Part shown: positions 1-64,000 of the stretch, one piece after another
Numbering within the stretch: the first letter of the stretch is position 1
How the letters are laid out: every line of letters starts with the position of its first letter
Assembly (NCBI GenBank): GCA_029209985.1
Contig: JARGNZ010000013.1
Span: 1-64,000, forward strand
Length of the DNA: 64,000 nt
Direction of reading: 5' to 3'
DNA from: Parvibaculaceae bacterium
Lineage (GTDB): Bacteria; Pseudomonadota; Alphaproteobacteria; Parvibaculales; Parvibaculaceae
Translations under genes and position numbers: made by a program
The notes under the pieces: model-generated
The model's input: only the letters and a program-made list of their open reading frames with translations
What the model was told of the DNA's origin: nothing
Databases searched by the model: none

Positions 1-173
1 CCATGGCCAGCATGCCTCTTTATGGGGGCACATTGGCAGATGTAAATGGGATCAAGCCCTTCAAATTTAAGATAATGGGCAAGGTGAAATTGGTGGATAC
101 CAATGTTTTTGGCGGCACCCTGCTGATGCTCGTCAACGGGGTCGCGTGTTACATGCTGATGAGGCTTCCTTGA
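1..173 (+). CDS. 3' end of an unidentified gene, cut by the left edge
   Basis: An open frame enters from the left edge and stops with TGA at 171-173, giving at least 57 residues. It contains an ATG at position 3, but the frame is open to the edge, so the real start may lie outside. The tail is Gly- and hydrophobic-rich (about residues 38-55) and ends MRLP. I recognise no family in this fragment. It runs in the same direction as the next gene, with a 78-base gap. Confidence 0.45.
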   Translation, partial: MASMPLYGGTLADVNGIKPFKFKIMGKVKLVDTNVFGGTLLMLVNGVACYMLMRLP

Positions 174-251
174 AAACGTCCTAACGATCAATGGAATATG
201 CCGTTGTAAGGCGCTAGGGTTCAATCCCCGTGGTTCTTTAGGTGAAATAAA

Positions 252-1418
252 ATGAGAAATCTTATGTCCGTATTTGCCTCCGTTGTGGCACTTTTGTCTG
301 CGGCACCTGTCGCGGCGAAAGAAAAGCCGCTGACAGATCAAGTCACACCGATCATGGGAACGGTCAGCATTGCAGCTCCCGCCCAAGCTTTGAGCTTTGC
401 CCGATTTGAAAAGAATGGAAAGCCCGCCTTGATGCTGGTTGAAAGCTATCAAGACAGCGCAGTAACAGGCAAAGACCTCAGCACATTATTCGATGTGTCC
501 TGGGAAGATCCAATAAGTTTGTTCCAGAACTACACCTACGCGGAAATACAAGTAGCGGTAGAAAATAATGTCACCCTTGCAGAAGTAGGTGTGCCGGTAG
601 ATCAATTGCTCATGCCGGTACGGCTGACAGATGACCATATCGCAGCCGGGACAAATTTTCCTGCTCATGCTGAAGAAGCAACAGTGGAAGATGGCCCCTT
701 TCTATTTCCTAAGCGGGTCGTACCAACACATGCACGGTCTTCGCTATCGATGGGGAAGGGGTTGTTGGACTTTGAGGTGGAGTTGTGCTTCGTGGCCATA
801 GATACGCTGAACGTGTCAGATAAACAGGGACGTGTCGGCTTGCTGCTCTGTAATGACTTCACCGACCGGGAAAAACTGATGCATCATCTCGATGCGTTTG
901 ATGTGACATCTGGTAAAGGGTTCACGACGGGAAAAAGCGCCCCAGGGTTTATGCCTATCGGCAATCTCTTTGTTGTCCCTCAGGATCACCGGGCATTTTC
1001 AGAGCCGTTGACGTTGACGCTTTATCATAATGGCGAACTGGCCCAGCAGGCCATCCAAAGTGAAGCGATCTGGGATTATGACGATCTACTGGAACAAATA
1101 AAATTACGCAGTGAAGCCAGCTGGGCATATCAAGGCGAACAGGTTTCGCTGGCTCTGTCCGGGGACATGATTGCCCCCCGCACTGCCATCCTCGCAGGCA
1201 CGCCAGACGGCACGCTATTCAAAGGCCTGCCTTTTAAGTACCAAATTTTGGGCGTGATGGATTGGGTGTTCGGCGGCTGGAATGAGCCGGTGCCATATTG
1301 GATTGTGAACCGCTATGTGGATGCAGCTAAGGCAGAAAAGTCTTATCTTCAAGCTGGGGATAGAGTGGAAATTCACGTTGAGGGGCTGGGAGAAATCACC
1401 ACCACAATCGTGCCATAA
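252..1418 (+). CDS. Exported fumarylacetoacetate hydrolase (FAH) family protein
   Basis: 388 residues. The C-terminal two thirds fit the FAH superfamily, Mg/Mn enzymes that hydrolyse or isomerise beta-diketo acids. Visible marks are a DFEVEL segment near residue 173 (the E-x-E metal motif), NDFTDRE near 205 (third acidic ligand), GKGFTTGKSAPGF near 225, and a C-terminal GDRVEIHVEGLGE segment typical of the family end. Residues 1-22 form a signal peptide ending in AAPVAA. That is unusual, because FAH enzymes are normally cytosolic, so this one should act in the periplasm. The ribosome site before the ATG is weak (TTAGGTGA). The substrate is unknown and no catabolic partner is adjacent. Confidence 0.8.
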   Translation: MRNLMSVFASVVALLSAAPVAAKEKPLTDQVTPIMGTVSIAAPAQALSFARFEKNGKPALMLVESYQDSAVTGKDLSTLFDVSWEDPISLFQNYTYAEIQVAVENNVTLAEVGVPVDQLLMPVRLTDDHIAAGTNFPAHAEEATVEDGPFLFPKRVVPTHARSSLSMGKGLLDFEVELCFVAIDTLNVSDKQGRVGLLLCNDFTDREKLMHHLDAFDVTSGKGFTTGKSAPGFMPIGNLFVVPQDHRAFSEPLTLTLYHNGELAQQAIQSEAIWDYDDLLEQIKLRSEASWAYQGEQVSLALSGDMIAPRTAILAGTPDGTLFKGLPFKYQILGVMDWVFGGWNEPVPYWIVNRYVDAAKAEKSYLQAGDRVEIHVEGLGEITTTIVP

Positions 1419-1441
1419 CCCAGATGATCTCATGATACATG

Positions 1442-1479
1442 GTTTCGACCTGCTTCCATTTTGGGGAGCAGGTCGAAAC
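1442..1479. terminator. Hairpin between convergent genes
   Basis: A perfect 13-bp stem (GTTTCGACCTGCT with AGCAGGTCGAAAC) and a 12-base loop lie between the convergent FAH gene and the secreted hypothetical. There is no T tract on either side, so it may be a bidirectional stop or an mRNA 3' end stabiliser. Confidence 0.45.
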
Positions 1480-1499
1480 GTATCAGGCGACCTTCTGAT

Positions 1500-1910
1500 T
1501 TACTCTACTTTGCCTTCGTAAATCTGAAAGTGCGTGTTGCCAACACCGGGTTCGTCAACGCGTGTCAGGGTGCCGTCAGGTCCACCCTTGTAGTTGTAAC
1601 ACCCGCTGGTGCGACCGGACCCAAGGTTGACACAAAACTTGTCATCTTTCACCGACCATGTGCCCCCGTAGAAAGACCAGCTTCCTGTTTGGTTGCAGGC
1701 CCGTTCTTTGCCAGAAATTTTGCCGTCGGGAGTGTAGTATTCTTTGAAGTCATGGCGGGCTGCACCGCATTCGCGGTGTTGGCCTTCAATGGTGTTGCCA
1801 ACAACTTGGCTTGCAACCTCTTGCCCTGACAAATAGACATCGGCCAGTGCGGGTGAAAATGCCATGCAAGACAAAGCGGCGGCTAGTGCGAATTTTTTGT
1901 ACGTTTTCAT
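1500..1910 (-). CDS. Secreted hypothetical protein, possibly DUF995-like
   Basis: 136 residues from the ATG at 1910, chosen over the ATG at 1928 because a GGAG sits about nine bases before it and the signal peptide (MKTYKKFALAAALSC...ALA) then begins cleanly. The mature part has four cysteines and a WSFYGGTWSVKDDKFCVNL segment followed by SGCYNYKG. This is reminiscent of small periplasmic DUF995-type proteins that carry a W-x-x-x-x-x-x-C-x...C pattern. The family call is tentative and the function unknown. It is probably transcribed alone. Confidence 0.6.
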   Translation of the reverse strand: MKTYKKFALAAALSCMAFSPALADVYLSGQEVASQVVGNTIEGQHRECGAARHDFKEYYTPDGKISGKERACNQTGSWSFYGGTWSVKDDKFCVNLGSGRTSGCYNYKGGPDGTLTRVDEPGVGNTHFQIYEGKVE

Positions 1911-2015
1911 GATCATATCTCCGGTCATGTGGGGGGAAGGAGTATATGATCTTTGTACCTCTCATTTTCAGTCCGATCTTTGATATGAGTCAAAGATCGG
2001 ACCAAAAAAGAAAAA

Positions 2016-3182
2016 TTATTTATTGAGTTCAGTCCGTTTAATTTTTTTCGCCAAGGACCATTTGTGCACCTCGGTAGGGCCGTCATAAATGCGGAAGGCG
2101 CGAATTTCACGGAAGACTTGTTCGACGATCGTGTCGCCGCTGACCCCAGTGCCCCCCATCACTTGCACGCATCTGTCCGCAATGCGGTAGAGGGCTTCAG
2201 ATACAGCGACTTTCGCCATGGAGCTTTCTACAGTGCCCAAGTCACCGGTGTCTAATACGTCTGCGCACCAGTCAATCATCAGTTCGGCTTGTTTCAGGTC
2301 GATCAGATTGTCGGCCAGTTGGAACCCAACCCCTTCGTGATCGACAAGCAACTTGCCAAAAGCTTCGCGCTTGCACGCATACTCGGTGGCAATCTCATGG
2401 GCGCGCAAGACGCTGCCATACCAACGCATGCAGTGAGACAAGCGGGCAGGAGATAAGCGAATTTGAGCGTATTTGAAACCCTCCCCAGCATTGCCAAGCA
2501 TTTGATCGGCCGGAAGGCGCAGATTATCAATGGTGACAATAGCGTGCCCTCCTGGCATGGAGCTGTCGATCGTGTCTAGTACCCGGTCGGTCCGAATGGC
2601 AGGGTGCGGCAAGTCCACGAGAAAAAGGGAGGCGCCTTCTTCGGCCTTGGCCATAACGATGCCTACTTTTGCGCCCTCTGCGCCGGTAATGAAGGCTTTG
2701 CGGCCATTAATAACCCAATGGTTGCCATCAAGTTTGGCTGTTGTCTGCATCATGGAAGGGTCAGATCCTGCCCCGCCTTCATTGGCCGGTTCGGTCATAA
2801 AGAAGGCCGACCGAGAAGCCCCCGAAACCAATTGATCGAGGAAGCGTGTCTTTTGGTCATCCGACGCCACCTTGCCCAGCAAGTACATATTGCCTTCATC
2901 TGGGGCCATTGTGTTGCAGGCAAGCGGGCCGAGCGGTGACAGGCCGCTCATCTTCAAAACTGTGGCGGTGCCTCTTTGATTTAGGTGACTGCCATCCTCA
3001 AAAATGTGAGGGGTCAACACGCCCGCGTCTTTTGCTTTTGCCCGAAGTTCTTGCACAAGCTCATCTGATGGACCGTGGCTGCCAAGGCGTGGGTCTTTTT
3101 CGTAAGGCACAACAACATTGCGCACAAAGGTTTCAACTTTCGCAGCAATGTCCGCTGCGACTTGAGGGTCAGTGACAATCAT
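2016..3182 (-). CDS. Acyl-CoA dehydrogenase, ACAD10/11-like
   Basis: 388 residues, full length for the family: FAD-dependent alpha,beta-desaturation of an acyl-CoA in the cytosol, with electrons passing to ETF. Visible are the FAD/substrate segment FFMTEPANEGGAGSDPSMM (about 127-146), the INGRKAFITGA strand, the helix with ACKREAFGKLL, and the C-terminal YDGPTEVHKWSLAKKI. The YDGPTEVH form, with Asp where many members have Glu, is characteristic of the ACAD10/11 branch. Those members often handle branched or hydroxylated acyl-CoAs. An SD-like AAGGAC precedes the ATG. The gene stands alone, divergent from the NTF2-like gene. Confidence 0.88.
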   Translation of the reverse strand: MIVTDPQVAADIAAKVETFVRNVVVPYEKDPRLGSHGPSDELVQELRAKAKDAGVLTPHIFEDGSHLNQRGTATVLKMSGLSPLGPLACNTMAPDEGNMYLLGKVASDDQKTRFLDQLVSGASRSAFFMTEPANEGGAGSDPSMMQTTAKLDGNHWVINGRKAFITGAEGAKVGIVMAKAEEGASLFLVDLPHPAIRTDRVLDTIDSSMPGGHAIVTIDNLRLPADQMLGNAGEGFKYAQIRLSPARLSHCMRWYGSVLRAHEIATEYACKREAFGKLLVDHEGVGFQLADNLIDLKQAELMIDWCADVLDTGDLGTVESSMAKVAVSEALYRIADRCVQVMGGTGVSGDTIVEQVFREIRAFRIYDGPTEVHKWSLAKKIKRTELNK

Positions 3183-3550
3183 GGGGTGTCCTTACGGCTT
3201 ATAAAGTGGATATACGCTTTAAGTATCAGCCCGATGAAAGCCCTGTCAATCAACCCCCAAGGGACGTAGGGGCCGTATGGGAGGCGGTGAAGCGTAAATG
3301 AAATCGCTGCGGTGTGTCCCAAACCAAGGCATCCACTTATGGCTGGGTGGAGCATCAAGATAATCAGACCACACCTCCCGCATGGGCATGAGGCATAGCC
3401 TATGGCACCCGCAGTAAGTGTTCATTTTTGTTGATCTAGCTTTGCATCAGTGTGTTTGAAAGTGAGATAGGCTCTCGGCAAGTCACCGGGGGTGGCATTA
3501 AACACAGAACAAATGATGGCCATTTAGGTGGCAAAAGAGGGATTTGGTTC
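3183..3550. other. Intergenic region, 368 bases, divergent genes
   Basis: This separates the leftward acyl-CoA dehydrogenase from the rightward NTF2-like gene and must hold both promoters. I see no tRNA, strong hairpin or convincing ORF. A 21-codon ATG frame at 3298 has no coding character. Confidence 0.5.
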
Positions 3551-3985
3551 ATGATCGAAAAATGCATTGCAGAATGGCACGCATATATCTTTGGTAAAAA
3601 TCAGGGCGCACTGGAGAACCTAATCGCTGACGATTGTGTCTTCATTTCTCCAATCGTCTTCACCCCGCAATTGGGCAAAGAAATCACCATTGCCTACCTT
3701 CGGGCCGCAGGAGGTACAATTGGAGGCCAAGGCGTACCTGGTGAAGAAGAAAAAGCAGAGAACGCAGGCAAGTTCAAATACACCAAAGAAATTTTGGCTG
3801 GAAATCATGCGGTTTTGGAATTTGAAACCGAGATGGAAGGTAAATACGTCAATGGTGTAGACATCATCACCTGTAATGACGAAGGCAAGATCATCGAATT
3901 TAGAGTGATGATCCGCCCGTTGCAGGCGGTGAACCTTGTGCATGCCGCTATGGGTGCCATGCTTGAGAAAATGAAAAACGGATAA
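3551..3985 (+). CDS. NTF2-like / SnoaL-fold protein
   Basis: 144 residues. I chose the ATG at 3551 because AAGAGGG sits about eight bases upstream; longer in-frame starts add a low-complexity leader. The layout is that of a small NTF2-like cone fold: an N-terminal helix (CIAEWHAYIFGKNQGALENLIADDCVFISPI), then KEITIAYLRA, and a C-terminal beta sheet ending in GKIIEFRVMIRPLQAV, a typical SnoaL/NTF2 ending. Members serve as isomerases, hydratases or binding domains. No catalytic role can be assigned. It is followed by a strong terminator, so probably monocistronic. Confidence 0.75.
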   Translation: MIEKCIAEWHAYIFGKNQGALENLIADDCVFISPIVFTPQLGKEITIAYLRAAGGTIGGQGVPGEEEKAENAGKFKYTKEILAGNHAVLEFETEMEGKYVNGVDIITCNDEGKIIEFRVMIRPLQAVNLVHAAMGAMLEKMKNG

Positions 3986-4022
3986 TAACAACAGCCAGTA
4001 TTCAGGTTGTTTGAAACAAATA

Positions 4023-4050
4023 GAGGCCCGCTTTTAAGCGGGCCTTTTGT
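4023..4050 (+). terminator. Rho-independent terminator of the NTF2-like gene
   Basis: GGCCCGCTTTTAAGCGGGCC hairpin followed by TTTTGT, 38 bases after the stop codon. A classical intrinsic terminator. Confidence 0.88.
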
Positions 4051-4120
4051 CTGCTCGGCCCTTAAAGTTCCGCCTATTTCATATTTGACTCTCTAAGGGC
4101 CTCCCCTTAACCTTCAATTT

Positions 4121-4136
4121 AATGATAAGCATCATT
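4121..4136 (+). promoter_or_regulatory. Palindrome upstream of the GST gene, Fur-box-like
   Basis: AATGAT-AAGC-ATCATT is a perfect 6-bp inverted repeat 36 bases before the GST start, in an AT-rich patch. TAATGATAA matches half of the classical Fur box, so a Fur/Mur-type operator is possible. No expression evidence exists. Confidence 0.35.
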
Positions 4137-4172
4137 TTTAAGATGGGATGCACATAGACGCAGGAGAACCTC

Positions 4173-5216
4173 ATGACCAATCAAGCAACTGCCCCCTCGC
4201 CACTCGCGCTGATGGGGGTGCCGGGTTCTCCTTACACCCGTAAAATGCTGGCTGTTCTGCGATATCGTCGCATTCCTTATAAGCTTATTTTGGCAGGCTC
4301 GGGCCGGTTTCCCGAAGGCTACCCACGGCCCAAAGTGCAATTATTGCCAACCTTCTTTTTGCCCAATGCAGCCGGTGACATGGAAGCGGTGGTGGATTCA
4401 ACGCCGCTTATCCGGCGTTTTGAGGCAGAGTTCTCAGGCCGCGCGGTCATTCCAAATGATCCCGCCCTCGCGTTTCTCGATTATCTGCTAGAGGATTATG
4501 CGGATGAGTGGCTGACCAAAGCGATGTTTCATTATCGGTGGCATTACCAAGCCGACATTGAACGCGCTGGTTCCATTTTGCCCCGTTGGACGCTGGACCC
4601 ACAAGCAGAAGATGTTGCTGTGCAAATGGGGAAGGTTTTCGCTGAGCGTCAAATTTCGCGCTTGCACGTTGTGGGATCAAGCCCAGAAACCGCCCCGATC
4701 ATTGAAGCAAGCTATGAACGATATCTGGCGGTGATGCGTGCCCATTTAGAAACTTCTGCGTTTCTACTGGGAGCCCGTCCCGGCTCAGGTGACTTCGCCG
4801 CCTATGGCCAACTTACCCAATTGGCAAAATTTGATCCAACCCCCATGGCTCTTACCTTTGAAAAGGCCCCGGTGGTTTTTGCATGGACCGATATGGTGGA
4901 TGATTTAAGCGGCATGGAACCTGCGGATGCAGATTGGACGGACCGCACCGCCATCCCCGACACCGTGCGGGCGATCTTCCGCGAAATCGGTACATATTAT
5001 GTACCTGCCTTGCGTGCAAATGCAGAGGCGCTGATGTCTGGTGCCGACAAGGTAGAGACAGAGATTGACGGTGCCCGGTGGATCCAGCAGCCGTTCCCGT
5101 ATCAAGGCAAGTGTCTGCAATGGATACGGGCCGAGCATGACAAGCTTTCCGATGCCGACCGTAAGGTCGTAGATGACGTGCTGGCGGGCACTGGTTGCGA
5201 AAAACTCTTTGCCTAA
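4173..5216 (+). CDS. Glutathione S-transferase family protein (long form)
   Basis: 347 residues, longer than the usual 200-230. The N-terminal thioredoxin-fold domain (about 10-95) shows the GST start GVPGSPYTRKMLAVLRYRRIPY, with a Ser/Tyr candidate for glutathione activation, and a cis-Pro-like region near LLPTFFLPN. The C-terminal helical domain includes GARPGSGDFAAYGQLTQLAKFDP, the N-capping box region of GST C-domains. The extra C-terminal 100 residues (about 245-347) have no domain I recognise. AGGAG lies before the ATG. The sulfatase gene follows closely, so the two may be cotranscribed. Confidence 0.8.
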   Translation: MTNQATAPSPLALMGVPGSPYTRKMLAVLRYRRIPYKLILAGSGRFPEGYPRPKVQLLPTFFLPNAAGDMEAVVDSTPLIRRFEAEFSGRAVIPNDPALAFLDYLLEDYADEWLTKAMFHYRWHYQADIERAGSILPRWTLDPQAEDVAVQMGKVFAERQISRLHVVGSSPETAPIIEASYERYLAVMRAHLETSAFLLGARPGSGDFAAYGQLTQLAKFDPTPMALTFEKAPVVFAWTDMVDDLSGMEPADADWTDRTAIPDTVRAIFREIGTYYVPALRANAEALMSGADKVETEIDGARWIQQPFPYQGKCLQWIRAEHDKLSDADRKVVDDVLAGTGCEKLFA

Positions 5217-5234
5217 CTGTTGAGGACGAAACTT

Positions 5235-6935
5235 ATGAAGCTCAAGAAAGCGCTCATCGCATCAGCCGGTGTTCTGTTTGTCCTCGGCGTGGCCGCATGG
5301 GTAAACCGCATTGATATTATTCTGCACACTCCCGGTATCATTGCCAATATCAAGGACCCCATTGGCCCCCATCAAGAAGTGCCGTGGCAAAGGGGGCAAG
5401 GAAAAGCAGTCTCGCAGTCCACACCTGTATCCACAGCTACATCGTCAGCTTCTAAGCGCAAGCCGAACATCATTTTCATTGTGACAGATGACATGGGCTT
5501 TAACGACATCAGCTATTATGGCGGGGGAGCCTCTGGCACGCAGATGCAAACCCCACACATTGACGCTTTAGCCAATGAGGGCGTGGCGTTTTTGAATGGA
5601 TACGCGGGCAACGCCATATGCGCCCCGTCGCGGGCGATGATTATGACAGGCCGGTACGCTACCCGGTTTGGGTTTGAGTTCACGCCCACGCCGCCGGGCA
5701 TGCCGCTGATGGTGGGCATGGTGCGTGAAGATAAGGGCCTGCAAACAGAGCTGCCCTTTATTCAAAATGAAGGTGTTTATGAGGACGTGCCGTCCTATGC
5801 AGACTTGGGAATGCCTCCCACTGAGGTCACTATTGCCGAATTGCTCCAGTCGGCGGGCTATTACACCGCACATATTGGCAAATGGCATTTGGGCCGTAAC
5901 AACGGCATGGGTCCCACCAACCAAGGGTTTGATGACAGCCTGTTGATGGGCAGCGGCCTCTACCTTCCTGTGGACCATCCTGATGTGGTGAACTCTCGCC
6001 AAGAGTTCGATCCCATCGATCTCTTTTTGTGGCCCAATATGCGCTATGCAGCAAGCTTCAACGGGGGACCGATGTTTGAGCCCAAGGGGTACATCACCGA
6101 TTATTATACCGATGAGGCGATCAAAGTTATTGAGAACAATAAAGACCGCCCTTTTTTCCTATATCTCGCGCACTGGGGCATTCATACGCCGTTGCAAGCC
6201 TTGAGGTCTGATTATGAGGCGCTGGCTCATATCGAAGATCACCGGTTACGGGTCTATACGGCCATGACCCGTGCGGTAGATCGCAGCGTTGGCCGTGTGA
6301 TGCAGGCATTGAAGGATAATGGACTGGATGAGAACACTTTGGTGATTTTCACCAGTGACAATGGCGGGGCAGGATATGTCGGCTTGCCAGACCTCAACAA
6401 GCCGTACCGGGGCTGGAAGCTCACCCTTTTTGAAGGGGGAACACATGTGCCTTACTTTGCGCATTGGCCTAAAAACCTGCCGCAAGGCGCGACGTTTGAT
6501 CAGCCCGTGTCCCATCTGGATCTATTCGCGACCGCCGCAGCTGCTGCAGGTGTTGCGGTCCCCACCGACCGCAAAATGGATGGCGTCAATTTGATGCCCT
6601 ACGTGCGGGGGGAGCAAACGGGCGCGCCCCATGAAAAACTCTTTTGGAGCGATGGTGGGTATCAAAGTGTTTTGAAAGAGGGCTGGAAGCTACAAGTGTC
6701 GGACCTTCGTGATAAAAAGTGGTTGTTTGATTTATCTAAAGACCCGACGGAACAAATCAACCTCGCCGCCCAAGAGCCTGAAAAGGTGGCCGAGCTTGTG
6801 GCCGAGTTGCAGGTCCATAAGGCGGAGCAACGGGCACCGCGCTGGCCGTGGGTAGGGGCCTTGCCCATTCCCATAGATAAAACCTTGGCCCAACCCATTA
6901 CCAAAGAGGATGATTTTGTGTTCTGGGAGAATTGA
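5235..6935 (+). CDS. Membrane-anchored sulfatase
   Basis: 566 residues. The ATG at 5235 is preceded by GAGGA at the right distance. Residues 1-22 form a signal anchor, so the enzyme is probably periplasmic. The catalytic fold begins with NIIFIVTDDMGFND (metal-binding Asp85-Asp86) and carries the type I sulfatase signature CAPSR (Cys129 to Arg133), where Cys becomes formylglycine. GKWHLG (about 216) and FTSDNGG (about 374) add the remaining active-site elements. It hydrolyses a sulfate ester of unknown substrate. A formylglycine-generating enzyme is needed and none is encoded in this window. It lies 18 bases after the GST gene. Confidence 0.9.
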   Translation: MKLKKALIASAGVLFVLGVAAWVNRIDIILHTPGIIANIKDPIGPHQEVPWQRGQGKAVSQSTPVSTATSSASKRKPNIIFIVTDDMGFNDISYYGGGASGTQMQTPHIDALANEGVAFLNGYAGNAICAPSRAMIMTGRYATRFGFEFTPTPPGMPLMVGMVREDKGLQTELPFIQNEGVYEDVPSYADLGMPPTEVTIAELLQSAGYYTAHIGKWHLGRNNGMGPTNQGFDDSLLMGSGLYLPVDHPDVVNSRQEFDPIDLFLWPNMRYAASFNGGPMFEPKGYITDYYTDEAIKVIENNKDRPFFLYLAHWGIHTPLQALRSDYEALAHIEDHRLRVYTAMTRAVDRSVGRVMQALKDNGLDENTLVIFTSDNGGAGYVGLPDLNKPYRGWKLTLFEGGTHVPYFAHWPKNLPQGATFDQPVSHLDLFATAAAAAGVAVPTDRKMDGVNLMPYVRGEQTGAPHEKLFWSDGGYQSVLKEGWKLQVSDLRDKKWLFDLSKDPTEQINLAAQEPEKVAELVAELQVHKAEQRAPRWPWVGALPIPIDKTLAQPITKEDDFVFWEN

Positions 6936-7147
6936 GAACACACGGGCAGTTGGCGCTTTCACGCGGATTTACCCCCCGTGTTGATCTCTGATCTTGCTCA
7001 ATCATGTTGATAAGTTGCTTAAAACGCTTGAAATAATCAACAGGGGGCAGTTCGGGGACTTGACCCCAGCAGCACTTCATTGACTACTATGTCTAAACCT
7101 AATGGGTGCACAGTGGCTTTCAGTCACGAACCGGGAATGGACGTGGC

Positions 7148-8515
7148 ATGGCAGGAAAATTGACCCTTCAAGAGCTTGAAAGAGCCGTGAAAACTGGCAA
7201 AGTCGACACGGTGTTGGCCGTTCAAGTCGATATGCAAGGGCGTTTGATGGGCAAGCGGTTTCAAGCAGAGTTTTTTTTAGAGAGCGCGGTCACAGAAACC
7301 CATTCCTGTAATTACCTTTTGTCTACTGATATGGAAATGGAAACGGTCCCCGGCTACGCAAACGCCAGTTGGTCGGCAGGCTACGGCGATTATGCCATGC
7401 GCCCGGACCTAAATACCTTGCGCCTTATTCCTTGGTTGGAAGGCACAGCCCTTGTTCTGTGCGATCTATATGATCATAAAACCCACGAAGAAGTGAAGAT
7501 TTCCCCCCGCGCCATTTTGAAGCGACAGATTGCCCGCCTTGCGGACATGGGGTTCACACCGATGATGGCGACAGAGCTGGAGTTCTTTGTCTTCAAAAAT
7601 TCATTTGAAGAAGCCCACGAGCAGGGCTATCGCCACCTTGATTTGATTAGTCCTTATAATGAGGATTATCATATCTTCCAAACCACCAAGGAAGAAGACT
7701 TGATGCGTGCCATTCGCACTGGGTTAAATGGCGCAGATATTCCCATTGAAAATACCAAGGGCGAAGCAAGCGCGGGCCAAGCTGAGGTCAACGTGCGGTA
7801 TGCCGATGCCCTGTCCATGGCCGACCGGCACGCCATTGTTAAGAATGGCGTGAAAGAAATTGCGTGGGCAAAGCAGCGCGCGGTGACCTTTATGGCCAAA
7901 TGGGACAATGCATCTTCGGGCAGTTCGTCCCACATCCATCAATCCCTTTGGACCCCAGATGGCAAATCAGCGTTCTTCGATCCTGAGGGGCAATACGGCA
8001 TGTCGCAAACGATGCGCCATTATATGGCTGGTCTTCTGCACCATGCCCCTGCGATGACGCTGTTTTTAGCGCCTTACGTAAACTCTTATAAACGCTTTGT
8101 TGAAGGCACCTTTGCCCCCACAAAAACCGTGTGGTCGCTCGATAATCGCACTGCTGGTTTCCGGGTGTGTGGCGATGCAAGCAGTGCAGTGCGTGTGGAG
8201 TGCCGTATTGGCGGCTCTGACCTCAACCCCTATTTGGCCTTAGCGTCTCAAATAGCAGCGGGCATTGATGGCATCGTGAATAAACGAGAATTACCAGAAG
8301 AGTTTGAAGGTGATGCTTACCAAGGTGAGGGCGTGCCGGAGATTCCAACCAACATTTCGGATGCAACCGCAGAGCTGGATAAGTCAGCAATGTATCGAGA
8401 CGCATTTGGCAATGAGGTTGTGGAACACTACCTACACGCAGCGCGGTGGGAGCAGTTAGAGTATAATCGACGTGTGACCGATTGGGATTTAGCACGTGGT
8501 TTTGAAAGAGCATAA
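7148..8515 (+). CDS. Glutamine-synthetase-like gamma-glutamyl-amine ligase
   Basis: 455 residues. Glutamine synthetase superfamily: ATP-dependent amide formation on the gamma-carboxyl of glutamate. Visible are the N-terminal beta-grasp (VLAVQVDMQGRLMGKRF), the first catalytic motif MATELEFFVF (about 138-147), the ENTKGEASAGQAEVN segment (about 200-214), SGSSSHIHQSL (about 257-267) and the C-terminal NRTAGFRVCG and RVECRIGGSDLNPYL. The protein resembles the PuuA/GlnA3/GlnA4 branch, which glutamylates amines rather than ammonia. The ATG at 7148 sits between two weak start options. It begins a three-gene operon whose next ATG falls one base after this stop. Confidence 0.82.
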   Translation: MAGKLTLQELERAVKTGKVDTVLAVQVDMQGRLMGKRFQAEFFLESAVTETHSCNYLLSTDMEMETVPGYANASWSAGYGDYAMRPDLNTLRLIPWLEGTALVLCDLYDHKTHEEVKISPRAILKRQIARLADMGFTPMMATELEFFVFKNSFEEAHEQGYRHLDLISPYNEDYHIFQTTKEEDLMRAIRTGLNGADIPIENTKGEASAGQAEVNVRYADALSMADRHAIVKNGVKEIAWAKQRAVTFMAKWDNASSGSSSHIHQSLWTPDGKSAFFDPEGQYGMSQTMRHYMAGLLHHAPAMTLFLAPYVNSYKRFVEGTFAPTKTVWSLDNRTAGFRVCGDASSAVRVECRIGGSDLNPYLALASQIAAGIDGIVNKRELPEEFEGDAYQGEGVPEIPTNISDATAELDKSAMYRDAFGNEVVEHYLHAARWEQLEYNRRVTDWDLARGFERA

Positions 8516-8516
8516 A

Positions 8517-9899
8517 ATGTCGAAAGTAGTAACCTGTATCTCCCCCATTGATGGTTCAGTATTTGCTGAACGCCCCGTGATGGAAACCGCCCAAGCGGCA
8601 AAAGCTGTTGCCGCTGTGCGAGCAGCACAACGTGACTGGGCAGCACGTCCGTTGGCCGAGCGGATTGCACTGGTAAAAAAAGGCGTGGCGCGTCTGAACG
8701 AAATGAACGATGAGGTTGTGCCAGAGCTTGCCCATATGATGGGCCGTCCTGTGCGGTATGGTGGCGAGTTTGGCGGTGTTGATGACCGCACAAATTATAT
8801 GTCCGACATCGCACCAAGAGTTCTGTCTCCCATTGAAATTGAAACGTCGAATGATTTTGAACGCCGCATTGTACGTGAACCACACGGCGTGGTTTTTGTC
8901 ATTGCCCCGTGGAACTATCCTTACCTCACAGCGATCAACACAGTCGCACCGGCCTTGATTGCGGGCAATGCGGTGGTGATTAAACACGCCAGCCAAACGG
9001 TGCTTGTGGGGGAACGCATGGTACGCGCCTTTGCAGAAGCAGGCGTGCCAGAGAATATTTTCATCAATCTATTTTTAGATCACAGCACCACCGAAGAATT
9101 ATTGAAAGCCCGCAGTTTTAATTTTGTAAACTTCACAGGTTCTGTGGGCGGCGGGCGCGCTATTGAGCGGGCAGCTGCGGGCACTTTCACGCCGCTTGGG
9201 CTAGAGCTGGGGGGTAAAGACCCCGGCTACGTCATGGAGGATGCCAACCTAGAGGCTGCGGTTGATACGCTCATCGATGGGGCCATGTTCAACTCTGGTC
9301 AGTGTTGTTGTGGCATTGAGCGCATCTATGTGCACGAAACCCTTTACGATGAATTCGTCGAAAAATCAGTTGGCATCGTCAGTCAGTATAAATTGGGCAA
9401 TCCGTTGGATCCAGAAACAACGATGGGCCCCATGGCGAACATCCGCTTCGCAGATGAAGTCAGAGGTCAGACCAGCGATGCGATCGCGGCCGGTGCTCGG
9501 GCAATGGTGGACCCAGCACTCTTTCCCCAAAATGAGGGCACCTATCTGATGCCGCAAATTTTGACCAATGTAACGCATGACATGCGGGTCATGCGCGAGG
9601 AGAGTTTCGGCCCTGTGGTCGGCATTATGAAAGTTAAGTCTGATGAAGAAGCATTGGCCTTGATGAATGATAGTGACTTTGGTCTCACAGCATCATTGTG
9701 GACGCAGGACGTGCAACGGGCAGCCCAGATCGGTGGGCAAATTGAAACCGGCACAGTCTTTATGAACCGGGCTGATTATCTGGACCCGGCCCTATGCTGG
9801 ACAGGGTGCAAGGATACCGGACGCGGCGGTGCCTTGTCGGAAATCGGTTTCCATAATTTGACCCGGCCCAAATCCTACCACATGCGGAAAAGCCTCTGA
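8517..9899 (+). CDS. Aldehyde dehydrogenase (NAD(P)+)
   Basis: 460 residues, ALDH superfamily: NAD(P)-dependent oxidation of an aldehyde to a carboxylate. Visible are VIAPWNYPYL (about 129), the Rossmann GSVGGG, the general-base Glu in LELGGKDPGYV (about 230) and the catalytic Cys in FNSGQCCCGIER (about 263; three adjacent cysteines). EESFGPVVGI and DFGLTASLWT complete the signature. The start ATG is one base after the ligase stop, and the stop overlaps the next ATG (ATGA). Translation of the three genes should therefore be coupled, and the aldehyde is probably the product of the downstream alcohol dehydrogenase. Confidence 0.9.
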   Translation: MSKVVTCISPIDGSVFAERPVMETAQAAKAVAAVRAAQRDWAARPLAERIALVKKGVARLNEMNDEVVPELAHMMGRPVRYGGEFGGVDDRTNYMSDIAPRVLSPIEIETSNDFERRIVREPHGVVFVIAPWNYPYLTAINTVAPALIAGNAVVIKHASQTVLVGERMVRAFAEAGVPENIFINLFLDHSTTEELLKARSFNFVNFTGSVGGGRAIERAAAGTFTPLGLELGGKDPGYVMEDANLEAAVDTLIDGAMFNSGQCCCGIERIYVHETLYDEFVEKSVGIVSQYKLGNPLDPETTMGPMANIRFADEVRGQTSDAIAAGARAMVDPALFPQNEGTYLMPQILTNVTHDMRVMREESFGPVVGIMKVKSDEEALALMNDSDFGLTASLWTQDVQRAAQIGGQIETGTVFMNRADYLDPALCWTGCKDTGRGGALSEIGFHNLTRPKSYHMRKSL

Positions 9900-11053
9900 T
9901 GACCACACCAACATTGACAGCAGATTGGTCCTACCCAACAGCCATTCGTTTTGGGGCGGGCCGTATTCAGGAATTGGCTGATGCCTGCGCACAAGCAGGC
10001 ATCACACGGCCCCTTTTGGTGACAGATAGAGGGCTTGCGGATTTGCCCATCACCCAAAATGCCCTTGAGCTGCTTGAGGCGGCAGGGTTGGGCAAAGCCA
10101 TGTTTGCAGATGTTGATCCCAACCCAACGGAGCTGAATTTAGCGGCGGGTATTGAGGTCTTCAAAGCAGGGGGGCATGACGGCGTTGTGGTCTTCGGTGG
10201 TGGTTCGGGCATTGATCTAGGTAAGTTGATTGCCTTCATGGCAGATCAACCCGGCTCTATCTGGGATTACGAAGATGCGAGAAATCAGTGGAGCCGGGCG
10301 AACGCGGATGCGATCCACCCAATCATTGCGGTGCCAACAACCGCAGGCACAGGGTCTGAGGTGGGACGCGCGTCGGTTCTGACAAACTCGCTGACCCACG
10401 TAAAGAAGATCATTTTTCACCCTAAGATTTTACCGGCACTTGTGATCAGCGACCCAGAGCTGACCATCGGCCTACCTGAGGTGATCACTGTCGGCACTGG
10501 CATGGATGCGTTCATTCATAGCTTAGAGGCATTCAGCTCGCCATTTTATCATCCCATGAGCCAAGGCATTGCACTTGAGGGGATGCGCTTGGTCAACGAA
10601 AACTTGCCGCGTGTGATTGCAGACCCAACGGATGTTGTCGCCCGGGGGCACATGATGAGTGCCGCCTCCATGGGGGCAGTCGCCTTTCAAAAGGGGCTTG
10701 GGGCCATCCACGCCCTCTCGCATCCAGTGGGGGCGATTTATAACACCCATCACGGCATGACCAATGCAGTGGTCATGCCTTTTGTTGTGGCCTTCAACCG
10801 CCCAGCAATCGAATCCCGTATTGTTCAGGCCGCTGCCTATCTTGGCATCGCCGGTGGGTTCGATGGTTTTTATGCGCACATCATGGCCATGCGAAAAGAT
10901 TTTGGGGTGCCGGACCGTTTAAGTGGTCTTGGGGTGGACGATCAACAAATGGACACGCTGTGTGCTGCAGCGATTGCGGATCCTTGCGCAGGGGGCAATC
11001 CAGTAGAACTGACGCTTGAAGCGGCCCGCACTCTTTATGAGCAATGTATTTAG
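9899..11053 (+). CDS. Iron-containing (group III) alcohol dehydrogenase
   Basis: 384 residues, full-length group III ADH. The N-terminal nucleotide domain carries GGGSGIDLGK (about 100-109) and PTTAGTGSEVGR. The C-terminal metal domain supplies the expected ligands: Asp and His in GTGMDAFIHSLEAF (about 200-213), and two His in AIHALSHPVG and NTHHGMTNA (about 262-285). It would interconvert an alcohol and an aldehyde with NAD(P). It overlaps the ALDH stop by one base (ATGA). With the ligase and ALDH it makes a complete route from a glutamylated amino alcohol to a glutamylated amino acid. Confidence 0.9.
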   Translation: MTTPTLTADWSYPTAIRFGAGRIQELADACAQAGITRPLLVTDRGLADLPITQNALELLEAAGLGKAMFADVDPNPTELNLAAGIEVFKAGGHDGVVVFGGGSGIDLGKLIAFMADQPGSIWDYEDARNQWSRANADAIHPIIAVPTTAGTGSEVGRASVLTNSLTHVKKIIFHPKILPALVISDPELTIGLPEVITVGTGMDAFIHSLEAFSSPFYHPMSQGIALEGMRLVNENLPRVIADPTDVVARGHMMSAASMGAVAFQKGLGAIHALSHPVGAIYNTHHGMTNAVVMPFVVAFNRPAIESRIVQAAAYLGIAGGFDGFYAHIMAMRKDFGVPDRLSGLGVDDQQMDTLCAAAIADPCAGGNPVELTLEAARTLYEQCI

Positions 11054-11068
11054 CTCTAAGTAACGGCA

Positions 11069-11101
11069 ATAAAAAAGGTCCGTGAGACTTGCTCACGAAC
11101 C
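11069..11101 (-). terminator. Rho-independent terminator of the small secreted protein gene
   Basis: Read on the minus strand: a GGTTCGTGAG / CTCACGGACC stem with one mismatch and a 5-base loop, then TTTTTTATT. It ends the leftward gene whose stop is at 11142. Confidence 0.8.
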
Positions 11102-11141
11102 TTCAATGACCGGCAGGTGCGCGAGCGCGCCTGCCTATCTC

Positions 11142-11477
11142 TTATTGCTGTGGAATGTCTGTGAGCAATTTTGCAGTCACAGTGCCAGAGTCGCCGGTCA
11201 ACGTGGTGGTGTCGCCTGCTTTTGTGACAGGTTTTTCTGCAACGCCGCATAGTTGGCTTTGGCCAGCAGGTGTGATGCAGAGTGTGTTTGTCGCAAGGTC
11301 ATTAGAATATGTGCCGGTGCCGCCAGTTGTGCTGGTGAACGTGCCGTCAGCCATGAAGCTAACAACCGATACAGTGCCATCGGCTTGGGTGAACTCAACT
11401 TGTACAGCGTCCGCCGCAAAAGACGCGGTAGACATGGCAACCAAAACAGCTGCTGACGCAATCATTTTTTTGAACAT
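11142..11477 (-). CDS. Small secreted hypothetical protein
   Basis: 111 residues from the ATG at 11477, which has a GGAGGG ribosome site; an ATG five codons upstream lacks one. Residues 1-21 are a clear signal peptide (MFKKMIASAAVL...ASFA). The mature protein is Thr/Gly-rich with two cysteines (in TLCITP and SQLCGV) and looks all-beta, with the repeated pattern DGTxxxxxF. I recognise no family. It has its own terminator and is probably monocistronic. Confidence 0.65.
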   Translation of the reverse strand: MFKKMIASAAVLVAMSTASFAADAVQVEFTQADGTVSVVSFMADGTFTSTTGGTGTYSNDLATNTLCITPAGQSQLCGVAEKPVTKAGDTTTLTGDSGTVTAKLLTDIPQQ

Positions 11478-11600
11478 AAGTTTTCCCTCCAATTAATTTC
11501 CCCCCAATGTCGTGGGTTACGGCACTATAGAGAGCGTTGTTAACCATGGCAATCTACTGATTGTTCGTGGACGGTGGAAATAATCTCATTCTTTTGGGCC

Positions 11601-11638
11601 AAACATAAAAGGGCGACCGCAAAAGCGGCAGCCCTTTA
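11601..11638 (-). terminator. Terminator downstream of the EthA-like monooxygenase
   Basis: AAAGGGC-GACCGC-AAAA-GCGG-CAGCCCTTT forms a stem with a small internal mismatch. On the minus strand it is followed by a short T-rich stretch. It lies 37 bases past the monooxygenase stop. Confidence 0.65.
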
Positions 11639-11674
11639 ATCTTCTTAGAATTTGTGACCCTATATATTATAGGG

Positions 11675-13174
11675 CTATTCAGCCGCAATGGCCTTTTTCA
11701 GCACAGGGGCTTCCCCAGTTGCTTTGGAAAATTCCATGATCCCATCTTCCAAGCCGCCAAAAGACAAAGATACAATGTCTTTCACATAGTTTTGGTGCAG
11801 CTTCCAAGGTGTTTTAAGACCTTGTTTCGGGAACTTAGCCGCAGCGCGTTGTACGTAGCCTGAGGAAAAGTCCAACCACGGTTCCAGCTCGATGTTTGGA
11901 TCGGTGTTGCGCGGCGTGCATTGTTGAACGCCTTTCTCATCCATGTGGTTGAGGATACGGCAAACATATCCGCATGTGAGATCGCACTTGAGCGTCCAAG
12001 AGGCGTTCGTATAGCCAAAGGACGATGCCAAGTTTGGAATGTCGCTATACATCATGCCTTTGTAATTAATGGTGCTGGAGAGATCCATCAATTTGCCATC
12101 GACGGTAATTTCCATACCGCTCAATACCTGCAAGTCCAGTCCGGTTGCGGTCACCACCAAATCAGCATCTAGCGTTTTGCCTGATTTTAGTTTGATGCCT
12201 GTCTCTGTGAACTGATCAATATGATCGGTCACAATTGAGGCGGACCCATCTTTCAACGCATTGAACATGTCGCCGTCTGGCACCAAGCAAAGACGTTGGT
12301 CCCACGGATTATATTTAGGGGTGAAGTGTTCTTTAATATCGGCGTCAGAAACGGAAAGGTCTTTGAGCGCACCCAGTAATTTATTCTTCACAAACTCAGG
12401 GGAGCGACGGCAGAGATTGAAGAAGTACATCCCCATGAGCACGTTTTTCCAACGTGTAATGCCGTAAGCCCATTTGATCGGGAGGTAACGCCGCAAAGCG
12501 TTGGCAAAGCTGTCTTCAGCAGGCCGCGAGACCATGTAGGTTGGGGAACGCTGTAGCATGGTGACGTGCTCAGCTTTGTCCGCCATGGAAGGCACGAGCG
12601 TAACCGCAGTAGCGCCACTGCCAATGACAACAACCTTTTTGTCGTCATAGGTAATGTCGTCGGTCCATTTTTGCGGATGCACGACCCGGCCTTTGAAGTT
12701 TTCAATGCCAGGAAAATCTGGTGTGTAGCCGTGGGCGTAATTGAAATAGCCGCTGCACATGAAGAGGAAGTTGCAGGTGTACTGCACGATCTCTTTTTCA
12801 GGGCCGCTTTCAACATCAACGGTCCACAAGGCTTGTCCACTATCCCAACTGGCCCGCTTAACGTGCTGGTTGTAGCGAATGTGCTTGTCGATGCCGTAGT
12901 CTTGAGCCGTCTCTTTTAGGTATTTGAGAATGGAGGGCCCATCAGCAATCGCTTTGGCTTCTTTCCACGGACGAAAGGAATACCCAAGCGTGTACATGTC
13001 AGAATCTGAACGAATGCCAGGGTAACGGAACATGTCCCATGTGCCGCCCAATGAAGCGCGTCCTTCAAGGATCGCGTATTTTTTATCTGGGCAATTGGAT
13101 TGCAGGTGATAGCCCGCCCCAATACCCGAAATACCCGCGCCAACGACGAGTACGTCCAAATGCTCTTGAGTCAC
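11675..13174 (-). CDS. EthA-like Baeyer-Villiger / flavin-containing monooxygenase
   Basis: 499 residues. FAD site GAGISGIGAGYHL (about 12-24), then GGTWDMFRYPGIRSDSDMYTLGYSFRPW (about 43-70), a stretch closely resembling mycobacterial EthA. The BVMO fingerprint F-x-G-x-x-x-H-x-x-x-W is visible as FKGRVVHPQKW (about 161-171), followed by the NADPH site GSGATAVTLVPSM (about 183). It inserts oxygen next to a ketone, giving an ester or lactone, or oxidises a sulfur atom, using NADPH and O2. It is monocistronic, with its own terminator. Subterminal alkane oxidation via ketones is a possible role, but that is inference. Confidence 0.9.
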   Translation of the reverse strand: MTQEHLDVLVVGAGISGIGAGYHLQSNCPDKKYAILEGRASLGGTWDMFRYPGIRSDSDMYTLGYSFRPWKEAKAIADGPSILKYLKETAQDYGIDKHIRYNQHVKRASWDSGQALWTVDVESGPEKEIVQYTCNFLFMCSGYFNYAHGYTPDFPGIENFKGRVVHPQKWTDDITYDDKKVVVIGSGATAVTLVPSMADKAEHVTMLQRSPTYMVSRPAEDSFANALRRYLPIKWAYGITRWKNVLMGMYFFNLCRRSPEFVKNKLLGALKDLSVSDADIKEHFTPKYNPWDQRLCLVPDGDMFNALKDGSASIVTDHIDQFTETGIKLKSGKTLDADLVVTATGLDLQVLSGMEITVDGKLMDLSSTINYKGMMYSDIPNLASSFGYTNASWTLKCDLTCGYVCRILNHMDEKGVQQCTPRNTDPNIELEPWLDFSSGYVQRAAAKFPKQGLKTPWKLHQNYVKDIVSLSFGGLEDGIMEFSKATGEAPVLKKAIAAE

Positions 13175-13503
13175 TTCAGTAACCTCCAGTTATTTTTCAG
13201 GAGCCTATCACCGGGTGACAAAATGTCAAATTTTCGTAGGGAAACCTTGGATAAGTGAGGGCAAGGCACGGAAACCGTAAGGTAATTTAGCCCGCCGTTT
13301 TTCCCGATCTAAACGATTCTGCGCATTCTTTGGCTCAAGGCCGTTTTCTTCATGGGCTAAATGGGGGCATATAGGGAAACAAAGAGATGGAAATGAAGGT
13401 CCGGCCCGCTGTTTTCTCCCGAAAATTTTCGTCCGAGGAACCGTTCAATCAGGCGGCGAGGGTGGGGCTTCGTTTACATCGCCCATCGTGAGGAGTGAGA
13501 TCA

Positions 13504-13926
13504 ATGAGTAACGCAAAAATTGAAATGAATGATGTGCTGGGGAGTTGGGTGCTTTTAAGCTGTGATGAGCTGAGCGGAGACACCCCCAAAGCCATGTACG
13601 GGGAGACCCCGCAAGGCCAGATTCAATACACCGATGAGGGCCGCATGTCGGCATTTTTAATGAACCCAAATTGGCCAACAGAGGGAGGAGAAGCGACACG
13701 AGACTTCAATCGCTTTTTATCTTATGCCGGCACGTGGGAATTGAAAGACGGCAAGGTGCATCATCAGGTTACCTTTTGCTCGCTCCCCTCCATGATTGGC
13801 CAAACATTGGTGCGCTCAGCCGAATTTGTGGGAGATGAGTTGCATCTGAGAACAGAACCACGCACGAGCAAATCTGGTAAAACCTATGTTCAGCATTTGC
13901 GGTGGGCCAGACCGCTAGCTAAATAA
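13504..13926 (+). CDS. Lipocalin-like domain protein
   Basis: 140 residues. ATG at 13504 with AGGAG eight bases before it. The sequence starts with VLGSWVLLSCDEL, then GETPQGQIQYTDEGRMSAFLMNP, and later GTWELKDGKVHHQV. This is the usual order in the small lipocalin-like family found near oxidoreductases in proteobacteria (GxW motif, G-x-I-x-Y-T-x-x-G-x-M). It probably binds a small hydrophobic ligand in the cytosol, since there is no signal peptide. The stop codon lies inside a 17-bp tandem triplication. The function is otherwise unknown. Confidence 0.72.
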   Translation: MSNAKIEMNDVLGSWVLLSCDELSGDTPKAMYGETPQGQIQYTDEGRMSAFLMNPNWPTEGGEATRDFNRFLSYAGTWELKDGKVHHQVTFCSLPSMIGQTLVRSAEFVGDELHLRTEPRTSKSGKTYVQHLRWARPLAK

Positions 13927-13959
13927 GACCATAGCTAAATTAAGACCGCTAGCTAAGTG
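13909..13959 (+). repeat. Three tandem 17-bp copies across a stop codon
   Basis: Copies start at 13909, 13926 and 13943. Copies one and three begin AGACCGCTAGCTAA and copy two AGACCATAGCTAA. The gene's TAA at 13924-13926 falls at the first junction, so the original end may have been shifted by slippage. Confidence 0.8.
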
Positions 13960-14151
13960 AGGCCAGCCGGGTCAATCGCAGGGCTTGTTTCCTGTCGAAG
14001 GATGCTTAAATGAAGGGGATGGAAAGCCAGTCTATCTGCATTCCATTTGAAAAGAGGGGTATCGACCACCCGCTTTTCCCCTTCATGCGCACCGTCCACG
14101 GGGCAGCCGGGGGTGCACAGCTTCAATGTTGGCTTATAGAAAGTGTCGAAT

Positions 14152-14937
14152 ATGGTCAAAATCCTCCCAAAACTTATAACGGTTACACAGGCTGTTACAT
14201 TAACCCCGAATATGAAGCGGATCACATTAGGCGGCGAGCATTTGGCCGCGTTCCCGAGCGGTGTTGAGAGCGCGCACGTCAAACTCACTTTTCCGCTTGG
14301 GAAAGAAAAGATGGTGCAGCCAAGTGCTTGGGAAGCGCTGTTTGCCAAAAAATCCATCTCGACCCGCCCTTACACGGTTCGTAAGTTTGATGCGGCATCC
14401 GGCGAACTTGAAATCGATTTTGTCTTGCATGAGCACGGGGGTCCCGCAGGTAATTGGGCCGCACGTGCAGAGCCGGGTGACACCATTGCCTATGCGGGTC
14501 CCGGCCCCACAAAACTGGTGGATGGCGCGGCCGATTGGTTTCTTCTTGCGGGCGACATGACAGCACTGCCTGCGATCGCCGCTAATCTGGAACAGCTCCC
14601 GAAAGACGCCATAGGTCATGCCCTGATCGAGATTACCTGTGAGGCAGACAAACAAGACATTGCGGCTCCAGAAGGCATTGAAATTTCGTGGCTCATTAAT
14701 GCAGAGCCGGGCCGCAATCAACATATTTTGGTTGATGCGGTGCGTGAAATTCCGTGGCGCAGTGGGGTGCCCGCCGTGTGGGTGGCCTGCGAATTTACCG
14801 CGATGAAGTCGTTGCGCGGGTACTTCAAAGACGAGCGAAGTGTTGGCAAAAATCAACTATATGCCAGCTCATATTGGAAATATGGCGCAACAGAAGAAGA
14901 GCATAAACGTGTCAAGAATCTAGACATGGCTTCATAA
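14152..14937 (+). CDS. Siderophore-interacting protein family flavoreductase
   Basis: 261 residues; a GTG at 14143 would add three. SIP family: an FAD-binding beta barrel (about 1-115) and an NAD(P)-binding domain. Visible are MKRITLGGEHLAAFPSG, the FAD-phosphate segment STRPYTVRKFD, HEHGGPAGNWAARAEPGD, and FLLAGDMTALPAIAANLEQLP at the start of the second domain. The ending YWKYGATEEEHKR is typical. It would reduce ferric siderophores in the cytosol with NAD(P)H. No siderophore receptor or synthesis gene is near, and no clear Fur box precedes it. The ribosome site is poor for either start. Confidence 0.82.
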   Translation: MVKILPKLITVTQAVTLTPNMKRITLGGEHLAAFPSGVESAHVKLTFPLGKEKMVQPSAWEALFAKKSISTRPYTVRKFDAASGELEIDFVLHEHGGPAGNWAARAEPGDTIAYAGPGPTKLVDGAADWFLLAGDMTALPAIAANLEQLPKDAIGHALIEITCEADKQDIAAPEGIEISWLINAEPGRNQHILVDAVREIPWRSGVPAVWVACEFTAMKSLRGYFKDERSVGKNQLYASSYWKYGATEEEHKRVKNLDMAS

Positions 14938-15102
14938 TTTCAGCAGGGTTGGGATATTGGCTGGCATTTTTTTCCTCCAAAAAGGCCAGCCAGCCCTTAC
15001 GTCAAATCTTGAGGCTCTTAACAGGTGCCGTTTGAGCCCTTGCGGTGTATTCTGTGAGCCTTTATCTCATAAGGCAACGAACCCAAAAAAGAGGATGCTC
15101 AA

Positions 15103-16338
15103 ATGACTGACGCATGGATTATTGACGCTTGCCGTACCCCACGCAGTATCGGCAAAATTGGTAAAGGCGCATTGGCTGAAATGCACCCACAGCGCCTCGG
15201 TGCAACTGTGCTTAAAGCAATCGCGGAACGTAATAAGCTCGACACGGCTGATGTAGATGACATCCTCTGGGGCACAAGCTCCCAGCGCGGCAAGCAAAGT
15301 GGCGACCTTGGCCGCATGTCTGCTCTTGACGCGGGCTTCGACACAAAAGCAAGCGCGATGACCCTCGACCGTTTTTGTGGGTCAGGTATTACCACTGTCA
15401 ACTTGGCTGCAGCCTCTATCATGTCTGGCATGGAAGACCTTGTCATCGGCGGTGGTGCAGAAATGATGTCATTGTTCGGCACCCCTGAGTTTAAGGGCTC
15501 GCCTTTCATGGACAATGGCAACTTGCACTTGCGTGAGCTGCACCCACAACCACACCAGGGTGTGTGCGCGGATGCGATCGCAACATTGGAAAACATTCCA
15601 CGCGAAGCACTTGATGATTTGGCTTTTGTAAGCCAGCAGCGTGCAGATCACGCGATCAAGAATGGTCACTTCTCTAAATCTTTGGTGCCTGTTTATGATG
15701 ATGAGGGAAAACTATTGCTTGATGTTGAGCAATTCCCGCGCCCACAAACAACCCGTGAAGGTCTTGCAGGCTTGCAAGCATCATTCGGCGGCATTGCGGA
15801 CTACCCGCTCGACGAAGAGGGCACAACATTCCGCAAGCTTGTGGCACAGAAATTCCCAGACCTTGAAATCAACCACGTTCACCACGCGGGTAACTCTTCA
15901 GGTGTTGTGGATGGTGCAGGCGCTGTCTTGCTGTCTTCCCCAACGTACGCAAAAGCGCACGGCCTGAAACCACGTGCCCGCGTTGTGGCAATGGCAAACA
16001 TGGGCGATGATCCAACCTTGATGTTGAACGCGCCTGTGCCTGCTGCTCGTAAAGTGCTTGAAAAAGCTGGCATGCAAGTGGGTGACATTGATGTGTTTGA
16101 AATCAATGAAGCCTTCTCTGTTGTAACAGAGAAATTCATCCGCGACCTTGATCTGGACCGTGAAAAAGTGAACCCGAATGGCGGGGCTATGGCATTGGGT
16201 CACCCAATTGGTGCCACAGGTGCCTTGCTCATTGGGACTGCTCTTGATGAGTTGGAGCGGACAGACAAGCAATTCGGTTTGGTGACAATGTGTGCTGCCG
16301 GTGGCATGGCGCCAGCTGTCATCATTGAACGCATCTAA
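15103..16338 (+). CDS. Thiolase (acetyl-CoA C-acyltransferase)
   Basis: 411 residues, full-length thiolase. It carries all three catalytic blocks: the nucleophilic Cys in LDRFCGSGITTV (about residue 91), NPNGGAMALGHPIGATGA with the catalytic His (about 364), and the second Cys in TMCAAGGMAP (about 399). NEAFSVV (about 335) is also present. It cleaves 3-ketoacyl-CoA in beta-oxidation or condenses acetyl-CoA units. GAGGAT precedes the ATG. A strong terminator follows, so it is a single-gene unit, but it is functionally linked to the acyl-CoA dehydrogenases and crotonase just downstream. Confidence 0.93.
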   Translation: MTDAWIIDACRTPRSIGKIGKGALAEMHPQRLGATVLKAIAERNKLDTADVDDILWGTSSQRGKQSGDLGRMSALDAGFDTKASAMTLDRFCGSGITTVNLAAASIMSGMEDLVIGGGAEMMSLFGTPEFKGSPFMDNGNLHLRELHPQPHQGVCADAIATLENIPREALDDLAFVSQQRADHAIKNGHFSKSLVPVYDDEGKLLLDVEQFPRPQTTREGLAGLQASFGGIADYPLDEEGTTFRKLVAQKFPDLEINHVHHAGNSSGVVDGAGAVLLSSPTYAKAHGLKPRARVVAMANMGDDPTLMLNAPVPAARKVLEKAGMQVGDIDVFEINEAFSVVTEKFIRDLDLDREKVNPNGGAMALGHPIGATGALLIGTALDELERTDKQFGLVTMCAAGGMAPAVIIERI

Positions 16339-16369
16339 TACGCGGTTAAATCATCCGATTGACGTTTGA

Positions 16370-16400
16370 AACGCCCCGGCAGAAATGCCGGGGCGTTTTG
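16370..16400 (+). terminator. Rho-independent terminator of the thiolase gene
   Basis: Perfect stem AACGCCCCGGC / GCCGGGGCGTT with a 6-base loop, followed by TTTTG. Confidence 0.92.
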
Positions 16401-16554
16401 CTGTTTGGGGGCGCGCCGCAACCTAACGTCGGGGCCTCCGCCAAAACGGCACAAAGGACATAAAATATGGAGGGAAGGCTTGATTCTAGCAGCTCGACTG
16501 GTCAATATACGTCAAATCGTTAGGAACCCTAACTAAAGCAATTGGGAGGCCGGA

Positions 16555-17166
16555 ATGGCTTTGAAGCTCTATCATTGTAAAGGCGCACGCTCAGTTCGTC
16601 CCTTATGGACGTTGGAAGAAATGGGCTTGGAGTATGAATTAGAATCCATGCCGTTTCCGCCGCGCTTCATGCGTGAAGGGTATACGGATCTCAATCCGAT
16701 TGGCACCGTTCCCTATTTCGTAGACGGCGCGGTTGAAATGACAGAGTCTGCAGCCATTAGCCAATATCTGGCGGAACGTTATGGCCCAACTGATATTGCC
16801 GTTGCCCCCACCGATGATGAATATGGCGCGTATCTCAACTGGATACATCGCAGTGACGCGACCTTCACCTTCCCGCAAACAATTCTTCTACGTTACACCC
16901 AGCTTGAACCAGAAGAGCGTCGCCTCAAACAAGCAGCAGACGACTATACTCAATGGTTCTTCTCGCGCCTTAAAGCGGTAGAACGGGCGATGGATGGGAA
17001 CGAATACCTTTGCGCGGGCCGTTTCACGGTGGCTGATATTTGCGTGGGCTATGCGTTGGCATTGGCTGATAGTTTAGGTCTACGTCCGGGGTTTAAGCCG
17101 AATACGGAAGCCTATCTGAAACGTTTGGAAGAACGCCCAGCGTTCCAACGCGCGATGAAGCTGTAA
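16555..17166 (+). CDS. Glutathione S-transferase
   Basis: 203 residues, canonical length. N-terminal thioredoxin fold: KLYHCKGARSVRPLWTLEEMGLEYE (about 4-28), with a Ser in ARSVR as likely glutathione-activating residue; NPIGTVPYFVDG with the cis-Pro; ESAAISQYLAERYG, the gamma-glutamyl-binding E-S pair. C-terminal helices include the N-cap/hydrophobic-staple region FTVADICVGYALALAD. It conjugates or isomerises electrophilic substrates in the cytosol. GGGAGG precedes the ATG. It lies 73 bases before the acyl-CoA dehydrogenase pair and may be cotranscribed with it. Confidence 0.9.
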   Translation: MALKLYHCKGARSVRPLWTLEEMGLEYELESMPFPPRFMREGYTDLNPIGTVPYFVDGAVEMTESAAISQYLAERYGPTDIAVAPTDDEYGAYLNWIHRSDATFTFPQTILLRYTQLEPEERRLKQAADDYTQWFFSRLKAVERAMDGNEYLCAGRFTVADICVGYALALADSLGLRPGFKPNTEAYLKRLEERPAFQRAMKL

Positions 17167-17239
17167 CCGCATTCCGCCCTGAGCCGAACCAGTACACGTT
17201 CCATTTTGACGTTTACGTTTGAATACGAAAGAGACACCC

Positions 17240-18451
17240 ATGAGCACGCCAACCCAACAAGAACTTGATGAGTATCGCGCTGAAGCCAATGCCTGGTTCG
17301 CGCAGAACACCCCTAAAGACCCCGGCTTTATGTTGCCGCTGACGTTCATGGAAGTTGGGACCGAGCAGCAATTTAACTTTTTGCGGGAATGGCAAAATAA
17401 AGTTTATGAGGCGGGCTACATTGGTGCCGCATGGCCTAAAGAATATGGTGGCCGTGGCTTGGATCAAAAGTTCCAGGACATCGCCGCGCGTGAGATGAAA
17501 AAGGCAGATACGCCGATCATGCTCAACGCCATTGGGAACAGTTGGGCCGGACCATTGATCCTCGACTTAGGTACGGAAGCCGAAAAGAAGAAATACTTGA
17601 AAGGTATTCTGTCTGCAGAAGATATTTGGTGCCAAGGGTTTTCTGAGCCTGACCATGGGTCGGATTTGGGGAACGCTCAAACACGTGCGGTAAAAGAGGG
17701 CAATGAGTATGTCATCAATGGGTCAAAGATTTGGACCACCCAAGGTAACTTTGCTAAATATATGATCCTGCTTGCCCGGACCAATCCAAATGCAGAAAAT
17801 AAATATGCCGGATTGAGCTTCTTTCTCGCACCGATGCACGCCAAGGGCGTTGAAACCGTCCCCATTCGCAAATTGACTGGCGAATACGGCTTTACCCAAA
17901 CCTTCTTTACCGACGCGCGTATCCCTGAAGACACATTGATGGGCGAAGAAGGTGAAGGCTGGAAAATTGCGATGCGGACGCTGGAATATGAACGCGGTGC
18001 CCGCCAAGGCCAAGCCGGTGGCCATGTGATGAAGCAAATGGATCCATCTGATATTTTGGATATTGCCCGCAAAGCCACAATCAACGGCAAGCCAGCGATT
18101 GAAGACCCGGATATTCGCAAAGAATTGGTTGAGCTTTTGAGTGAGGCGCGGGGCCTTCAACTCAGCGCATCTCGTGCAGGCATCCAACCATTGGTTCAAG
18201 ATAACCCCTTGTCGCTTCCTTTGTCTTTGAAACTGTTGAACTCCGAATATATTCGCCGCCTCAACCAATTCGCGATCAAGCTGCAGGGCCTCAAGGGTGC
18301 TTATTACATTGATGAGCCGAATGGTTTTGATAAGGGCATTTGGCAACGCGGTTACCTCAATGCCTTCTCGGCAACCATTGGCGGCGGGACATCCCAAATT
18401 CAGCGTAACATCATTGGTGAGCATGTCCTTGGCCTACCAAAAACACGTTAA
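17240..18451 (+). CDS. Acyl-CoA dehydrogenase, large partner of a pair
   Basis: 403 residues from the ATG at 17240 (AAAGAGA upstream). Acyl-CoA dehydrogenase fold: N-terminal helical domain with WPKEYGGRGLD (about 63-73), the FAD/substrate sheet with WCQGFSEPDHGSDLGNAQTRA (about 131-151) and INGSKIWTTQGNFA, and the C-terminal IGGGTSQIQRNIIGEHVLGLP. It matches the long type found as the first gene of adjacent pairs, such as the FadE26/27-like alpha2beta2 enzymes for bulky or sterol-like acyl-CoA. The neighbour begins 31 bases downstream in the same direction, which supports a heteromeric enzyme. Confidence 0.9.
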   Translation: MSTPTQQELDEYRAEANAWFAQNTPKDPGFMLPLTFMEVGTEQQFNFLREWQNKVYEAGYIGAAWPKEYGGRGLDQKFQDIAAREMKKADTPIMLNAIGNSWAGPLILDLGTEAEKKKYLKGILSAEDIWCQGFSEPDHGSDLGNAQTRAVKEGNEYVINGSKIWTTQGNFAKYMILLARTNPNAENKYAGLSFFLAPMHAKGVETVPIRKLTGEYGFTQTFFTDARIPEDTLMGEEGEGWKIAMRTLEYERGARQGQAGGHVMKQMDPSDILDIARKATINGKPAIEDPDIRKELVELLSEARGLQLSASRAGIQPLVQDNPLSLPLSLKLLNSEYIRRLNQFAIKLQGLKGAYYIDEPNGFDKGIWQRGYLNAFSATIGGGTSQIQRNIIGEHVLGLPKTR

Positions 18452-18482
18452 GCCCAGAAGATAAAGCGATCAGGAGAGACAC

Positions 18483-19619
18483 ATGACGAAGACTGCAAAA
18501 TCAGAACGGGCAACGCTTGGTGTGAGCGAAGAGCAAGCTCAACTGCTCGATATCGCGACATCCTTTTGTCGCGACAAATCCCCCATCGATAAAGTCCGCC
18601 GCTTGTTGGAAGACGAGCAAGGCTTTGAAACGGCAGATTGGCAAGAGATGGCAGACCTCGGCTGGCTCGGCATTGCTGTGCCAGAAGAGTTCGGCGGCAT
18701 TGGCCTGTCCTTGGCCGAAGTGGTGCCCGTGGTTGAGCAGATGGGGCGCACCCTCATGTCCAGCCCATTTGTGCAGACAACATTGGCAGCACAACTTATT
18801 TTGAAGGGAGGCTCGGCTGCCCAAAAATCTGCTTTGCTCCCAGACCTCGCGTCCGGCACCATTGCGACCTTGGCGTTGAGCGAAGAGAGCGCGGATTGGG
18901 ACCTCACTAACCTTGCGTGCACGGCAACGGATAAAGGCGATGAGCTTGCCCTCAGCGGCAAAAAATTGTTGGTGGTTTTCGCAGCCTCTGCCGATCTCAT
19001 TCTGGCAACAGTGTCATATCAAGGAGCGCCCGCGATCGTGGTTCTCACAAAAGAACAGATTGCCGAAGGCGGTTTACGTCGCGAAAATATCATCGACGAA
19101 ACCCGTCGTTCGTATGAGCTGACACTGGACGGGATCACCGTGCCAAAGAGTGCGCTCCTTCCAACTGAGAACGTACTGCCTGCATTAGCCCATTTGGAAC
19201 TGGCGGCGTCGTTGTTACTGGCTGCTGAGATGTGCGGTGGCTCTGTCAGCGTTGTGAATTACACAGTTGAGTATCTCAAAACACGCAAGCAATTCGACAA
19301 AATCATTGGCTCATTCCAAGCCCTGAAGCACCCGATTGTAGATGCGCACACAGCCAACGAAGTCGCCCGCTCCCATCTTTATAGTGCAGCCCATAATTTC
19401 GGCGAGCAGGGTGAAGGTGAAATCGCAACGCGTATTGCCAAGGCAGAAGCAAACAAAGCGTTTGCTTTTTCTGCGGACCGGGCCATTCAATTCCATGGTG
19501 GTTTTGGATTTACCTACGAGTGCGACGCACAGCTCTACCGCCGCCGCTCACTCTGGTGCGAAGCTCAGCATGGTGATACAAATTATCACCAACGCAAACT
19601 TGAAGAGCTAATGCTTTAG
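18483..19619 (+). CDS. Acyl-CoA dehydrogenase, small partner of a pair
   Basis: 378 residues. ATG at 18483 with CAGGAGAG before it. Acyl-CoA dehydrogenase fold with WLGIAVPEEFGGIGLSLAEVVPVVEQMG (about 60-87), but the central FAD segment is degenerate (LALSEESADWDLTNLACTA) compared with the usual E-P-x-A-G-S-D. The C-terminal half keeps FDKIIGSFQALKHPIVD and HGGFGFTYECDAQLYRRRS. Loss of the central motif beside an intact partner is the pattern of heterotetrameric dehydrogenases, where one subunit contributes fewer cofactor contacts. It sits in an operon with the large partner upstream and the crotonase nine bases downstream. Confidence 0.88.
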   Translation: MTKTAKSERATLGVSEEQAQLLDIATSFCRDKSPIDKVRRLLEDEQGFETADWQEMADLGWLGIAVPEEFGGIGLSLAEVVPVVEQMGRTLMSSPFVQTTLAAQLILKGGSAAQKSALLPDLASGTIATLALSEESADWDLTNLACTATDKGDELALSGKKLLVVFAASADLILATVSYQGAPAIVVLTKEQIAEGGLRRENIIDETRRSYELTLDGITVPKSALLPTENVLPALAHLELAASLLLAAEMCGGSVSVVNYTVEYLKTRKQFDKIIGSFQALKHPIVDAHTANEVARSHLYSAAHNFGEQGEGEIATRIAKAEANKAFAFSADRAIQFHGGFGFTYECDAQLYRRRSLWCEAQHGDTNYHQRKLEELML

Positions 19620-19628
19620 GAAACCAAT

Positions 19629-20312
19629 ATGTCTGAGAATTTGAAATATGAGCTTAAAGACGATGTTGCTTATCTCACACTGAATGACGGGAAAGCCAAT
19701 GCCCTCAGCTTCGAAATGATCGAAGCGCTGACCGCTGCTTTTGATAAGGCGGCCGAGGAAGCTCAGATTGTCGTGCTGCGGGGAGAAGGTCGGGCGCTCT
19801 CTGCAGGGTTTGACCTCAGTGTCATGGGGCAAGGGGTCGAGGCGGCACAAAAACTGGTACTTGCCGGTGGTCAGCTCATGCTCAAAATCTACGAACATCC
19901 TCAGCCTGTCATTATGGCAAGTCCGGGGCATGCATTGGCCGCAGGTGGGATCATGTTGTTCTGCGGCGATCATCGCATCGGGACGCTCGGGTCTTTCCGC
20001 ATTGGCCTTAATGAAACAGCCATCGGCATGGTGTTGCCAGAGTTTGCTTACGAGCTTGCGCGTGTATGTTTGGAAACCCGTTACCACACAGCCGCTGTTG
20101 TTGGCGCCACGCTTTATGACCCGGCAAAAGCTGTTGAGGTGGGGTACTTAGACGAAGCCTGTGCCAGTGAAGATGTAAATGCGGCCATTGACGCTCAGAT
20201 TGCACATTACAAAACACTGAACATGAAGGCCTATGCGGGCACGAAGCGTAAGCTGCGCGCGGCTGTCGCAACAAAGATCAGAGATGGTTTTGCGACCGAC
20301 CTTGGCGCTTAA
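19629..20312 (+). CDS. Crotonase-fold enoyl-CoA hydratase/isomerase
   Basis: 227 residues, on the short side for the family (about 260). ATG with AGGAAA before it, nine bases after the dehydrogenase stop. Crotonase marks: VAYLTLNDGKANALSFEMI (about 12-30), the CoA/oxyanion loop GRALSAGFDLSV (about 54-65), and the second oxyanion segment GHALAAGGIMLFCGDHRIG (about 100-118). A Glu lies at LNETAIGMVLP, near where catalytic Glu residues occur. It likely hydrates the enoyl-CoA made by the paired dehydrogenases. The short C-terminus lacks part of the usual final helices. Confidence 0.88.
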   Translation: MSENLKYELKDDVAYLTLNDGKANALSFEMIEALTAAFDKAAEEAQIVVLRGEGRALSAGFDLSVMGQGVEAAQKLVLAGGQLMLKIYEHPQPVIMASPGHALAAGGIMLFCGDHRIGTLGSFRIGLNETAIGMVLPEFAYELARVCLETRYHTAAVVGATLYDPAKAVEVGYLDEACASEDVNAAIDAQIAHYKTLNMKAYAGTKRKLRAAVATKIRDGFATDLGA

Positions 20313-20331
20313 AATATCAGACAAAGTTAAA

Positions 20332-20361
20332 GTGATGCCGCGCTGATGGGCGGCATCACTG
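20332..20361. terminator. Hairpin between convergent crotonase and DsbA-like genes
   Basis: Perfect 11-bp stem AGTGATGCCGC / GCGGCATCACT with an 8-base loop. It overlaps the stop codon of the leftward gene. No T tract follows, so it may be a bidirectional but weak terminator. Confidence 0.5.
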
Positions 20362-21669
20362 TTCCGCAAGTTTTGCCAATTCTTGCTCAACAAGCCAAAG
20401 GCGGTCCTGTCCCCAAGCGACCACGGACCCAACTTGGAAACTTGGCACACCCCACAAACCTAATTCATAAAGTGCCACGCGGTTGCGCTCGGCTTCATCG
20501 CGCCACCGGCCACCCTCATGCCGTAAATATTGTTGCACGCCGTCCCACTCCAAACCTGCCCGGGTGACAATTTGTTTAAGGCCCCGGTTGGAACCCGACC
20601 GTATGCCTTGCGCCCACACAGCTTTGAGAAATGAGAGAACATATTCTTCTCCCTTTCCTTGCGAGACCGCATAGGGAATGAGCGACAGCCCACGTTCGGC
20701 TGGAGAGCCAAAGGGGTCAGCAACCGGTCCAAAGGGCACACCGGCTTGGGCCGCTTCGCGCTGGGTGTCGATTAAAATATACTGCTGTTTTGCCGCCGAC
20801 GCAGGGACGCCGCGCATCATCATCGGCAACACAAATTTGATGTTGACCGTTGCATTGTAGCGTTTGGCCAATGCAAACAGTTGGGGAGCGGCTACATGTG
20901 TGTAGGGACTGCGCAATGACATATAGAAGTCTATTTCTGCTCCCTGTTTTATCGGCGACGTTGGAGCGCCCAGAACGGGTCGCGGGGCAAGAGGGCTGAA
21001 GGGACCCTCCTCACGGCAGGCGCCTAAATCAAAGAGGCGCTGTTCTAAATGATACAACCGATCAATGCCCCAATATTGTTCCCCCGCATAACAGAAGGTC
21101 GCTCCCAAATAGTGTCCCATCTCGTGGCGTCGCTCAGCACCAGACACGAGAACAGCTTCAGTCTCACGCGCCGAGCTGATGCCAAATTCATGGGCTAGCC
21201 GATCAAGCATCTGGGCATCTTCAGCCCAGAGAACGGTATCGACGGCACACACACACGCCTCAAATTGCCCACGCGCTTGGGCGCTGGTCAAAATCCTATT
21301 GGCTTGCTCAAGCAGATCAGCAGAGGGTTGATGCCCCGGATCTGAAAAGCTTAAAGAAAACCGCTCCGCTAACGCACAAGCATCTCGGCGGGCTAAGGCA
21401 AGCAAGGCATCGCGTTCGGGAGCTGCGTCGTCGCGGGGGGGCGAGGCAACCATCGCCTTAATGTCAATGTCATACCGCTGCGCCAAAGCGCCTAATACTT
21501 GCGCGGTCAGCACAGAATAGGCGTCATCACTTTGGTGAAAATAGAAGACAGTGTGGCGCGCCCCCGCCGCTTTCCGGGTAGCTTCCGCGCGCGTCCGCGC
21601 GGCAATATGGCGAGACGGATCTAGTTTGCGCCGAGAAATGAAAGGGCTGACCCATTCGCGAATTGTCAT
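20356..21669 (-). CDS. Two-domain DsbA/HCCA-isomerase-like protein
   Basis: 437 residues from the ATG at 21669 (GGGGAG upstream); a longer in-frame start at 21765 has no support. Two thioredoxin-like domains of the DsbA / 2-hydroxychromene-2-carboxylate isomerase type lie in tandem. The C-terminal one (about 230-437) is standard, with EIDFYMSLRSPYTHVAAP, NIKFVLPMMMRG, and the cis-Pro GVPSFQVG. The N-terminal one (about 38-215) is diverged (HTVFYFHQSDDAYSVL). Neither has a C-x-x-C, so it is not a disulfide oxidase. A glutathione-dependent isomerase or transferase role is likely. There is no signal peptide. Confidence 0.8.
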   Translation of the reverse strand: MTIREWVSPFISRRKLDPSRHIAARTRAEATRKAAGARHTVFYFHQSDDAYSVLTAQVLGALAQRYDIDIKAMVASPPRDDAAPERDALLALARRDACALAERFSLSFSDPGHQPSADLLEQANRILTSAQARGQFEACVCAVDTVLWAEDAQMLDRLAHEFGISSARETEAVLVSGAERRHEMGHYLGATFCYAGEQYWGIDRLYHLEQRLFDLGACREEGPFSPLAPRPVLGAPTSPIKQGAEIDFYMSLRSPYTHVAAPQLFALAKRYNATVNIKFVLPMMMRGVPASAAKQQYILIDTQREAAQAGVPFGPVADPFGSPAERGLSLIPYAVSQGKGEEYVLSFLKAVWAQGIRSGSNRGLKQIVTRAGLEWDGVQQYLRHEGGRWRDEAERNRVALYELGLWGVPSFQVGSVVAWGQDRLWLVEQELAKLAEQ

Positions 21670-21821
21670 GCTGCACTCCCCTGAATAATGAAGAGCATTA
21701 GAGCAGGCCATGCTGTTTTTTGCAATGCTTGAACGCTTATGAACATCACCCCCGCACCATTGCACTTGCCAGACGCGACGTCACGGCTCAGATTAACGGA
21801 AATCAACATGGGAGAGTCGCA

Positions 21822-23003
21822 ATGAGCGGTGAAAAGAAATTCGATATTGTCGTGTACGGTGCAACGGGCTTTACGGGCCGTTTGGTAGCTGAATACCTCA
21901 ACAAGCAATACGGTGTTGGCAAAACCGTCAATTGGGCAATGGCGGGCCGAAGCCAAGACAAATTGGTTTCCGTGCGCGATGAAATGGGCTTGCCTGCCGA
22001 AACGCCGCTGGTCGTAGCAAATTCGGATGATGCCGCCTCCATCAAAGCCATGGTCACCAGCACAAAACTCGTGCTCACAACGGTGGGGCCTTATCAGCTA
22101 TACGGCGAAGGGCTTGTGGCTGCATGCGCGGAAGCGGGCACCGACTATGTCGATTTGTGTGGTGAGCCTGCATGGATGAGCAAAATGATTGATGCCTATG
22201 ACGCCAAAGCAAAAGCAAGCGGCGCGCGCATCGTCTTCTCATGCGGCTTTGATTCTATTCCCTTCGATTTGGGTGTCTACTTTTTGCAGGAAAAAGCCAA
22301 AGCAGATTTGGGCAGCACAGTGCCTCGCGTGAAAGGGCGCGTGCGCGGTATGCAAGGCACATTCTCTGGAGGCACCAAGGCCAGCTTGATGGCAACGCTA
22401 GAAGCAGCAGGAAAAGATCCATCCATCATTAAGTTGTTGATGGACCCCTTTGCCTTGACCCCCGGTTTCACTGGCGCCCCTCAACCTGCCGGTAATGTGC
22501 CAGAAGAAGATCCAGCCGTTGGCGGTTGGGTTGCGCCCTTCATTATGGCAGCGATCAACACACGCAATGTGCATCGCTCTAATTTCTTGTTAGGCCATCC
22601 GTACGGCGAAGATTTTGTCTACGATGAGATGATGATGACAGGACCCGGCGAGCAGGGGAAAGCGGCTGCTGAATTTGTGGCCAACGACAAATCATTCGAA
22701 AGCGAAGATGGTCCCAAGCCCGGCGAAGGCCCTAGCAAAGAAGAGCGGGAAGCAGGTTTTTATGACGTGCTCTTTATTGGGGAAGCGAAAGACGGCAAGT
22801 CTGTACGCGTCTCAGTGAAAGGCGATAAAGACCCCGGCTACGGCTCAACCTCTAAAATGATTGCGGAAAGCGCGATTTGCTTGATCCAAGATGCGCCCGA
22901 CACAAAGGGCGGTGTGTGGACAACGGCCCCAGCCATGGGCAATAAGCTTATTGCACGCTTAGAAGCAAACGCAGGTCTCACCTTCATGCAAGAAGACGCG
23001 TAA
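21822..23003 (+). CDS. Saccharopine-dehydrogenase-like / trans-acting enoyl reductase family protein
   Basis: 393 residues from the ATG at 21822 (GGAGAG upstream; longer in-frame starts are unsupported). It starts with a Rossmann NADP-binding motif, IVVYGATGFTGRLVAEYL (about 8-26), then AGRSQDKL, TTVGPYQLYGEGLVAACAEAGTDYVDLCGE and FSCGFDSIPFDLGV. This order is typical of the saccharopine dehydrogenase-like family that includes mycobacterial trans-acting enoyl reductases of lipid synthesis. The substrate may be an acyl or polyketide intermediate, which is not determinable here. It is divergent from the DsbA-like gene and ends at a strong terminator. Confidence 0.82.
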   Translation: MSGEKKFDIVVYGATGFTGRLVAEYLNKQYGVGKTVNWAMAGRSQDKLVSVRDEMGLPAETPLVVANSDDAASIKAMVTSTKLVLTTVGPYQLYGEGLVAACAEAGTDYVDLCGEPAWMSKMIDAYDAKAKASGARIVFSCGFDSIPFDLGVYFLQEKAKADLGSTVPRVKGRVRGMQGTFSGGTKASLMATLEAAGKDPSIIKLLMDPFALTPGFTGAPQPAGNVPEEDPAVGGWVAPFIMAAINTRNVHRSNFLLGHPYGEDFVYDEMMMTGPGEQGKAAAEFVANDKSFESEDGPKPGEGPSKEEREAGFYDVLFIGEAKDGKSVRVSVKGDKDPGYGSTSKMIAESAICLIQDAPDTKGGVWTTAPAMGNKLIARLEANAGLTFMQEDA

Positions 23004-23026
23004 GGCGAATACATCTGAAAATGAGT

Positions 23027-23056
23027 AAGGCCCGCACGGCGATCGTGCGGGCCTTT
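23027..23056. terminator. Bidirectional terminator
   Basis: AAGGCCCGCACG-GCGAT-CGTGCGGGCCTT, a perfect 12-bp stem between the convergent enoyl-reductase-like and deformylase-like genes. Confidence 0.85.
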
Positions 23057-23067
23057 GCATGCGCTGC

Positions 23068-23574
23068 CTAACTCTCTTTAAGCTGTTTCAGCATTTTCTT
23101 CATCAACATGGTGCGTTTCATCTTTGAGAGATGATCTAAAAAGGTCACGCCGTCTAAGTAGTCTCTCTCATGTTGAATAACCGTCGCAAGCCAGCCATCT
23201 GCATGCAGTGATTGCGGCGTTCCCTGCTCATCTAAATAACGCACCTCAATAGAGCGCGGCCGACTAACCGCCCCATGAATGCCGGGAAAGGAGAGGGAGG
23301 CCTCGTCGCGGATCTCAACCTCGTCAGAGGCGGAGGTGATTTCCGGGTTGATCATAGCAAGAGGTGTTTTGATGCCTCCTTCTTGCAGATCAATCACGAT
23401 GATGCGTTTCAGCAGGCCCACCATATTAGCCCCCAGTCCAACGCCCTGCTCTTGGTAGAGCACCTCAAACATTTCAGAAATGTAGCGACGTATTTCATCG
23501 TTAACATGAGCAACGGCTTGGGCACGTTGGCTAAAGATAGGGTCGGGCGCAATAATGAGAGAAAGTTTTGTCAT
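23068..23574 (-). CDS. Peptide-deformylase paralogue lacking metal ligands
   Basis: 168 residues, normal deformylase length and colinear with the family, but all three signature motifs are altered. Motif 1, normally G-x-G-L-A-A-x-Q, reads GVGLGANM (44-51). Motif 2, normally E-G-C-L-S, reads EASLS (91-95), so the metal-binding Cys is Ser93. Motif 3, normally H-E-x-D-H, reads HERDY (135-139), so the last His ligand is Tyr139. His135 and catalytic Glu136 remain. A metal-dependent deformylase activity is therefore unlikely. It may bind formyl-Met peptides or the ribosome. No clear ribosome site precedes the ATG. A true def must be elsewhere. Confidence 0.85.
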   Translation of the reverse strand: MTKLSLIIAPDPIFSQRAQAVAHVNDEIRRYISEMFEVLYQEQGVGLGANMVGLLKRIIVIDLQEGGIKTPLAMINPEITSASDEVEIRDEASLSFPGIHGAVSRPRSIEVRYLDEQGTPQSLHADGWLATVIQHERDYLDGVTFLDHLSKMKRTMLMKKMLKQLKES

Positions 23575-23636
23575 GCAGAAGACATAGCATAATTGCTCAA
23601 CCTAAACAGCTTCGCGAATGCGCTGGAAAGGCAGTC

Positions 23637-23674
23637 AAAAAAAGAAGTGAGACGCAGAGGGCGCGTCTCACTTC
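23637..23674 (-). terminator. Rho-independent terminator of the first P450 gene
   Basis: Read on the minus strand: a 12-bp stem GAAGTGAGACGC / GCGTCTCACTTC followed by a seven-T run. It lies 54 bases past the P450 stop. Confidence 0.88.
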
Positions 23675-23727
23675 ATACTTGGAAGGCCAAAGGGGGAGAG
23701 GCCTTCTCGGATAGCAATAATCCGGTA

Positions 23728-25020
23728 TTACTTGAGGTGTACCCGAACCGGCAGATCGGTTAGGCCCATCACAAAGTTTGACCGTGTATGCGAAGGTTCG
23801 CCCACAACTTCTACTTTTGAGAAGCGGTTGAGGATTTCTTCCCAAAGAATGCGGATCTGCATTTCAGCCATGCGGTTACCCATGCAACGGTGAATACCAA
23901 AGCCGAACGACAAGTGTTGGCGGGCTTTTGGACGGTCGATCAGGAACTCATCTGGACGATCGATCGCTTCTGGGTCGCGGTTGCCGGACACATACCACAT
24001 CAGGACTTTGTCGCCCTTCTTGATGGTTTTGCCACCCATTTCCACGTCTTCCAAAGCGGTCCGGCGCATGTAACCCAATGGGGTTTGCCAGCGGATGATT
24101 TCAGAAACCATGTTTGGGATCAAAGACGGGTCAGCCCGCAATTTGTCATATTCTTCTGGGTGGCGGTTCAGTGCCAATACGCCACCTGACATTGAGTTAC
24201 GTGTTGTGTCATTGCCGCCAACGATGAGAAGCAGCAAGGTGCCCATCAACTCAAAGAAGTCCATGTTATTCATTTCATCGTTGTGTGCCATCAATGAAAT
24301 GAAGTCGAATTTTGGAGGTTGCGCTGCACGCTCTTCCAACATGCCCGCAAATGTCGTGGCACACACAATCAGCTCTGCACGAATTTCATCTTCGGTCATG
24401 CCTGTGTCGCCGCCGCCGGGGCCAGCTGTTGTAATGTCGGACCAATGGGTCAGCTTGTGACGATCTTCAAACGGAAAGTCGAACAAAGTGGCGAGCATTT
24501 GGGTGGTGATTTCGATGGAAACCTTCTCAACCCAGTTAAATGTTTCGCCCACTGGCAAGCTGTCGAGCACTTTACACACCCGCTCGCGGATCAGCCCTTC
24601 AAGGTCTGAAAGTTTTGCTGGTGCCACGGCAGGCGTCACGATTTTACGGTGCACGTCATGCTTTGGTTGGTCCATCGCGATGAAGGTTTTGGGCGCGAAC
24701 TCAGGATCAATATCGCCCACAAAAATAGACGGCTCAGAGGAAAAGCGTTTGTGGTCTGTGTCGATCGCGATGATGTCTTGATAGCGTGTCACGGACCAGA
24801 AACCACCGACTTCCTCATTTTCGGAGTAGTGGATTGGGTCTTCTTTGCGCAAACGCTCAAAGTAAGGCAAGTGACGCTGCGTGCGGTACAGGTCGCGCTG
24901 ACTCATATCAATGTCTTCAAGAGCCACTGAATAAGGGTCCGCTGGCGGGTCCAGCCGAGGGTCAAGGTCGGCACCGGTTAAAGGCGCAGGTGCATCTGAA
25001 TCTTGGATAGCTTGGCTCAT
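23728..25020 (-). CDS. Cytochrome P450, CYP153-like (alkane hydroxylase type)
   Basis: 430 residues, starting at an ATG with GGAGG before it. P450 landmarks: I-helix [14 protein letters not shown] (about 257-270, acid-alcohol pair), ExxR in [11 protein letters not shown] (about 305), and the heme Cys in [26 protein letters not shown] (about 373-398). The long G-I-H-R-C-M-G-N-R-x-A-E-M-Q run is the CYP153 hallmark. That family does terminal hydroxylation of alkanes and fatty acids with ferredoxin partners. None of those partners is nearby. A second copy lies at 46.1 kb. Soluble, monocistronic. Confidence 0.92.
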   Translation of the reverse strand: MSQAIQDSDAPAPLTGADLDPRLDPPADPYSVALEDIDMSQRDLYRTQRHLPYFERLRKEDPIHYSENEEVGGFWSVTRYQDIIAIDTDHKRFSSEPSIFVGDIDPEFAPKTFIAMDQPKHDVHRKIVTPAVAPAKLSDLEGLIRERVCKVLDSLPVGETFNWVEKVSIEITTQMLATLFDFPFEDRHKLTHWSDITTAGPGGGDTGMTEDEIRAELIVCATTFAGMLEERAAQPPKFDFISLMAHNDEMNNMDFFELMGTLLLLIVGGNDTTRNSMSGGVLALNRHPEEYDKLRADPSLIPNMVSEIIRWQTPLGYMRRTALEDVEMGGKTIKKGDKVLMWYVSGNRDPEAIDRPDEFLIDRPKARQHLSFGFGIHRCMGNRMAEMQIRILWEEILNRFSKVEVVGEPSHTRSNFVMGLTDLPVRVHLK

Positions 25021-25184
25021 TTGTCCTCCAGAAGCGGTTCAGGCGCGTCGGGTGCAGCCTGATGATCCGCGTGGTCGTGCGTGGATATCCCATTGTAATG
25101 GGTTTTTTCTAACGAAGAGTGTAGATCGGAAAATCACGCGACGTCAATAAAAAATGACGCATGCGTCACCTTTGTAATATTTCG

Positions 25185-25610
25185 TTAATCGTCACGCATA
25201 TTCGGCTTGCCGCGCAGGCGCTTAGTCCCAGATTTCCGGGACTTTCCCTCCAAACGGCGCTTCTTAGAACCGAGGGTGGGTTTGGTGGGCACGCGCCTTT
25301 TGGGGCGATGGCTCGCTTCTTTCAGCAGGGCGCTGAGTCGCTCCAGCGCATCGCTGCGGTTCAATGCTTGGCTGCGATGCCGGTCTGCGGTGATGATGAT
25401 TTCGCCAAGTTGTGTCAACCGAGAGCCAGCGATTTGGAAAAGACGCGTGCGCACGTGAGCGGGCAGGGCGGACGAGTGTTTGGCATTAAACCGCAATTGA
25501 ACAGCGCTGGAGACTTTGTTGACGTTCTGGCCCCCAGGTCCGCTTGCGCGGATAAATCGAAGTTCGATTTCACTCAAAGGAATGCGCAATGTTTCAGTGA
25601 CAACTAACAT
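25185..25610 (-). CDS. arfB: Alternative ribosome-rescue factor ArfB (YaeJ)
   Basis: 141 residues. It has the class I release-factor GGQ domain without the codon-recognition domains: IELRFIRASGPGGQNVNKVSSAVQLRF (about 16-42), where GGQ catalyses peptidyl-tRNA hydrolysis. A Lys/Arg-rich C-terminal tail (about 104-141, RPKRRVPTKPTLGSKKRRLEG...) is the feature that enters the empty mRNA channel of stalled ribosomes. Length and order fit ArfB. It has no operon partner in the window and sits between the P450 and the lipid locus. Confidence 0.92.
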   Translation of the reverse strand: MLVVTETLRIPLSEIELRFIRASGPGGQNVNKVSSAVQLRFNAKHSSALPAHVRTRLFQIAGSRLTQLGEIIITADRHRSQALNRSDALERLSALLKEASHRPKRRVPTKPTLGSKKRRLEGKSRKSGTKRLRGKPNMRDD

Positions 25611-25772
25611 GGGCTTCTTTTATCACCGCGAAGACTAGAAAGATATATTTATCAATATGTTATAGATCGTATGCGGATGGATTTTGGGCAGGGTGACACA
25701 AACAGCCCTAACGGATTGGCCTTGTCTCACGCCTCTTTATTGGGCTAAGTGGAAGGAACTCAAGGAGGATCT

Positions 25773-26654
25773 ATGCACTATTCCCACACCACATTGCCGA
25801 CCACGCCAACGGACCAAATCCCCTTCATTCATCAATGGAGCGGTGAGGGGAAACCACGGGGGGTTCTCGTGATCGCGCATGGCATGGGAGAGCATGCTCT
25901 GCGGTATGCACCTTTGGCTCAAGCACTGGTAGACGCAGGTTTTGTTGTCTGGGCCAATGACCACCGAGGGCATGGAAAAACCGTGCAAAGCCAATCTCAA
26001 CTTGGTGATTATGGCCAAGCAGGCTGGGCAGGACTGGTAGACGATCAATTGGCGGTCATTGCCTTGGCCCGAAAGACCTATCCCAACCTCCCCGTTTTAT
26101 TGATGGGCCATTCGATGGGATCATTTGTTGTTCAGCATGTGCTCACCAAAGCAAGCGATCAAATCGATGGCGCGGCCTTAAGTGGATCCACGGCTGTGGA
26201 TGTGATGGCGCAATTTGCCAGTGACCCCAGCGTGGATACTTTTGCCCTTATGAATGAAGCCTTTGCCCCCACCCGAACCGATTTTGATTGGTTGAGCCGA
26301 GATGCCGCCGAGGTGGATAAATATGTGGCGGACCCTCTTTGTGGTTTCACTGTGACCGACGCTTCTTCCGCCGACCTCATGGCCGCCGGGGTCGCCTTTT
26401 CGACATCCGAAGCCACAGCCAAAATTCGCAAAGACCTGCCCCTGTATATTTTCTCCGGTGATAAAGACCCTGTGGGCTTGAACGGCGAATTGGTGACCTT
26501 GCTCGCCAACCGCTACCGTGAGGCGGGAGTATCTGATGTAGCTCTCACCCTCTATCCCGAAGGGCGCCATGAGGTGTTTAATGAGACGAATCGCGCCGAA
26601 GTCGTCGCAGATTTCGTAAATTGGGCCGAGCAACAGCTCCCTGAGGCAAAATAA
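25773..26654 (+). CDS. Alpha/beta hydrolase, monoacylglycerol-lipase-like
   Basis: 293 residues. ATG at 25773 with AAGGAGGA before it. Alpha/beta hydrolase: GVLVIAHGMGEHALRY (oxyanion HG, about 37-52), FVVWANDHRGHGKT (about 65-78), nucleophile elbow GHSMGS (about 115-120, Ser117), a late acid in FSGDKDPVG, and His in YPEGRHEVFNE (about 267-277). HGxGEH, NDHRGHG and GHSMGS are the usual monoglyceride lipase/lysophospholipase set. It probably cleaves monoacylglycerols or small esters in the cytosol. It opens a lipid locus: patatin and GpsA/WS-DGAT genes follow. Confidence 0.88.
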   Translation: MHYSHTTLPTTPTDQIPFIHQWSGEGKPRGVLVIAHGMGEHALRYAPLAQALVDAGFVVWANDHRGHGKTVQSQSQLGDYGQAGWAGLVDDQLAVIALARKTYPNLPVLLMGHSMGSFVVQHVLTKASDQIDGAALSGSTAVDVMAQFASDPSVDTFALMNEAFAPTRTDFDWLSRDAAEVDKYVADPLCGFTVTDASSADLMAAGVAFSTSEATAKIRKDLPLYIFSGDKDPVGLNGELVTLLANRYREAGVSDVALTLYPEGRHEVFNETNRAEVVADFVNWAEQQLPEAK

Positions 26655-26920
26655 TCAATAAAAACAGCCAGTTTTTCGGTGAGGGCTTATACGCACCATT
26701 CGTAAGGAATTGCTCAGGTTTTGGGCTGGTTTTGACAGCGATTGAAATGGCCTCACGTGACTGAATCTGAATTCACTGTTTTGACTGCGTGCAAAATGGC
26801 CCTGAGAGCTGGCCTTTGGCGCTGATTTCTGCAAAATTTGACTGGGACTTAGGCGGTTACCAATACACAGGCATCAGCGAAGCAATTGGCTGGGGTGTCT
26901 GTGTGTGACAGGAGAGCTGT

Positions 26921-28540
26921 ATGAGTAAGTTGAGCGATTCCGAAAACCGTATGGAAGAAGCCACCTCCTACGAGGCCTGGGAAGCAGAGGCGAGAGCCCA
27001 TGATTCGCTGTCAGGCGCGGATGCTTGGAAAGCCAAAGAGCACAGCACGCTTTACGACTACAGTACGTTGCGGATGCGCCTTGCGCGCCTACGGGCACTG
27101 CGCGCGGCTAAAGATTATCGGGGCCTTCTCTTTGCATTGAACGAGGGGATTCACGGCAACTTAGGCGGCATGGGGAAATCGAGCCTCTATACAAAAGCCA
27201 AGCTAGGCACCAAAAACCTCATTGCAGAATATGTCAACGAAGTGTGCGATGCCTTAGAGCAACTCGCAAGCTTGCGCAGCTCCGTCATCAGCAAGGAGGA
27301 AAAAACAGATTTCTTCCATCGCGCCAGTCATTGTTTTGGACGGTCCGCGCTGATGCTCAGTGGTGCCGGTGCGCTAGGCCCATTCCATATGGGAGTGATT
27401 AAAGCCCTCATGGAGCAAGACTTGTTGCCCCGCGTCATTTCTGGTTCGAGCGCAGGGGCATTTGTGGCAGCCCTTGTGGGGACGCACAACAACGACGATC
27501 TGAAATCATTTTTCAACGCAGATATTATCCTCTCCAACCAAGTGGAAAAGGATGAGGGCAATTCTGTATTCAACTGGCCAGACCGCATACAAGCGCAAGA
27601 CTTGCGCGATATGATCGATACATGGGTGCCAGATGTAACATTTGCCGAAGCTTTCCAAATGACAGGGCGCCACATAAATATTTCAGTCGCCCCGCAAAAG
27701 CGGATGCAAGCATCTCGCCTTTTGAATGCGATCACCTCGCCCAATGTCTTGGTGCCCGAAGCGGTGATGGCATCTTGTGCGGTGCCCGGCGTTTTCCCAC
27801 CGGTCATGCTGATGGCGCGCGACATCGATGGGGAAAAACAACCTTACCTTGCTGAAATGAGATGGATTGATGGCTCCGTAACCGACGATATGCCCGCCAA
27901 ACGGTTGGGGCGTCTGTACGGTGTAAATCACTTCATCGCCAGCCAAACCAACCCTGTCGTTTTGTGGAGCCTACGCGACCCCAACACATCGGGAGGCGTG
28001 CTGGATAATGTGTGGCAGATGGGCAATCGGGCCGCCAAAGAATGGTTCCGCACCACTCAATCCATTTCAAACCGTATGACCACGGCCTTGCCCAAAGCCA
28101 ATTCAATTTTGAATATGTTTCATACGGTCGCCCTTCAAGAATATACCGCAGACATCAATATCATTCCGCGTTATCGGTTTTGGGACCCGCGCAAATTGCT
28201 GGCCCCGCTGGATAAAGAAGAAACGCTGTATCTGATTAATGAAGGGGAAGCGGCAACCTGGCCCCGTATTGAAATGATCCGAAATTGTTCCCAAATCAGC
28301 CATACCTTGGACGGTATTTTGGAAGCAATGGAGGGGGATGTGATCGGTTTGGCACGGTCGCGTGCTCGCAAAGCCATGCCAAAAGCCAAGGCCAAAAGTG
28401 CGCCAGCGGCATCTGCGTCCCATACACCAAAAAGCAGGGCTGTTTCTAAAACGCCAGCAAGGAAAGCCGCCCGCAAGAAACCCGCGCAAACAAAACGGCC
28501 CCCGACCCCAGTTGTCGGCGATCAGGCAGAAGCGGTTTAG
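26921..28540 (+). CDS. Patatin-like phospholipase with DUF3336-type N-terminus and basic tail
   Basis: 539 residues; AGGAG precedes the ATG. The N-terminal region (about 25-130) fits DUF3336, found ahead of patatin domains in triacylglycerol lipases of the SDP1/Tgl3-5 type. The patatin domain has SGAGALGPFHMG (oxyanion, about 147), GSSAG (nucleophile Ser, about 180) and DGSVTDDMP (catalytic Asp, about 319). Expected role: acyl hydrolysis of storage or membrane lipids. Residues 479 to about 530 form a Pro/Ala/Lys-rich tail, with 17 basic residues in the first 50, like histone H1 or PhaF tails. This tail is not part of the lipase fold. Confidence 0.88.
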   Translation: MSKLSDSENRMEEATSYEAWEAEARAHDSLSGADAWKAKEHSTLYDYSTLRMRLARLRALRAAKDYRGLLFALNEGIHGNLGGMGKSSLYTKAKLGTKNLIAEYVNEVCDALEQLASLRSSVISKEEKTDFFHRASHCFGRSALMLSGAGALGPFHMGVIKALMEQDLLPRVISGSSAGAFVAALVGTHNNDDLKSFFNADIILSNQVEKDEGNSVFNWPDRIQAQDLRDMIDTWVPDVTFAEAFQMTGRHINISVAPQKRMQASRLLNAITSPNVLVPEAVMASCAVPGVFPPVMLMARDIDGEKQPYLAEMRWIDGSVTDDMPAKRLGRLYGVNHFIASQTNPVVLWSLRDPNTSGGVLDNVWQMGNRAAKEWFRTTQSISNRMTTALPKANSILNMFHTVALQEYTADINIIPRYRFWDPRKLLAPLDKEETLYLINEGEAATWPRIEMIRNCSQISHTLDGILEAMEGDVIGLARSRARKAMPKAKAKSAPAASASHTPKSRAVSKTPARKAARKKPAQTKRPPTPVVGDQAEAV

Positions 28541-28569
28541 GCCATCTATCATGTAAAGAAGCGGTGCCC

Positions 28570-29613
28570 TTAACCCGGCTCCGCTTCTGATCCGGCAGGG
28601 TTACGCAGCAATCCTCTAAAGGCTTTGCTGGCGTTGGCTTTCCCCTGCACCACATCGTACACTTCTTGGGCAATCGGCATCACAATGCCATGGGTGCGGG
28701 CAAGCTCCATCACCACCGGCGCGCTTTTCACGCCTTCCGCGACCATGTGCATTTCATCAATAATCTCATCGATGGACTGCCCCTGCCCAAGCTTTTCGCC
28801 GACAAACCGATTGCGGCTTTGCGTGCTGGTGCACGTGGCCACTAAGTCGCCCATGCCCGCAAGACCGGAAAATGTTTCTGGTTTGCCGCCCAGCGCAACG
28901 CCTAACCGGGTGACTTCTGCAAGGCCGCGTGTAATCACAGCCGCCCGCGTGTTGTCCCCCGCACCAAGGCCGTCTCCCATACCGACAGCAATGGCAATGA
29001 TGTTTTTGAGGGCACCGCCTAACTCGCAGCCAACAAGGTCGGTATTGGTGTAAACGCGAAAAAGCCCACTTTGAAAAATAGAGCTCAACCCGGTGCACAC
29101 GGTTTCATCTTCCATGGCGAGCACACTGGCCGCAGCGGACCCATCCATAATTTCCCGCGCCAAATTAGGGCCGCTCAACACACCGGGCGGATGTCCCGGA
29201 AGCTCTTGTGCAATCACTTCCGTCATCCGCATGCCCGTGCTTTGTTCAAGCCCTTTGGACAGGCTGATGAGGGGCACCCATGGCCGGATGAATTTTTTTA
29301 CGTCTTTCAGGACGCCGCGAAAGTTCTGCGATGGAATACCCATAACAACAACATCGGCGCTGGACACAGCTTCTTCCAACGATGTTGTGGCACGTAGGCT
29401 TTCGGGCAGTTTGGCGTCTGGCAAATAACGCCGGTTCGTGTGGAGAACATTAATTTCTGTCGCCGCATCCGGGTTGCGAAGCCAAAGTGTACACGGTGCG
29501 TTGCGGGCAACTAAGGCGGCCACGGTGGTCCCCCAAGACCCGCCCCCTAAGACACATACTTTCAAATTGAGTGGATTGTTGCGCTCGTTCCGCACGCGGG
29601 CCGTGTCACTCAT
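28570..29613 (-). CDS. gpsA: Glycerol-3-phosphate dehydrogenase [NAD(P)+]
   Basis: 347 residues; GGGAGAA precedes the ATG. The N-terminal NAD site is VCVLGGGSWGTTVAALVARN (about 19-38). Then come VVMGIPSQNFRG, SLSKGLE, LSGPNLAREIM with the typical GPN, the catalytic Lys region GGALKNIIAIAVGMGDGLGAGDN (about 204-226), and the glycine-rich GLAGMGDLVATCTS. It reduces dihydroxyacetone phosphate to sn-glycerol-3-phosphate, the backbone for phospholipid and triacylglycerol. Its divergent neighbours are wax ester/DGAT and PlsB-like acyltransferases, which consume the product. Confidence 0.95.
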   Translation of the reverse strand: MSDTARVRNERNNPLNLKVCVLGGGSWGTTVAALVARNAPCTLWLRNPDAATEINVLHTNRRYLPDAKLPESLRATTSLEEAVSSADVVVMGIPSQNFRGVLKDVKKFIRPWVPLISLSKGLEQSTGMRMTEVIAQELPGHPPGVLSGPNLAREIMDGSAAASVLAMEDETVCTGLSSIFQSGLFRVYTNTDLVGCELGGALKNIIAIAVGMGDGLGAGDNTRAAVITRGLAEVTRLGVALGGKPETFSGLAGMGDLVATCTSTQSRNRFVGEKLGQGQSIDEIIDEMHMVAEGVKSAPVVMELARTHGIVMPIAQEVYDVVQGKANASKAFRGLLRNPAGSEAEPG

Positions 29614-29961
29614 GCAGTTCTCCCTGTTTGGTGCGGTGTCCGATATCTCATGCGATCAACTGGTGATTGAGAATGAGGGCGGCCCGCGATTGCCTCAAGC
29701 CTACGGGGAGATTTTCGATCTGCCAACCTTCGGTTTGTGTGCAGGTGCAAAAGAATGCGGGTTCAGACCGCTCTAGGTTTACGAGATCTTTCATGTAGGG
29801 CCTCGAATTCTGATTCAAAGCCGAATTTTTACCAGTTAACGGAATTTACCTAGCCTAGCCTCCAGCTATCTGTATACGATGTATGTAGGGAGTAAGGTCC
29901 GAGAGGAACCAGTCATATCGCAAGCGATATGTTGGGCGGGCTCATTGTTTAGCGAGGGATT
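29614..29961. other. Intergenic region, 348 bases, gpsA and WS/DGAT divergent
   Basis: Promoter region of two divergent lipid genes. It holds the CATATCGC-AA-GCGATATG palindrome at 29916-29933 and AT-rich patches around 29815-29880. No other gene is convincing. Confidence 0.5.
29916..29933 (+). promoter_or_regulatory. Perfect 8-bp palindrome before the WS/DGAT gene
   Basis: CATATCGC-AA-GCGATATG. The two arms are perfectly complementary, ending 28 bases before the start codon. It could be an operator or an mRNA leader hairpin. No regulator is known. Confidence 0.4.
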
Positions 29962-31410
29962 ATGAAACGCATTTCCAACACCGATGCGTCCTTTTATTAT
30001 GCTGATACCGGACGCACGCCAAGTGTTGTCGGTGGATTGCTGATCTATGATCAATCAACCCATGGGCGCAAGAAAGTACGTTTCAAAGAAATCCTAGAAT
30101 GGATTGAAGATCGGTTGCATCTCTGGGCACCGTTCCGCCAGCGGTTGGTGAAGGTGCCCTTCGATTTAGGACTGCCCTATCTCGCGGAGGATCCCAATTT
30201 TGATGTTGAGTTCCATGTGCACCACTTGTCGCTGCCAAAGCCGGGGGATTGGCGCCAGCTCTGCATCCTTGCGTCACGTTTGTATTCACGCCCCTTAGAC
30301 CTCAATCGCCCCTTGTGGGAAATCAATGTGATTGAGGGGCTCGATAAAGTCGAAGGTCTGCCAAAGGGAAGCTTCGCCCTCTTAATTAAGCTACATCACA
30401 TTGTGGCCGATGGGGCATCGGCTGTTTCCCTGTTAACGGCGATGCACGCCATGACGGATAGTTTGGCACCGCCGCCACCGCCTGCCGACGGGGGAGTAAA
30501 AAGCAGTGCTCTACCAACAGATAGTTCGTTGTTGATGCGCACCGTGCCGGATTTAATGCGGCAACCTCTCAAGTCAGCAAAGTCTGCTGTGTCACTTATC
30601 AAGGGTGAGCTAAAAGTCGGCAAGAGCAGGAGGGAGAGCAATATTGCCTCCGCTCCAAATGCTCCGCAAACAATTTTTAACAAAGAAGTTTCGCCGTACC
30701 GCGTATTCGATGCATGTGATTTCCAGTTGGAAGATTTTAAGCGCATCAAACGCCTGTTACCGGTTGCCTCTGTCAATGATGTGGCGCTGGCTGTGTGTGG
30801 TGGCGCAATGCGGCGTTATCTCATATCGCGCAATGCATTGCCCAATCAATCTGTCGTCGCGATGTGTCCCATCAACGTGCGCCAAACCAGCGGCGGCGTA
30901 GAATCTGGCAATCAAATATCAGACATGTCTGTGGCCTTGGGAAGCGACATTGAAGATCCGTTGCAACGATTGCAAGCAATCAAGATGCGCACAGATGATG
31001 CTAAGCAATTAGCAGCTTTGCGCGGGGACGATATGCTCGAGCACACAGTCGGTCTCTTCAGCCCTGCAGTGGCCTCATGGTTTTTCAGGTCTGCTGAAGG
31101 CATGAAGTGGATCAGCAAAGTAAAACCGGTGTGTAATACCTTCGTATCAAATGTTCCAGGCGTGCCTTTCGATCTTTATTTCTGCGGAGCGCAAATGCAA
31201 CGCAGCTATGCGATGGCCCCCTTAGGGGACGGCATGGGTATTTTCCATGCCATCACAGGCATCAAAGAAAACATGTCAATCTCAGTTACAGCATGTCGGG
31301 ACATGGTACCCGATCCTGCTTTCTATGCAGAATGTGTGCGCGAGTCATTTGAGGAATATCTCGCGCTATGTGCCGATGAGGACGGCAGCGTTGTGTATCT
31401 GGAAAAATAA
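29962..31410 (+). CDS. Wax ester synthase / acyl-CoA:diacylglycerol acyltransferase
   Basis: 482 residues; GAGGG lies before the ATG. WS/DGAT family: the catalytic HHxxxDG motif is LHHIVADGAS (about 144-153, both His and the Asp intact), then NDVALAVCGGAMRRYL (about 272), CPINVRQ, and the C-terminal NVPGVPFDLYFCGA with PLGDGMGIFHAITG. It esterifies a long-chain alcohol (wax ester) or diacylglycerol (triacylglycerol) with acyl-CoA, at the inner membrane or lipid droplet surface. It is first in the rightward series with the PlsB-like gene (28-base gap) and the HAD-PlsC fusion. Confidence 0.93.
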   Translation: MKRISNTDASFYYADTGRTPSVVGGLLIYDQSTHGRKKVRFKEILEWIEDRLHLWAPFRQRLVKVPFDLGLPYLAEDPNFDVEFHVHHLSLPKPGDWRQLCILASRLYSRPLDLNRPLWEINVIEGLDKVEGLPKGSFALLIKLHHIVADGASAVSLLTAMHAMTDSLAPPPPPADGGVKSSALPTDSSLLMRTVPDLMRQPLKSAKSAVSLIKGELKVGKSRRESNIASAPNAPQTIFNKEVSPYRVFDACDFQLEDFKRIKRLLPVASVNDVALAVCGGAMRRYLISRNALPNQSVVAMCPINVRQTSGGVESGNQISDMSVALGSDIEDPLQRLQAIKMRTDDAKQLAALRGDDMLEHTVGLFSPAVASWFFRSAEGMKWISKVKPVCNTFVSNVPGVPFDLYFCGAQMQRSYAMAPLGDGMGIFHAITGIKENMSISVTACRDMVPDPAFYAECVRESFEEYLALCADEDGSVVYLEK

Positions 31411-31438
31411 GTAAGACGGCTCTGGGGAGGAGACGGAC

Positions 31439-33778
31439 TTGGAAAATACAAATGTAGTGCAAATGTCGGAGAACGAAAGCCGGACGGTTTTCCTAATCGA
31501 AGCGGCAACGTCCTTCGAGCGCGGTACGATTGAAAAATGGATTGCAGATCAACCGCGTTTTGCGGGGAACAAGCATCAGGCAATTTATATAGACCACAAC
31601 CGTCAATCATTGGGCGCACGCGAGCTGGCTGATTTGTTGGCCGCAAATCACGATGAGGGCGGACAGCCATGGCTAGTCCCTTTGCGGCTCATTTGGAAAA
31701 CCTCCCATGCCAACGCAAGCCCGGGTCTGGTGCGCAGTCTCTTGAGCAGTGCTTTTGATAAGCCGGGCAGTGTGTTGCAGCGTCTCGTCTCACGCACCTC
31801 GCCCAGCAGTGTGCAGGTTGTGGAAGGCAAGGGGGCTTATCTCACCGACGTGAAGCAGCGGTTCCATCAAACTTGGGGCTCAGAAGGGGTGCGCGAAAAC
31901 CGCCTACCTGAATTCATCCAACGCCAAGCGCTCATCACCCTCGATCGGGCGGAACGCAAAGTGCGTGGGGCACGTTATAAAATTGCACGACTTTTGATGC
32001 AGGACGTGATGTCCAGTCCCTCATTCCAACGTGATCTCGGTGGCATCGCGGGCACATTGGGCCAATCTCTTTCTGAGGTGGAAGCTGAATCTAAAGCGTA
32101 CCTTGAAGAAATGAGCGCGCGCCAATCGACGTTTGCATTGGATGTGATGTTGGGTCTGCAACGCCGAGCTTGCCAAAGTGCCCATGCCCCCAAAATTGAC
32201 TTCAGACCTGAAGACTTGGTGCGTTTGCAAGAATGGTCAGAAGAGGCCCCAGTTGTCCTCATGGTCACACATAAGTCCATGCTTGATACGATGGCGGTAT
32301 CTACCACACTTTTTGACAACAACATGCCTGTCCCCTTGACCTTTGGGGGCATCAACCTCAACACTATCGGCTTGGGTAAGTTAGCGGCCAATAGTGGCGT
32401 CATCTTTTTGCGCCGCGCCTTTCAAGATAATGAAATCTATAAGGCGACCTTCCGTCGTTATGTTGATTACCTCATTGAAAAACGTTTCTCTTTGATGTGG
32501 GCGCTGGAGGGCACGCGCTCCCGCACGGGTAAGCTGTTGCCGCCACGATACGGCCTCATGAATTATGTGGTGGAATCGATCCTCCGCACCAAAGTCCACA
32601 ATTTACGCTTTGTGCCGGTTTCTATTTCTTATGACCAGATTACAGAAGTTGATGATTATGTTATCGAGCAGCGCGGAGAAGATAAAAAGCCAGAAGGGGC
32701 CGGGTGGCTCTTACGGTTCTTAAACGGTAAAGGCTCGAAAAATAAAATCTACATGCGCATCGGGGAGCCGTTGCAAGCGACAGATATAATGCCCGCAGAA
32801 AAGCTCAATGAAGCCCTGCCTGATGACGAAAAGAAAAAGCTGGTTCAGCAAATTGGTCTGCAATCTGCAAATCGTTTGAATGAGGCGACGCCGATCAACC
32901 TCACCGCCTTGCTGACCCTCATCTTGCTGGCCAATGGCCCGCGCGCCCGGACCTTGGAAGGGTTGACCAAAACCGTGCAGGGGTGGATGGAGCTTGTCGA
33001 GCGGCGTAACATTCCTGTGGTCGGTGCAAGTTCTATTTGCACAACAGAGGAAGTGACGCAAACTTTAGAAGCCCTGGAAGAGCATGGAGTGGTGACCCAC
33101 CATGATTCTGTGTTGGGCGCTGTCTACCGCATCGACAGCGGCCAATATCATAAGGCTGCTTATTACCGGAACACCGTTGTCCACTTCTTCGTCACTGATG
33201 CCATCATCGAATTGTCCTTGCTGCATGCAATGGATCAAGTCGATAGTGAGCTTGCATTCTGGCGCGAAGCATTGGGGCTGCGCGACCTTCTCAAGTTTGA
33301 GTTTTATTTCCCACCCCGCGAAGACTTTTTGAAAGAAGTGCGTGAGAAGCTCGCTGAACGCGATCCTAATTGGCAAGAGCTGTTGCTGGCCGGAGACGCC
33401 AAAGCACGTAGTTTGCTGGGAAGCTCTATGCCGTTGGTCGCTCAAGGTGTCTTGCGCTCTTTCATCGATGCTTACCAAGTTGTGGGGGATACGTTGGTCC
33501 AGCGCGGCACCGCACCCGTCACTGACAAGAAAGAGTTTCTAAGGCATTGCCTAGAGGTCGGGACACAAGCCCAGCTTTTACAAAGAATTTTTTCAGAGGA
33601 ATCGTTGTCTCTGCCGCTCTATGACACAGTATATAAATTGGCGGGACACATTAACCTACTGACCGGCGAGAACGAAAATTTGGTTGAAGATCGGATCGCA
33701 TTTGCCGATCAGGTACGCTCTGTTAATCGTCGATTGGATATACTGTTGGGACTTTCTGTGAGCCGCCAGACAGATTAG
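31439..33778 (+). CDS. PlsB-like glycerol-3-phosphate acyltransferase, TTG start
   Basis: 779 residues. The TTG at 31439 has the strongest ribosome site around, GGGGAGGAG with a six-base gap; an ATG eight codons later has none. Acyltransferase blocks in order: VVLMVTHKSMLDTMAV (HX4D, about 279), GLGKLAANSGVIFLRR (about 306), MWALEGTRSRTGKLLPPRYG (about 356), and LRFVPVSISYDQ (about 392). This is the PlsB order. It would put the first acyl chain on glycerol-3-phosphate at the membrane. The long C-terminus (450-779) fits PlsB. It lies in the same operon as the wax ester synthase. Confidence 0.88.
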   Translation: MENTNVVQMSENESRTVFLIEAATSFERGTIEKWIADQPRFAGNKHQAIYIDHNRQSLGARELADLLAANHDEGGQPWLVPLRLIWKTSHANASPGLVRSLLSSAFDKPGSVLQRLVSRTSPSSVQVVEGKGAYLTDVKQRFHQTWGSEGVRENRLPEFIQRQALITLDRAERKVRGARYKIARLLMQDVMSSPSFQRDLGGIAGTLGQSLSEVEAESKAYLEEMSARQSTFALDVMLGLQRRACQSAHAPKIDFRPEDLVRLQEWSEEAPVVLMVTHKSMLDTMAVSTTLFDNNMPVPLTFGGINLNTIGLGKLAANSGVIFLRRAFQDNEIYKATFRRYVDYLIEKRFSLMWALEGTRSRTGKLLPPRYGLMNYVVESILRTKVHNLRFVPVSISYDQITEVDDYVIEQRGEDKKPEGAGWLLRFLNGKGSKNKIYMRIGEPLQATDIMPAEKLNEALPDDEKKKLVQQIGLQSANRLNEATPINLTALLTLILLANGPRARTLEGLTKTVQGWMELVERRNIPVVGASSICTTEEVTQTLEALEEHGVVTHHDSVLGAVYRIDSGQYHKAAYYRNTVVHFFVTDAIIELSLLHAMDQVDSELAFWREALGLRDLLKFEFYFPPREDFLKEVREKLAERDPNWQELLLAGDAKARSLLGSSMPLVAQGVLRSFIDAYQVVGDTLVQRGTAPVTDKKEFLRHCLEVGTQAQLLQRIFSEESLSLPLYDTVYKLAGHINLLTGENENLVEDRIAFADQVRSVNRRLDILLGLSVSRQTD

Positions 33779-33860
33779 GGCGGCTATAAATAAAGGGCTG
33801 AATTCAGCCGATTTGGAAGATTTTAGGGCCGCTGAAACTGCGAGCGTAAAGGAAAAGACC

Positions 33861-35336
33861 ATGTCGACGTATCGTTTTTTGATCGATGAAGTGGAAAAAG
33901 GCCCGTCGGGATCACATATCGCGGCATTTTTCGACATGGACCGGACAGTCATTTACGGGTTTTCGGCTCAAGATTTGTTAATTGAACAGGTACGCTCTGG
34001 TGAGTTGTCAGTACCCGGTTTGGCAGATCAAGTAACCCAAGCGGTGAAATTCTCGCGCGGGCGTATTGGCTTTGAATCTATGGTGTCCAGTTCGGTGAAA
34101 CATTTGCGCGGTCAGCTTGATGAGCGCAACTATGAATTTGGCCAAAAGGTTTTTGAGAAACGCGTCGCTTCCCGTATCTATCCAGAAGCACGGATGCTGA
34201 TTGATGCGCATTTAGAAAAAGGCCACACAGTTGTCATCGTGTCCGCCGCCACGCCGTATCAGGTGGAGCCCGTGGCCAAAGATTTAGGTGTGCCGAGTTT
34301 TCTGTGCACCCATCTTGAAGTCGAGAATGGCATTTGCACAGGCCGGGTGATGGAGCCAGCATGTTACGGCGAAGGTAAATCCATCGCGGTGCTGAAATTT
34401 ATCGAGGACAATCACGCAGAGCTTTCCGAAAGCTTTTTCTATACGGACGGTCATGAAGATCTGCCCTTGTTGGAACTGGTCGGGCGTCCGCGTCCCCTCA
34501 ACCCTGATAAAAAGCTCACGCGGGTAGCCAAAGCCCGCGACTGGCCGATCAGCCGTTTTGAAGGCCGGGGCCGCACGAGCACACAAGAAATGGCCCGCAC
34601 AACACTGGCCTATGCCAGCGCCATTCCAGCCGCAGGGGCTGCCGTTGCCGCCTACTCTGCCAATGGCTCGGCCCGTCAGGCCCGCAACTTGTTCAATACG
34701 TTATGGTGCGAAATGTCTGCCGCCGCCATTGGTCTCACCCTATCGGTGGAAGGCACAGAAAATTTGTGGAACCACCGTCCGGCCGTCTTTATGGCCAATC
34801 ACCAAAGTGCGGTGGATGCCATTGCAGTGATGAAATTATTGCAGGGCGATTTCACAAGCATTGCCAAAAAAGAAGTGCGTTCGCAGCCTTTCATTGGCCA
34901 AGTCGCTGAGGCCATGGGCACCATTTTTGTCGATCGCAAAAACAATAAGAAAGCCCGTGAGGCATTGGCCCCGGCTGTCAACGCATTGAAGAATGGCACG
35001 TCGATTATGATTTTCCCGGAAGGGACACGCAGCCCCACCAACAAATTGTCGAAATTCAAAAAAGGGGGGTTCCACATTGCCATGCAGGCTGGCGTGCCGA
35101 TTGTGCCGATTGTGTTGAAAAATACGACGGATGCCATGCCAAAGGGCGCTATTTTTGCGCGCCCTGCCACAGTGCATGTGGAGGTTCTCCCCGCGATCCA
35201 AACAACCGATTGGGACATTGATGACCTTGATGATCATATCGCTGAAATTCGACAGCAATTTTTGACATCTCTCGATCAAGAAAACCCGACCAAGCCACAA
35301 GACTTCATCCGACTCAAAGTCAGCGGTGAAGGCTAG
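33861..35336 (+). CDS. Fusion of HAD-IB phosphatase and PlsC-type acyltransferase
   Basis: 491 residues from the ATG at 33861 (AAGGAAAAG upstream). Domain 1 (about 15-225): HAD-IB, FFDMDRTV with the nucleophilic Asp, VIVSAATPYQVEPVAKDLG with motif II Ser, FYTDGHEDLPLLE with motif IV acids. Domain 2 (about 275-470): PlsC, NHQSAVDAIAV (HX4D), FVDRKNNKKA, MIFPEGTRSPTNKLSKFKKG, and PIVPIVLKN. Such fusions exist in mycobacteria and other actinobacteria. It could acylate lysophosphatidate and then dephosphorylate phosphatidate to diacylglycerol, feeding the DGAT. The phosphatase substrate is inferred. It follows PlsB by 82 bases. Confidence 0.9.
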   Translation: MSTYRFLIDEVEKGPSGSHIAAFFDMDRTVIYGFSAQDLLIEQVRSGELSVPGLADQVTQAVKFSRGRIGFESMVSSSVKHLRGQLDERNYEFGQKVFEKRVASRIYPEARMLIDAHLEKGHTVVIVSAATPYQVEPVAKDLGVPSFLCTHLEVENGICTGRVMEPACYGEGKSIAVLKFIEDNHAELSESFFYTDGHEDLPLLELVGRPRPLNPDKKLTRVAKARDWPISRFEGRGRTSTQEMARTTLAYASAIPAAGAAVAAYSANGSARQARNLFNTLWCEMSAAAIGLTLSVEGTENLWNHRPAVFMANHQSAVDAIAVMKLLQGDFTSIAKKEVRSQPFIGQVAEAMGTIFVDRKNNKKAREALAPAVNALKNGTSIMIFPEGTRSPTNKLSKFKKGGFHIAMQAGVPIVPIVLKNTTDAMPKGAIFARPATVHVEVLPAIQTTDWDIDDLDDHIAEIRQQFLTSLDQENPTKPQDFIRLKVSGEG

Positions 35337-35621
35337 ACACCTTTGTCAGCCTGCACAGGCCATCTGTGCGTTTTTGTTAATTGCTGTGTTCGGCTGTGAT
35401 CAGTGGCAAAAAAGCATTGGAGCACTAAGGTTCTGTGCAATCTGGCGCATGCGTTGAGCGCACTGTCTAATATTTCTCAATAGCTGGCTGCTTGATCTCT
35501 GTGGTAGGGTTCCCCAAATTTCAAACGAACACCCCGGTTTTTCGCGTGCCAAACGCGAGAGGCAGGCATTAATCAACCAAGTGCTGTGCGCTAAAGAATA
35601 GCACTCGCAGGAGACGTCACC

Positions 35622-36599
35622 ATGAAGACAAGAATCACAGAACTTTTCAACATTGAGCACCCAATCATTCAAGGGGGCATGCACTTTGTTGGCTTTGCTG
35701 AAATGGCAGCGGCAGTTTCCAACGCGGGCGGCTTGGGCATCATCACAGCCCTCACCCAAAAAACGCCAGAAGATTTGGCGAAAGAAATTGCGAAATGTCA
35801 GAAGCTGACGGACAAGCCATTTGGCGTGAACCTGACTTTCCTCCCCTCCGTGACACCTCCCCCGTATGCTGAATACATTCAAGTCATCATCGACAGCGGT
35901 GTAAAAGCTGTTGAGACAGCCGGGAACAATCCATCCAAATGGTTGCCGATTCTCAAAGAGAACAACATCAAAGTCATCCACAAATGCACATCTGTACGCC
36001 ACGCCCTTAAAGCGGAAGCAATTGGGTGCGATGCTGTCAGTGTTGATGGTTTTGAATGTGGTGGCCACCCGGGCGAAGATGATGTGCCGAACATGATCTT
36101 GTTGCCGCGTGCAGCTGATGAGTTGAAAATTCCTTTTGTTGCTTCAGGCGGACAAGCAGATGCGCGCTCCCTCGTCGCCTCATTGGCGATGGGTGCAGAA
36201 GGCATCAACATGGGAACACGCTTCATCGCCACGAAAGAAGCACCGGTTCATGAGAACGTGAAAAAAGCGATTGTGGCAGCCTCCGAGCTGGACACCCGTT
36301 TGGTCATGCGTCCACTGCGCAACACCGAACGCGTGTTGACCAACGCAAACGTAGAGCGCTTGCTTGAAATTGAAAAAGAAAAAGGCGCCGACTTGAAATT
36401 CGAAGATGTCTTCGAACAAGTTGCTGGTGTTTACCCACGCATCATGTTGGACGGTGACATGGATGCAGGCGCATGGAGCTGTGGCATGGTGGCAGGTCTG
36501 ATCCACGACATTCCAACATGTAAAGAATTGATCGATGGCATTATGAATGAATCAACAGCCATTATTCGTAAGCGCTTGGAAGGTTTTCTGGCTGGCTAA
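35622..36599 (+). CDS. Nitronate monooxygenase family protein
   Basis: 325 residues; AGGAG precedes the ATG. FMN TIM-barrel: HPIIQGGMHFVGFAEMAAAVSNAGGLGIITALT (about 13-45), FGVNLTFLP, VDGFECGGHPGEDDV (about 146-160, with the His of the family), and VASGGQADARSLVASLAMGAEGINMGTRFIATKEAP (about 176-212). Members oxidise alkyl nitronates such as propionate-3-nitronate; several related ones act as enoyl reductases. The exact substrate is not determinable here. A terminator follows, so it is a single transcript. Confidence 0.88.
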   Translation: MKTRITELFNIEHPIIQGGMHFVGFAEMAAAVSNAGGLGIITALTQKTPEDLAKEIAKCQKLTDKPFGVNLTFLPSVTPPPYAEYIQVIIDSGVKAVETAGNNPSKWLPILKENNIKVIHKCTSVRHALKAEAIGCDAVSVDGFECGGHPGEDDVPNMILLPRAADELKIPFVASGGQADARSLVASLAMGAEGINMGTRFIATKEAPVHENVKKAIVAASELDTRLVMRPLRNTERVLTNANVERLLEIEKEKGADLKFEDVFEQVAGVYPRIMLDGDMDAGAWSCGMVAGLIHDIPTCKELIDGIMNESTAIIRKRLEGFLAG

Positions 36600-36630
36600 G
36601 GCCCGCGCCCAATCCAATCGAGAGTGATTT

Positions 36631-36664
36631 AAGGCCCGCCAGTTTTACCGGCGGGCCTTTATTT
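36631..36664 (+). terminator. Rho-independent terminator
   Basis: AAGGCCCGCC / GGCGGGCCTT with a T-rich tail (TTATTTTATTT). It lies between the convergent nitronate monooxygenase and SOI-like genes. Confidence 0.88.
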
Positions 36665-37137
36665 TATTTCGATTTTGGCAATGCGCGTATCAGCACAACA
36701 GCAATGGTGATGAGGGCAACAGCGGCCAACACTCCACCAACATAAGAGAACGGCCCCGCCCAGTTGAAACCACCCAAACGGTTACCTTCGAAAGACAGCC
36801 CTCTATTTGGTGCGACCAGCGCAAACATATAGAATGCGAAATTACCCCACGCGGTAATCAACAGCCCAATGGTAATTTTAGACGTCAAACTGTCTGCAAG
36901 CTTGAAATTTGGAAGAGCTGTCGCAAAGAGAATGAGCACCATGCCATTCATCATATTGCCCAAATGTGCCGCTTTCCACCGTGCCGGAGAGCCGAAGATC
37001 TCCATTTCAATGACAAATGGAATGGGCGATAACCCAATTTCTCCCAGTAGGCTGAAGGCCAGAAAGAAACCGCTTATCAAGCCGATAAGCAACACGATCA
37101 GGCCGTGTTTGTAGAGTGAAATTTGATAGTTAGCCAT
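36664..37137 (-). CDS. Styrene-oxide-isomerase (StyC)-like membrane protein
   Basis: 157 residues. The ATG at 37137 has GAGAGG upstream; longer in-frame starts add an implausible leader. There are four predicted membrane segments (about 10-30, 62-80, 88-110, 130-150). The order GSPARWKAAHLGNMMNGM (49-66), ALPNFKLAD, WGNFAFYMF and PNRGLSFEGNRLGG matches, from memory, the small integral-membrane styrene oxide isomerases. These convert epoxides to aldehydes by Meinwald rearrangement and hold heme b through a conserved His. His58, Asn64 and Tyr103 fall at positions I recall as heme or substrate contacts. No styA/styB or styD is nearby. Family inferred, substrate unknown. Confidence 0.7.
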   Translation of the reverse strand: MANYQISLYKHGLIVLLIGLISGFFLAFSLLGEIGLSPIPFVIEMEIFGSPARWKAAHLGNMMNGMVLILFATALPNFKLADSLTSKITIGLLITAWGNFAFYMFALVAPNRGLSFEGNRLGGFNWAGPFSYVGGVLAAVALITIAVVLIRALPKSK

Positions 37138-37359
37138 AGTTGCCTCTCCCGTTCTCACATCCATGTGAGCCTTGTTTGGATAGTCCCCGAATAATTCTGT
37201 CGGTGAATACGCGCTGCATTCTTGAGGTTTCCCCACCGTCAACTAACACTAACACATTATGCGTAGTTGTTGTCAGCATTATTTGACAGGATTTTATAAA
37301 ATAGCTAGGGTCATCGGACGGCGGCCAATTGGCAAGTGTTGACTCCCAAGGAGAGAGTG

Positions 37360-38307
37360 ATGTCTCAGAATGCACATGTGACCCCAGATGATACCGATAA
37401 AATGTCCCTTGAGGGCGATCCGCACCCGATGACTGATATTAAGGTGCGTCCCTTGGTGTTCGACTTCGATGCAATTTTGAGCGGTCCGGTATGGAGTAAG
37501 TCCTCACCAGAGTTTTCAATTTTCATCAACGCCCTTGGTTTGCACGTTCCCTACTTTGAGCGCTATCTCATTGCCGCATTGGGCAAAGCAAAAAAAGAAA
37601 TCACAGACCCCGAATTACGCAAAGACGTGTCAGCAATCATCGGGCAGGAAGCGCATCACGCCAAAAACTATATGGCGTTTAATAAGTATCTGGCCACGCA
37701 CTACCCAAAAGGGGGCGAGCTTGATGCACATGCCCGCAAGTATTTCACAGAGCATATGAAGACGGATGACTTAAAGCGACTTGTGGGTTTTACAGCAGGC
37801 TATGAGACATTCACCTTTTTGGCAGGCATGATCATTCTGGACAACTATGATGCCTGGCTCACCGACTCCGACCCCGTGATGAAGGCTCTTTGGGTCTGGC
37901 ACCAGGTTGAAGAGGTGGAGCACGGCGCCGTTGCTTTTGAAGCCTACCAGCATCTATATGGTGAGCATGAGTGGTATCGAAAATATATGGTTGTGGTAAC
38001 GCTGCTGCATATTTTGGGAGAAACCCATAAGGCGTTCATTCATATGATCGCGACGGAAGGCTACTTCCGCAAACCATGGAAAGCGCTGAAGGCATATGGG
38101 TTCTTCTGGTCCGTGATGTCGCGAATGGCAATTCTAGCCCGACCCGTTTTTGAAAAAGGCTATTCACCACGCAGGCACCCCTTGGTCAACAAACGCCAAA
38201 ACCCGGTGGCAAAAGCATGGCGCAAGTTTGAAGGCAAGGGCGGGGCGGTTGCCAAAATTGACCGCACAAAAATGGAAGAAATCATGGCGCAAGGCGTGGC
38301 GAAGTAG
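37360..38307 (+). CDS. Metal-dependent hydrolase family protein (ferritin-like)
   Basis: 315 residues. ATG at 37360, with GGAGAG before it. The protein shows the arrangement of the predicted metal-dependent hydrolase family (PF10118 type): an early FDFDAILSGPVWSKSSPEFSIFINALG stretch, GQEAHHAKNYMAFN (about 97-110), ETFTFLAGMIILDNYD and WHQVEEVEHGAVAFEAY (about 185-201). The repeated E/H clusters on helices look like a ferritin-like di-iron site. The family is annotated in many alphaproteobacteria beside oxygenases, and the reaction is unknown. No signal peptide. Confidence 0.78.
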   Translation: MSQNAHVTPDDTDKMSLEGDPHPMTDIKVRPLVFDFDAILSGPVWSKSSPEFSIFINALGLHVPYFERYLIAALGKAKKEITDPELRKDVSAIIGQEAHHAKNYMAFNKYLATHYPKGGELDAHARKYFTEHMKTDDLKRLVGFTAGYETFTFLAGMIILDNYDAWLTDSDPVMKALWVWHQVEEVEHGAVAFEAYQHLYGEHEWYRKYMVVVTLLHILGETHKAFIHMIATEGYFRKPWKALKAYGFFWSVMSRMAILARPVFEKGYSPRRHPLVNKRQNPVAKAWRKFEGKGGAVAKIDRTKMEEIMAQGVAK

Positions 38308-38430
38308 GGACTACGTAGGGGCGCGAAGGTTTGTCACCTCAATGAATAACTTAGGCCATTGCATGGGGTCGTCGTCCTAGACGGGCTTTTGGAACTCCGT
38401 TAAGCTCAACGAAAATCTTTGGAGGAAGAT

Positions 38431-39906
38431 ATGGTTGAGAAAATTCAGGTCGCGGTTATTGGTGCGGGTCTTGGGGGCATTTGTTCCGGTGTGAAGCTTA
38501 AAGAAGCGGGTATCGAGGACTTTTTAATCTTTGATAAAAACCCGAAAGTGGGCGGCGTTTGGCACGAGAACACTTATCCCGGCTGTGCCTGTGATGTGCC
38601 CATCGCGCTTTATTCTCTCTCTTTTGCGCCTTCCATTAATTGGAGTCATCTCTATCCGCGCTCGCCTGAAATTCAAGCCTATGTTGAGGAAGTGGCTGGA
38701 ACCTTCCAACTCACCCCTCATTTGCGGTTGTCGCAAGGGGCCACAAAGGCTGAATGGAACGAAGCAGAACGCCATTGGACAATCACGACCGAAAGCGGTG
38801 ATGTCTATGAAGCACAATCTGTTGTGGCGGCCTTAGGACAATTGAACCGTCCCGCGTGGCCAGACATTAAAGGCCGTGATACGTTTGCAGGCCCTAGTAT
38901 CCACTCCGCCCGTTGGGACAGCTCTGTGGATCTCAAAGGAAAACGGGTCGGTGTCATCGGGGCGGCGGCCAGTGCGGTGCAGCTTATTCCAGAAGTGGCC
39001 AAAGAAGCATCTCACCTCACCGTTTTCCAGCGCACACCCAATTGGGTGACACCGCGCGGCGACCGTGAAATTAGTGCCGAAGAAAAAAACCTGTTGATGA
39101 CGCAGCCTGAAGCGGCCATGCGTGTGGGCGCGGCTAACCGCCAAATCGTTTATGAAAACGCCGATTATTTTTTCTGGCAAGTCTTTGAGTGGACCAAAGA
39201 AGGCAGGGAAGCTTACACGCGCATTGCGCTCAATATGCTCGAAGAGCAAGTCCCAGATCCAGAGCTGCGGGCAAAGCTTACGCCAGATTATCCAATTGGC
39301 TGTAAACGTATTCTCATCACCGATGAATTTTACCCGGCCATGATGCGCGATAATGTATCCTTGGTCACAGAGGGCATTTCAGAAATTCAGCCAAAGGGCG
39401 TTGTCACTGCTGACGGCGAACACCATGAATTTGATGTGCTGATTTATGCAACGGGTTTTGAAACGACGGGCTGGAAATGGTCGATGGATGTGATTGGGCG
39501 CGACGGGGCGCATCTCAATGATGTGTGGACCGATGCCCCCGAAGCTTACCTCGGGATCACAGTGAATGATTTCCCAAATCTGTTCGTTCTCTATGGCCCC
39601 AACACCAATTTGGGGCACAACTCCATCATCTTCATGCTGGAGCAGCAAGTCGGCTACACAGTAGCGGCTTTGCAAGCGATGAAAGACAAGCAGGCAAAAG
39701 CCATGGTGCCGACCAAAGAAGCGCAGCAGCGTTTTAATGCCGAGCTACAAGAGCAGTTAGGCACAACCGTGTGGGCCGATCCTAATTGTAATTCTTGGTA
39801 CAAGAATACAGAGGGAAAAATTACGCAAAACTGGGGATCGCATACCCGAGGATATGCGGAGGCCACCTCAAAAGTGGACGTGGATGATTACGAATTCCTA
39901 ACCTAG
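38431..39906 (+). CDS. Baeyer-Villiger / flavin-containing monooxygenase
   Basis: 491 residues. ATG at 38431 with GGAGGAAG before it. FAD site VIGAGLGGICSGVKL (about 8-22), then GGVWHENTYPGCACDVPIALYSLSF (about 43-67) with the BVMO YPG-x-x-x-D motif, the fingerprint FAGPSIHSARWD (about 152-163; F-x-G-x-x-x-H-x-x-x-W, last residue Asp not Pro) and the NADPH site GVIGAAASAVQLIPEVA (about 173-189). It converts ketones to esters or lactones. A paralogue of the EthA-like one at 11.7 kb, but of a different subtype. It lies 79 bases ahead of the next flavin monooxygenase. Confidence 0.9.
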   Translation: MVEKIQVAVIGAGLGGICSGVKLKEAGIEDFLIFDKNPKVGGVWHENTYPGCACDVPIALYSLSFAPSINWSHLYPRSPEIQAYVEEVAGTFQLTPHLRLSQGATKAEWNEAERHWTITTESGDVYEAQSVVAALGQLNRPAWPDIKGRDTFAGPSIHSARWDSSVDLKGKRVGVIGAAASAVQLIPEVAKEASHLTVFQRTPNWVTPRGDREISAEEKNLLMTQPEAAMRVGAANRQIVYENADYFFWQVFEWTKEGREAYTRIALNMLEEQVPDPELRAKLTPDYPIGCKRILITDEFYPAMMRDNVSLVTEGISEIQPKGVVTADGEHHEFDVLIYATGFETTGWKWSMDVIGRDGAHLNDVWTDAPEAYLGITVNDFPNLFVLYGPNTNLGHNSIIFMLEQQVGYTVAALQAMKDKQAKAMVPTKEAQQRFNAELQEQLGTTVWADPNCNSWYKNTEGKITQNWGSHTRGYAEATSKVDVDDYEFLT

Positions 39907-39985
39907 GAACACTGCGACAAGGCAGTCCTATCGAAAGCCTTGCGGTGTGGTATGGTCCAACATACGGCATGGTAAGGGGACTAAG

Positions 39986-41182
39986 ATGGATGTGTTGATC
40001 GCAGGAGCAGGCATGGGCGGCCTCACAGCCGCCCTCGCAGTGCACAAGCAGGGAATGACGCCGCACGTCTTTGAGCAATCCACGGACATAAAAGAAGTGG
40101 GGGCCGGGCTGCAAATAGGCCCCAATGGATCGCATGTTTTGCGCGCCCTAGATGTGTTGGACTCGGTAGCCGCGCGTGCGTTTCGTCCGCAGGCTGCTGA
40201 AATGCGCTTTGGTCCCACAGGCCAGCAGATATTTTGTTTTCCGTTAGGGGCTGAAATAGAGGCCCGCCACGGGGCGCCTTACCTTCACATTCATCGGGCC
40301 GATTTACACCAAGAACTCGCCGCCACCTTAGAGCGACGTGTGCCCGGCGCTCTCCACCTTGGTGCTTCTGTGGCTGGATTTGAGCAAGAGCGTACAGGCA
40401 CCCGTCTCATCTTGAAAGACGGCACAACTGTTGCCGGGGATGTCTTGATTGGTGCAGACGGTATTCATTCAAAAGTGCGCGAGGGCCTGTTTGGACCGGC
40501 CAAGCCTCGCTTTACCGGCAACACCGCGTGGCGTGCCACCGTGCCCGCCGCACGGGTGAGAGAAAACCTCATTCCCCCCAATGCAACCGTATGGGCAGGG
40601 CCACATGGGCATGTGGTGACATATTATTTAAGAGGGGGGGAGCTGATCAATATCGTGGGCGTGCGGGAGGCCCGCGAATGGCAAGACGAAAGCTGGACCA
40701 CGCCGGGCAATAAGCAAGACTTGTTGGATGATTTTGCGCCGTGGTGCGCTGAGATACAAGAACTCCTCCGCGCGGTGAACGCCGACACGTGCTTCAAATG
40801 GGCACTGCACGACCGCGAGCCAATGGAGAATTGGTCAAGCGGGCGGGTGTCCTTATTGGGAGATGCTTGTCATCCAACCTTGCCATTTTTGGCCCAAGGG
40901 GCGGCCATGGCCATCGAAGATGCTTATGTGCTTGCCCGCAGCCTCGCGCAATGTGTTGAGGCACCAGAGCAGGGGCTGCAAGCCTATCAAGCTGCCCGCA
41001 TGGAACGCACGGCGAAAGTACAATTAGGGTCACGCGCGAACAGTCGTTTCTTCCATAAGTCGGGCGTCTTGTCTCAAGGCTTAACCTACGGTCCGGTATG
41101 GTTAGCAGGTAAATTTGCCCCCGGTTTTATCGCTTCACAGCTAGATTGGCTCTATGGCGAAGATGTGACCCGGAAAGCCTAG
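39986..41182 (+). CDS. FAD-dependent monooxygenase, salicylate/3-hydroxybenzoate hydroxylase type
   Basis: 398 residues from the ATG at 39986 (AAGGGG upstream). Group A flavoprotein hydroxylase: VLIAGAGMGGLTAALAVHKQG (about 3-23, FAD ADP motif), DVLIGADGIHSKVRE (about 151-165, DG motif), and LLGDACHPTLPFLAQGAAMAIEDAYVLARSL (about 289-319, GD motif with the flavin ribityl contact). This set is typical of single-component aromatic ring hydroxylases such as salicylate 1-hydroxylase and 3-hydroxybenzoate 6-hydroxylase. It uses NAD(P)H and O2 in the cytosol. The substrate is unknown; no ring-cleavage gene is in the window. Confidence 0.88.
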   Translation: MDVLIAGAGMGGLTAALAVHKQGMTPHVFEQSTDIKEVGAGLQIGPNGSHVLRALDVLDSVAARAFRPQAAEMRFGPTGQQIFCFPLGAEIEARHGAPYLHIHRADLHQELAATLERRVPGALHLGASVAGFEQERTGTRLILKDGTTVAGDVLIGADGIHSKVREGLFGPAKPRFTGNTAWRATVPAARVRENLIPPNATVWAGPHGHVVTYYLRGGELINIVGVREAREWQDESWTTPGNKQDLLDDFAPWCAEIQELLRAVNADTCFKWALHDREPMENWSSGRVSLLGDACHPTLPFLAQGAAMAIEDAYVLARSLAQCVEAPEQGLQAYQAARMERTAKVQLGSRANSRFFHKSGVLSQGLTYGPVWLAGKFAPGFIASQLDWLYGEDVTRKA

Positions 41183-41297
41183 TGCAGGCCCCAACAGTGC
41201 GACAGTCTAAGATTTGACTCTGCGGCTGGGATCACGATAGTCGACCCATCGATATTTCGCTTGTCTGCGGACGGGCACTAGACTTTAGGGAAAACGA

Positions 41298-44200
41298 ATG
41301 AAAAAGATTCTCATCGCAAACCGGGGCGAGATCGCAATTCGCATCGCCCGTGCAGCCGCTGAATGTCAGCGCTCATCTGTCGCCATTTATGCACCCGACG
41401 ATGCGCGCTCCCTGCATGTGAAAGCTGCCGATGAAGCGATTGCGCTAACCGGCCAAGGGGCAGCTGCCTATTTGGATGCAGACCAAATAATTGCCATTGC
41501 TCTGTCGGTCGGCGCAGATGCCATCCATCCCGGTTACGGTTTTTTGAGTGAGAACGCCGACTTTGCAAATCAATGCGCACAAAATGGCATCACCTTCATC
41601 GGGCCAAATGCCAAAGCACTCGATGTGTTTGGAGATAAGGTCAAAGCACGTGCGTTAGCCGCTGACGTTGGCGTGCCCTTGTTGCCGGGCACAAATGGGC
41701 CAACCAGCTTGGCAGAAACACGCACCTTCTTCACCTCACTGGGAGACAATGCCGCGATCATGATTAAGGCGGTCGCAGGCGGTGGAGGGCGCGGCATGCG
41801 ACCTGTCACTTCACTCGATGATATTGATGAAGCCTATGAGCGTTGCCAATCAGAAGCCGCCGCAGCCTTTGGCATTGGTGATGTCTATGTTGAGCAGCTC
41901 ATCACGAAGGCGCGCCACATCGAAATTCAAATCGTTGGGGATGGCAACACCGTCATTCATCTCGGGGAGCGTGAATGTTCGTTGCAACGCCGCCATCAAA
42001 AGTTGGTGGAAGTGGCGCCCAGCCCAACTCTGGCACCAGCACTCCGCGACAAACTCACCCAAGCAGCCCTCAAGCTTGCACAAGCAACACAGTATAATAG
42101 CCTCGGGACGTTTGAGTTTTTGATCGACGCGCAAGGCGGGGCGGATGCGTCGTTTGCTTTCATGGAAGCAAACCCGCGTTTGCAGGTTGAGCATACTGTC
42201 ACCGAAGAAATTACCAGCATCGATTTGGTGGCGACCCAAATCCACATCGCGGCAGGCCAAAGCCTGAGGGATCTCGGCTTGAGCCAAGAGAGCTATCAGC
42301 CGCGCGGCCATGCGGTGCAAATTCGGATCAATATGGAAACCATGGATGCCCAAGGTGAGGCAAAACCAGCAGGCGGCATTCTCAAGCGTTTCACCGCGCC
42401 CTCAGGTCCCGGCATTCGCGTCGACAGCTTTGGCTATCAAGGATATCAAACTAGCCCCAATTACGATTCATTGTTGGCCAAGCTGATCGCATGGTCGCCG
42501 AGTGCAAATTATACGGATGCCGTGAATCGGGCATACCGGGCGGCCTGTGAATTTCAAATTGAAGGGGTGGCAACAAATTTGCCTTTCCATCTGAACCTTC
42601 TCAAGCGGTCTGACTTCCAAGCCAACGACGTATATACAAACTTTATTGCCGACCATGCAGTAGAATTGGTGGGGCAAGCATCCCATAGCAACCACTTCTT
42701 TGAAGAGGAAGGCGACGGGCAAGCTACAGGGCAGGCCGCCGCGATGGAAGGGCCTGCGGGAACAAGCTCCGTACCAGCGCCCATGCAAGGACGGGTGATT
42801 TCGGTGGATGTAGCCGAAGGAGATGAGGTGGCCTTGGGTCAGCAAGTTGCCGTGATCGAAGCCATGAAAATGGAGCATACAATCACAGCCAATATTTCTG
42901 GTATTGTGCGCCAAGTAAATGCAGCCCCGGATGATGTTCTCTTTGAAGGCACCTCGCTCTTTTTTATGGAAGAACGTGAGGTGGCACCAGATGCCTCTTT
43001 GCAAGAAGAAGAGGTGGATCTGGATCATATCCGTCCCGATCTGCAAGAGGTGATCGATCGGGTGAATACAGGCTTGGATGAGCACCGCCCCGATGCCGTG
43101 GCCCGCCGGCGCAAACGCAATCAACGTACAACCCGTGAAAACATCGCTGACCTGTGTGATGAAGATAGTTTCATCGAGTATGGGGGCATGGCTCTGGCCG
43201 CCCAGCGTCGCCGTCGCTCCATGGAAGATCTCATCAAAATGAGCCCTGCCGATGGTATGGTCACAGGCATTGGGTCCGTGAACGGTGACATGTTTGAAGA
43301 TGTAGACAGCCGCGCCATGGTGCTGGCCTATGACTTTACAGTGTTCGCTGGCACCCAAGGGGGCATGAACCACAAAAAGACAGATCGAATGCTCGATGTG
43401 GCCGAAGAGTGGAATTTGCCCATTGTTCTGTTTGCAGAAGGGGGCGGCGGGCGTCCCGGCGACACAGATATTCCCGCCGTAGCTGGACTGGATACGCCAT
43501 CCTTTATTCGCCTTGCCCAAATGAATGGACGGGTGCCGCTGGTCGGTGTTGTCTCTGGTAGGTGCTTTGCGGGGAATGCCGCTCTGCTTGGTTGCTGCGA
43601 CACGATTATTGCCGCAGAAGATTCAAACATTGGCATGGGCGGTCCCGCTATGATTGAAGGGGGCGGCTTGGGTGTGTATAGCGCCGATGAAGTTGGCCCC
43701 ATCGACGTGCACCGTAAAAATGGCGTGGTTGATATTGTCGTAAAGGACGAGGCAGAAGCGGTTGCGGCGACGAAAAAATACCTCTCCTATTTCCAAGGGC
43801 CTGTGGAAAATTGGACGGCAGAGGATCAACGCATTTTGCGCTCCCTCATTCCAGAAAACCGTTTGCGGGCGTATGACGTGCGTACCGTCATTGACAACTT
43901 GTGTGATGTCGACAGCGTGTTGGAATTACGCAAAGACTTTGGCATTGGCATTTTAACCTGCCTCGTGCGCATCGAAGGGCGTCCCATGGGGCTTATCGCC
44001 AATAACCCCTACCATTTAGGGGGTGCGATCGATGCACCTGCAGCCGATAAGGCAGCCCGCTTCATGCAGCTTTGCAACACATTTGGATTGCCGATGGTTT
44101 CCCTATGTGACACGCCCGGCTTCATGGTGGGGCCAGACATTGAGGAGACAGCGCAAGTGCGCCATGTCTCCCGCATGTTCATCAATGCAGCGCATATGAA

Positions 44201-44585
44201 AGTGCCGTTCTTTACAGTGGTCTTGCGCAAAGGCTACGGATTGGGCGCTCAAGGCATGGCGGCGGGCAGTTTCCACAAGCCCTTTTTCAATATCTCATGG
44301 CCAACAGGAGAGTTCGGCGGCATGGGCTTAGAGGGGGCTGTGCGGTTGGGTTTCAAAAAAGAAATGGAAGCCATCGAAGACCTAGACGAGCGTGACGCCT
44401 TCTATCAAAAGATGGTCGATGCGATGTATGAAAAAGGCAAAGCCATTAATATGGCATCCTTTTTAGAGATCGACGGGGTCATCGATCCAGAGCAAACACG
44501 CCATTGGTTGGTCCGGGGACTTAAATCTGTGCCAGAGACCAAACGCACGGCCAATACACCTCCTGGGTTTATTGACGCATGGTAA
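41298..44585 (+). CDS. Single-chain biotin-dependent acyl-CoA carboxylase (BC-BCCP-CT)
   Basis: 1095 residues. Domain order: biotin carboxylase (1 to about 450: KKILIANRGEIAIRIARAA, ATP-grasp MIKAVAGGGGRGMRP, FMEANPRLQVEHTVTEEIT), biotin carrier (about 485-560: PAPMQGRVISVDVAEGDEV, EAMKMEHT with biotinyl Lys524), and carboxyltransferase (about 600-1095: FAGTQGGMNHKKTDRM, GGGRPGDTD, LSYFQGP, ANNPYHLGGAID, CDTPGFMVGPDIE). This matches the long-chain acyl-CoA carboxylases described from mycobacteria, homohexamers using long-chain acyl-CoA. It needs biotin ligase elsewhere. AGGGAAA lies before the ATG, and a terminator follows. Confidence 0.93.
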   Translation: MKKILIANRGEIAIRIARAAAECQRSSVAIYAPDDARSLHVKAADEAIALTGQGAAAYLDADQIIAIALSVGADAIHPGYGFLSENADFANQCAQNGITFIGPNAKALDVFGDKVKARALAADVGVPLLPGTNGPTSLAETRTFFTSLGDNAAIMIKAVAGGGGRGMRPVTSLDDIDEAYERCQSEAAAAFGIGDVYVEQLITKARHIEIQIVGDGNTVIHLGERECSLQRRHQKLVEVAPSPTLAPALRDKLTQAALKLAQATQYNSLGTFEFLIDAQGGADASFAFMEANPRLQVEHTVTEEITSIDLVATQIHIAAGQSLRDLGLSQESYQPRGHAVQIRINMETMDAQGEAKPAGGILKRFTAPSGPGIRVDSFGYQGYQTSPNYDSLLAKLIAWSPSANYTDAVNRAYRAACEFQIEGVATNLPFHLNLLKRSDFQANDVYTNFIADHAVELVGQASHSNHFFEEEGDGQATGQAAAMEGPAGTSSVPAPMQGRVISVDVAEGDEVALGQQVAVIEAMKMEHTITANISGIVRQVNAAPDDVLFEGTSLFFMEEREVAPDASLQEEEVDLDHIRPDLQEVIDRVNTGLDEHRPDAVARRRKRNQRTTRENIADLCDEDSFIEYGGMALAAQRRRRSMEDLIKMSPADGMVTGIGSVNGDMFEDVDSRAMVLAYDFTVFAGTQGGMNHKKTDRMLDVAEEWNLPIVLFAEGGGGRPGDTDIPAVAGLDTPSFIRLAQMNGRVPLVGVVSGRCFAGNAALLGCCDTIIAAEDSNIGMGGPAMIEGGGLGVYSADEVGPIDVHRKNGVVDIVVKDEAEAVAATKKYLSYFQGPVENWTAEDQRILRSLIPENRLRAYDVRTVIDNLCDVDSVLELRKDFGIGILTCLVRIEGRPMGLIANNPYHLGGAIDAPAADKAARFMQLCNTFGLPMVSLCDTPGFMVGPDIEETAQVRHVSRMFINAAHMKVPFFTVVLRKGYGLGAQGMAAGSFHKPFFNISWPTGEFGGMGLEGAVRLGFKKEMEAIEDLDERDAFYQKMVDAMYEKGKAINMASFLEIDGVIDPEQTRHWLVRGLKSVPETKRTANTPPGFIDAW

Positions 44586-44634
44586 CGCTGCGTTTTTGAC
44601 GTAATTTTTCTATCTCCGAATGTGGAAAAAATCC

Positions 44635-44665
44635 AAGGCGGGCTGATTCTTCAGTCCGCCTTTAT
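44635..44665 (+). terminator. Rho-independent terminator of the carboxylase gene
   Basis: AAGGCGGGCTGA / TCAGTCCGCCTT stem with one mismatch and a 4-base loop, then TTTATT. Confidence 0.82.
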
Positions 44666-44733
44666 TATGTTCTCGACACAGAAGGTAAAATAACAATACT
44701 ATACCGTAGTCTATTTAAAGTACGGAGATACTT

Positions 44734-45921
44734 ATGATAACCGATAAGGTGAAGCACGCATTTGAAGATGTGTTGAAAGCCCCTTTTTGCTCGCAGCAGG
44801 GGGACACAAGCGCCTACCGCGCGACGCTTAAAACAGCGATTGATCAGATGTTGGCCGATCACGGCGATGTCGTGGGGTCTCAATTTGAGGATCTGGGCGC
44901 GCAACTCTTGGCAACACGTTCAGATATTCCGCGTCCTGCAGGGGCAACCGCCCTTGAGGCGATACGCCAATTTTGCACACAGCACCAAGCTGAGTGGCAA
45001 GAGACGCTGGGCTTTGGCAAGGACGCGTCTGGCATGTTGAGCATGAACGCGTTTTTAGCGCGTCAATATCCTCTGCCAGAATTTCAGGGGGCCGTTGCAT
45101 TGGCTCTTGGACATGCAGCTTACGCAGCTCCCCTGTCCATTTTGCCTATTTATGATGCGTTAGCACGTGGCTGGTACGCAGATCTCGCGCACCCGCAAAA
45201 AGACATGAGCGCTTTGGCAGAAGCGAATGATCCGGAAAATATTCTGGCAAAAAGTGGACGGTTGCCCGATAGCCTTATGGAAAAAGTGTGGGCTGTGATC
45301 TCCAACCCGGAAGTGGGGGGGGATGAGCTTCAATTCACGAAAACGATTGCATCCTTCGGGCTTGAATGTGACGAGCCATTCCAAGTGGAAAGCGAACAAG
45401 CTCTGTTGCGCCATCCCGGCATGGCTGATGCGGTGGCGCAAGCCCTGCCTGCAACCGTAGAGATCGAGAATTTGAGCAGCTGTTCACAAGGCACGCTTGG
45501 TCATGGCTTTTATCACCTCATCACAGATAATAACTTCGATGTGGAGGTAATCGATCCCTCAACGCTGTTTGGTCCTTTAGGTGATGAGCTCTCTCCGAGT
45601 GAGTGGATGAACCGCCGGGTTTTACAATTGCACGACGTGTGGCACATCGCGGGCGAGTTTGGTCAAAACTCTGAGGGCGAAATTGCCATATCTGGTTTTC
45701 AGTTGGCGCAGTTGGGGCAACAATATTCAGCCAACTTCTTGGCCACCATCACGCTTCTGGCTGTCGCGCAATTCCCTTCAGCCCTTGACCACATTTTGAC
45801 CCACACGATGGACGGTTGGCGGCGTGGTCGTGAGACCCCACCCCTTGCGTTGGTGGCTTGGGAGAGCATGTGGAATACGCCGCTGGATCAGCTCAGAAAA
45901 GAGCTGAGTGTCGCGGCATAA
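44734..45921 (+). CDS. Coq4-like protein with N-terminal extension
   Basis: 395 residues; CGGAGAT precedes the ATG. The C-terminal half (about 245-395) resembles the ubiquinone-synthesis protein Coq4: SSCSQGTLGHGFYHLITDN, then HDVWHIAGEFGQNSEGE (about 300-316), which is the HDxxH plus distal Glu metal site, and GFQLAQLGQQYSANF. Coq4 removes a carboxyl from the quinone head group or organises the Q complex. The N-terminal half (1-230) matches no domain I know and is not in classical Coq4 (about 220-265 residues in total). Alone between two terminators. Family assignment is moderate. Confidence 0.72.
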   Translation: MITDKVKHAFEDVLKAPFCSQQGDTSAYRATLKTAIDQMLADHGDVVGSQFEDLGAQLLATRSDIPRPAGATALEAIRQFCTQHQAEWQETLGFGKDASGMLSMNAFLARQYPLPEFQGAVALALGHAAYAAPLSILPIYDALARGWYADLAHPQKDMSALAEANDPENILAKSGRLPDSLMEKVWAVISNPEVGGDELQFTKTIASFGLECDEPFQVESEQALLRHPGMADAVAQALPATVEIENLSSCSQGTLGHGFYHLITDNNFDVEVIDPSTLFGPLGDELSPSEWMNRRVLQLHDVWHIAGEFGQNSEGEIAISGFQLAQLGQQYSANFLATITLLAVAQFPSALDHILTHTMDGWRRGRETPPLALVAWESMWNTPLDQLRKELSVAA

Positions 45922-46097
45922 TTCATCATAAAATTTGAAAATTACTCAAAGCACTGTATTTTCAATGGTTTAATCGATCTTGACGGGTGTGTCATTTTTG
46001 GTTTCACCATTGAAAATCGTGCTATAGTATCCCCATATAAATTTAAGGGTTGAACCAAGATCGCATAAAGCGACGGCCAATACCCATGGAGGATAAA

Positions 46098-47411
46098 ATG
46101 AGTAAAGCAGCAATTGCCGACGCAACTGAATTTGCAGCAACCGCTACAAAAGCGGATGTCGAAGCACTTCAAGCAGCCGCGCGCACCCGCGCCTATTCAA
46201 TGCCGCTCGAGGACATTGATGTGAGTGACCAAACACAATTTTTGAACAATACCATCTGGCCTTATTTTGAACGTCTGCGTAAGGAAGATCCTGTTCATTT
46301 CAACGCGGAAAGTGACTACGGGCCTTATTGGTCAATCACGAAATACAAAGACATTATGGCGGTTGATACCAACCATGCTGTTTTCTCTTCTGACTCTGGT
46401 TTGGGCGGCATTACCATCCGCGACCCAATGGACGACTTCCGTCTGCCCATGTTCATCGCGATGGATCAGCCTAAGCACGACGATCAGCGCAAAGTGGTGA
46501 GCCCAATCGTGGCCCCCAATAACCTAGCCCAGCTAGAAGGCGTGATCCGGGAGCGGGCATGCAAAATTCTCGACAGCCTTCCCATTGGTGAAGAGTTCGA
46601 TTGGGTAGACCGCGTTTCCATCGAGTTGACCACCCAAATGCTCGCAACATTGTTTGATTTCCCGTGGGAAGACCGCCGGAAATTGACACGTTGGTCCGAT
46701 GTCGCAACCGCCGATCTTGATTCGGGTATTGTGGATAGTATGGAGCAACGCCGGGAAGAACTGCACGAATGCGGTGCATATTTCATGCGATTGTGGAATG
46801 AACGGGTCAACGCCCGTGAGCCGGGCGGCGATCTGATTTCCATGCTGGCGCACGGCGAATCGACACGCAACATGCCGTTCGAAGAATTTCTTGGTAACCT
46901 CATTTTGCTGATCGTTGGCGGTAATGACACCACACGGAATTCCATCACCTGTGGCGTATATGAGATGGATCAAAATCCAGAGGAATTTGCAAAGCTGAAA
47001 GCAAATCCAGATCTAGTGCCGAACATGGTCTCCGAGATCATTCGCTGGCAGACCCCTCTTGCGCACATGCGTCGGACCGCTTTGGAAGACATTGAGCTGG
47101 GTGGCAAGCAGATCAAAAAGGGCGACAAAGTCGTCATGTGGTATGTGTCAGGCAACCGCGATGATGAAGTTATTCCAGATGCGGATAAATTCATTATTGA
47201 TCGCCCGCGCGCCCGTAATCACTTGTCCTTTGGCTTTGGTATTCACCGGTGTGTGGGTAACCGTTTGGCTGAAATGCAATTGCGCATTATCTGGGAAGAA
47301 ATTCTCAAACGCTTCCCAACCATCAAAGTTGTGGGAGAGCCAAAACGGATCTACTCCAACTTTGTAAAAGGCTATGAGTCTATGACAGTCATCATCCCTG
47401 AAAAATACTAA
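46098..47411 (+). CDS. Cytochrome P450, CYP153-like, second copy
   Basis: 437 residues from the ATG at 46098 (GGAGG seven bases upstream; an upstream in-frame ATG has no site). P450 landmarks: I-helix [16 protein letters not shown], ExxR in [17 protein letters not shown], heme Cys in [28 protein letters not shown]. It is closely similar to the first copy at 23.7-25.0 kb over nearly the whole length, from [10 protein letters not shown] through MWYVSGNRD. The N-terminus differs, with an Ala-rich leader. Hydroxylates an alkane or fatty-acid terminus. It lies next to an acyl-CoA synthetase but is separated by a terminator. No ferredoxin or reductase is nearby. Confidence 0.93.
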
Positions 47412-47430
47412 GCAGGATTTATTCAGCTTG

Positions 47431-47464
47431 AACCGCCTCCTTCTTTTGAAGGGGGCGGTTTTGT
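47431..47464 (+). terminator. Rho-independent terminator of the second P450 gene
   Basis: AACCGCCTCCTTC / GAAGGGGGCGGTT stem (one G-T pair) followed by TTTTG. Confidence 0.88.
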
Positions 47465-47562
47465 TTAAGGGGGCTTAAAAAGAGGCTGCTCAGCGTTCCG
47501 TCCCCCTCGACTCAGTGCGTTCCTCCCCTTATGAAAGAGATCTATTCGATTGGGAGAGAAAA

Positions 47563-49431
47563 ATGGAACCGTTCAAGATTGCCACCCTCGCTGATATTGA
47601 AGCTGTAGAGGCAACCCCGTGGGCCGCGCGTGAGAAAGCAACATCTACCTACGAAATTTTTGCACAAAGCGCGCGCCAATACGGGGATAGCCCCGCCCTG
47701 ACATTTGTCATGACCGGTGACCCAGAGTGTAAAGCCTACACCTCTTCCTACGCTCAGCTTTTTGCAGATATCACCCAAACCGCCAATTTATTCCATGCGC
47801 ACGGAATCGCTAAAGATGACGTGGTCTCTTATCTGCTGCCCAATTTACCCGACACGCATCACGTCATTTGGGGTGGTCAGGCCGCCGGCATCGTAAATGC
47901 GGTCAACCCATTGCTCGACAGTGAACATATCATCGGCATCATGAATGCGGCACAGGCAAAAATTTTGGTCACACTGCCCCCATTACCCGGCCAAGACATG
48001 TGGGAAAAAGCATCGGAAGTTGCCGCGAAGGTGCCAACGCTGGAGAAAATTTTTGTCGTCAATCCCTTGCGCTATATAGAAGGCATGGAAGACACGCCGG
48101 TGCCAGTGCCCGTAATCGAAGGCCTTGAGGTGCTCGACTTTGCGCGTGAAAAAGCAAAACACGCTGCTGACGCGCTGACCAGCCAACGGGTCTTTTCTCC
48201 TGAAGATGTGTGCGCCTATTTCCACACGGGGGGCACCACCGGGGTGCCCAAACTTGCGCTCCACACCCATGCAAACGAAGTTTACATGGCTTGGGTATTT
48301 GCTAATTTGGATATGTCTGACACGGGAGAGGCGTTCATTTGCGGTCTGCCACTTTTTCATGTCAATGCGGTCATCGTGACTGGCCTTGGCACGTTTCAGG
48401 GCGGCACCCACGTTATTTTGCTCACTCCTCAAGGCTATCGCACGCCGGACGTCATTCCCAATTTTTGGAAAACCGTTGAACGTTTTAAGGCGGTGAACTT
48501 TTCTGGTGTACCAACTATTTTGTCCGCGTTGTTAGAGCTACCCCGTGAGGACGTAGATATTTCCTCGTTGAAATTTGCAGGCTGCGGTGCAGCCCCGCTT
48601 TCTCAAGAATTGTTTGACCGTTTTGAAAAAGCCTCCGGCCTTTCTATTCTCGAAGGCTACGGCCTGACGGAAGGCACTTGCGCCAGTGCAATGAACCCAC
48701 CCCACGGCGAGCGCCGGATTGGGTCGGTGGGCTTGCGCTTACCATATCAAAAAATGGCGACCGCTATTCTAAAAGAGGATGGCACGCTCGATCATTTTTG
48801 CGATGTAGACGAACCCGGCGTGGTCATGATTTCGGGTCCAAATGTCATCAGGGGATATAAACAAGAACATGCCAATAAGGGGCTCTTTGTAGAGGGTGAA
48901 TGGCTCAACACTGGCGACCTTGGACGCATAGATGCGCAAGGCTACTTGTGGCTGGTGGGCCGGGAAAAAGATCTGATCATTCGCGGAGGTCACAATATTG
49001 ACCCCGCTGCGATTGAAGAACCTTTGGCAACGCATCCCGATGTGGCGCTGGTGGCTGCCATCGGTCAAGTTGATGCCTATGCTGGTGAGGTGCCCATGGC
49101 CTACGTCACTTTGCGCCCCGGCACAAATGTAACCAGTGAGGCATTGACCAGCTTTGCACGCGAGAACATTGCCGAACGGGCAGCGGTTCCTAAGCGCGTC
49201 GAAATTATTGAAACCATGCCTGTCACCGCCGTGGGCAAAATCTTTAAGCCGCCTTTGCGGGTAGATGCCGCACAGTGGTCGTTGCAAGAAGCTCTCAATC
49301 AAGCGGGCCTGAAGACACAATTAGCAGTGCGCAATGATCCCAAAAAAGGGTTGGTTGCGGCCTTGTCGGGGGACGCGGTCAGCGAGGCATTGAGCGCCCT
49401 CAAAGGCTTCCCCGTTGTGTTTGAGCAATAG
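47563..49431 (+). CDS. Acyl-CoA synthetase (AMP-forming)
   Basis: 622 residues. ATG at 47563 with GAGAG upstream; the upstream in-frame GTG at 47515 is less likely. ANL-family ligase: P-loop YFHTGGTTGVPKLALHTHANEV (about 223-244), the aromatic/A5 motif GYGLTEGTCASAMNPP (about 366-381), GEWLNTGDLGRIDAQGYLWLVGREKDLIIRGGHNIDP (about 444-480), and the C-terminal Lys in TAVGKIFKPPLR (about 563-574). It activates a carboxylic acid to acyl-AMP then acyl-CoA. The acid made by P450/alcohol/aldehyde oxidation is a plausible substrate, though the neighbouring P450 is on its own transcript. Confidence 0.92.
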   Translation: MEPFKIATLADIEAVEATPWAAREKATSTYEIFAQSARQYGDSPALTFVMTGDPECKAYTSSYAQLFADITQTANLFHAHGIAKDDVVSYLLPNLPDTHHVIWGGQAAGIVNAVNPLLDSEHIIGIMNAAQAKILVTLPPLPGQDMWEKASEVAAKVPTLEKIFVVNPLRYIEGMEDTPVPVPVIEGLEVLDFAREKAKHAADALTSQRVFSPEDVCAYFHTGGTTGVPKLALHTHANEVYMAWVFANLDMSDTGEAFICGLPLFHVNAVIVTGLGTFQGGTHVILLTPQGYRTPDVIPNFWKTVERFKAVNFSGVPTILSALLELPREDVDISSLKFAGCGAAPLSQELFDRFEKASGLSILEGYGLTEGTCASAMNPPHGERRIGSVGLRLPYQKMATAILKEDGTLDHFCDVDEPGVVMISGPNVIRGYKQEHANKGLFVEGEWLNTGDLGRIDAQGYLWLVGREKDLIIRGGHNIDPAAIEEPLATHPDVALVAAIGQVDAYAGEVPMAYVTLRPGTNVTSEALTSFARENIAERAAVPKRVEIIETMPVTAVGKIFKPPLRVDAAQWSLQEALNQAGLKTQLAVRNDPKKGLVAALSGDAVSEALSALKGFPVVFEQ

Positions 49432-49447
49432 ATTTGGGTAGGGACGG

Positions 49448-49473
49448 CGTCGGCCAATGGATATTGGTCGGCG
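49448..49473. terminator. Hairpin between convergent genes
   Basis: An 11-bp stem with two G-T pairs around loop GGAT, abutting the stop codon of the repeat-protein gene. It has no T tract, so it is only a possible terminator. Confidence 0.35.
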
Positions 49474-52400
49474 TTAAAGCTGGCTAGGGCGTAAGAGGGA
49501 GCGTTGCGCCGACCCATCTTCTTTTCGATTTTTCCAAAGCGTCCAAAAATTGGCTTTCCATTGTTTGGCTTCGGTCGTTTGGTGCGGATAGTGCTGCGCA
49601 ACCAGAGAAAGAACCTGCTCGCGTTCGAGCGGCGCACTGCGTGAGAAGTTACCATACCCCGCATTAAGATAGACAAGTTCACGGGTGACGAATGTCGGGC
49701 CACTCGGCGCGTCATTTTTGTTTGCGGCCACCGGCACTGCCCCCGTTGCCACTTCATCGATAGAAATTTCAAGCGTTAAATCGTCCGCTCCGTCTCTATT
49801 AAAGTCGGCCAAGGCAATGCGCTTATGGGCAAGAGCGCCATCCGGCGTTATCCGTGGGAGGCGCGCAATAAGGGGCAGGGCATCTGTTGCATCAAAGAAC
49901 GTGCCTGAGCCATCATTCACCAGCAAGCGCAGAACGGTTGGCTGTGTCAAATAAAGCGGTTGATGGGCTTGCGTACCGATAAGCAGGTCAAGATCGCCGT
50001 CCGCGTCAATGTCCCCGTGAGCGACAGACCACACAGTCCAACGAGGGTTGAGCCAAGCGGAATGTTCTGGCAGCGCGTCCTCAGAAACATAATCGAGACG
50101 GCCCTCCGCATTGCTCATGAGCAAGACCAAGGGTTCGCCTTCGCCCCCATCATTCCCCGGACCCATAAAGACATCATCGCGTCCATCATCATTAAAGTCA
50201 GCGATCACAACATGGGTCGGTGCCCGGCGCACCATGCGCAGGTCAGAGCTATCAATCATATCTGTAGAACCAAGCCCTCCTGGACCAAGCGTGACATAAA
50301 GGGTTGGCGGCACATCGGCGTAAAGAGCTTTGGATTTGGTTGAGGACCAAAGGACGAGATAATCTTGGCGGTGATCCCCATTGAACTCGCCCTTATAGAC
50401 ACTTTCCGGCACTAAATCTTCACGCGGTGGTGGGGGCAGGTCCAGCGAAGAAATAGCAACATCGCTCAATTGTTTTGGCAATTGCGGCAGCAGTGGCATC
50501 CGCTTAGCAGACATGGAGGTGGCTTGATTTTCCAACAAAGCTTGTTGGGCAACAATTTCAGCCGAAAGTGCTGTTAACGTGACAGGCTCAGGAGCAGGCA
50601 TCAGCGCCATGTCCGCCATTGCATAGCTCAACGGTGCGTCTGGTTTGTAGGGTGCAAATATTTTGGCCATAAATGCACCAGAAAGAGGTGCCCCCGGCTG
50701 ATAGGAGAATGCCCTAAGAGCCGTGCCTGGCGAGACAGGGGCGCCCGGCTGGTAACCCAGCAGGGTCGTACCGAAAGCAACCGTGAACGGAGCTTCGGGT
50801 TGGTAAGAGAGTGCCGTGGTCGCCAGCTCATAGGTTAGCGGCGTCTGTGCTTGGTAGCGCAAAGTCAATGCGGCGCTGGCAACAGAAAGAGGCGAGTGCG
50901 GTTGATGCCGTAAAGCGCGGCGCGCAATCAAGCTTGTGAACGGAGATTCTGTTTGATACCGCAAGCTGGTGCGGGCGCTTGCATAAGACAGCGGTGAGGA
51001 CGGCAGATGACGAAGCGCCATTCGTGCGTCGGATACCGTAAAGGGGGCCTCCGGCAAACGCTGGAGACTCAGGCCCGCCCCGTAGGCGGACATCGGCGCC
51101 ATCGGTGCATAACGCAAAGCTTGTGAAACTGTCGCAGGCGAAAGTGGCGATTGCGGCGCATACCGAAGCGCGGTTCGCGCATCAGCAACCGTAAACGGCG
51201 CTTCCGGCAGGCGCATGAAACTGCGGGTCGCAAAGTGCGTAGATACGGGAGCTATGGGGGCATAGCGGAGCGTTTTCGCCGCGAAGGCAACAGCAAGCGG
51301 CGGGTGCGGTTGATACTGCAAGGCCCCGCGAGCGGCCAGAGGTGTCATGGGCGCGCTTGGCAAATAGCTGAAGGCGTACTGCGCATCTGCTAGGGTGAGC
51401 GGAGGTTCAGGCAAGCGGGTGAAAACTGTTTGAACATCTTGAGATGTGAAAGGCGCTTGCGGTTGGAAGGCCAGTGCCAATTGAGCCATGGATGATGCGA
51501 ATGGCGCTTCAGGGTTTCGTTTTAACAGTGCACGCATTTGCTGAGAGCTGAGGGGCGCCGTGACATCGTAGCTCAGGAATGCTTTGGCGGTTGCCCCTTC
51601 AAACGGAGCGTTGGGGGCAAAGCGCAAAGTGTGCGCGGCAACCAAGTGCGTGAACGGTGGTTCTGGCAGGCGCTGAAGAGCGGCACTGGTAAATGCTGTA
51701 GGCAGCGGTGCAGAAGGTTGATACCGTAAAGTTGCCGTGCCGACGAGCGCCGTGAGAGGCGCAGCCGGTTGATAGCGCAACAGAGTAGAGATATCTGCGA
51801 CTGTGAATGGTAGTTCCGGTTTCCGCTGAAGAGCTGCCGTCATCGTCGCTGCGCTCAACGGGGCTGATGCTGAGTAGCGCAACATCTTGCGGGCGTCCGC
51901 CAGCACCATTGGAGCAGAAGGTGCATAGCGCAAAGCTACAACAGCATTAAGATATGTGAATGGCGGTTCTGGTTTGCGGACAAAAGCCAATCGTGCGGTG
52001 TGGGCGCTGAGAGGCGCAGAAGGCTGGAACCCAAGGGCTCGGCGTGCCAAAACCGCATCAACCGGTGTTTGAGGTAAATGCCGGAGCATTTTCTGAGCAA
52101 CCTGCGCATTCATAGGAGCCATTGGCTGATGGCGCATCAAAGTCCCCACGGTGTGGGCTGAGAGAGGGGCGTCCGGTCTATAGGCGAAGGCCGGGGCAAT
52201 AGCTGCATAAGAGAACGGCGCTTCAGGTTTGCGCTGAAGCAGGTCGCTCATGGCTCGTGAGGTGAGAGGCGCGACAACTTCATATGTCAGGGCTGTGCGC
52301 GCAGCTGCAGCACTCAAGGGAGCGTCGGGTTGATATTGAAGCACCTGCTCGCTCGCAGAAAAAGTGAGTGGAGGTTCAGGAAGGCGATTAAACGCGCTGA

Positions 52401-53655
52401 GAATAGTCTGAATGCTCAAGGGTGCTTGTGGTTGATATTTCAAGCTGGTCTGTGCAGTGCCAAGAGCGATAGGCGCATTTGGTTGGAAACGTAATGCTTG
52501 AGCAGCCAAATCATATTGGAATGGCGATTCAGGTAGGCGTGCAAATAAATCAGAAACTGCGTGGGATGAATAGGGCGCGGCAGGTTGGAAAGCCAACATC
52601 ATCCGGCCATTCGAATATGTGAATGGAGCCTCAGGTTGCGAGGCCAGCAGCTGACGCATGGTAAGCGAGCTGAGGGGGGCAGCGGCTTCATAGCTGAGCG
52701 CCCGACGGGCCGCAGCATAGGTGAGAGGTGAGACCGGCTGGTGCTGAAGGGCGCGATGGGCAATCAGGGGTGTGAACGGCGGTGCTGCAAGTCTGCCAAA
52801 TGCGACCACGGCCATATCCCACGAAAGAGGGGCGGAAGGTTGGAAACGCAAAACAGCGGTTGCCCCTGTGTGCCCAAGGGGGGCGGTCGGCGCATAGCGC
52901 AACGCATGGGTGGCTGAGGCATACGCCAAGGGAGCGGAGGGCTGGAATTTGAAACGAGAAGCTGCAGCCGTCGCGGACAGAGGGGCTGAGGGCTGATAGA
53001 CAAATGCGCGCCGCAACGTGAGTTTTGTGAATGGAGGTTCAGGGTTGTGCTGTTTTACGATTTCTTTGACCGTCGTCTGTTTCGGCTCTGGAGGGGCCGT
53101 AACCACCAATGGCTTTTCAGGGGCGACCGTCTTTTTAGGGGCTACAGCCTGTTGAGGGGCCACGACTTGTTGAGGAGCCACGGCTTTTGCACGCACAGCA
53201 GGTGTGGGGGTGGTTTTCGGGGCTGTCGCTGTTTGCGGCGGCACCGCAGGTGCGAGAACCGGGGCGGGCTCTGTAAGGACGGCTGGGCGCTTCAAACGCA
53301 GGACAGGCCATCCTGTCCCTGGGGCGCGCGGGGCGCTCGTTTCCGGCAGATTGATAATGACACTTGGGTCTGCTGGACGCACGCTGTCTCTGGGGCGCTC
53401 AACGGCGGGTGCTTTTTGCAACCGCGTAGGCAGCCGCAACTGGATGCGCTGGGTCGCACTTAAAGGGGCGATGGGAGGCATATCTGTGGCTTGAGTGCCG
53501 CTTGGCTCTTGGCTTGATGCGAGCGAGGGCGGCCACTTCAAGTTAACTTTTCCAGTCGGGGGTTGAGCAGAAAGATCCGGAATCGAAGAGAACGATGCGA
53601 GGGAAATTCCCAAGACCGTTGCCCCGACATATCGGAAAATCTGCTTTGCCAGCAT
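49474..53655 (-). CDS. Giant exported repeat protein: 48 x 17-residue repeats plus FG-GAP domain
   Basis: 1393 residues; AAGG precedes the ATG. Layout: signal peptide (1 to about 30), Pro/Ala-rich linker (31-203, with short VAPQQ/VAPKK repeats near 158-182), 48 tandem units of 17 residues (204-1020, one single-residue insertion before unit 48), a short linker, then an FG-GAP/VCBS-like domain (about 1088-1335) with calcium-loop motifs EFNGDHRQD, DFNDDGRDD, DIDADGDLD and DFNRDGADD. Unit consensus is about [QLK]-P-x-[AS]-P-[LF]-[ST]-x-x-x-A-x-x-x-L-x-Y. Pro5 and Leu/Phe15 are kept in all 48. FG-GAP domains elsewhere bind calcium and partners on cell surfaces. The repeat belongs to no family I know. 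A surface or periplasmic scaffold is a guess. Divergent from hsp20. Confidence 0.85.
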   Translation of the reverse strand: MLAKQIFRYVGATVLGISLASFSSIPDLSAQPPTGKVNLKWPPSLASSQEPSGTQATDMPPIAPLSATQRIQLRLPTRLQKAPAVERPRDSVRPADPSVIINLPETSAPRAPGTGWPVLRLKRPAVLTEPAPVLAPAVPPQTATAPKTTPTPAVRAKAVAPQQVVAPQQAVAPKKTVAPEKPLVVTAPPEPKQTTVKEIVKQHNPEPPFTKLTLRRAFVYQPSAPLSATAAASRFKFQPSAPLAYASATHALRYAPTAPLGHTGATAVLRFQPSAPLSWDMAVVAFGRLAAPPFTPLIAHRALQHQPVSPLTYAAARRALSYEAAAPLSSLTMRQLLASQPEAPFTYSNGRMMLAFQPAAPYSSHAVSDLFARLPESPFQYDLAAQALRFQPNAPIALGTAQTSLKYQPQAPLSIQTILSAFNRLPEPPLTFSASEQVLQYQPDAPLSAAAARTALTYEVVAPLTSRAMSDLLQRKPEAPFSYAAIAPAFAYRPDAPLSAHTVGTLMRHQPMAPMNAQVAQKMLRHLPQTPVDAVLARRALGFQPSAPLSAHTARLAFVRKPEPPFTYLNAVVALRYAPSAPMVLADARKMLRYSASAPLSAATMTAALQRKPELPFTVADISTLLRYQPAAPLTALVGTATLRYQPSAPLPTAFTSAALQRLPEPPFTHLVAAHTLRFAPNAPFEGATAKAFLSYDVTAPLSSQQMRALLKRNPEAPFASSMAQLALAFQPQAPFTSQDVQTVFTRLPEPPLTLADAQYAFSYLPSAPMTPLAARGALQYQPHPPLAVAFAAKTLRYAPIAPVSTHFATRSFMRLPEAPFTVADARTALRYAPQSPLSPATVSQALRYAPMAPMSAYGAGLSLQRLPEAPFTVSDARMALRHLPSSPLSYASARTSLRYQTESPFTSLIARRALRHQPHSPLSVASAALTLRYQAQTPLTYELATTALSYQPEAPFTVAFGTTLLGYQPGAPVSPGTALRAFSYQPGAPLSGAFMAKIFAPYKPDAPLSYAMADMALMPAPEPVTLTALSAEIVAQQALLENQATSMSAKRMPLLPQLPKQLSDVAISSLDLPPPPREDLVPESVYKGEFNGDHRQDYLVLWSSTKSKALYADVPPTLYVTLGPGGLGSTDMIDSSDLRMVRRAPTHVVIADFNDDGRDDVFMGPGNDGGEGEPLVLLMSNAEGRLDYVSEDALPEHSAWLNPRWTVWSVAHGDIDADGDLDLLIGTQAHQPLYLTQPTVLRLLVNDGSGTFFDATDALPLIARLPRITPDGALAHKRIALADFNRDGADDLTLEISIDEVATGAVPVAANKNDAPSGPTFVTRELVYLNAGYGNFSRSAPLEREQVLSLVAQHYPHQTTEAKQWKANFWTLWKNRKEDGSAQRSLLRPSQL
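50596..53046 (-). repeat. 48 tandem 51-bp coding repeats
   Basis: The DNA behind residues 204-1020 of the giant protein. Every unit is 51 bp except one 3-bp insertion before the last. Identity between units is modest at the DNA level, while the amino-acid pattern is strict. This points to old duplication kept by selection on structure, not recent slippage. Confidence 0.9.
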
Positions 53656-53797
53656 TTTACACCTTCAAATACAACCACATAGCAGGTCTCGCCTGTCTGC
53701 TCGTGGGACTCATATTTTGATGGAATTTGCCTAACGGCAGGTAAAGAACGGTCAATAAACGCAGCTTTTTAACTGTTTCCTTAAACCGTGGTTTACC

Positions 53798-53828
53798 CTT
53801 GCAAACGGCTCCCTTAGTCCCCAAGTTT
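53798..53828 (+). promoter_or_regulatory. Sigma-32 (RpoH)-type promoter for the hsp20 gene
   Basis: CTTGCAA, 14-base spacer, CCCCAAGTTT. This is close to the CTTGAA / CCCCATxT consensus with spacing in the accepted 12-16 range. It would start transcription about 150 bases before the hsp20 ATG. Confidence 0.6.
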
Positions 53829-53951
53829 TAAAGAACACACGCCGCAGGGCCGCAGCAGAAAATGCTAAATTCAGGTTTTCGCGCTCAGGTTTTCACACTA
53901 ATGAGACTGCAAATGTGGGTGTGGATCGGATTGTCGATGACGAGATCATGT

Positions 53952-53974
53952 AAAGCCGCCCAATAGGGGGCTTT
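53952..53974 (+). promoter_or_regulatory. Leader hairpin just upstream of the hsp20 ribosome site
   Basis: AAAGCCGCCC-AATA-GGGGGCTTT pairs (one bulge) and ends four bases before AAAGGA. It could act in an RNA-thermometer-like leader, but the ribosome site itself is not in the stem. Confidence 0.3.
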
Positions 53975-53988
53975 GAGAAAGGACCGAA

Positions 53989-54405
53989 ATGACCCGTGTG
54001 GTTCAATTTAATAGCCCCTTTTTGCTGGGGTTTGACCAAGTCGAGCGTTTGCTGGACCGGGTGACAAAATCAGCAGAAGGCTATCCTCCTTATAATGTTG
54101 AGCAGCAAGTGACGGAAGAAGGGCAAAAATTGTCCATAACTCTGGCTGTTGCAGGCTTTGATCCCTCTGATTTATCTGTGACCATCGAAGAGCGCCAACT
54201 CGTCATTCGGGGGCGCCAAGGGGAGGATGAGGATAAGACCTTCCTTCACCGTGGGATCGCGGCCCGACAGTTTCAGCGGACATTTGTGCTGGCAGACGGT
54301 ATGATTGTAGAGGAAGCCAAATTAGAAAATGGCTTATTGACCATTTCCTTGTTCCGGCCGGAACCGTCCAGCCTGGTTCAAACCATTCCGATAACACAAG
54401 CTTAG
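53989..54405 (+). CDS. Small heat-shock protein, Hsp20/alpha-crystallin family
   Basis: 138 residues; AAAGGA precedes the ATG. Alpha-crystallin domain (about 36-130): PYNVEQQVTEEGQKLSITLAVAGFDPSDLSVTIEERQLVIRGRQ, then HRGIAARQFQRTFVLADGMIVEEAKLENGLLTISLFRPE, the IbpA-like strand order. The N-terminus (FNSPFLLGFDQVERLLDRV) is the usual alphaproteobacterial one. It acts as an ATP-independent holdase for unfolded proteins in the cytosol. A sigma-32-like promoter lies upstream. The next gene encodes a DUF1150 protein, a pairing widespread in the class. Confidence 0.94.
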   Translation: MTRVVQFNSPFLLGFDQVERLLDRVTKSAEGYPPYNVEQQVTEEGQKLSITLAVAGFDPSDLSVTIEERQLVIRGRQGEDEDKTFLHRGIAARQFQRTFVLADGMIVEEAKLENGLLTISLFRPEPSSLVQTIPITQA

Positions 54406-54466
54406 GCGTGTGCAAGGATCCGTTTAAGTCGAGCGTTTGAAGAAATCGCGGTCAAAGGAGTACGAC

Positions 54467-54742
54467 GTGCACAATTCATTTGAAGATACATCCGCAAAAA
54501 CTGGCGAAACCATGAGCGAAGAGGCTTTATTGGCTTTGGGCGTGCAGAAAATTGTCTACATCCGCGAAACCACGTTGGAAGAGCTGGGCGACGATCTGCA
54601 CGGTCAGATTGAAATTGGCGAGGATGAAGTGCTGTTCGGCGTTTTCGGCGCTGACGGGTCCCCTTTGGCTGTCCTGAACGACCGTGATGCGGCGTTTGCA
54701 GGGGCGCGTCAGTATAATTTTGAGCCGGTAAGCGTTCACTAA
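54467..54742 (+). CDS. DUF1150 family protein
   Basis: 91 residues. I chose the GTG at 54467, with AAGGAG six bases upstream; an ATG at 54512 (MSEEALLALGVQ) is a possible shorter start. The core MSEEALLALGVQKIVYIRET (about 16-35) followed by GEDEVLFGVFGADGSPLAVLNDRDAAFAGARQYNFEPVSVH is the DUF1150 pattern. Function unknown. It sits 61 bases after hsp20 in the same direction, an arrangement conserved in Alphaproteobacteria, so it is probably heat-induced with it. Confidence 0.85.
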   Translation: MHNSFEDTSAKTGETMSEEALLALGVQKIVYIRETTLEELGDDLHGQIEIGEDEVLFGVFGADGSPLAVLNDRDAAFAGARQYNFEPVSVH

Positions 54743-54778
54743 ACCAATGAACTATCCATTTTATGAGGGCGTGAAGTT

Positions 54779-54834
54779 GCCCGCTCTTACTTTCCTAAAA
54801 CGCCGCAAGCAGTAGGTCGTTTGGGAAAGCGGGC
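54779..54834. terminator. Long imperfect hairpin between convergent genes
   Basis: GCCCGCT...TTCCTAAAACG paired with CGTTTGGGAA...AGCGGGC, with a bulge and a 15-base loop. It is a possible bidirectional terminator for DUF1150 and ptsN. There is no T run. Confidence 0.4.
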
Positions 54835-54841
54835 CGCACGG

Positions 54842-55306
54842 TTAGGCGACCGTGGTCGCTGAAGGCTCGGTGAGAAGGGCGTACAACGCTGCCGTATCTT
54901 CTGTGCCGCGCAATTTTTCAACAATAGAAGGGTTGCGCAAAAGGCGCGAAATCCGGGCCAAAGCTTTGAGATGGTCAGCCCCCGCCGTTTCAGGCGCAAG
55001 CAGCAGAAAAATCAAATCGACAGGCCGGTCGTCAATGGACTCAAAATCAATAGGTGTATCAAGGCGGGCAAAGAGGCCGTAAAGGCGCGGCGCTTCTTCA
55101 AGCTTGCCATGCGGGATCGCAATGCCTTGGCCAACACCTGTAGATCCTAACCGCTCGCGTTCGAGGAGCGTCTCAAAAATATGACGTTCAGACAGGCCCG
55201 TAATCTCAGCCGCACGCGCGCTGAGTTCTTGCAGAGCTTGTTTCTTGCTGCTGGCTTTCAGATGGGCGATGACGCCTTCTGGAGCAACGAGATCCTGCAG
55301 ATCCAT
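54842..55306 (-). CDS. ptsN: Nitrogen PTS EIIA protein
   Basis: 154 residues. ATG at 55306 with AGGAATT upstream. EIIA-Ntr: AHLKASSKKQALQELSARAAEITGL (about 14-38), LLERERLGSTGVGQGIAIPHGKL (about 46-68) with the phosphorylated His in IPHGK, and PETAGADHLKALARISRLLR (about 104-123). It is the phosphoacceptor of the nitrogen PTS and regulates potassium transport, sigma-54 functions and stress in the cytosol. It closes the rpoN-hpf-ptsN series, all on the minus strand, and has a weak hairpin behind it. Confidence 0.95.
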   Translation of the reverse strand: MDLQDLVAPEGVIAHLKASSKKQALQELSARAAEITGLSERHIFETLLERERLGSTGVGQGIAIPHGKLEEAPRLYGLFARLDTPIDFESIDDRPVDLIFLLLAPETAGADHLKALARISRLLRNPSIVEKLRGTEDTAALYALLTEPSATTVA

Positions 55307-55447
55307 TTTAATTCCTATATTCCATACGAGTCGCCCGGCGCCATTTTCGAAGAATCGAAGACAACACCGGGCATACATTAGTCAGAGACCTATCACCGAT
55401 AGCTCATATCTGTAAGCAGAATGAAAAAAGACCGAAAAAGTGGCCGA

Positions 55448-56017
55448 TTATCGCCCTGCGTCAATCCAGCCAATGTGGCCGTCATCTCGGCGGTACACCA
55501 AGTTAACACCCCCATCGGAGTTCTTAAAAATGACAAATGGTACGTCCGAAATGTCCATTTGCATGGCAGCGTCACTGACAGCGAGAAAAGGGATCGCCTT
55601 AGTGCTCTCAGAAATAACCACCGGGTCTAGCGGCGCTTCTGAAGCGTCGTCCTGATTGTCCGCCTCCGAAGCCAGCGTAACATAAGGCACGTCTAGAGCC
55701 GGTAAGGGGGATTTATGTTCGTTGTGATGGTCTTTCAATCTGCGTTTATAGCGCCGCAAGCGTTTGTCCAAACGCTCAAGGGCCGCGTCAAAACAACCAT
55801 AAATATCGCCGGTGCTTGCTTGCGTATTCAGCCGCATTCCGGAGCTTAGATGAACTGCGCAATCGGCACGAAATTCATGCCCGCGTTTTGAAAAGGTGAC
55901 TTGCGCGTCGACTGGTCTATCAAAGTATTTGGTAACACTTGTGCTCAATCGATCTGTCACATGTGAACGAAGCGCATCTCCGATGTCGAGATGAATGCCT
56001 GTCACTTGTACCTGCAT
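55448..56017 (-). CDS. hpf: Long-form ribosome hibernation promoting factor
   Basis: 189 residues, so the long form: an N-terminal ribosome-binding domain (about 1-100: VQVTGIHLDIGDALRSHVTDRLSTSVTKYFDRPVDAQVTFSKRG; KRLRRYKRRLKDH) and a C-terminal dimerisation domain (about 130-189, KAIPFLAVSDAAMQMDISDVPFVIFKNSDGGVNLVYRRDDGHIGWIDA). Long HPF forms 100S ribosome dimers in resting cells and protects ribosomes. It sits between rpoN and ptsN, the standard order. It has a 407-base gap before it, so it may be transcribed from its own promoter. Confidence 0.95.
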   Translation of the reverse strand: MQVQVTGIHLDIGDALRSHVTDRLSTSVTKYFDRPVDAQVTFSKRGHEFRADCAVHLSSGMRLNTQASTGDIYGCFDAALERLDKRLRRYKRRLKDHHNEHKSPLPALDVPYVTLASEADNQDDASEAPLDPVVISESTKAIPFLAVSDAAMQMDISDVPFVIFKNSDGGVNLVYRRDDGHIGWIDAGR

Positions 56018-56111
56018 GCGAAAACCTTTCTGGGCCTATTGGATCGAAAACATCGATCCATGCCCACCACTGGGTTACGGGAACCTCCAAATTGAGGCCG
56101 TGTAGATCGGT

Positions 56112-56132
56112 TTTGTCTGCATTCCAGACAAA
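56112..56132 (-). promoter_or_regulatory. Hairpin in the hpf leader
   Basis: Perfect 8-bp stem TTTGTCTG / CAGACAAA with a 5-base loop. It is about 95 bases upstream of hpf. Confidence 0.4.
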
Positions 56133-56167
56133 CCCTGCAAAAGTACATCAACACGCAACCGATAGTC

Positions 56168-56184
56168 AGGTGAAATACTCACCT
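56168..56184 (-). promoter_or_regulatory. Second hairpin in the hpf leader
   Basis: Perfect 6-bp stem AGGTGA / TCACCT with a 5-base loop. It is close to the first hairpin, so both may belong to one leader structure. Confidence 0.35.
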
Positions 56185-56314
56185 CAACAGTTTGACACCT
56201 CCAAACTTTAGGAGACCCAAACCACTGTCCATCTCACTGGTCCTATCGACCCGATTGCCAGTATTCCTTCACACCTTAAGGCTGAACGTCAGCCCATCGA
56301 AGTAGAGCGATCGG

Positions 56315-56343
56315 AAACTAGTGATCAGGCTCCAGAGTGTCAA
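56315..56343 (-). promoter_or_regulatory. Possible sigma-70 promoter for hpf
   Basis: On the minus strand: TTGACA, 17-base spacer, TAGTTT. The -35 is perfect; the -10 keeps the first two and last consensus bases. It would leave a leader of about 290 bases before hpf. Confidence 0.35.
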
Positions 56344-56424
56344 CAGAGCACTGCAGGAACGAAATAAAACGCAAACAAAACAACAACTTAAGTATAGGAG
56401 AAACGGTGGGGAAATCAAAGCTCT

Positions 56425-57993
56425 TTACGCAAAAGCTTTCTTCTCGCGCCGACGTTGTACCGAAGAGGGAATGTTCAATGCTTCTCGGTATTTGGCAACT
56501 GTACGCCGCGCAATATCGATGCCTTCTTCCTTGAGCAACACAACAATGCGGTCATCGGAGAGGATTTTTTTGACGTCTTCTGCCGCGATAAGGTCTTTTA
56601 TTCTGTGGCGCACGGATTCCGCAGAATAGGCATCCCCCCCAGACGTAGAGGCAATGGAAGAAGAGAAGAAATACTTCAGTTCAAAGATGCCGCGCGTGGT
56701 GCCCATGTACTTATTGGAGGTCACACGGCTAACCGTTGATTCGTGCATGGAAATAGCATCGGCAACAGTCTTCAAATTGAGGGGACGTAGATGGCTGACC
56801 CCATGCGTTAGAAAGCCATCTTGTTGACGCACAATCTCTGTAGAGACTTTTAGGATGGTGCGCGCTCTTTGGTCGAGGCTTTTCACCAACCAATTGGCAT
56901 TTGCAAGACAGTCGGTCAGATAGGTTTTTGTTTCTTTGTCGCGGGAGCGGTCTGCGACTTCCGCATAATACTGAGAGTTCACAAGCACGCGTGGCAAGGT
57001 TTCGGTATTCAATTCAATCGCCCAGCCCCCATCAATTTTATTGCGCACAAAGACGTCCGGCACAATCGGTTGAATGGGTTCAGATCCAAAGGCATGGCCT
57101 GGCTTAGGGTCGCAACTGCGCACATCTTCGAGCAAAGAGGACAAATCCTCTTCATCGATCTCGCAAACTTTCAAGAGCTTGCCAAGTTCCCGACGGGCGA
57201 ACAGGTCTAAGTTTTCCAGAAAGAGCGCCATAACAGGGTCGTAGCGATCTTTTTCAATCAGTTGCAGCTTGAGGCATTCTTTTAGATCGCGGGCAAACAC
57301 ACCTGTTGGTTCAAAGGTTTGAAGCTTTGCGAGAAGCGCCTCAAGCTCTTCGAGTGGCACGCCAAGCCGGTCGCTAGATTCTTCGAGCGTTTCGGTGAGG
57401 TAGCCCGCTTCGGTAAGCTGATCAATCAGATACGCGCCCATAAACCGTTCACGTTCTGAAGAGATCGCGACGTTGAGTTGTTCTGTAAGGTGCTCGTTAA
57501 GGTCAATTTCTTTGGTGAGCGTGCTTTCAAAGCTCCCCTCTCCATCAAATGACCCGCTGCCACTGCTTTTGGTGGATTGCCAGTCAGAGCTGCTGGATTG
57601 CGGTCCTGCTTCAGCGGCTGCCGCCTCATTGACGCGGTCTGCTTTCGATTCGTCCGCATACACATTATCGTAGTCAGTGTCTAAATCGCCTTCTGGTGCA
57701 GGCGGCGCGGTGTCGTCGCTGACAGTCAAAGGCGCAGGCTCAATATCACCGCCCGCTTCACTGGTAGAGGCATTATCCAAATAGGTGTCGCTATCGCCTT
57801 GACCATTTTCACCGCGATCAGGTTGGCCCTCTTCGTTAGAAGCTTCAAGCAACGGATTGCGCTCAAGTTCCTGCTCAACATAATCATTGAGTTCAAGGTT
57901 AGAGAGTTGCAACAGCTTGATTGCCTGCTGCAATTGCGGGGTCATCACAAGAGATTGGCCCTGCCGCAGCTCCAGCCGTGGTCCTAGTGCCAT
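56425..57993 (-). CDS. rpoN: RNA polymerase sigma-54 factor
   Basis: 522 residues. Region I is the Gln/Leu-rich activator-interaction part (RLELRQGQSLVMTPQLQQAIKLLQLSNLELNDYVEQELERNP, about 5-48). Region II is acidic (about 50-160, with EDxx clusters). Core-binding and DNA-binding regions follow: SHLRPLNLKTVADAISMHESTVSRVTSNKYMGTTRG (helix-turn-helix, about 390-425), and the RpoN box ARRTVAKYREAL (about 497-508). All are intact. It directs RNA polymerase to -24/-12 promoters that need enhancer-binding proteins. It follows lptB by 30 bases and probably belongs to the lptCAB transcript. Confidence 0.97.
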   Translation of the reverse strand: MALGPRLELRQGQSLVMTPQLQQAIKLLQLSNLELNDYVEQELERNPLLEASNEEGQPDRGENGQGDSDTYLDNASTSEAGGDIEPAPLTVSDDTAPPAPEGDLDTDYDNVYADESKADRVNEAAAAEAGPQSSSSDWQSTKSSGSGSFDGEGSFESTLTKEIDLNEHLTEQLNVAISSERERFMGAYLIDQLTEAGYLTETLEESSDRLGVPLEELEALLAKLQTFEPTGVFARDLKECLKLQLIEKDRYDPVMALFLENLDLFARRELGKLLKVCEIDEEDLSSLLEDVRSCDPKPGHAFGSEPIQPIVPDVFVRNKIDGGWAIELNTETLPRVLVNSQYYAEVADRSRDKETKTYLTDCLANANWLVKSLDQRARTILKVSTEIVRQQDGFLTHGVSHLRPLNLKTVADAISMHESTVSRVTSNKYMGTTRGIFELKYFFSSSIASTSGGDAYSAESVRHRIKDLIAAEDVKKILSDDRIVVLLKEEGIDIARRTVAKYREALNIPSSVQRRREKKAFA

Positions 57994-58023
57994 TGGAAAT
58001 TGCCCCCGCTCACACCAAATCCC

Positions 58024-58839
58024 CTAAAGGCTGAACCGGTCGCCCAGATAAAGTCGGCGAACGTCTTCGTTCCCAACAATTTCTGAAGGCTGGCCTTCCA
58101 TCAACACAGTCCCATCATGAATGATGATCGCCCGGTCGATGAGTTCTAGTGTTTCCCGCACATTATGGTCGGTAATGAGCACCCCAATGCCGCGATCTTT
58201 CAGATGAGACACCAAGTCCCGAATATCCCCGATGGCGATCGGATCAATCCCCGCGAAGGGCTCATCAAGCAGCATGAATGAAGGTTGGGTCGCCAGTGCC
58301 CGCGCAATTTCCACCCGCCGACGCTCGCCACCTGACAGAGCGATGGAGGGGGTACGACGCAGGTGGGTGATGGAAAATTCAGCTAGTAGATCGTCAAGCA
58401 TCTGCTCACGACGGTCCCGGTCTTTTTCAATCACTTCCAAAACGGCCCGAATATTTTCTTCCACCGTTAGGCCCCTAAAAATTGAGGCTTCTTGCGGCAG
58501 GTAACCAATGCCCATCCGCGCCCGGCGGTACATCGGCAAGTTCGTGACATTCACACCGTCCAGCTCAACCGTGCCATAGTCAGGCGCAATCAATCCGGTG
58601 ATCATGTAAAAGACGGTTGTTTTCCCGGCCCCGTTAGGACCGAGCAAGCCAACAGCTTCACCACGTTGAACATTAAAACTCACACCGCGCACAACCGGAC
58701 GGCGGCGATAGCCTTTGCCAATCTTGCCAACCACAAGACCGGAAGTGCTCGCCACCAATTGCGGGCCGTTGTCGTGTCCTACTAAAGACTCGCCGCCAGC
58801 TGCATGTGCGTTTGTACCGTTGTTCATTTTACCGTTCAT
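58024..58839 (-). CDS. lptB: LPS export ABC transporter ATP-binding protein
   Basis: 271 residues; the first 30 are a Gly/Asn-rich leader before the conserved start. Walker A GLLGPNGAGKTTVFYMITG (about 65-83), Q-loop GYLPQEASIFRGLTVEENIRAVLEV (about 113-137), the ABC signature LSGGERRRVEIARAL (about 169-183), Walker B FMLLDEPFAGIDP (about 188-200) and H-loop ITDHNVRET (about 219-227). It is the ATPase of the LptB2FG extractor at the inner membrane that drives LPS transport. Between lptA and rpoN on the minus strand, in the conserved series. Confidence 0.96.
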   Translation of the reverse strand: MNGKMNNGTNAHAAGGESLVGHDNGPQLVASTSGLVVGKIGKGYRRRPVVRGVSFNVQRGEAVGLLGPNGAGKTTVFYMITGLIAPDYGTVELDGVNVTNLPMYRRARMGIGYLPQEASIFRGLTVEENIRAVLEVIEKDRDRREQMLDDLLAEFSITHLRRTPSIALSGGERRRVEIARALATQPSFMLLDEPFAGIDPIAIGDIRDLVSHLKDRGIGVLITDHNVRETLELIDRAIIIHDGTVLMEGQPSEIVGNEDVRRLYLGDRFSL

Positions 58840-58931
58840 CGTTACATCTCAGCCTGTTTGGCATTAAAATTGTATGAAAAATCTATCAAACTGTCGAAAA
58901 ACCAGCAAATTAGCCAAAATAAATACAAAGT

Positions 58932-59843
58932 CTAGCGTTTTGGTGGCTGGAAAAGCCCACGTACACGCCCATCACCGCCCGTAGAGCCGCTGGTAGTGCT
59001 TGCATCCACCTTGGCGCGACCGGTGGCCAAATTAATCGCAAGGCGTGTTCCTCGGATAATATTGGGTCCTTGGCGCAAAATAACAGCATCCCCCATGGTG
59101 ATGGTTTCATTTTTAACCCGGTAAATCGCCCAGTCCCCATCAGCAGATTGATCATTCGCAGACGAAATGTGAACAGCGCCGTTAGCATCAATACGTGTGA
59201 TCTCAGTATTACCGTCGCTCGCCTCTTCATAAGTAACTTTGAGTTTAGCTGCGTTGAGGATGAGTGTTCCCTGAACGGCTTTCACATTGCCAATGAAGGT
59301 CGCTGTTTGGTTATCTTGCGCGACTTCAAGCGTGTCTGCTTCAATTTCAATGGGCTTGGTAGGGTCTGCGGAAAAACCGCCCAGCCCTTTTGGCTTTTGA
59401 GAGGTGCTCTGGGCTGCTTTAGAGCTGGCAGGCGCTTCACTCAAGGGCGCCACATTTTGGTTCGCCCCTTCTAGCGCCTTTGTCATGTCCGCTTCTGCAT
59501 CAGCCTTGGCAGCTTCTTTGGCAGCCAAAGCAGCTGCGTCTTCTTTTGCGGCTTCTGCAGCTTTCGCAGCCGTTGCGGCTTGCGCGGGGTCAGCCACTTG
59601 TGCCTGAGGGGCGCGATCTTCTTCGGCCGCCAGCTCTGCAGCGGTTGCCTCAAGCAATGTGGCGGGTTTCGTTGGGGCGGGGTCAGCCGCATATGCGCCA
59701 TGGTGCGCGCCTTGCACCGCCATCAGGCCTGCCGTCACAAAGAGCGTGGCGGCTAGCAGAGGAGCGCGTTTCAAACCCTGCGCCCCTATAGAGGCGTGTG
59801 TGCGTGTGAGGGAGAACGTAGGGAGAATGCCTGCCACAGCCAT
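58932..59843 (-). CDS. lptA: LPS export periplasmic protein LptA, with Ala-rich insert
   Basis: 303 residues, longer than the usual 170-220. The start at 59843 overlaps the lptC stop by one base (TAATG), which fixes it. Signal peptide about 1-52 (with an N-terminal extension), then an Ala/Glu/Lys-rich stretch (about 60-150) absent from classical LptA, and the OstA-like domain (about 155-290: PIEIEADTLEVAQDNQTATFIGNVKAVQGTLILNAAKLKV...GDAVILRQGPNIIRGTRLAINLATGRAKVDA). It forms the periplasmic bridge for LPS between LptC and LptD. The insert is discussed as a finding. Confidence 0.92.
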   Translation of the reverse strand: MAVAGILPTFSLTRTHASIGAQGLKRAPLLAATLFVTAGLMAVQGAHHGAYAADPAPTKPATLLEATAAELAAEEDRAPQAQVADPAQAATAAKAAEAAKEDAAALAAKEAAKADAEADMTKALEGANQNVAPLSEAPASSKAAQSTSQKPKGLGGFSADPTKPIEIEADTLEVAQDNQTATFIGNVKAVQGTLILNAAKLKVTYEEASDGNTEITRIDANGAVHISSANDQSADGDWAIYRVKNETITMGDAVILRQGPNIIRGTRLAINLATGRAKVDASTTSGSTGGDGRVRGLFQPPKR

Positions 59844-60667
59844 TATCTATTCTTTCCTAAAGACGGTGTTGCCACGCCGTTGGACGTGTCAGGTGCCGTA
59901 TTTGTGTCGCTCTTAGAAGCGGGGCGACTTGTTTGATAAAGAGTAAGTTTAATTCCATCGGTAAAGCGAATAATCCCCTCCGCGTTGGAGGAAGTCATTT
60001 TATTGGCTTCGAGCAATCCTAAAGGCCCTTGAATGTAAACAGGTGAGGCGCTGCTGATATCACCAGTCTTCAAATCAACCCGCGCTTCGGTGCCATGGAC
60101 TTCATAGCCCCACGTTGTAAAGGCATCTACCCGCTCATACAGTAGCAGCGAATTGAGATCGACCCGAAGCAAACCACGTTGCGCACTCAGAGATAACCAA
60201 GAACCTGTTTCATCCAACATCATGTCGGCTTGAATGTTCTCCAACGAAATACGGTCGCTATTATTTTCCGATTGCCGGGCCGACGTTGCCGTCACCTCAA
60301 AAGGGCGGCCCTTTGTATCTGTACCGTTGATGCGCGGGTTCACCATGCGGTGATCATCGGTCACTTGGTCCACTTCGTTAAACGTAATAGCAAGCTTGTC
60401 GCGCTCTTCAAAAAGCCCGCCCGCAACAAAGACAGCAAAAACCAAAAGCACCGCAGAGATTGGCAACGCAATCTTCATAATCGACACGAAAGAACTATAG
60501 CGCCCAGAACGGCCACCCGGTGGCAGGTCCGCCAAAGAGCTACTGCCATTAGTCTGCATTCCGGCGGCCTGTGTTCCGGCAGCCTGTATTCCGGTATTCG
60601 CACCAGAGGTTGTTCCAGAGGGGGGGCTGGAAGCGGGGGCGGTGTTGGTGTCAGTAGGCTCGCTCAT
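59843..60667 (-). CDS. lptC: LPS export protein LptC
   Basis: 274 residues from the ATG at 60667; a longer ATG start at 60742 adds 25 residues that look non-coding. The N-terminal stretch (about 1-65) is rich in Thr, Ala and Gly with a short AAGTQAAGMQ repeat. One membrane helix (KIALPISAVLLVFAVFVAGGLF, about 75-97) is followed by the OstA-like beta-jellyroll (about 100-250; LENIQADMMLDETGSWLSLSAQRGLLRVDLNSLLLY, and GDISSASPVYIQGPLGLLEANKM). It anchors the LPS bridge in the inner membrane and passes LPS to LptA. Overlaps lptA by one base. Confidence 0.9.
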   Translation of the reverse strand: MSEPTDTNTAPASSPPSGTTSGANTGIQAAGTQAAGMQTNGSSSLADLPPGGRSGRYSSFVSIMKIALPISAVLLVFAVFVAGGLFEERDKLAITFNEVDQVTDDHRMVNPRINGTDTKGRPFEVTATSARQSENNSDRISLENIQADMMLDETGSWLSLSAQRGLLRVDLNSLLLYERVDAFTTWGYEVHGTEARVDLKTGDISSASPVYIQGPLGLLEANKMTSSNAEGIIRFTDGIKLTLYQTSRPASKSDTNTAPDTSNGVATPSLGKNR

Positions 60668-60780
60668 TGCGGTCCAGTCAAATGGGCAATTAGTATTGGA
60701 TGAGAAGGGGTTCAGTATGCGGCGACCGTTAAATAAGGTCAATCATTACACAAATAGCACTCAATTGTGAGCGGAATGAG

Positions 60781-60812
60781 ACGTGGCCTCAGCAGGGCTG
60801 CTGAGGCCACGT
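60781..60812. terminator. 32-base near-perfect palindrome between rnd and lptC
   Basis: ACGTGGCCTCAGCAG-GG-CTGCTGAGGCCACGT: a 15-bp perfect stem with a 2-base loop. It has no T run on either strand. It may end rnd transcription or stabilise its mRNA. Confidence 0.5.
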
Positions 60813-60840
60813 AAACCATTTATTGGGCCAAATACAGCGC

Positions 60841-61452
60841 TTAGTGGGAGAAAATATCTTCATCCGGCCACCCAGCCAAATCCAAAGAAGCGCGCACGGG
60901 CAGAAAGGCAAAACAAGCATTTGCATATTCCGTGCGTCCCTCGCGGGCCAGCATGTCGTCCAATACGGCTTTCAATTTATGCAAGTGCAACACATCGGAC
61001 GCCGCGTAAGCCTTCTGGGCGTCGGAAAGTGTATCTGCGCCCCAATCAGAACTTTGTTGCTGTTTGGAAAGGTCCACGCCAGCCAGCTCCCGGCACAAAT
61101 CTTTCAAGCCGTGGCGGTCGGTGTATGTCCGCACCAATTTAGACGCGATTTTGGTGCAATAAATCGGAGACGTCACAACGCCCAAATATCTCTGCATCAC
61201 CGCCACATCAAAACGAGCAAAATGGAACAACTTCAAAACAGATTGATCCGCCATCAACGCCCGTAAATTTGGCGCATCATAGGTCGCCCGGTCCAGCTGT
61301 ACCAAATGAGCTGTGCCATCGCCTGCGGACAATTGCACAAGGCAGAGCGGATCACGGTGTGGGTTGAGACCCATGGTTTCCGAATCAACTGCGACAGAGC
61401 TTCCGAAAGAAAGCCCATCAGGCAAATCGCCTTTGTGAAGTGTAATGCTCAT
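60841..61452 (-). CDS. rnd: Ribonuclease D-type 3'-5' exonuclease
   Basis: 203 residues, only the DEDDy nuclease domain without the HRDC domains of classical RNase D (about 375 residues). Exo I AVDSETMGLNPHRDPLCLVQL (about 21-41, Asp/Glu), exo II LKLFHFARFDVAVMQ (about 73-87, Asp), TKIASKLVRTYTDRHGLKDL, exo III YAASDVLHLHKLK (about 150-162, Tyr and Asp). It trims RNA 3' ends. This short form is common in Alphaproteobacteria and usually sits ahead of lptC, as here. It is head-to-head with the acyl-CoA dehydrogenase gene at 61654. Confidence 0.9.
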   Translation of the reverse strand: MSITLHKGDLPDGLSFGSSVAVDSETMGLNPHRDPLCLVQLSAGDGTAHLVQLDRATYDAPNLRALMADQSVLKLFHFARFDVAVMQRYLGVVTSPIYCTKIASKLVRTYTDRHGLKDLCRELAGVDLSKQQQSSDWGADTLSDAQKAYAASDVLHLHKLKAVLDDMLAREGRTEYANACFAFLPVRASLDLAGWPDEDIFSH

Positions 61453-61653
61453 GTGGTCCGCCGTTGTTTCAAATTCCTAGTCGCTCAGACGATACCCGCC
61501 TCGCCAACCGTTCCGCAAGGGATACCTTGTTCCCCCAGCCTGCTCAACGGAAACTTTAATTTGACCGCAGTTTCAACGGCAGACAATCGCTCTCCGCCTG
61601 CTTGACAGAGCACCCTTAGAGCGATTGTCTAAAGAAAACAGGGAGGAAAGCAG

Positions 61654-62862
61654 ATGAATTTAGAGTTCAGCGCCACCGAAAAGACATTCCGCGATGAGGT
61701 GCAAACCTTCTTGGCTGAGAAGCTCACATCAGACTTTCGGACCTATACGTCTCTAATGACCAGTGTCTATTCTGATCGCGAAACAGCTTTGGCGTGGCAG
61801 GCGGTATTGTGCGCTCAAGGGTGGGCCGCTCCCTCTTGGCCGGTTGAACACGGGGGCTGTGAGTGGAGCGTCAGCCAGCATTATATTTTCCAAAGCGAGC
61901 TATCAAAAGCAGGTGCCCCACCGCTCTCGCCTATGGGCATCGGCATGTGTGGACCGGCCTTGCTGGGTCATGGTTCCGCCGCTCAAAAAGCATATTATTT
62001 GCCGCGTATTTTGTCGGGGGAAGATTATTGGAGCCAAGGATATTCAGAACCCCACGCGGGCTCTGACCTCGCCCAACTTACCATGTCAGCGGTGGCAGAT
62101 GGGGACGACTACATTTGCAATGGCTCCAAAATTTGGACCACCCACGCCCATGAATCTAACATGATGTTCTGCTTGGTCCGCACCGATGCAACAGGTAGGC
62201 CCCAACAAGGCATCACCTTTATATTGATTGATATGACCACCCCCGGCGTGACGGTTGACCCGATTGGTATGCTTACAGGTGAGCACATTCAGAACGCAGT
62301 GTTCTTTGATGATGTGCGCGTGCCGAAAGCTAATGTCATCGGTGAGGTAGATAAAGGATGGACGGTCGCTAAATATTTGTTGGAATTTGAACGCGGTGGC
62401 TCCGCCTACGGCCCTCAGTTGCAACAACGATTACACAAAATCCAAACCACGGCAGATGAGCTGGGCGCTCTCGATTCTGCATTTTCTCAAAGGCTCGCCC
62501 AAGCCACTGTTGACGTGACAGCGTTAGAATATGCAGAGCTGCGTCTTATGGCGGATTTGAGCAAGGGTGGCACACCGGGCTTGCGCGCCTCTATGATGAA
62601 AATCAAAGGCACCGAGCTTAGCCAACACCTCACCGAGCTCGCCATTGAAGTGGCAGGCGCATACGGCGCACCGTTCCAACCCGATCACGTGAAGGCGGGT
62701 GGCGTAAATCTGGATCCCCGCAAAAGCAACGAAGGCCCCATCGGCCCGGCATCCGTGCGGGCCGACATGTCCAAATACTTCAATGACCGCGCAGGGTCTA
62801 TCTACGCAGGGTCCAATGAAATCCAGCGCAACATATTGTCGAAAGGCCAGCTCGGCCTCTAG
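61654..62862 (+). CDS. Acyl-CoA dehydrogenase
   Basis: 402 residues; GGGAGGAAAG precedes the ATG. Acyl-CoA dehydrogenase: WAAPSWPVEHGGCEWSVSQHY (about 52-72), YWSQGYSEPHAGSDLAQLTMSA (about 128-149, FAD/substrate motif), NGSKIWTTHAHESNMMFCLVRT, FFDDVRVPKANVIGEVDKGW, and the C-terminal IYAGSNEIQRNILSKGQLGL with Glu in the catalytic Y-x-G-x-x-E-I-Q region. It may be one half of a heteromeric pair or a homomer; no partner gene is adjacent. Function: alpha,beta-desaturation of an acyl-CoA. Confidence 0.9.
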   Translation: MNLEFSATEKTFRDEVQTFLAEKLTSDFRTYTSLMTSVYSDRETALAWQAVLCAQGWAAPSWPVEHGGCEWSVSQHYIFQSELSKAGAPPLSPMGIGMCGPALLGHGSAAQKAYYLPRILSGEDYWSQGYSEPHAGSDLAQLTMSAVADGDDYICNGSKIWTTHAHESNMMFCLVRTDATGRPQQGITFILIDMTTPGVTVDPIGMLTGEHIQNAVFFDDVRVPKANVIGEVDKGWTVAKYLLEFERGGSAYGPQLQQRLHKIQTTADELGALDSAFSQRLAQATVDVTALEYAELRLMADLSKGGTPGLRASMMKIKGTELSQHLTELAIEVAGAYGAPFQPDHVKAGGVNLDPRKSNEGPIGPASVRADMSKYFNDRAGSIYAGSNEIQRNILSKGQLGL

Positions 62863-62977
62863 GCAATAGCTGGTTTATAAACCGACCAACCAAGCGGCTC
62901 TAAGTTTTAGCTTTGCGCGCTGCAAGGCCAGTGTTTATTTGTGGACAGAAAAATGGGGAGGAGGGTATGATGACACT

Positions 62978-63337
62978 ATGATACAGCGTATTTCCATATT
63001 TCTACTGATAACTCTCACCTTGGTGCTGGGGCCGTTTTTTGGTGCTCCAACCCTTGTGGTGGGGCATGCAGCGGCTATGGATATGACTGCCGATCAACCT
63101 AATGCTGCAAGTCAAATGTCTAATGCAGCTCACATGGTATCCGATGGCCAAGAGTGCCCTCATCATTCAGAAAACGATTGCTGCAATCAAAATGCCCCGT
63201 GTTCATCAAGTGCCTTATTTTTGGTTGCGGGTGTGTCGTCTTGGTTCGTGACAACTCGGAGAGCAAGGCAATCAACAGCGACATCTGACTTGACGTCGAT
63301 CTGTTTGAACCAAATTACACCCCCTCCCAAATCTTGA
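62978..63337 (+). CDS. Small Cys/His/Met-rich exported protein of the copper operon
   Basis: 119 residues from the ATG at 62978. The strong SD (GGGGAGGAGGG, 62955-62965) is better placed for the tiny MMTL frame at 62967, whose stop overlaps this ATG. Signal peptide about 1-32 (IFLLITLTLVLGPFFGAPTLVV...HAAA). The mature part has Met, Cys and His clusters (MDMTADQ, ECPHHSENDCCNQNAPC), as in small periplasmic copper-binding proteins encoded with copA/copB. A second hydrophobic stretch (about 80-95) follows. It lies 92 bases before the multicopper oxidase. The exact family is unclear. Confidence 0.7.
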   Translation: MIQRISIFLLITLTLVLGPFFGAPTLVVGHAAAMDMTADQPNAASQMSNAAHMVSDGQECPHHSENDCCNQNAPCSSSALFLVAGVSSWFVTTRRARQSTATSDLTSICLNQITPPPKS

Positions 63338-63429
63338 TTTTATTCGCTTACTGAGAAGTAGATGCACTTGCATCGAAAATTAGAGGCGTCGCGCATCGTG
63401 TATTAATGCAATAAAATCAGGTAATTAAA

Positions 63430-64000
63430 ATGAATTATATCGACGTTTTTCGATCTGGCCCGTCGTGGGTCATGGTCCTGCATCGCTTTGCTCTTTGCAA
63501 AGTTGCGGCTTTAGCAATGTTTTGTGTCTTGCTGTCTCCTACGGCTTTTGCCGAAAACTATAAATTGGTCATTGGAGAAACGGAAATCAAACTGAGTGAT
63601 GGTCCCGTGACCGCCATGACAATAAATGGCTCTATGCCTGCGCCAACTCTATATTTCAAAGAAGGTGAAGAGTTGGTTATTGAGGTCACCAATACGTTGG
63701 ATGAGATCAGCTCTGTGCATTGGCATGGATTGATCCTGCCCTACACACAAGACGGCGCACCGGGGTTTTCGTACAACGGCATTCAGCCAGGAGAAACATT
63801 CACCTATCGGTTTCCAGCTAAGCAAGCAGGAACGTATTGGTATCATAGCCATTCCGCCATGCAAGAACAGCGTGGTATGTACGGTGCCATCATTATAGAA
63901 CCGAAGAAACAAGCTCAGATAAAGCAGGATAGAGAATACGCAGTTGTATTTTCAGACTGGCACGATACGCAACCAAGCCGCGTGTTATCTAATCTAAAAC
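63430..64000 (+). CDS. copA: CopA-type multicopper oxidase, 5' part, cut by the right edge
   Basis: 190 codons, no stop before the edge. The ATG at 63430 has a weak AGGTAA site; an ATG at 63472 (MVLHRF) would give a more compact signal peptide ending in TAFA. The sequence then shows cupredoxin-domain marks: TINGSMPAPTLYFKEGEELVIEVTN, the type 2/3 copper ligands HWHGLILP, then TYWYHSHSAMQEQRGMYGAIIIEP. The YHSHSxMQEQRGMYG run is typical of CopA/PcoA copper-resistance oxidases. It oxidises Cu(I) in the periplasm. With the Cys/His-rich protein upstream it marks the start of a copper-resistance operon. Confidence 0.92.
   Translation, partial: MNYIDVFRSGPSWVMVLHRFALCKVAALAMFCVLLSPTAFAENYKLVIGETEIKLSDGPVTAMTINGSMPAPTLYFKEGEELVIEVTNTLDEISSVHWHGLILPYTQDGAPGFSYNGIQPGETFTYRFPAKQAGTYWYHSHSAMQEQRGMYGAIIIEPKKQAQIKQDREYAVVFSDWHDTQPSRVLSNLK

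Follow-up and report, generated by a model that had tools for sequence, protein, structure and literature searches.

Organization of the gene and its product

The gene at 49474-53655 on the minus strand of the window (the whole 64,000-nucleotide stretch of DNA analysed here) was present as a single copy in the genome of a Rhodobiaceae-group alphaproteobacterium, 3.09 Mb assembled in 50 contigs, and its orthologue was located at the same locus in a congener, the MAG NORP139 (G001). The features of the gene and its surroundings were as follows.

49474-53655, minus strand: whole gene, 1393 residues, ATG start, single copy in the genome
53557-53655, minus strand: putative Sec signal peptide, approximately residues 1-33, assigned by eye from the sequence
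53047-53556, minus strand: Pro-rich N-terminal segment, residues 34-203, from a composition count
50596-53046, minus strand: array of 48 units of 17 residues, residues 204-1020, consensus QPxAPLSxxxAxxALRY
50296-50595, minus strand: highly conserved neck, residues 1021-1120, dN of 0.04 relative to the congener
49477-50295, minus strand: FG-GAP domain, residues 1121-1393, from PF13517, PF01839 and fold matches
53989-54739, plus strand: neighbours outside the system, genes for Hsp20 and DUF1150, followed by ptsN/hpf/rpoN on the minus strand, from Pfam

The putative signal peptide, as read by eye, consisted of a K/R start, the hydrophobic stretch VGATVLGISLASF and a likely end at ...DLSA, and lacked a lipobox cysteine. 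The following segment contained 32 Pro and 24 Ala among 169 residues. In the neck, AlphaFold2 predicted a helix of 24 residues (residues 1027-1050, corresponding to model residues 161-184) with a pLDDT of about 71 in 10-residue blocks. The open reading frame that the initial annotation had called a giant exported protein was real, although the size label was generous for 1393 residues. No sigma-70-like promoter was matched upstream of the gene.

The C-terminal FG-GAP head

The FG-GAP end proposed from the sequence was supported by both Pfam scores and fold search. PF13517 (FG-GAP_3) matched with 48.5 bits against a curated cut-off of 26.9 (1.4e-12), and PF01839 (FG-GAP) with 36 bits against a cut-off of 22.1 (6e-9). 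The domain carried three D-x-N/D-x-D-G-x-x-D motifs, with one degenerate motif just upstream. Foldseek and VIA-align matched the head to GlcNAc lectins of the PVL type, CRTAC1 and integrin alpha propellers with Z of 9-12 and rmsd of 4-5 A; the strands were present in the AlphaFold2 model, while the TM-scores were low. As the matched ranges covered the FG-GAP part, the fold search was silent on the repeats.

The head resembled the N-terminal beta-propeller family of integrin alpha in sequence, predicted fold and motifs. It differed from the 7-bladed integrin head in comprising only about 270-300 residues, which suggests that it probably has fewer blades, and in being attached to an unrelated array of 48 units. 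The head is probably Ca-binding, and its ligand would be a glycan or a protein, although fold similarity does not reveal which ligand is bound.

Properties of the 17-residue unit

Recounting confirmed that residues 204-1020 divide into 48 units of 17 residues, the lone single-residue insertion being Y1003 before the last unit. The consensus was Q-P-x-A-P-[LF]-[ST]-x-x-x-A-x-x-A-[LF]-R-Y. The counts given previously also held for Pro at position 5 (48/48), a hydrophobic residue at position 6 (48/48) and Pro at position 2 (41/48), but Leu or Phe at position 15, stated to occur in all 48 units, was found in 47, with Met in the unit at residues 493-509. The self-identity of the array at a shift of 51 was 0.34, compared with 0.15 for the highest-scoring of 2000 shuffles tested at shifts of 5-59, and none of the 2000 approached the observed periodicity. 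When the units of the two species were aligned, position 6 was hydrophobic in 91 of 91 and position 15 in 90 of 91. Positions 2, 4, 5, 6 and 11 were free of charge in both species, and positions 14 and 15 almost so. The array contained 104 Pro and 158 Ala among its 817 residues, and the net charge was about +0.6 per unit.

Two types of junction between units were recognized, Y|QPxAPLS and R|xPExPFT. R at position 17 was coupled to E at position 3 in the unit that follows, and E3 was itself coupled to F6 (Fisher p of 7e-6 to 5e-8 per species). The E-type units were never adjacent and were over-represented three units apart in both species (P of about 0.02 each), these signals not being independent evidence as the two species share ancestry. 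The three-unit spacing is suggestive of, and would fit, approximately three units per superhelical turn.

Two further regularities were seen in the array (window 50596-53046). After a unit with M at position 11, the next one was in most cases of the E type. Similar stretches recurred 8 units (136 residues) apart, from about residues 323, 459 and 595, hinting at a trace of an older block duplication.

Selection on the protein

TRF detected no DNA tandem repeat within the 48-unit array. The codons at the invariant Pro5 were mixed (16 CCG, 13 CCT, 10 CCC and 9 CCA), indicating together with the TRF result that the periodicity lies in the protein and not in recent DNA duplication. From unit to unit, synonymous codons for the same residue differed at the rate of random draws (0.75). 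These randomised synonymous sites and the absence of a DNA tandem repeat indicated an array that is old as DNA and is maintained by selection acting on the protein. The comparison with NORP139 gave a dN/dS of about 0.17 for the array, a rough value as dS was about 2; combined with the randomised synonymous sites, it showed that the exact period is under protein-level selection. In the same two species, the neck (dN of 0.04) and the head (0.09) were both far more conserved than the array. Elsewhere in the window, at 13909-13956, a short AT-rich tandem repeat with a period of 17 bp and 2.8 copies was present, which is unrelated to the 17-residue units.

Searches for related repeats

Neither the Pfam, NCBIfam and PHROGs libraries nor the PDB sequences contained a credible match to the units, in agreement with the earlier remark that the unit was unfamiliar. 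FG-GAP was the only family in Pfam, NCBIfam and PHROGs that the protein matched at a useful score, and 43 tiles of four units searched against the profile libraries gave just four single-tile chance matches (best E of 0.017). The 17-residue unit is, as judged by sequence comparison, new to every library searched. Plasmids and viral contigs gave no matches, and the literature search found neither a 17-residue repeat of this type nor FG-GAP in Tepidicaulis.

A four-unit profile searched against 385 genomes of the class and 398 of the phylum found the genome of the window itself and, besides it, only a match in G141, an unrelated alphaproteobacterium. The latter was rejected, being an open stretch of 67 residues inside an intergenic DNA repeat. 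This tandem repeat (L013, 1420-1860) had units of, by a very approximate estimate by eye, 35 bases.

Distribution of the gene and its locus

In a panel of 61 genomes selected by kinship, one congener (G001) encoded the protein, and two genomes from a sister genus encoded the head alone. The repeats occurred in only one other genome, that of NORP139 (Rhodobiaceae), with 45 units. The scan of named genomes yielded NORP139, Tepidicaulis marinus and Rhodobiaceae UBA4490, and beyond these only distant FG-GAP proteins. That homologues are confined to related genomes was supported by the kinship panel and the class and phylum scans. Within the genomes searched, the array is restricted to a single genus, the sample of this genus being small (two genomes). 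Unit-by-unit alignment of the two arrays revealed differences of 34, 34 and 51 residues, that is, the gain or loss of 2, 2 and 3 whole units. Outside the array, the indels between the two species were of 3, 12 and 5 residues, those of 3 and 12 lying in the Pro-rich N-terminal segment.

In T. marinus and UBA4490 (L003 and L004), the FG-GAP orthologue occupied the same place beside hpf-ptsN-DUF1150-Hsp20, with a head of 47-48% identity. These proteins shared with the window protein the syntenic head, a putative signal peptide and a long Pro/Ala-containing region before the head. They differed in that this region was an unrelated, low-complexity, Ala/Pro/Glu-rich linker lacking the 17-residue repeats and any clear 17-residue periodicity. 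The neighbour order was kept in genomes of five genera, and the FG-GAP gene adjoined in only two of them (g1 and g4). In the three other genera the neighbours were present, the FG-GAP gene was absent from this place, and profile search found no head in their genomes.

The gene had conserved housekeeping genes as direct neighbours, along with genes for a P450 and an acyl-CoA synthetase. Elsewhere in the window, a single protein of 1095 residues with biotin carboxylase, biotinyl and carboxyltransferase domains was encoded at 41298-44585, followed by a Coq4-like protein, a P450 and an acyl-CoA synthetase. Genes for a patatin with DUF3336, a wax ester synthase/DGAT, a GPAT and a HAD-acyltransferase fusion lay close together on the plus strand at 26921-35336, suggesting a storage-lipid cluster.

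Predicted structure of the repeats

In both species, the mean hydrophobicity over positions 8-17 gave its largest moment at 90-100 degrees, the pattern of an amphipathic alpha-helix. An AlphaFold2 model of 12 units, built on an alignment with repeats from only two species, placed one helix of 7-10 residues in 12 of 12 units with a mean pLDDT of 38. When 8 units were modelled together with the neck and the head (20 alignment rows, again with repeats from these two species), all 8 were helical at pLDDT 31-50; in the same run, about half of the blocks of the FG-GAP domain, serving as a control, reached pLDDT 70-84. The earlier suggestion that each unit forms a single short helix interrupted at P-x-x-P agreed with the moment and with both models, all of these being predictions. 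The regular solenoid raised as a possibility is so far not supported, as the packing was predicted without confidence in either run.

Alpha-solenoid repeats such as TPR, HEAT, Armadillo and Sel1 have units of approximately 34-42 residues with two or three helices. The array resembled them in its tandem short helices, conserved hydrophobic positions and inter-helix loops, but its unit had 17 residues and one short helix, no sequence match to them was found, and packing was not predicted. Bacterial ice nucleation proteins are described (PMC9418140) as having 16-residue repeats modelled as a beta-solenoid with outward rows of Thr/Tyr. Compared with that description, the array was likewise long, bacterial and composed of short repeats of near-constant length, whereas its 17-residue unit was broken by Pro and predicted to be helical. 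For artificial perfect repeats, AlphaFold2 is reported to return beta-solenoids that are confident yet unrealistic (PMC11795689). No confident beta-solenoid of this kind appeared in our models.

Function of the repeat array

Proteins in which an exported repeat stalk bears a propeller-type head are already known. The product of 49474-53655 is probably a lineage-specific long stalk or spacer before the FG-GAP head. We favor a stalk of stacked short helices spacing this head over a flexible tether or a docking array, while rating its chance at about one half. In this mechanism, the protein would be exported, and the long repeat stalk would hold a head of the integrin-alpha-like beta-propeller type. 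Each unit would begin with a hinge, P-x-x-P, and continue as a single short amphipathic helix with a Ser/Thr cap. A hydrophobic stripe would be created by the large residue at position 6, the small residue at 11 and Leu/Phe at 15; along it, adjacent units may stack into a helical rod of semi-regular form, which would determine how far the head lies from the N-terminal end. A folded array is favored by the strict register and the large hydrophobic residues under purifying selection, and disfavored by the low confidence of AlphaFold2 and by the sister genus having a linker. It also counts against the stalk that neither a partner nor a surface anchor nor a dedicated secretion system was identified for the protein. 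The more specific proposal that units of one helix and a P-x-x-P turn stack into an undescribed alpha-solenoid, with approximately three units per turn and forming a long rod in one genus, is possible but doubtful.

A rigid rod may be dispensable, given that the linker on which the sister genus relies is apparently disordered. The array could instead be a flexible tether of nascent helices linked by P-x-x-P, which do not pack and work like the Ala/Pro/Glu-rich linker. The disorder-level AlphaFold2 confidence of the repeats, the low-complexity sequence at the orthologous position in Tepidicaulis and the richness of the array in Pro and Ala agree with such a tether. We nevertheless consider it rather unlikely, since a simple tether would require neither hydrophobic residues at both positions 6 and 15 in 90 or more of the 91 units, nor the near-absence of charge from 7 of 17 positions, nor an exact 17-residue register kept at the dN/dS given above.

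A multivalent array, in which the helix of each unit docks a periplasmic or surface partner, a membrane or a wall polymer and folds on binding, would account for the amphipathic helices with their conserved hydrophobic stripe and net positive charge, and the regular copies and the changes in unit number between species suit avidity. However, neither a partner nor a repeated cognate domain was identified, and the direct neighbours were the housekeeping, P450 and acyl-CoA synthetase genes, leaving this explanation a low probability. A chance or wrong-frame artefact, of which the weak G141 match is an example and no sign was found for the window ORF, can be practically dismissed, being refuted by the conservation, the 45 units at the same locus in the second species and the dN/dS.

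The significance of the array lies in what tandem-repeat rods teach about how simple sequence becomes regular structure. The two species provide 93 natural units with a strict register and whole-unit indels, and the sister genus has a plain linker at the same place. The window species, NORP139 and Tepidicaulis together form a compact natural experiment on a spacer becoming, or replacing, a regular repeat array. If the units do stack, they would represent an unusually short one-helix repeat, useful to structural biologists and protein designers.
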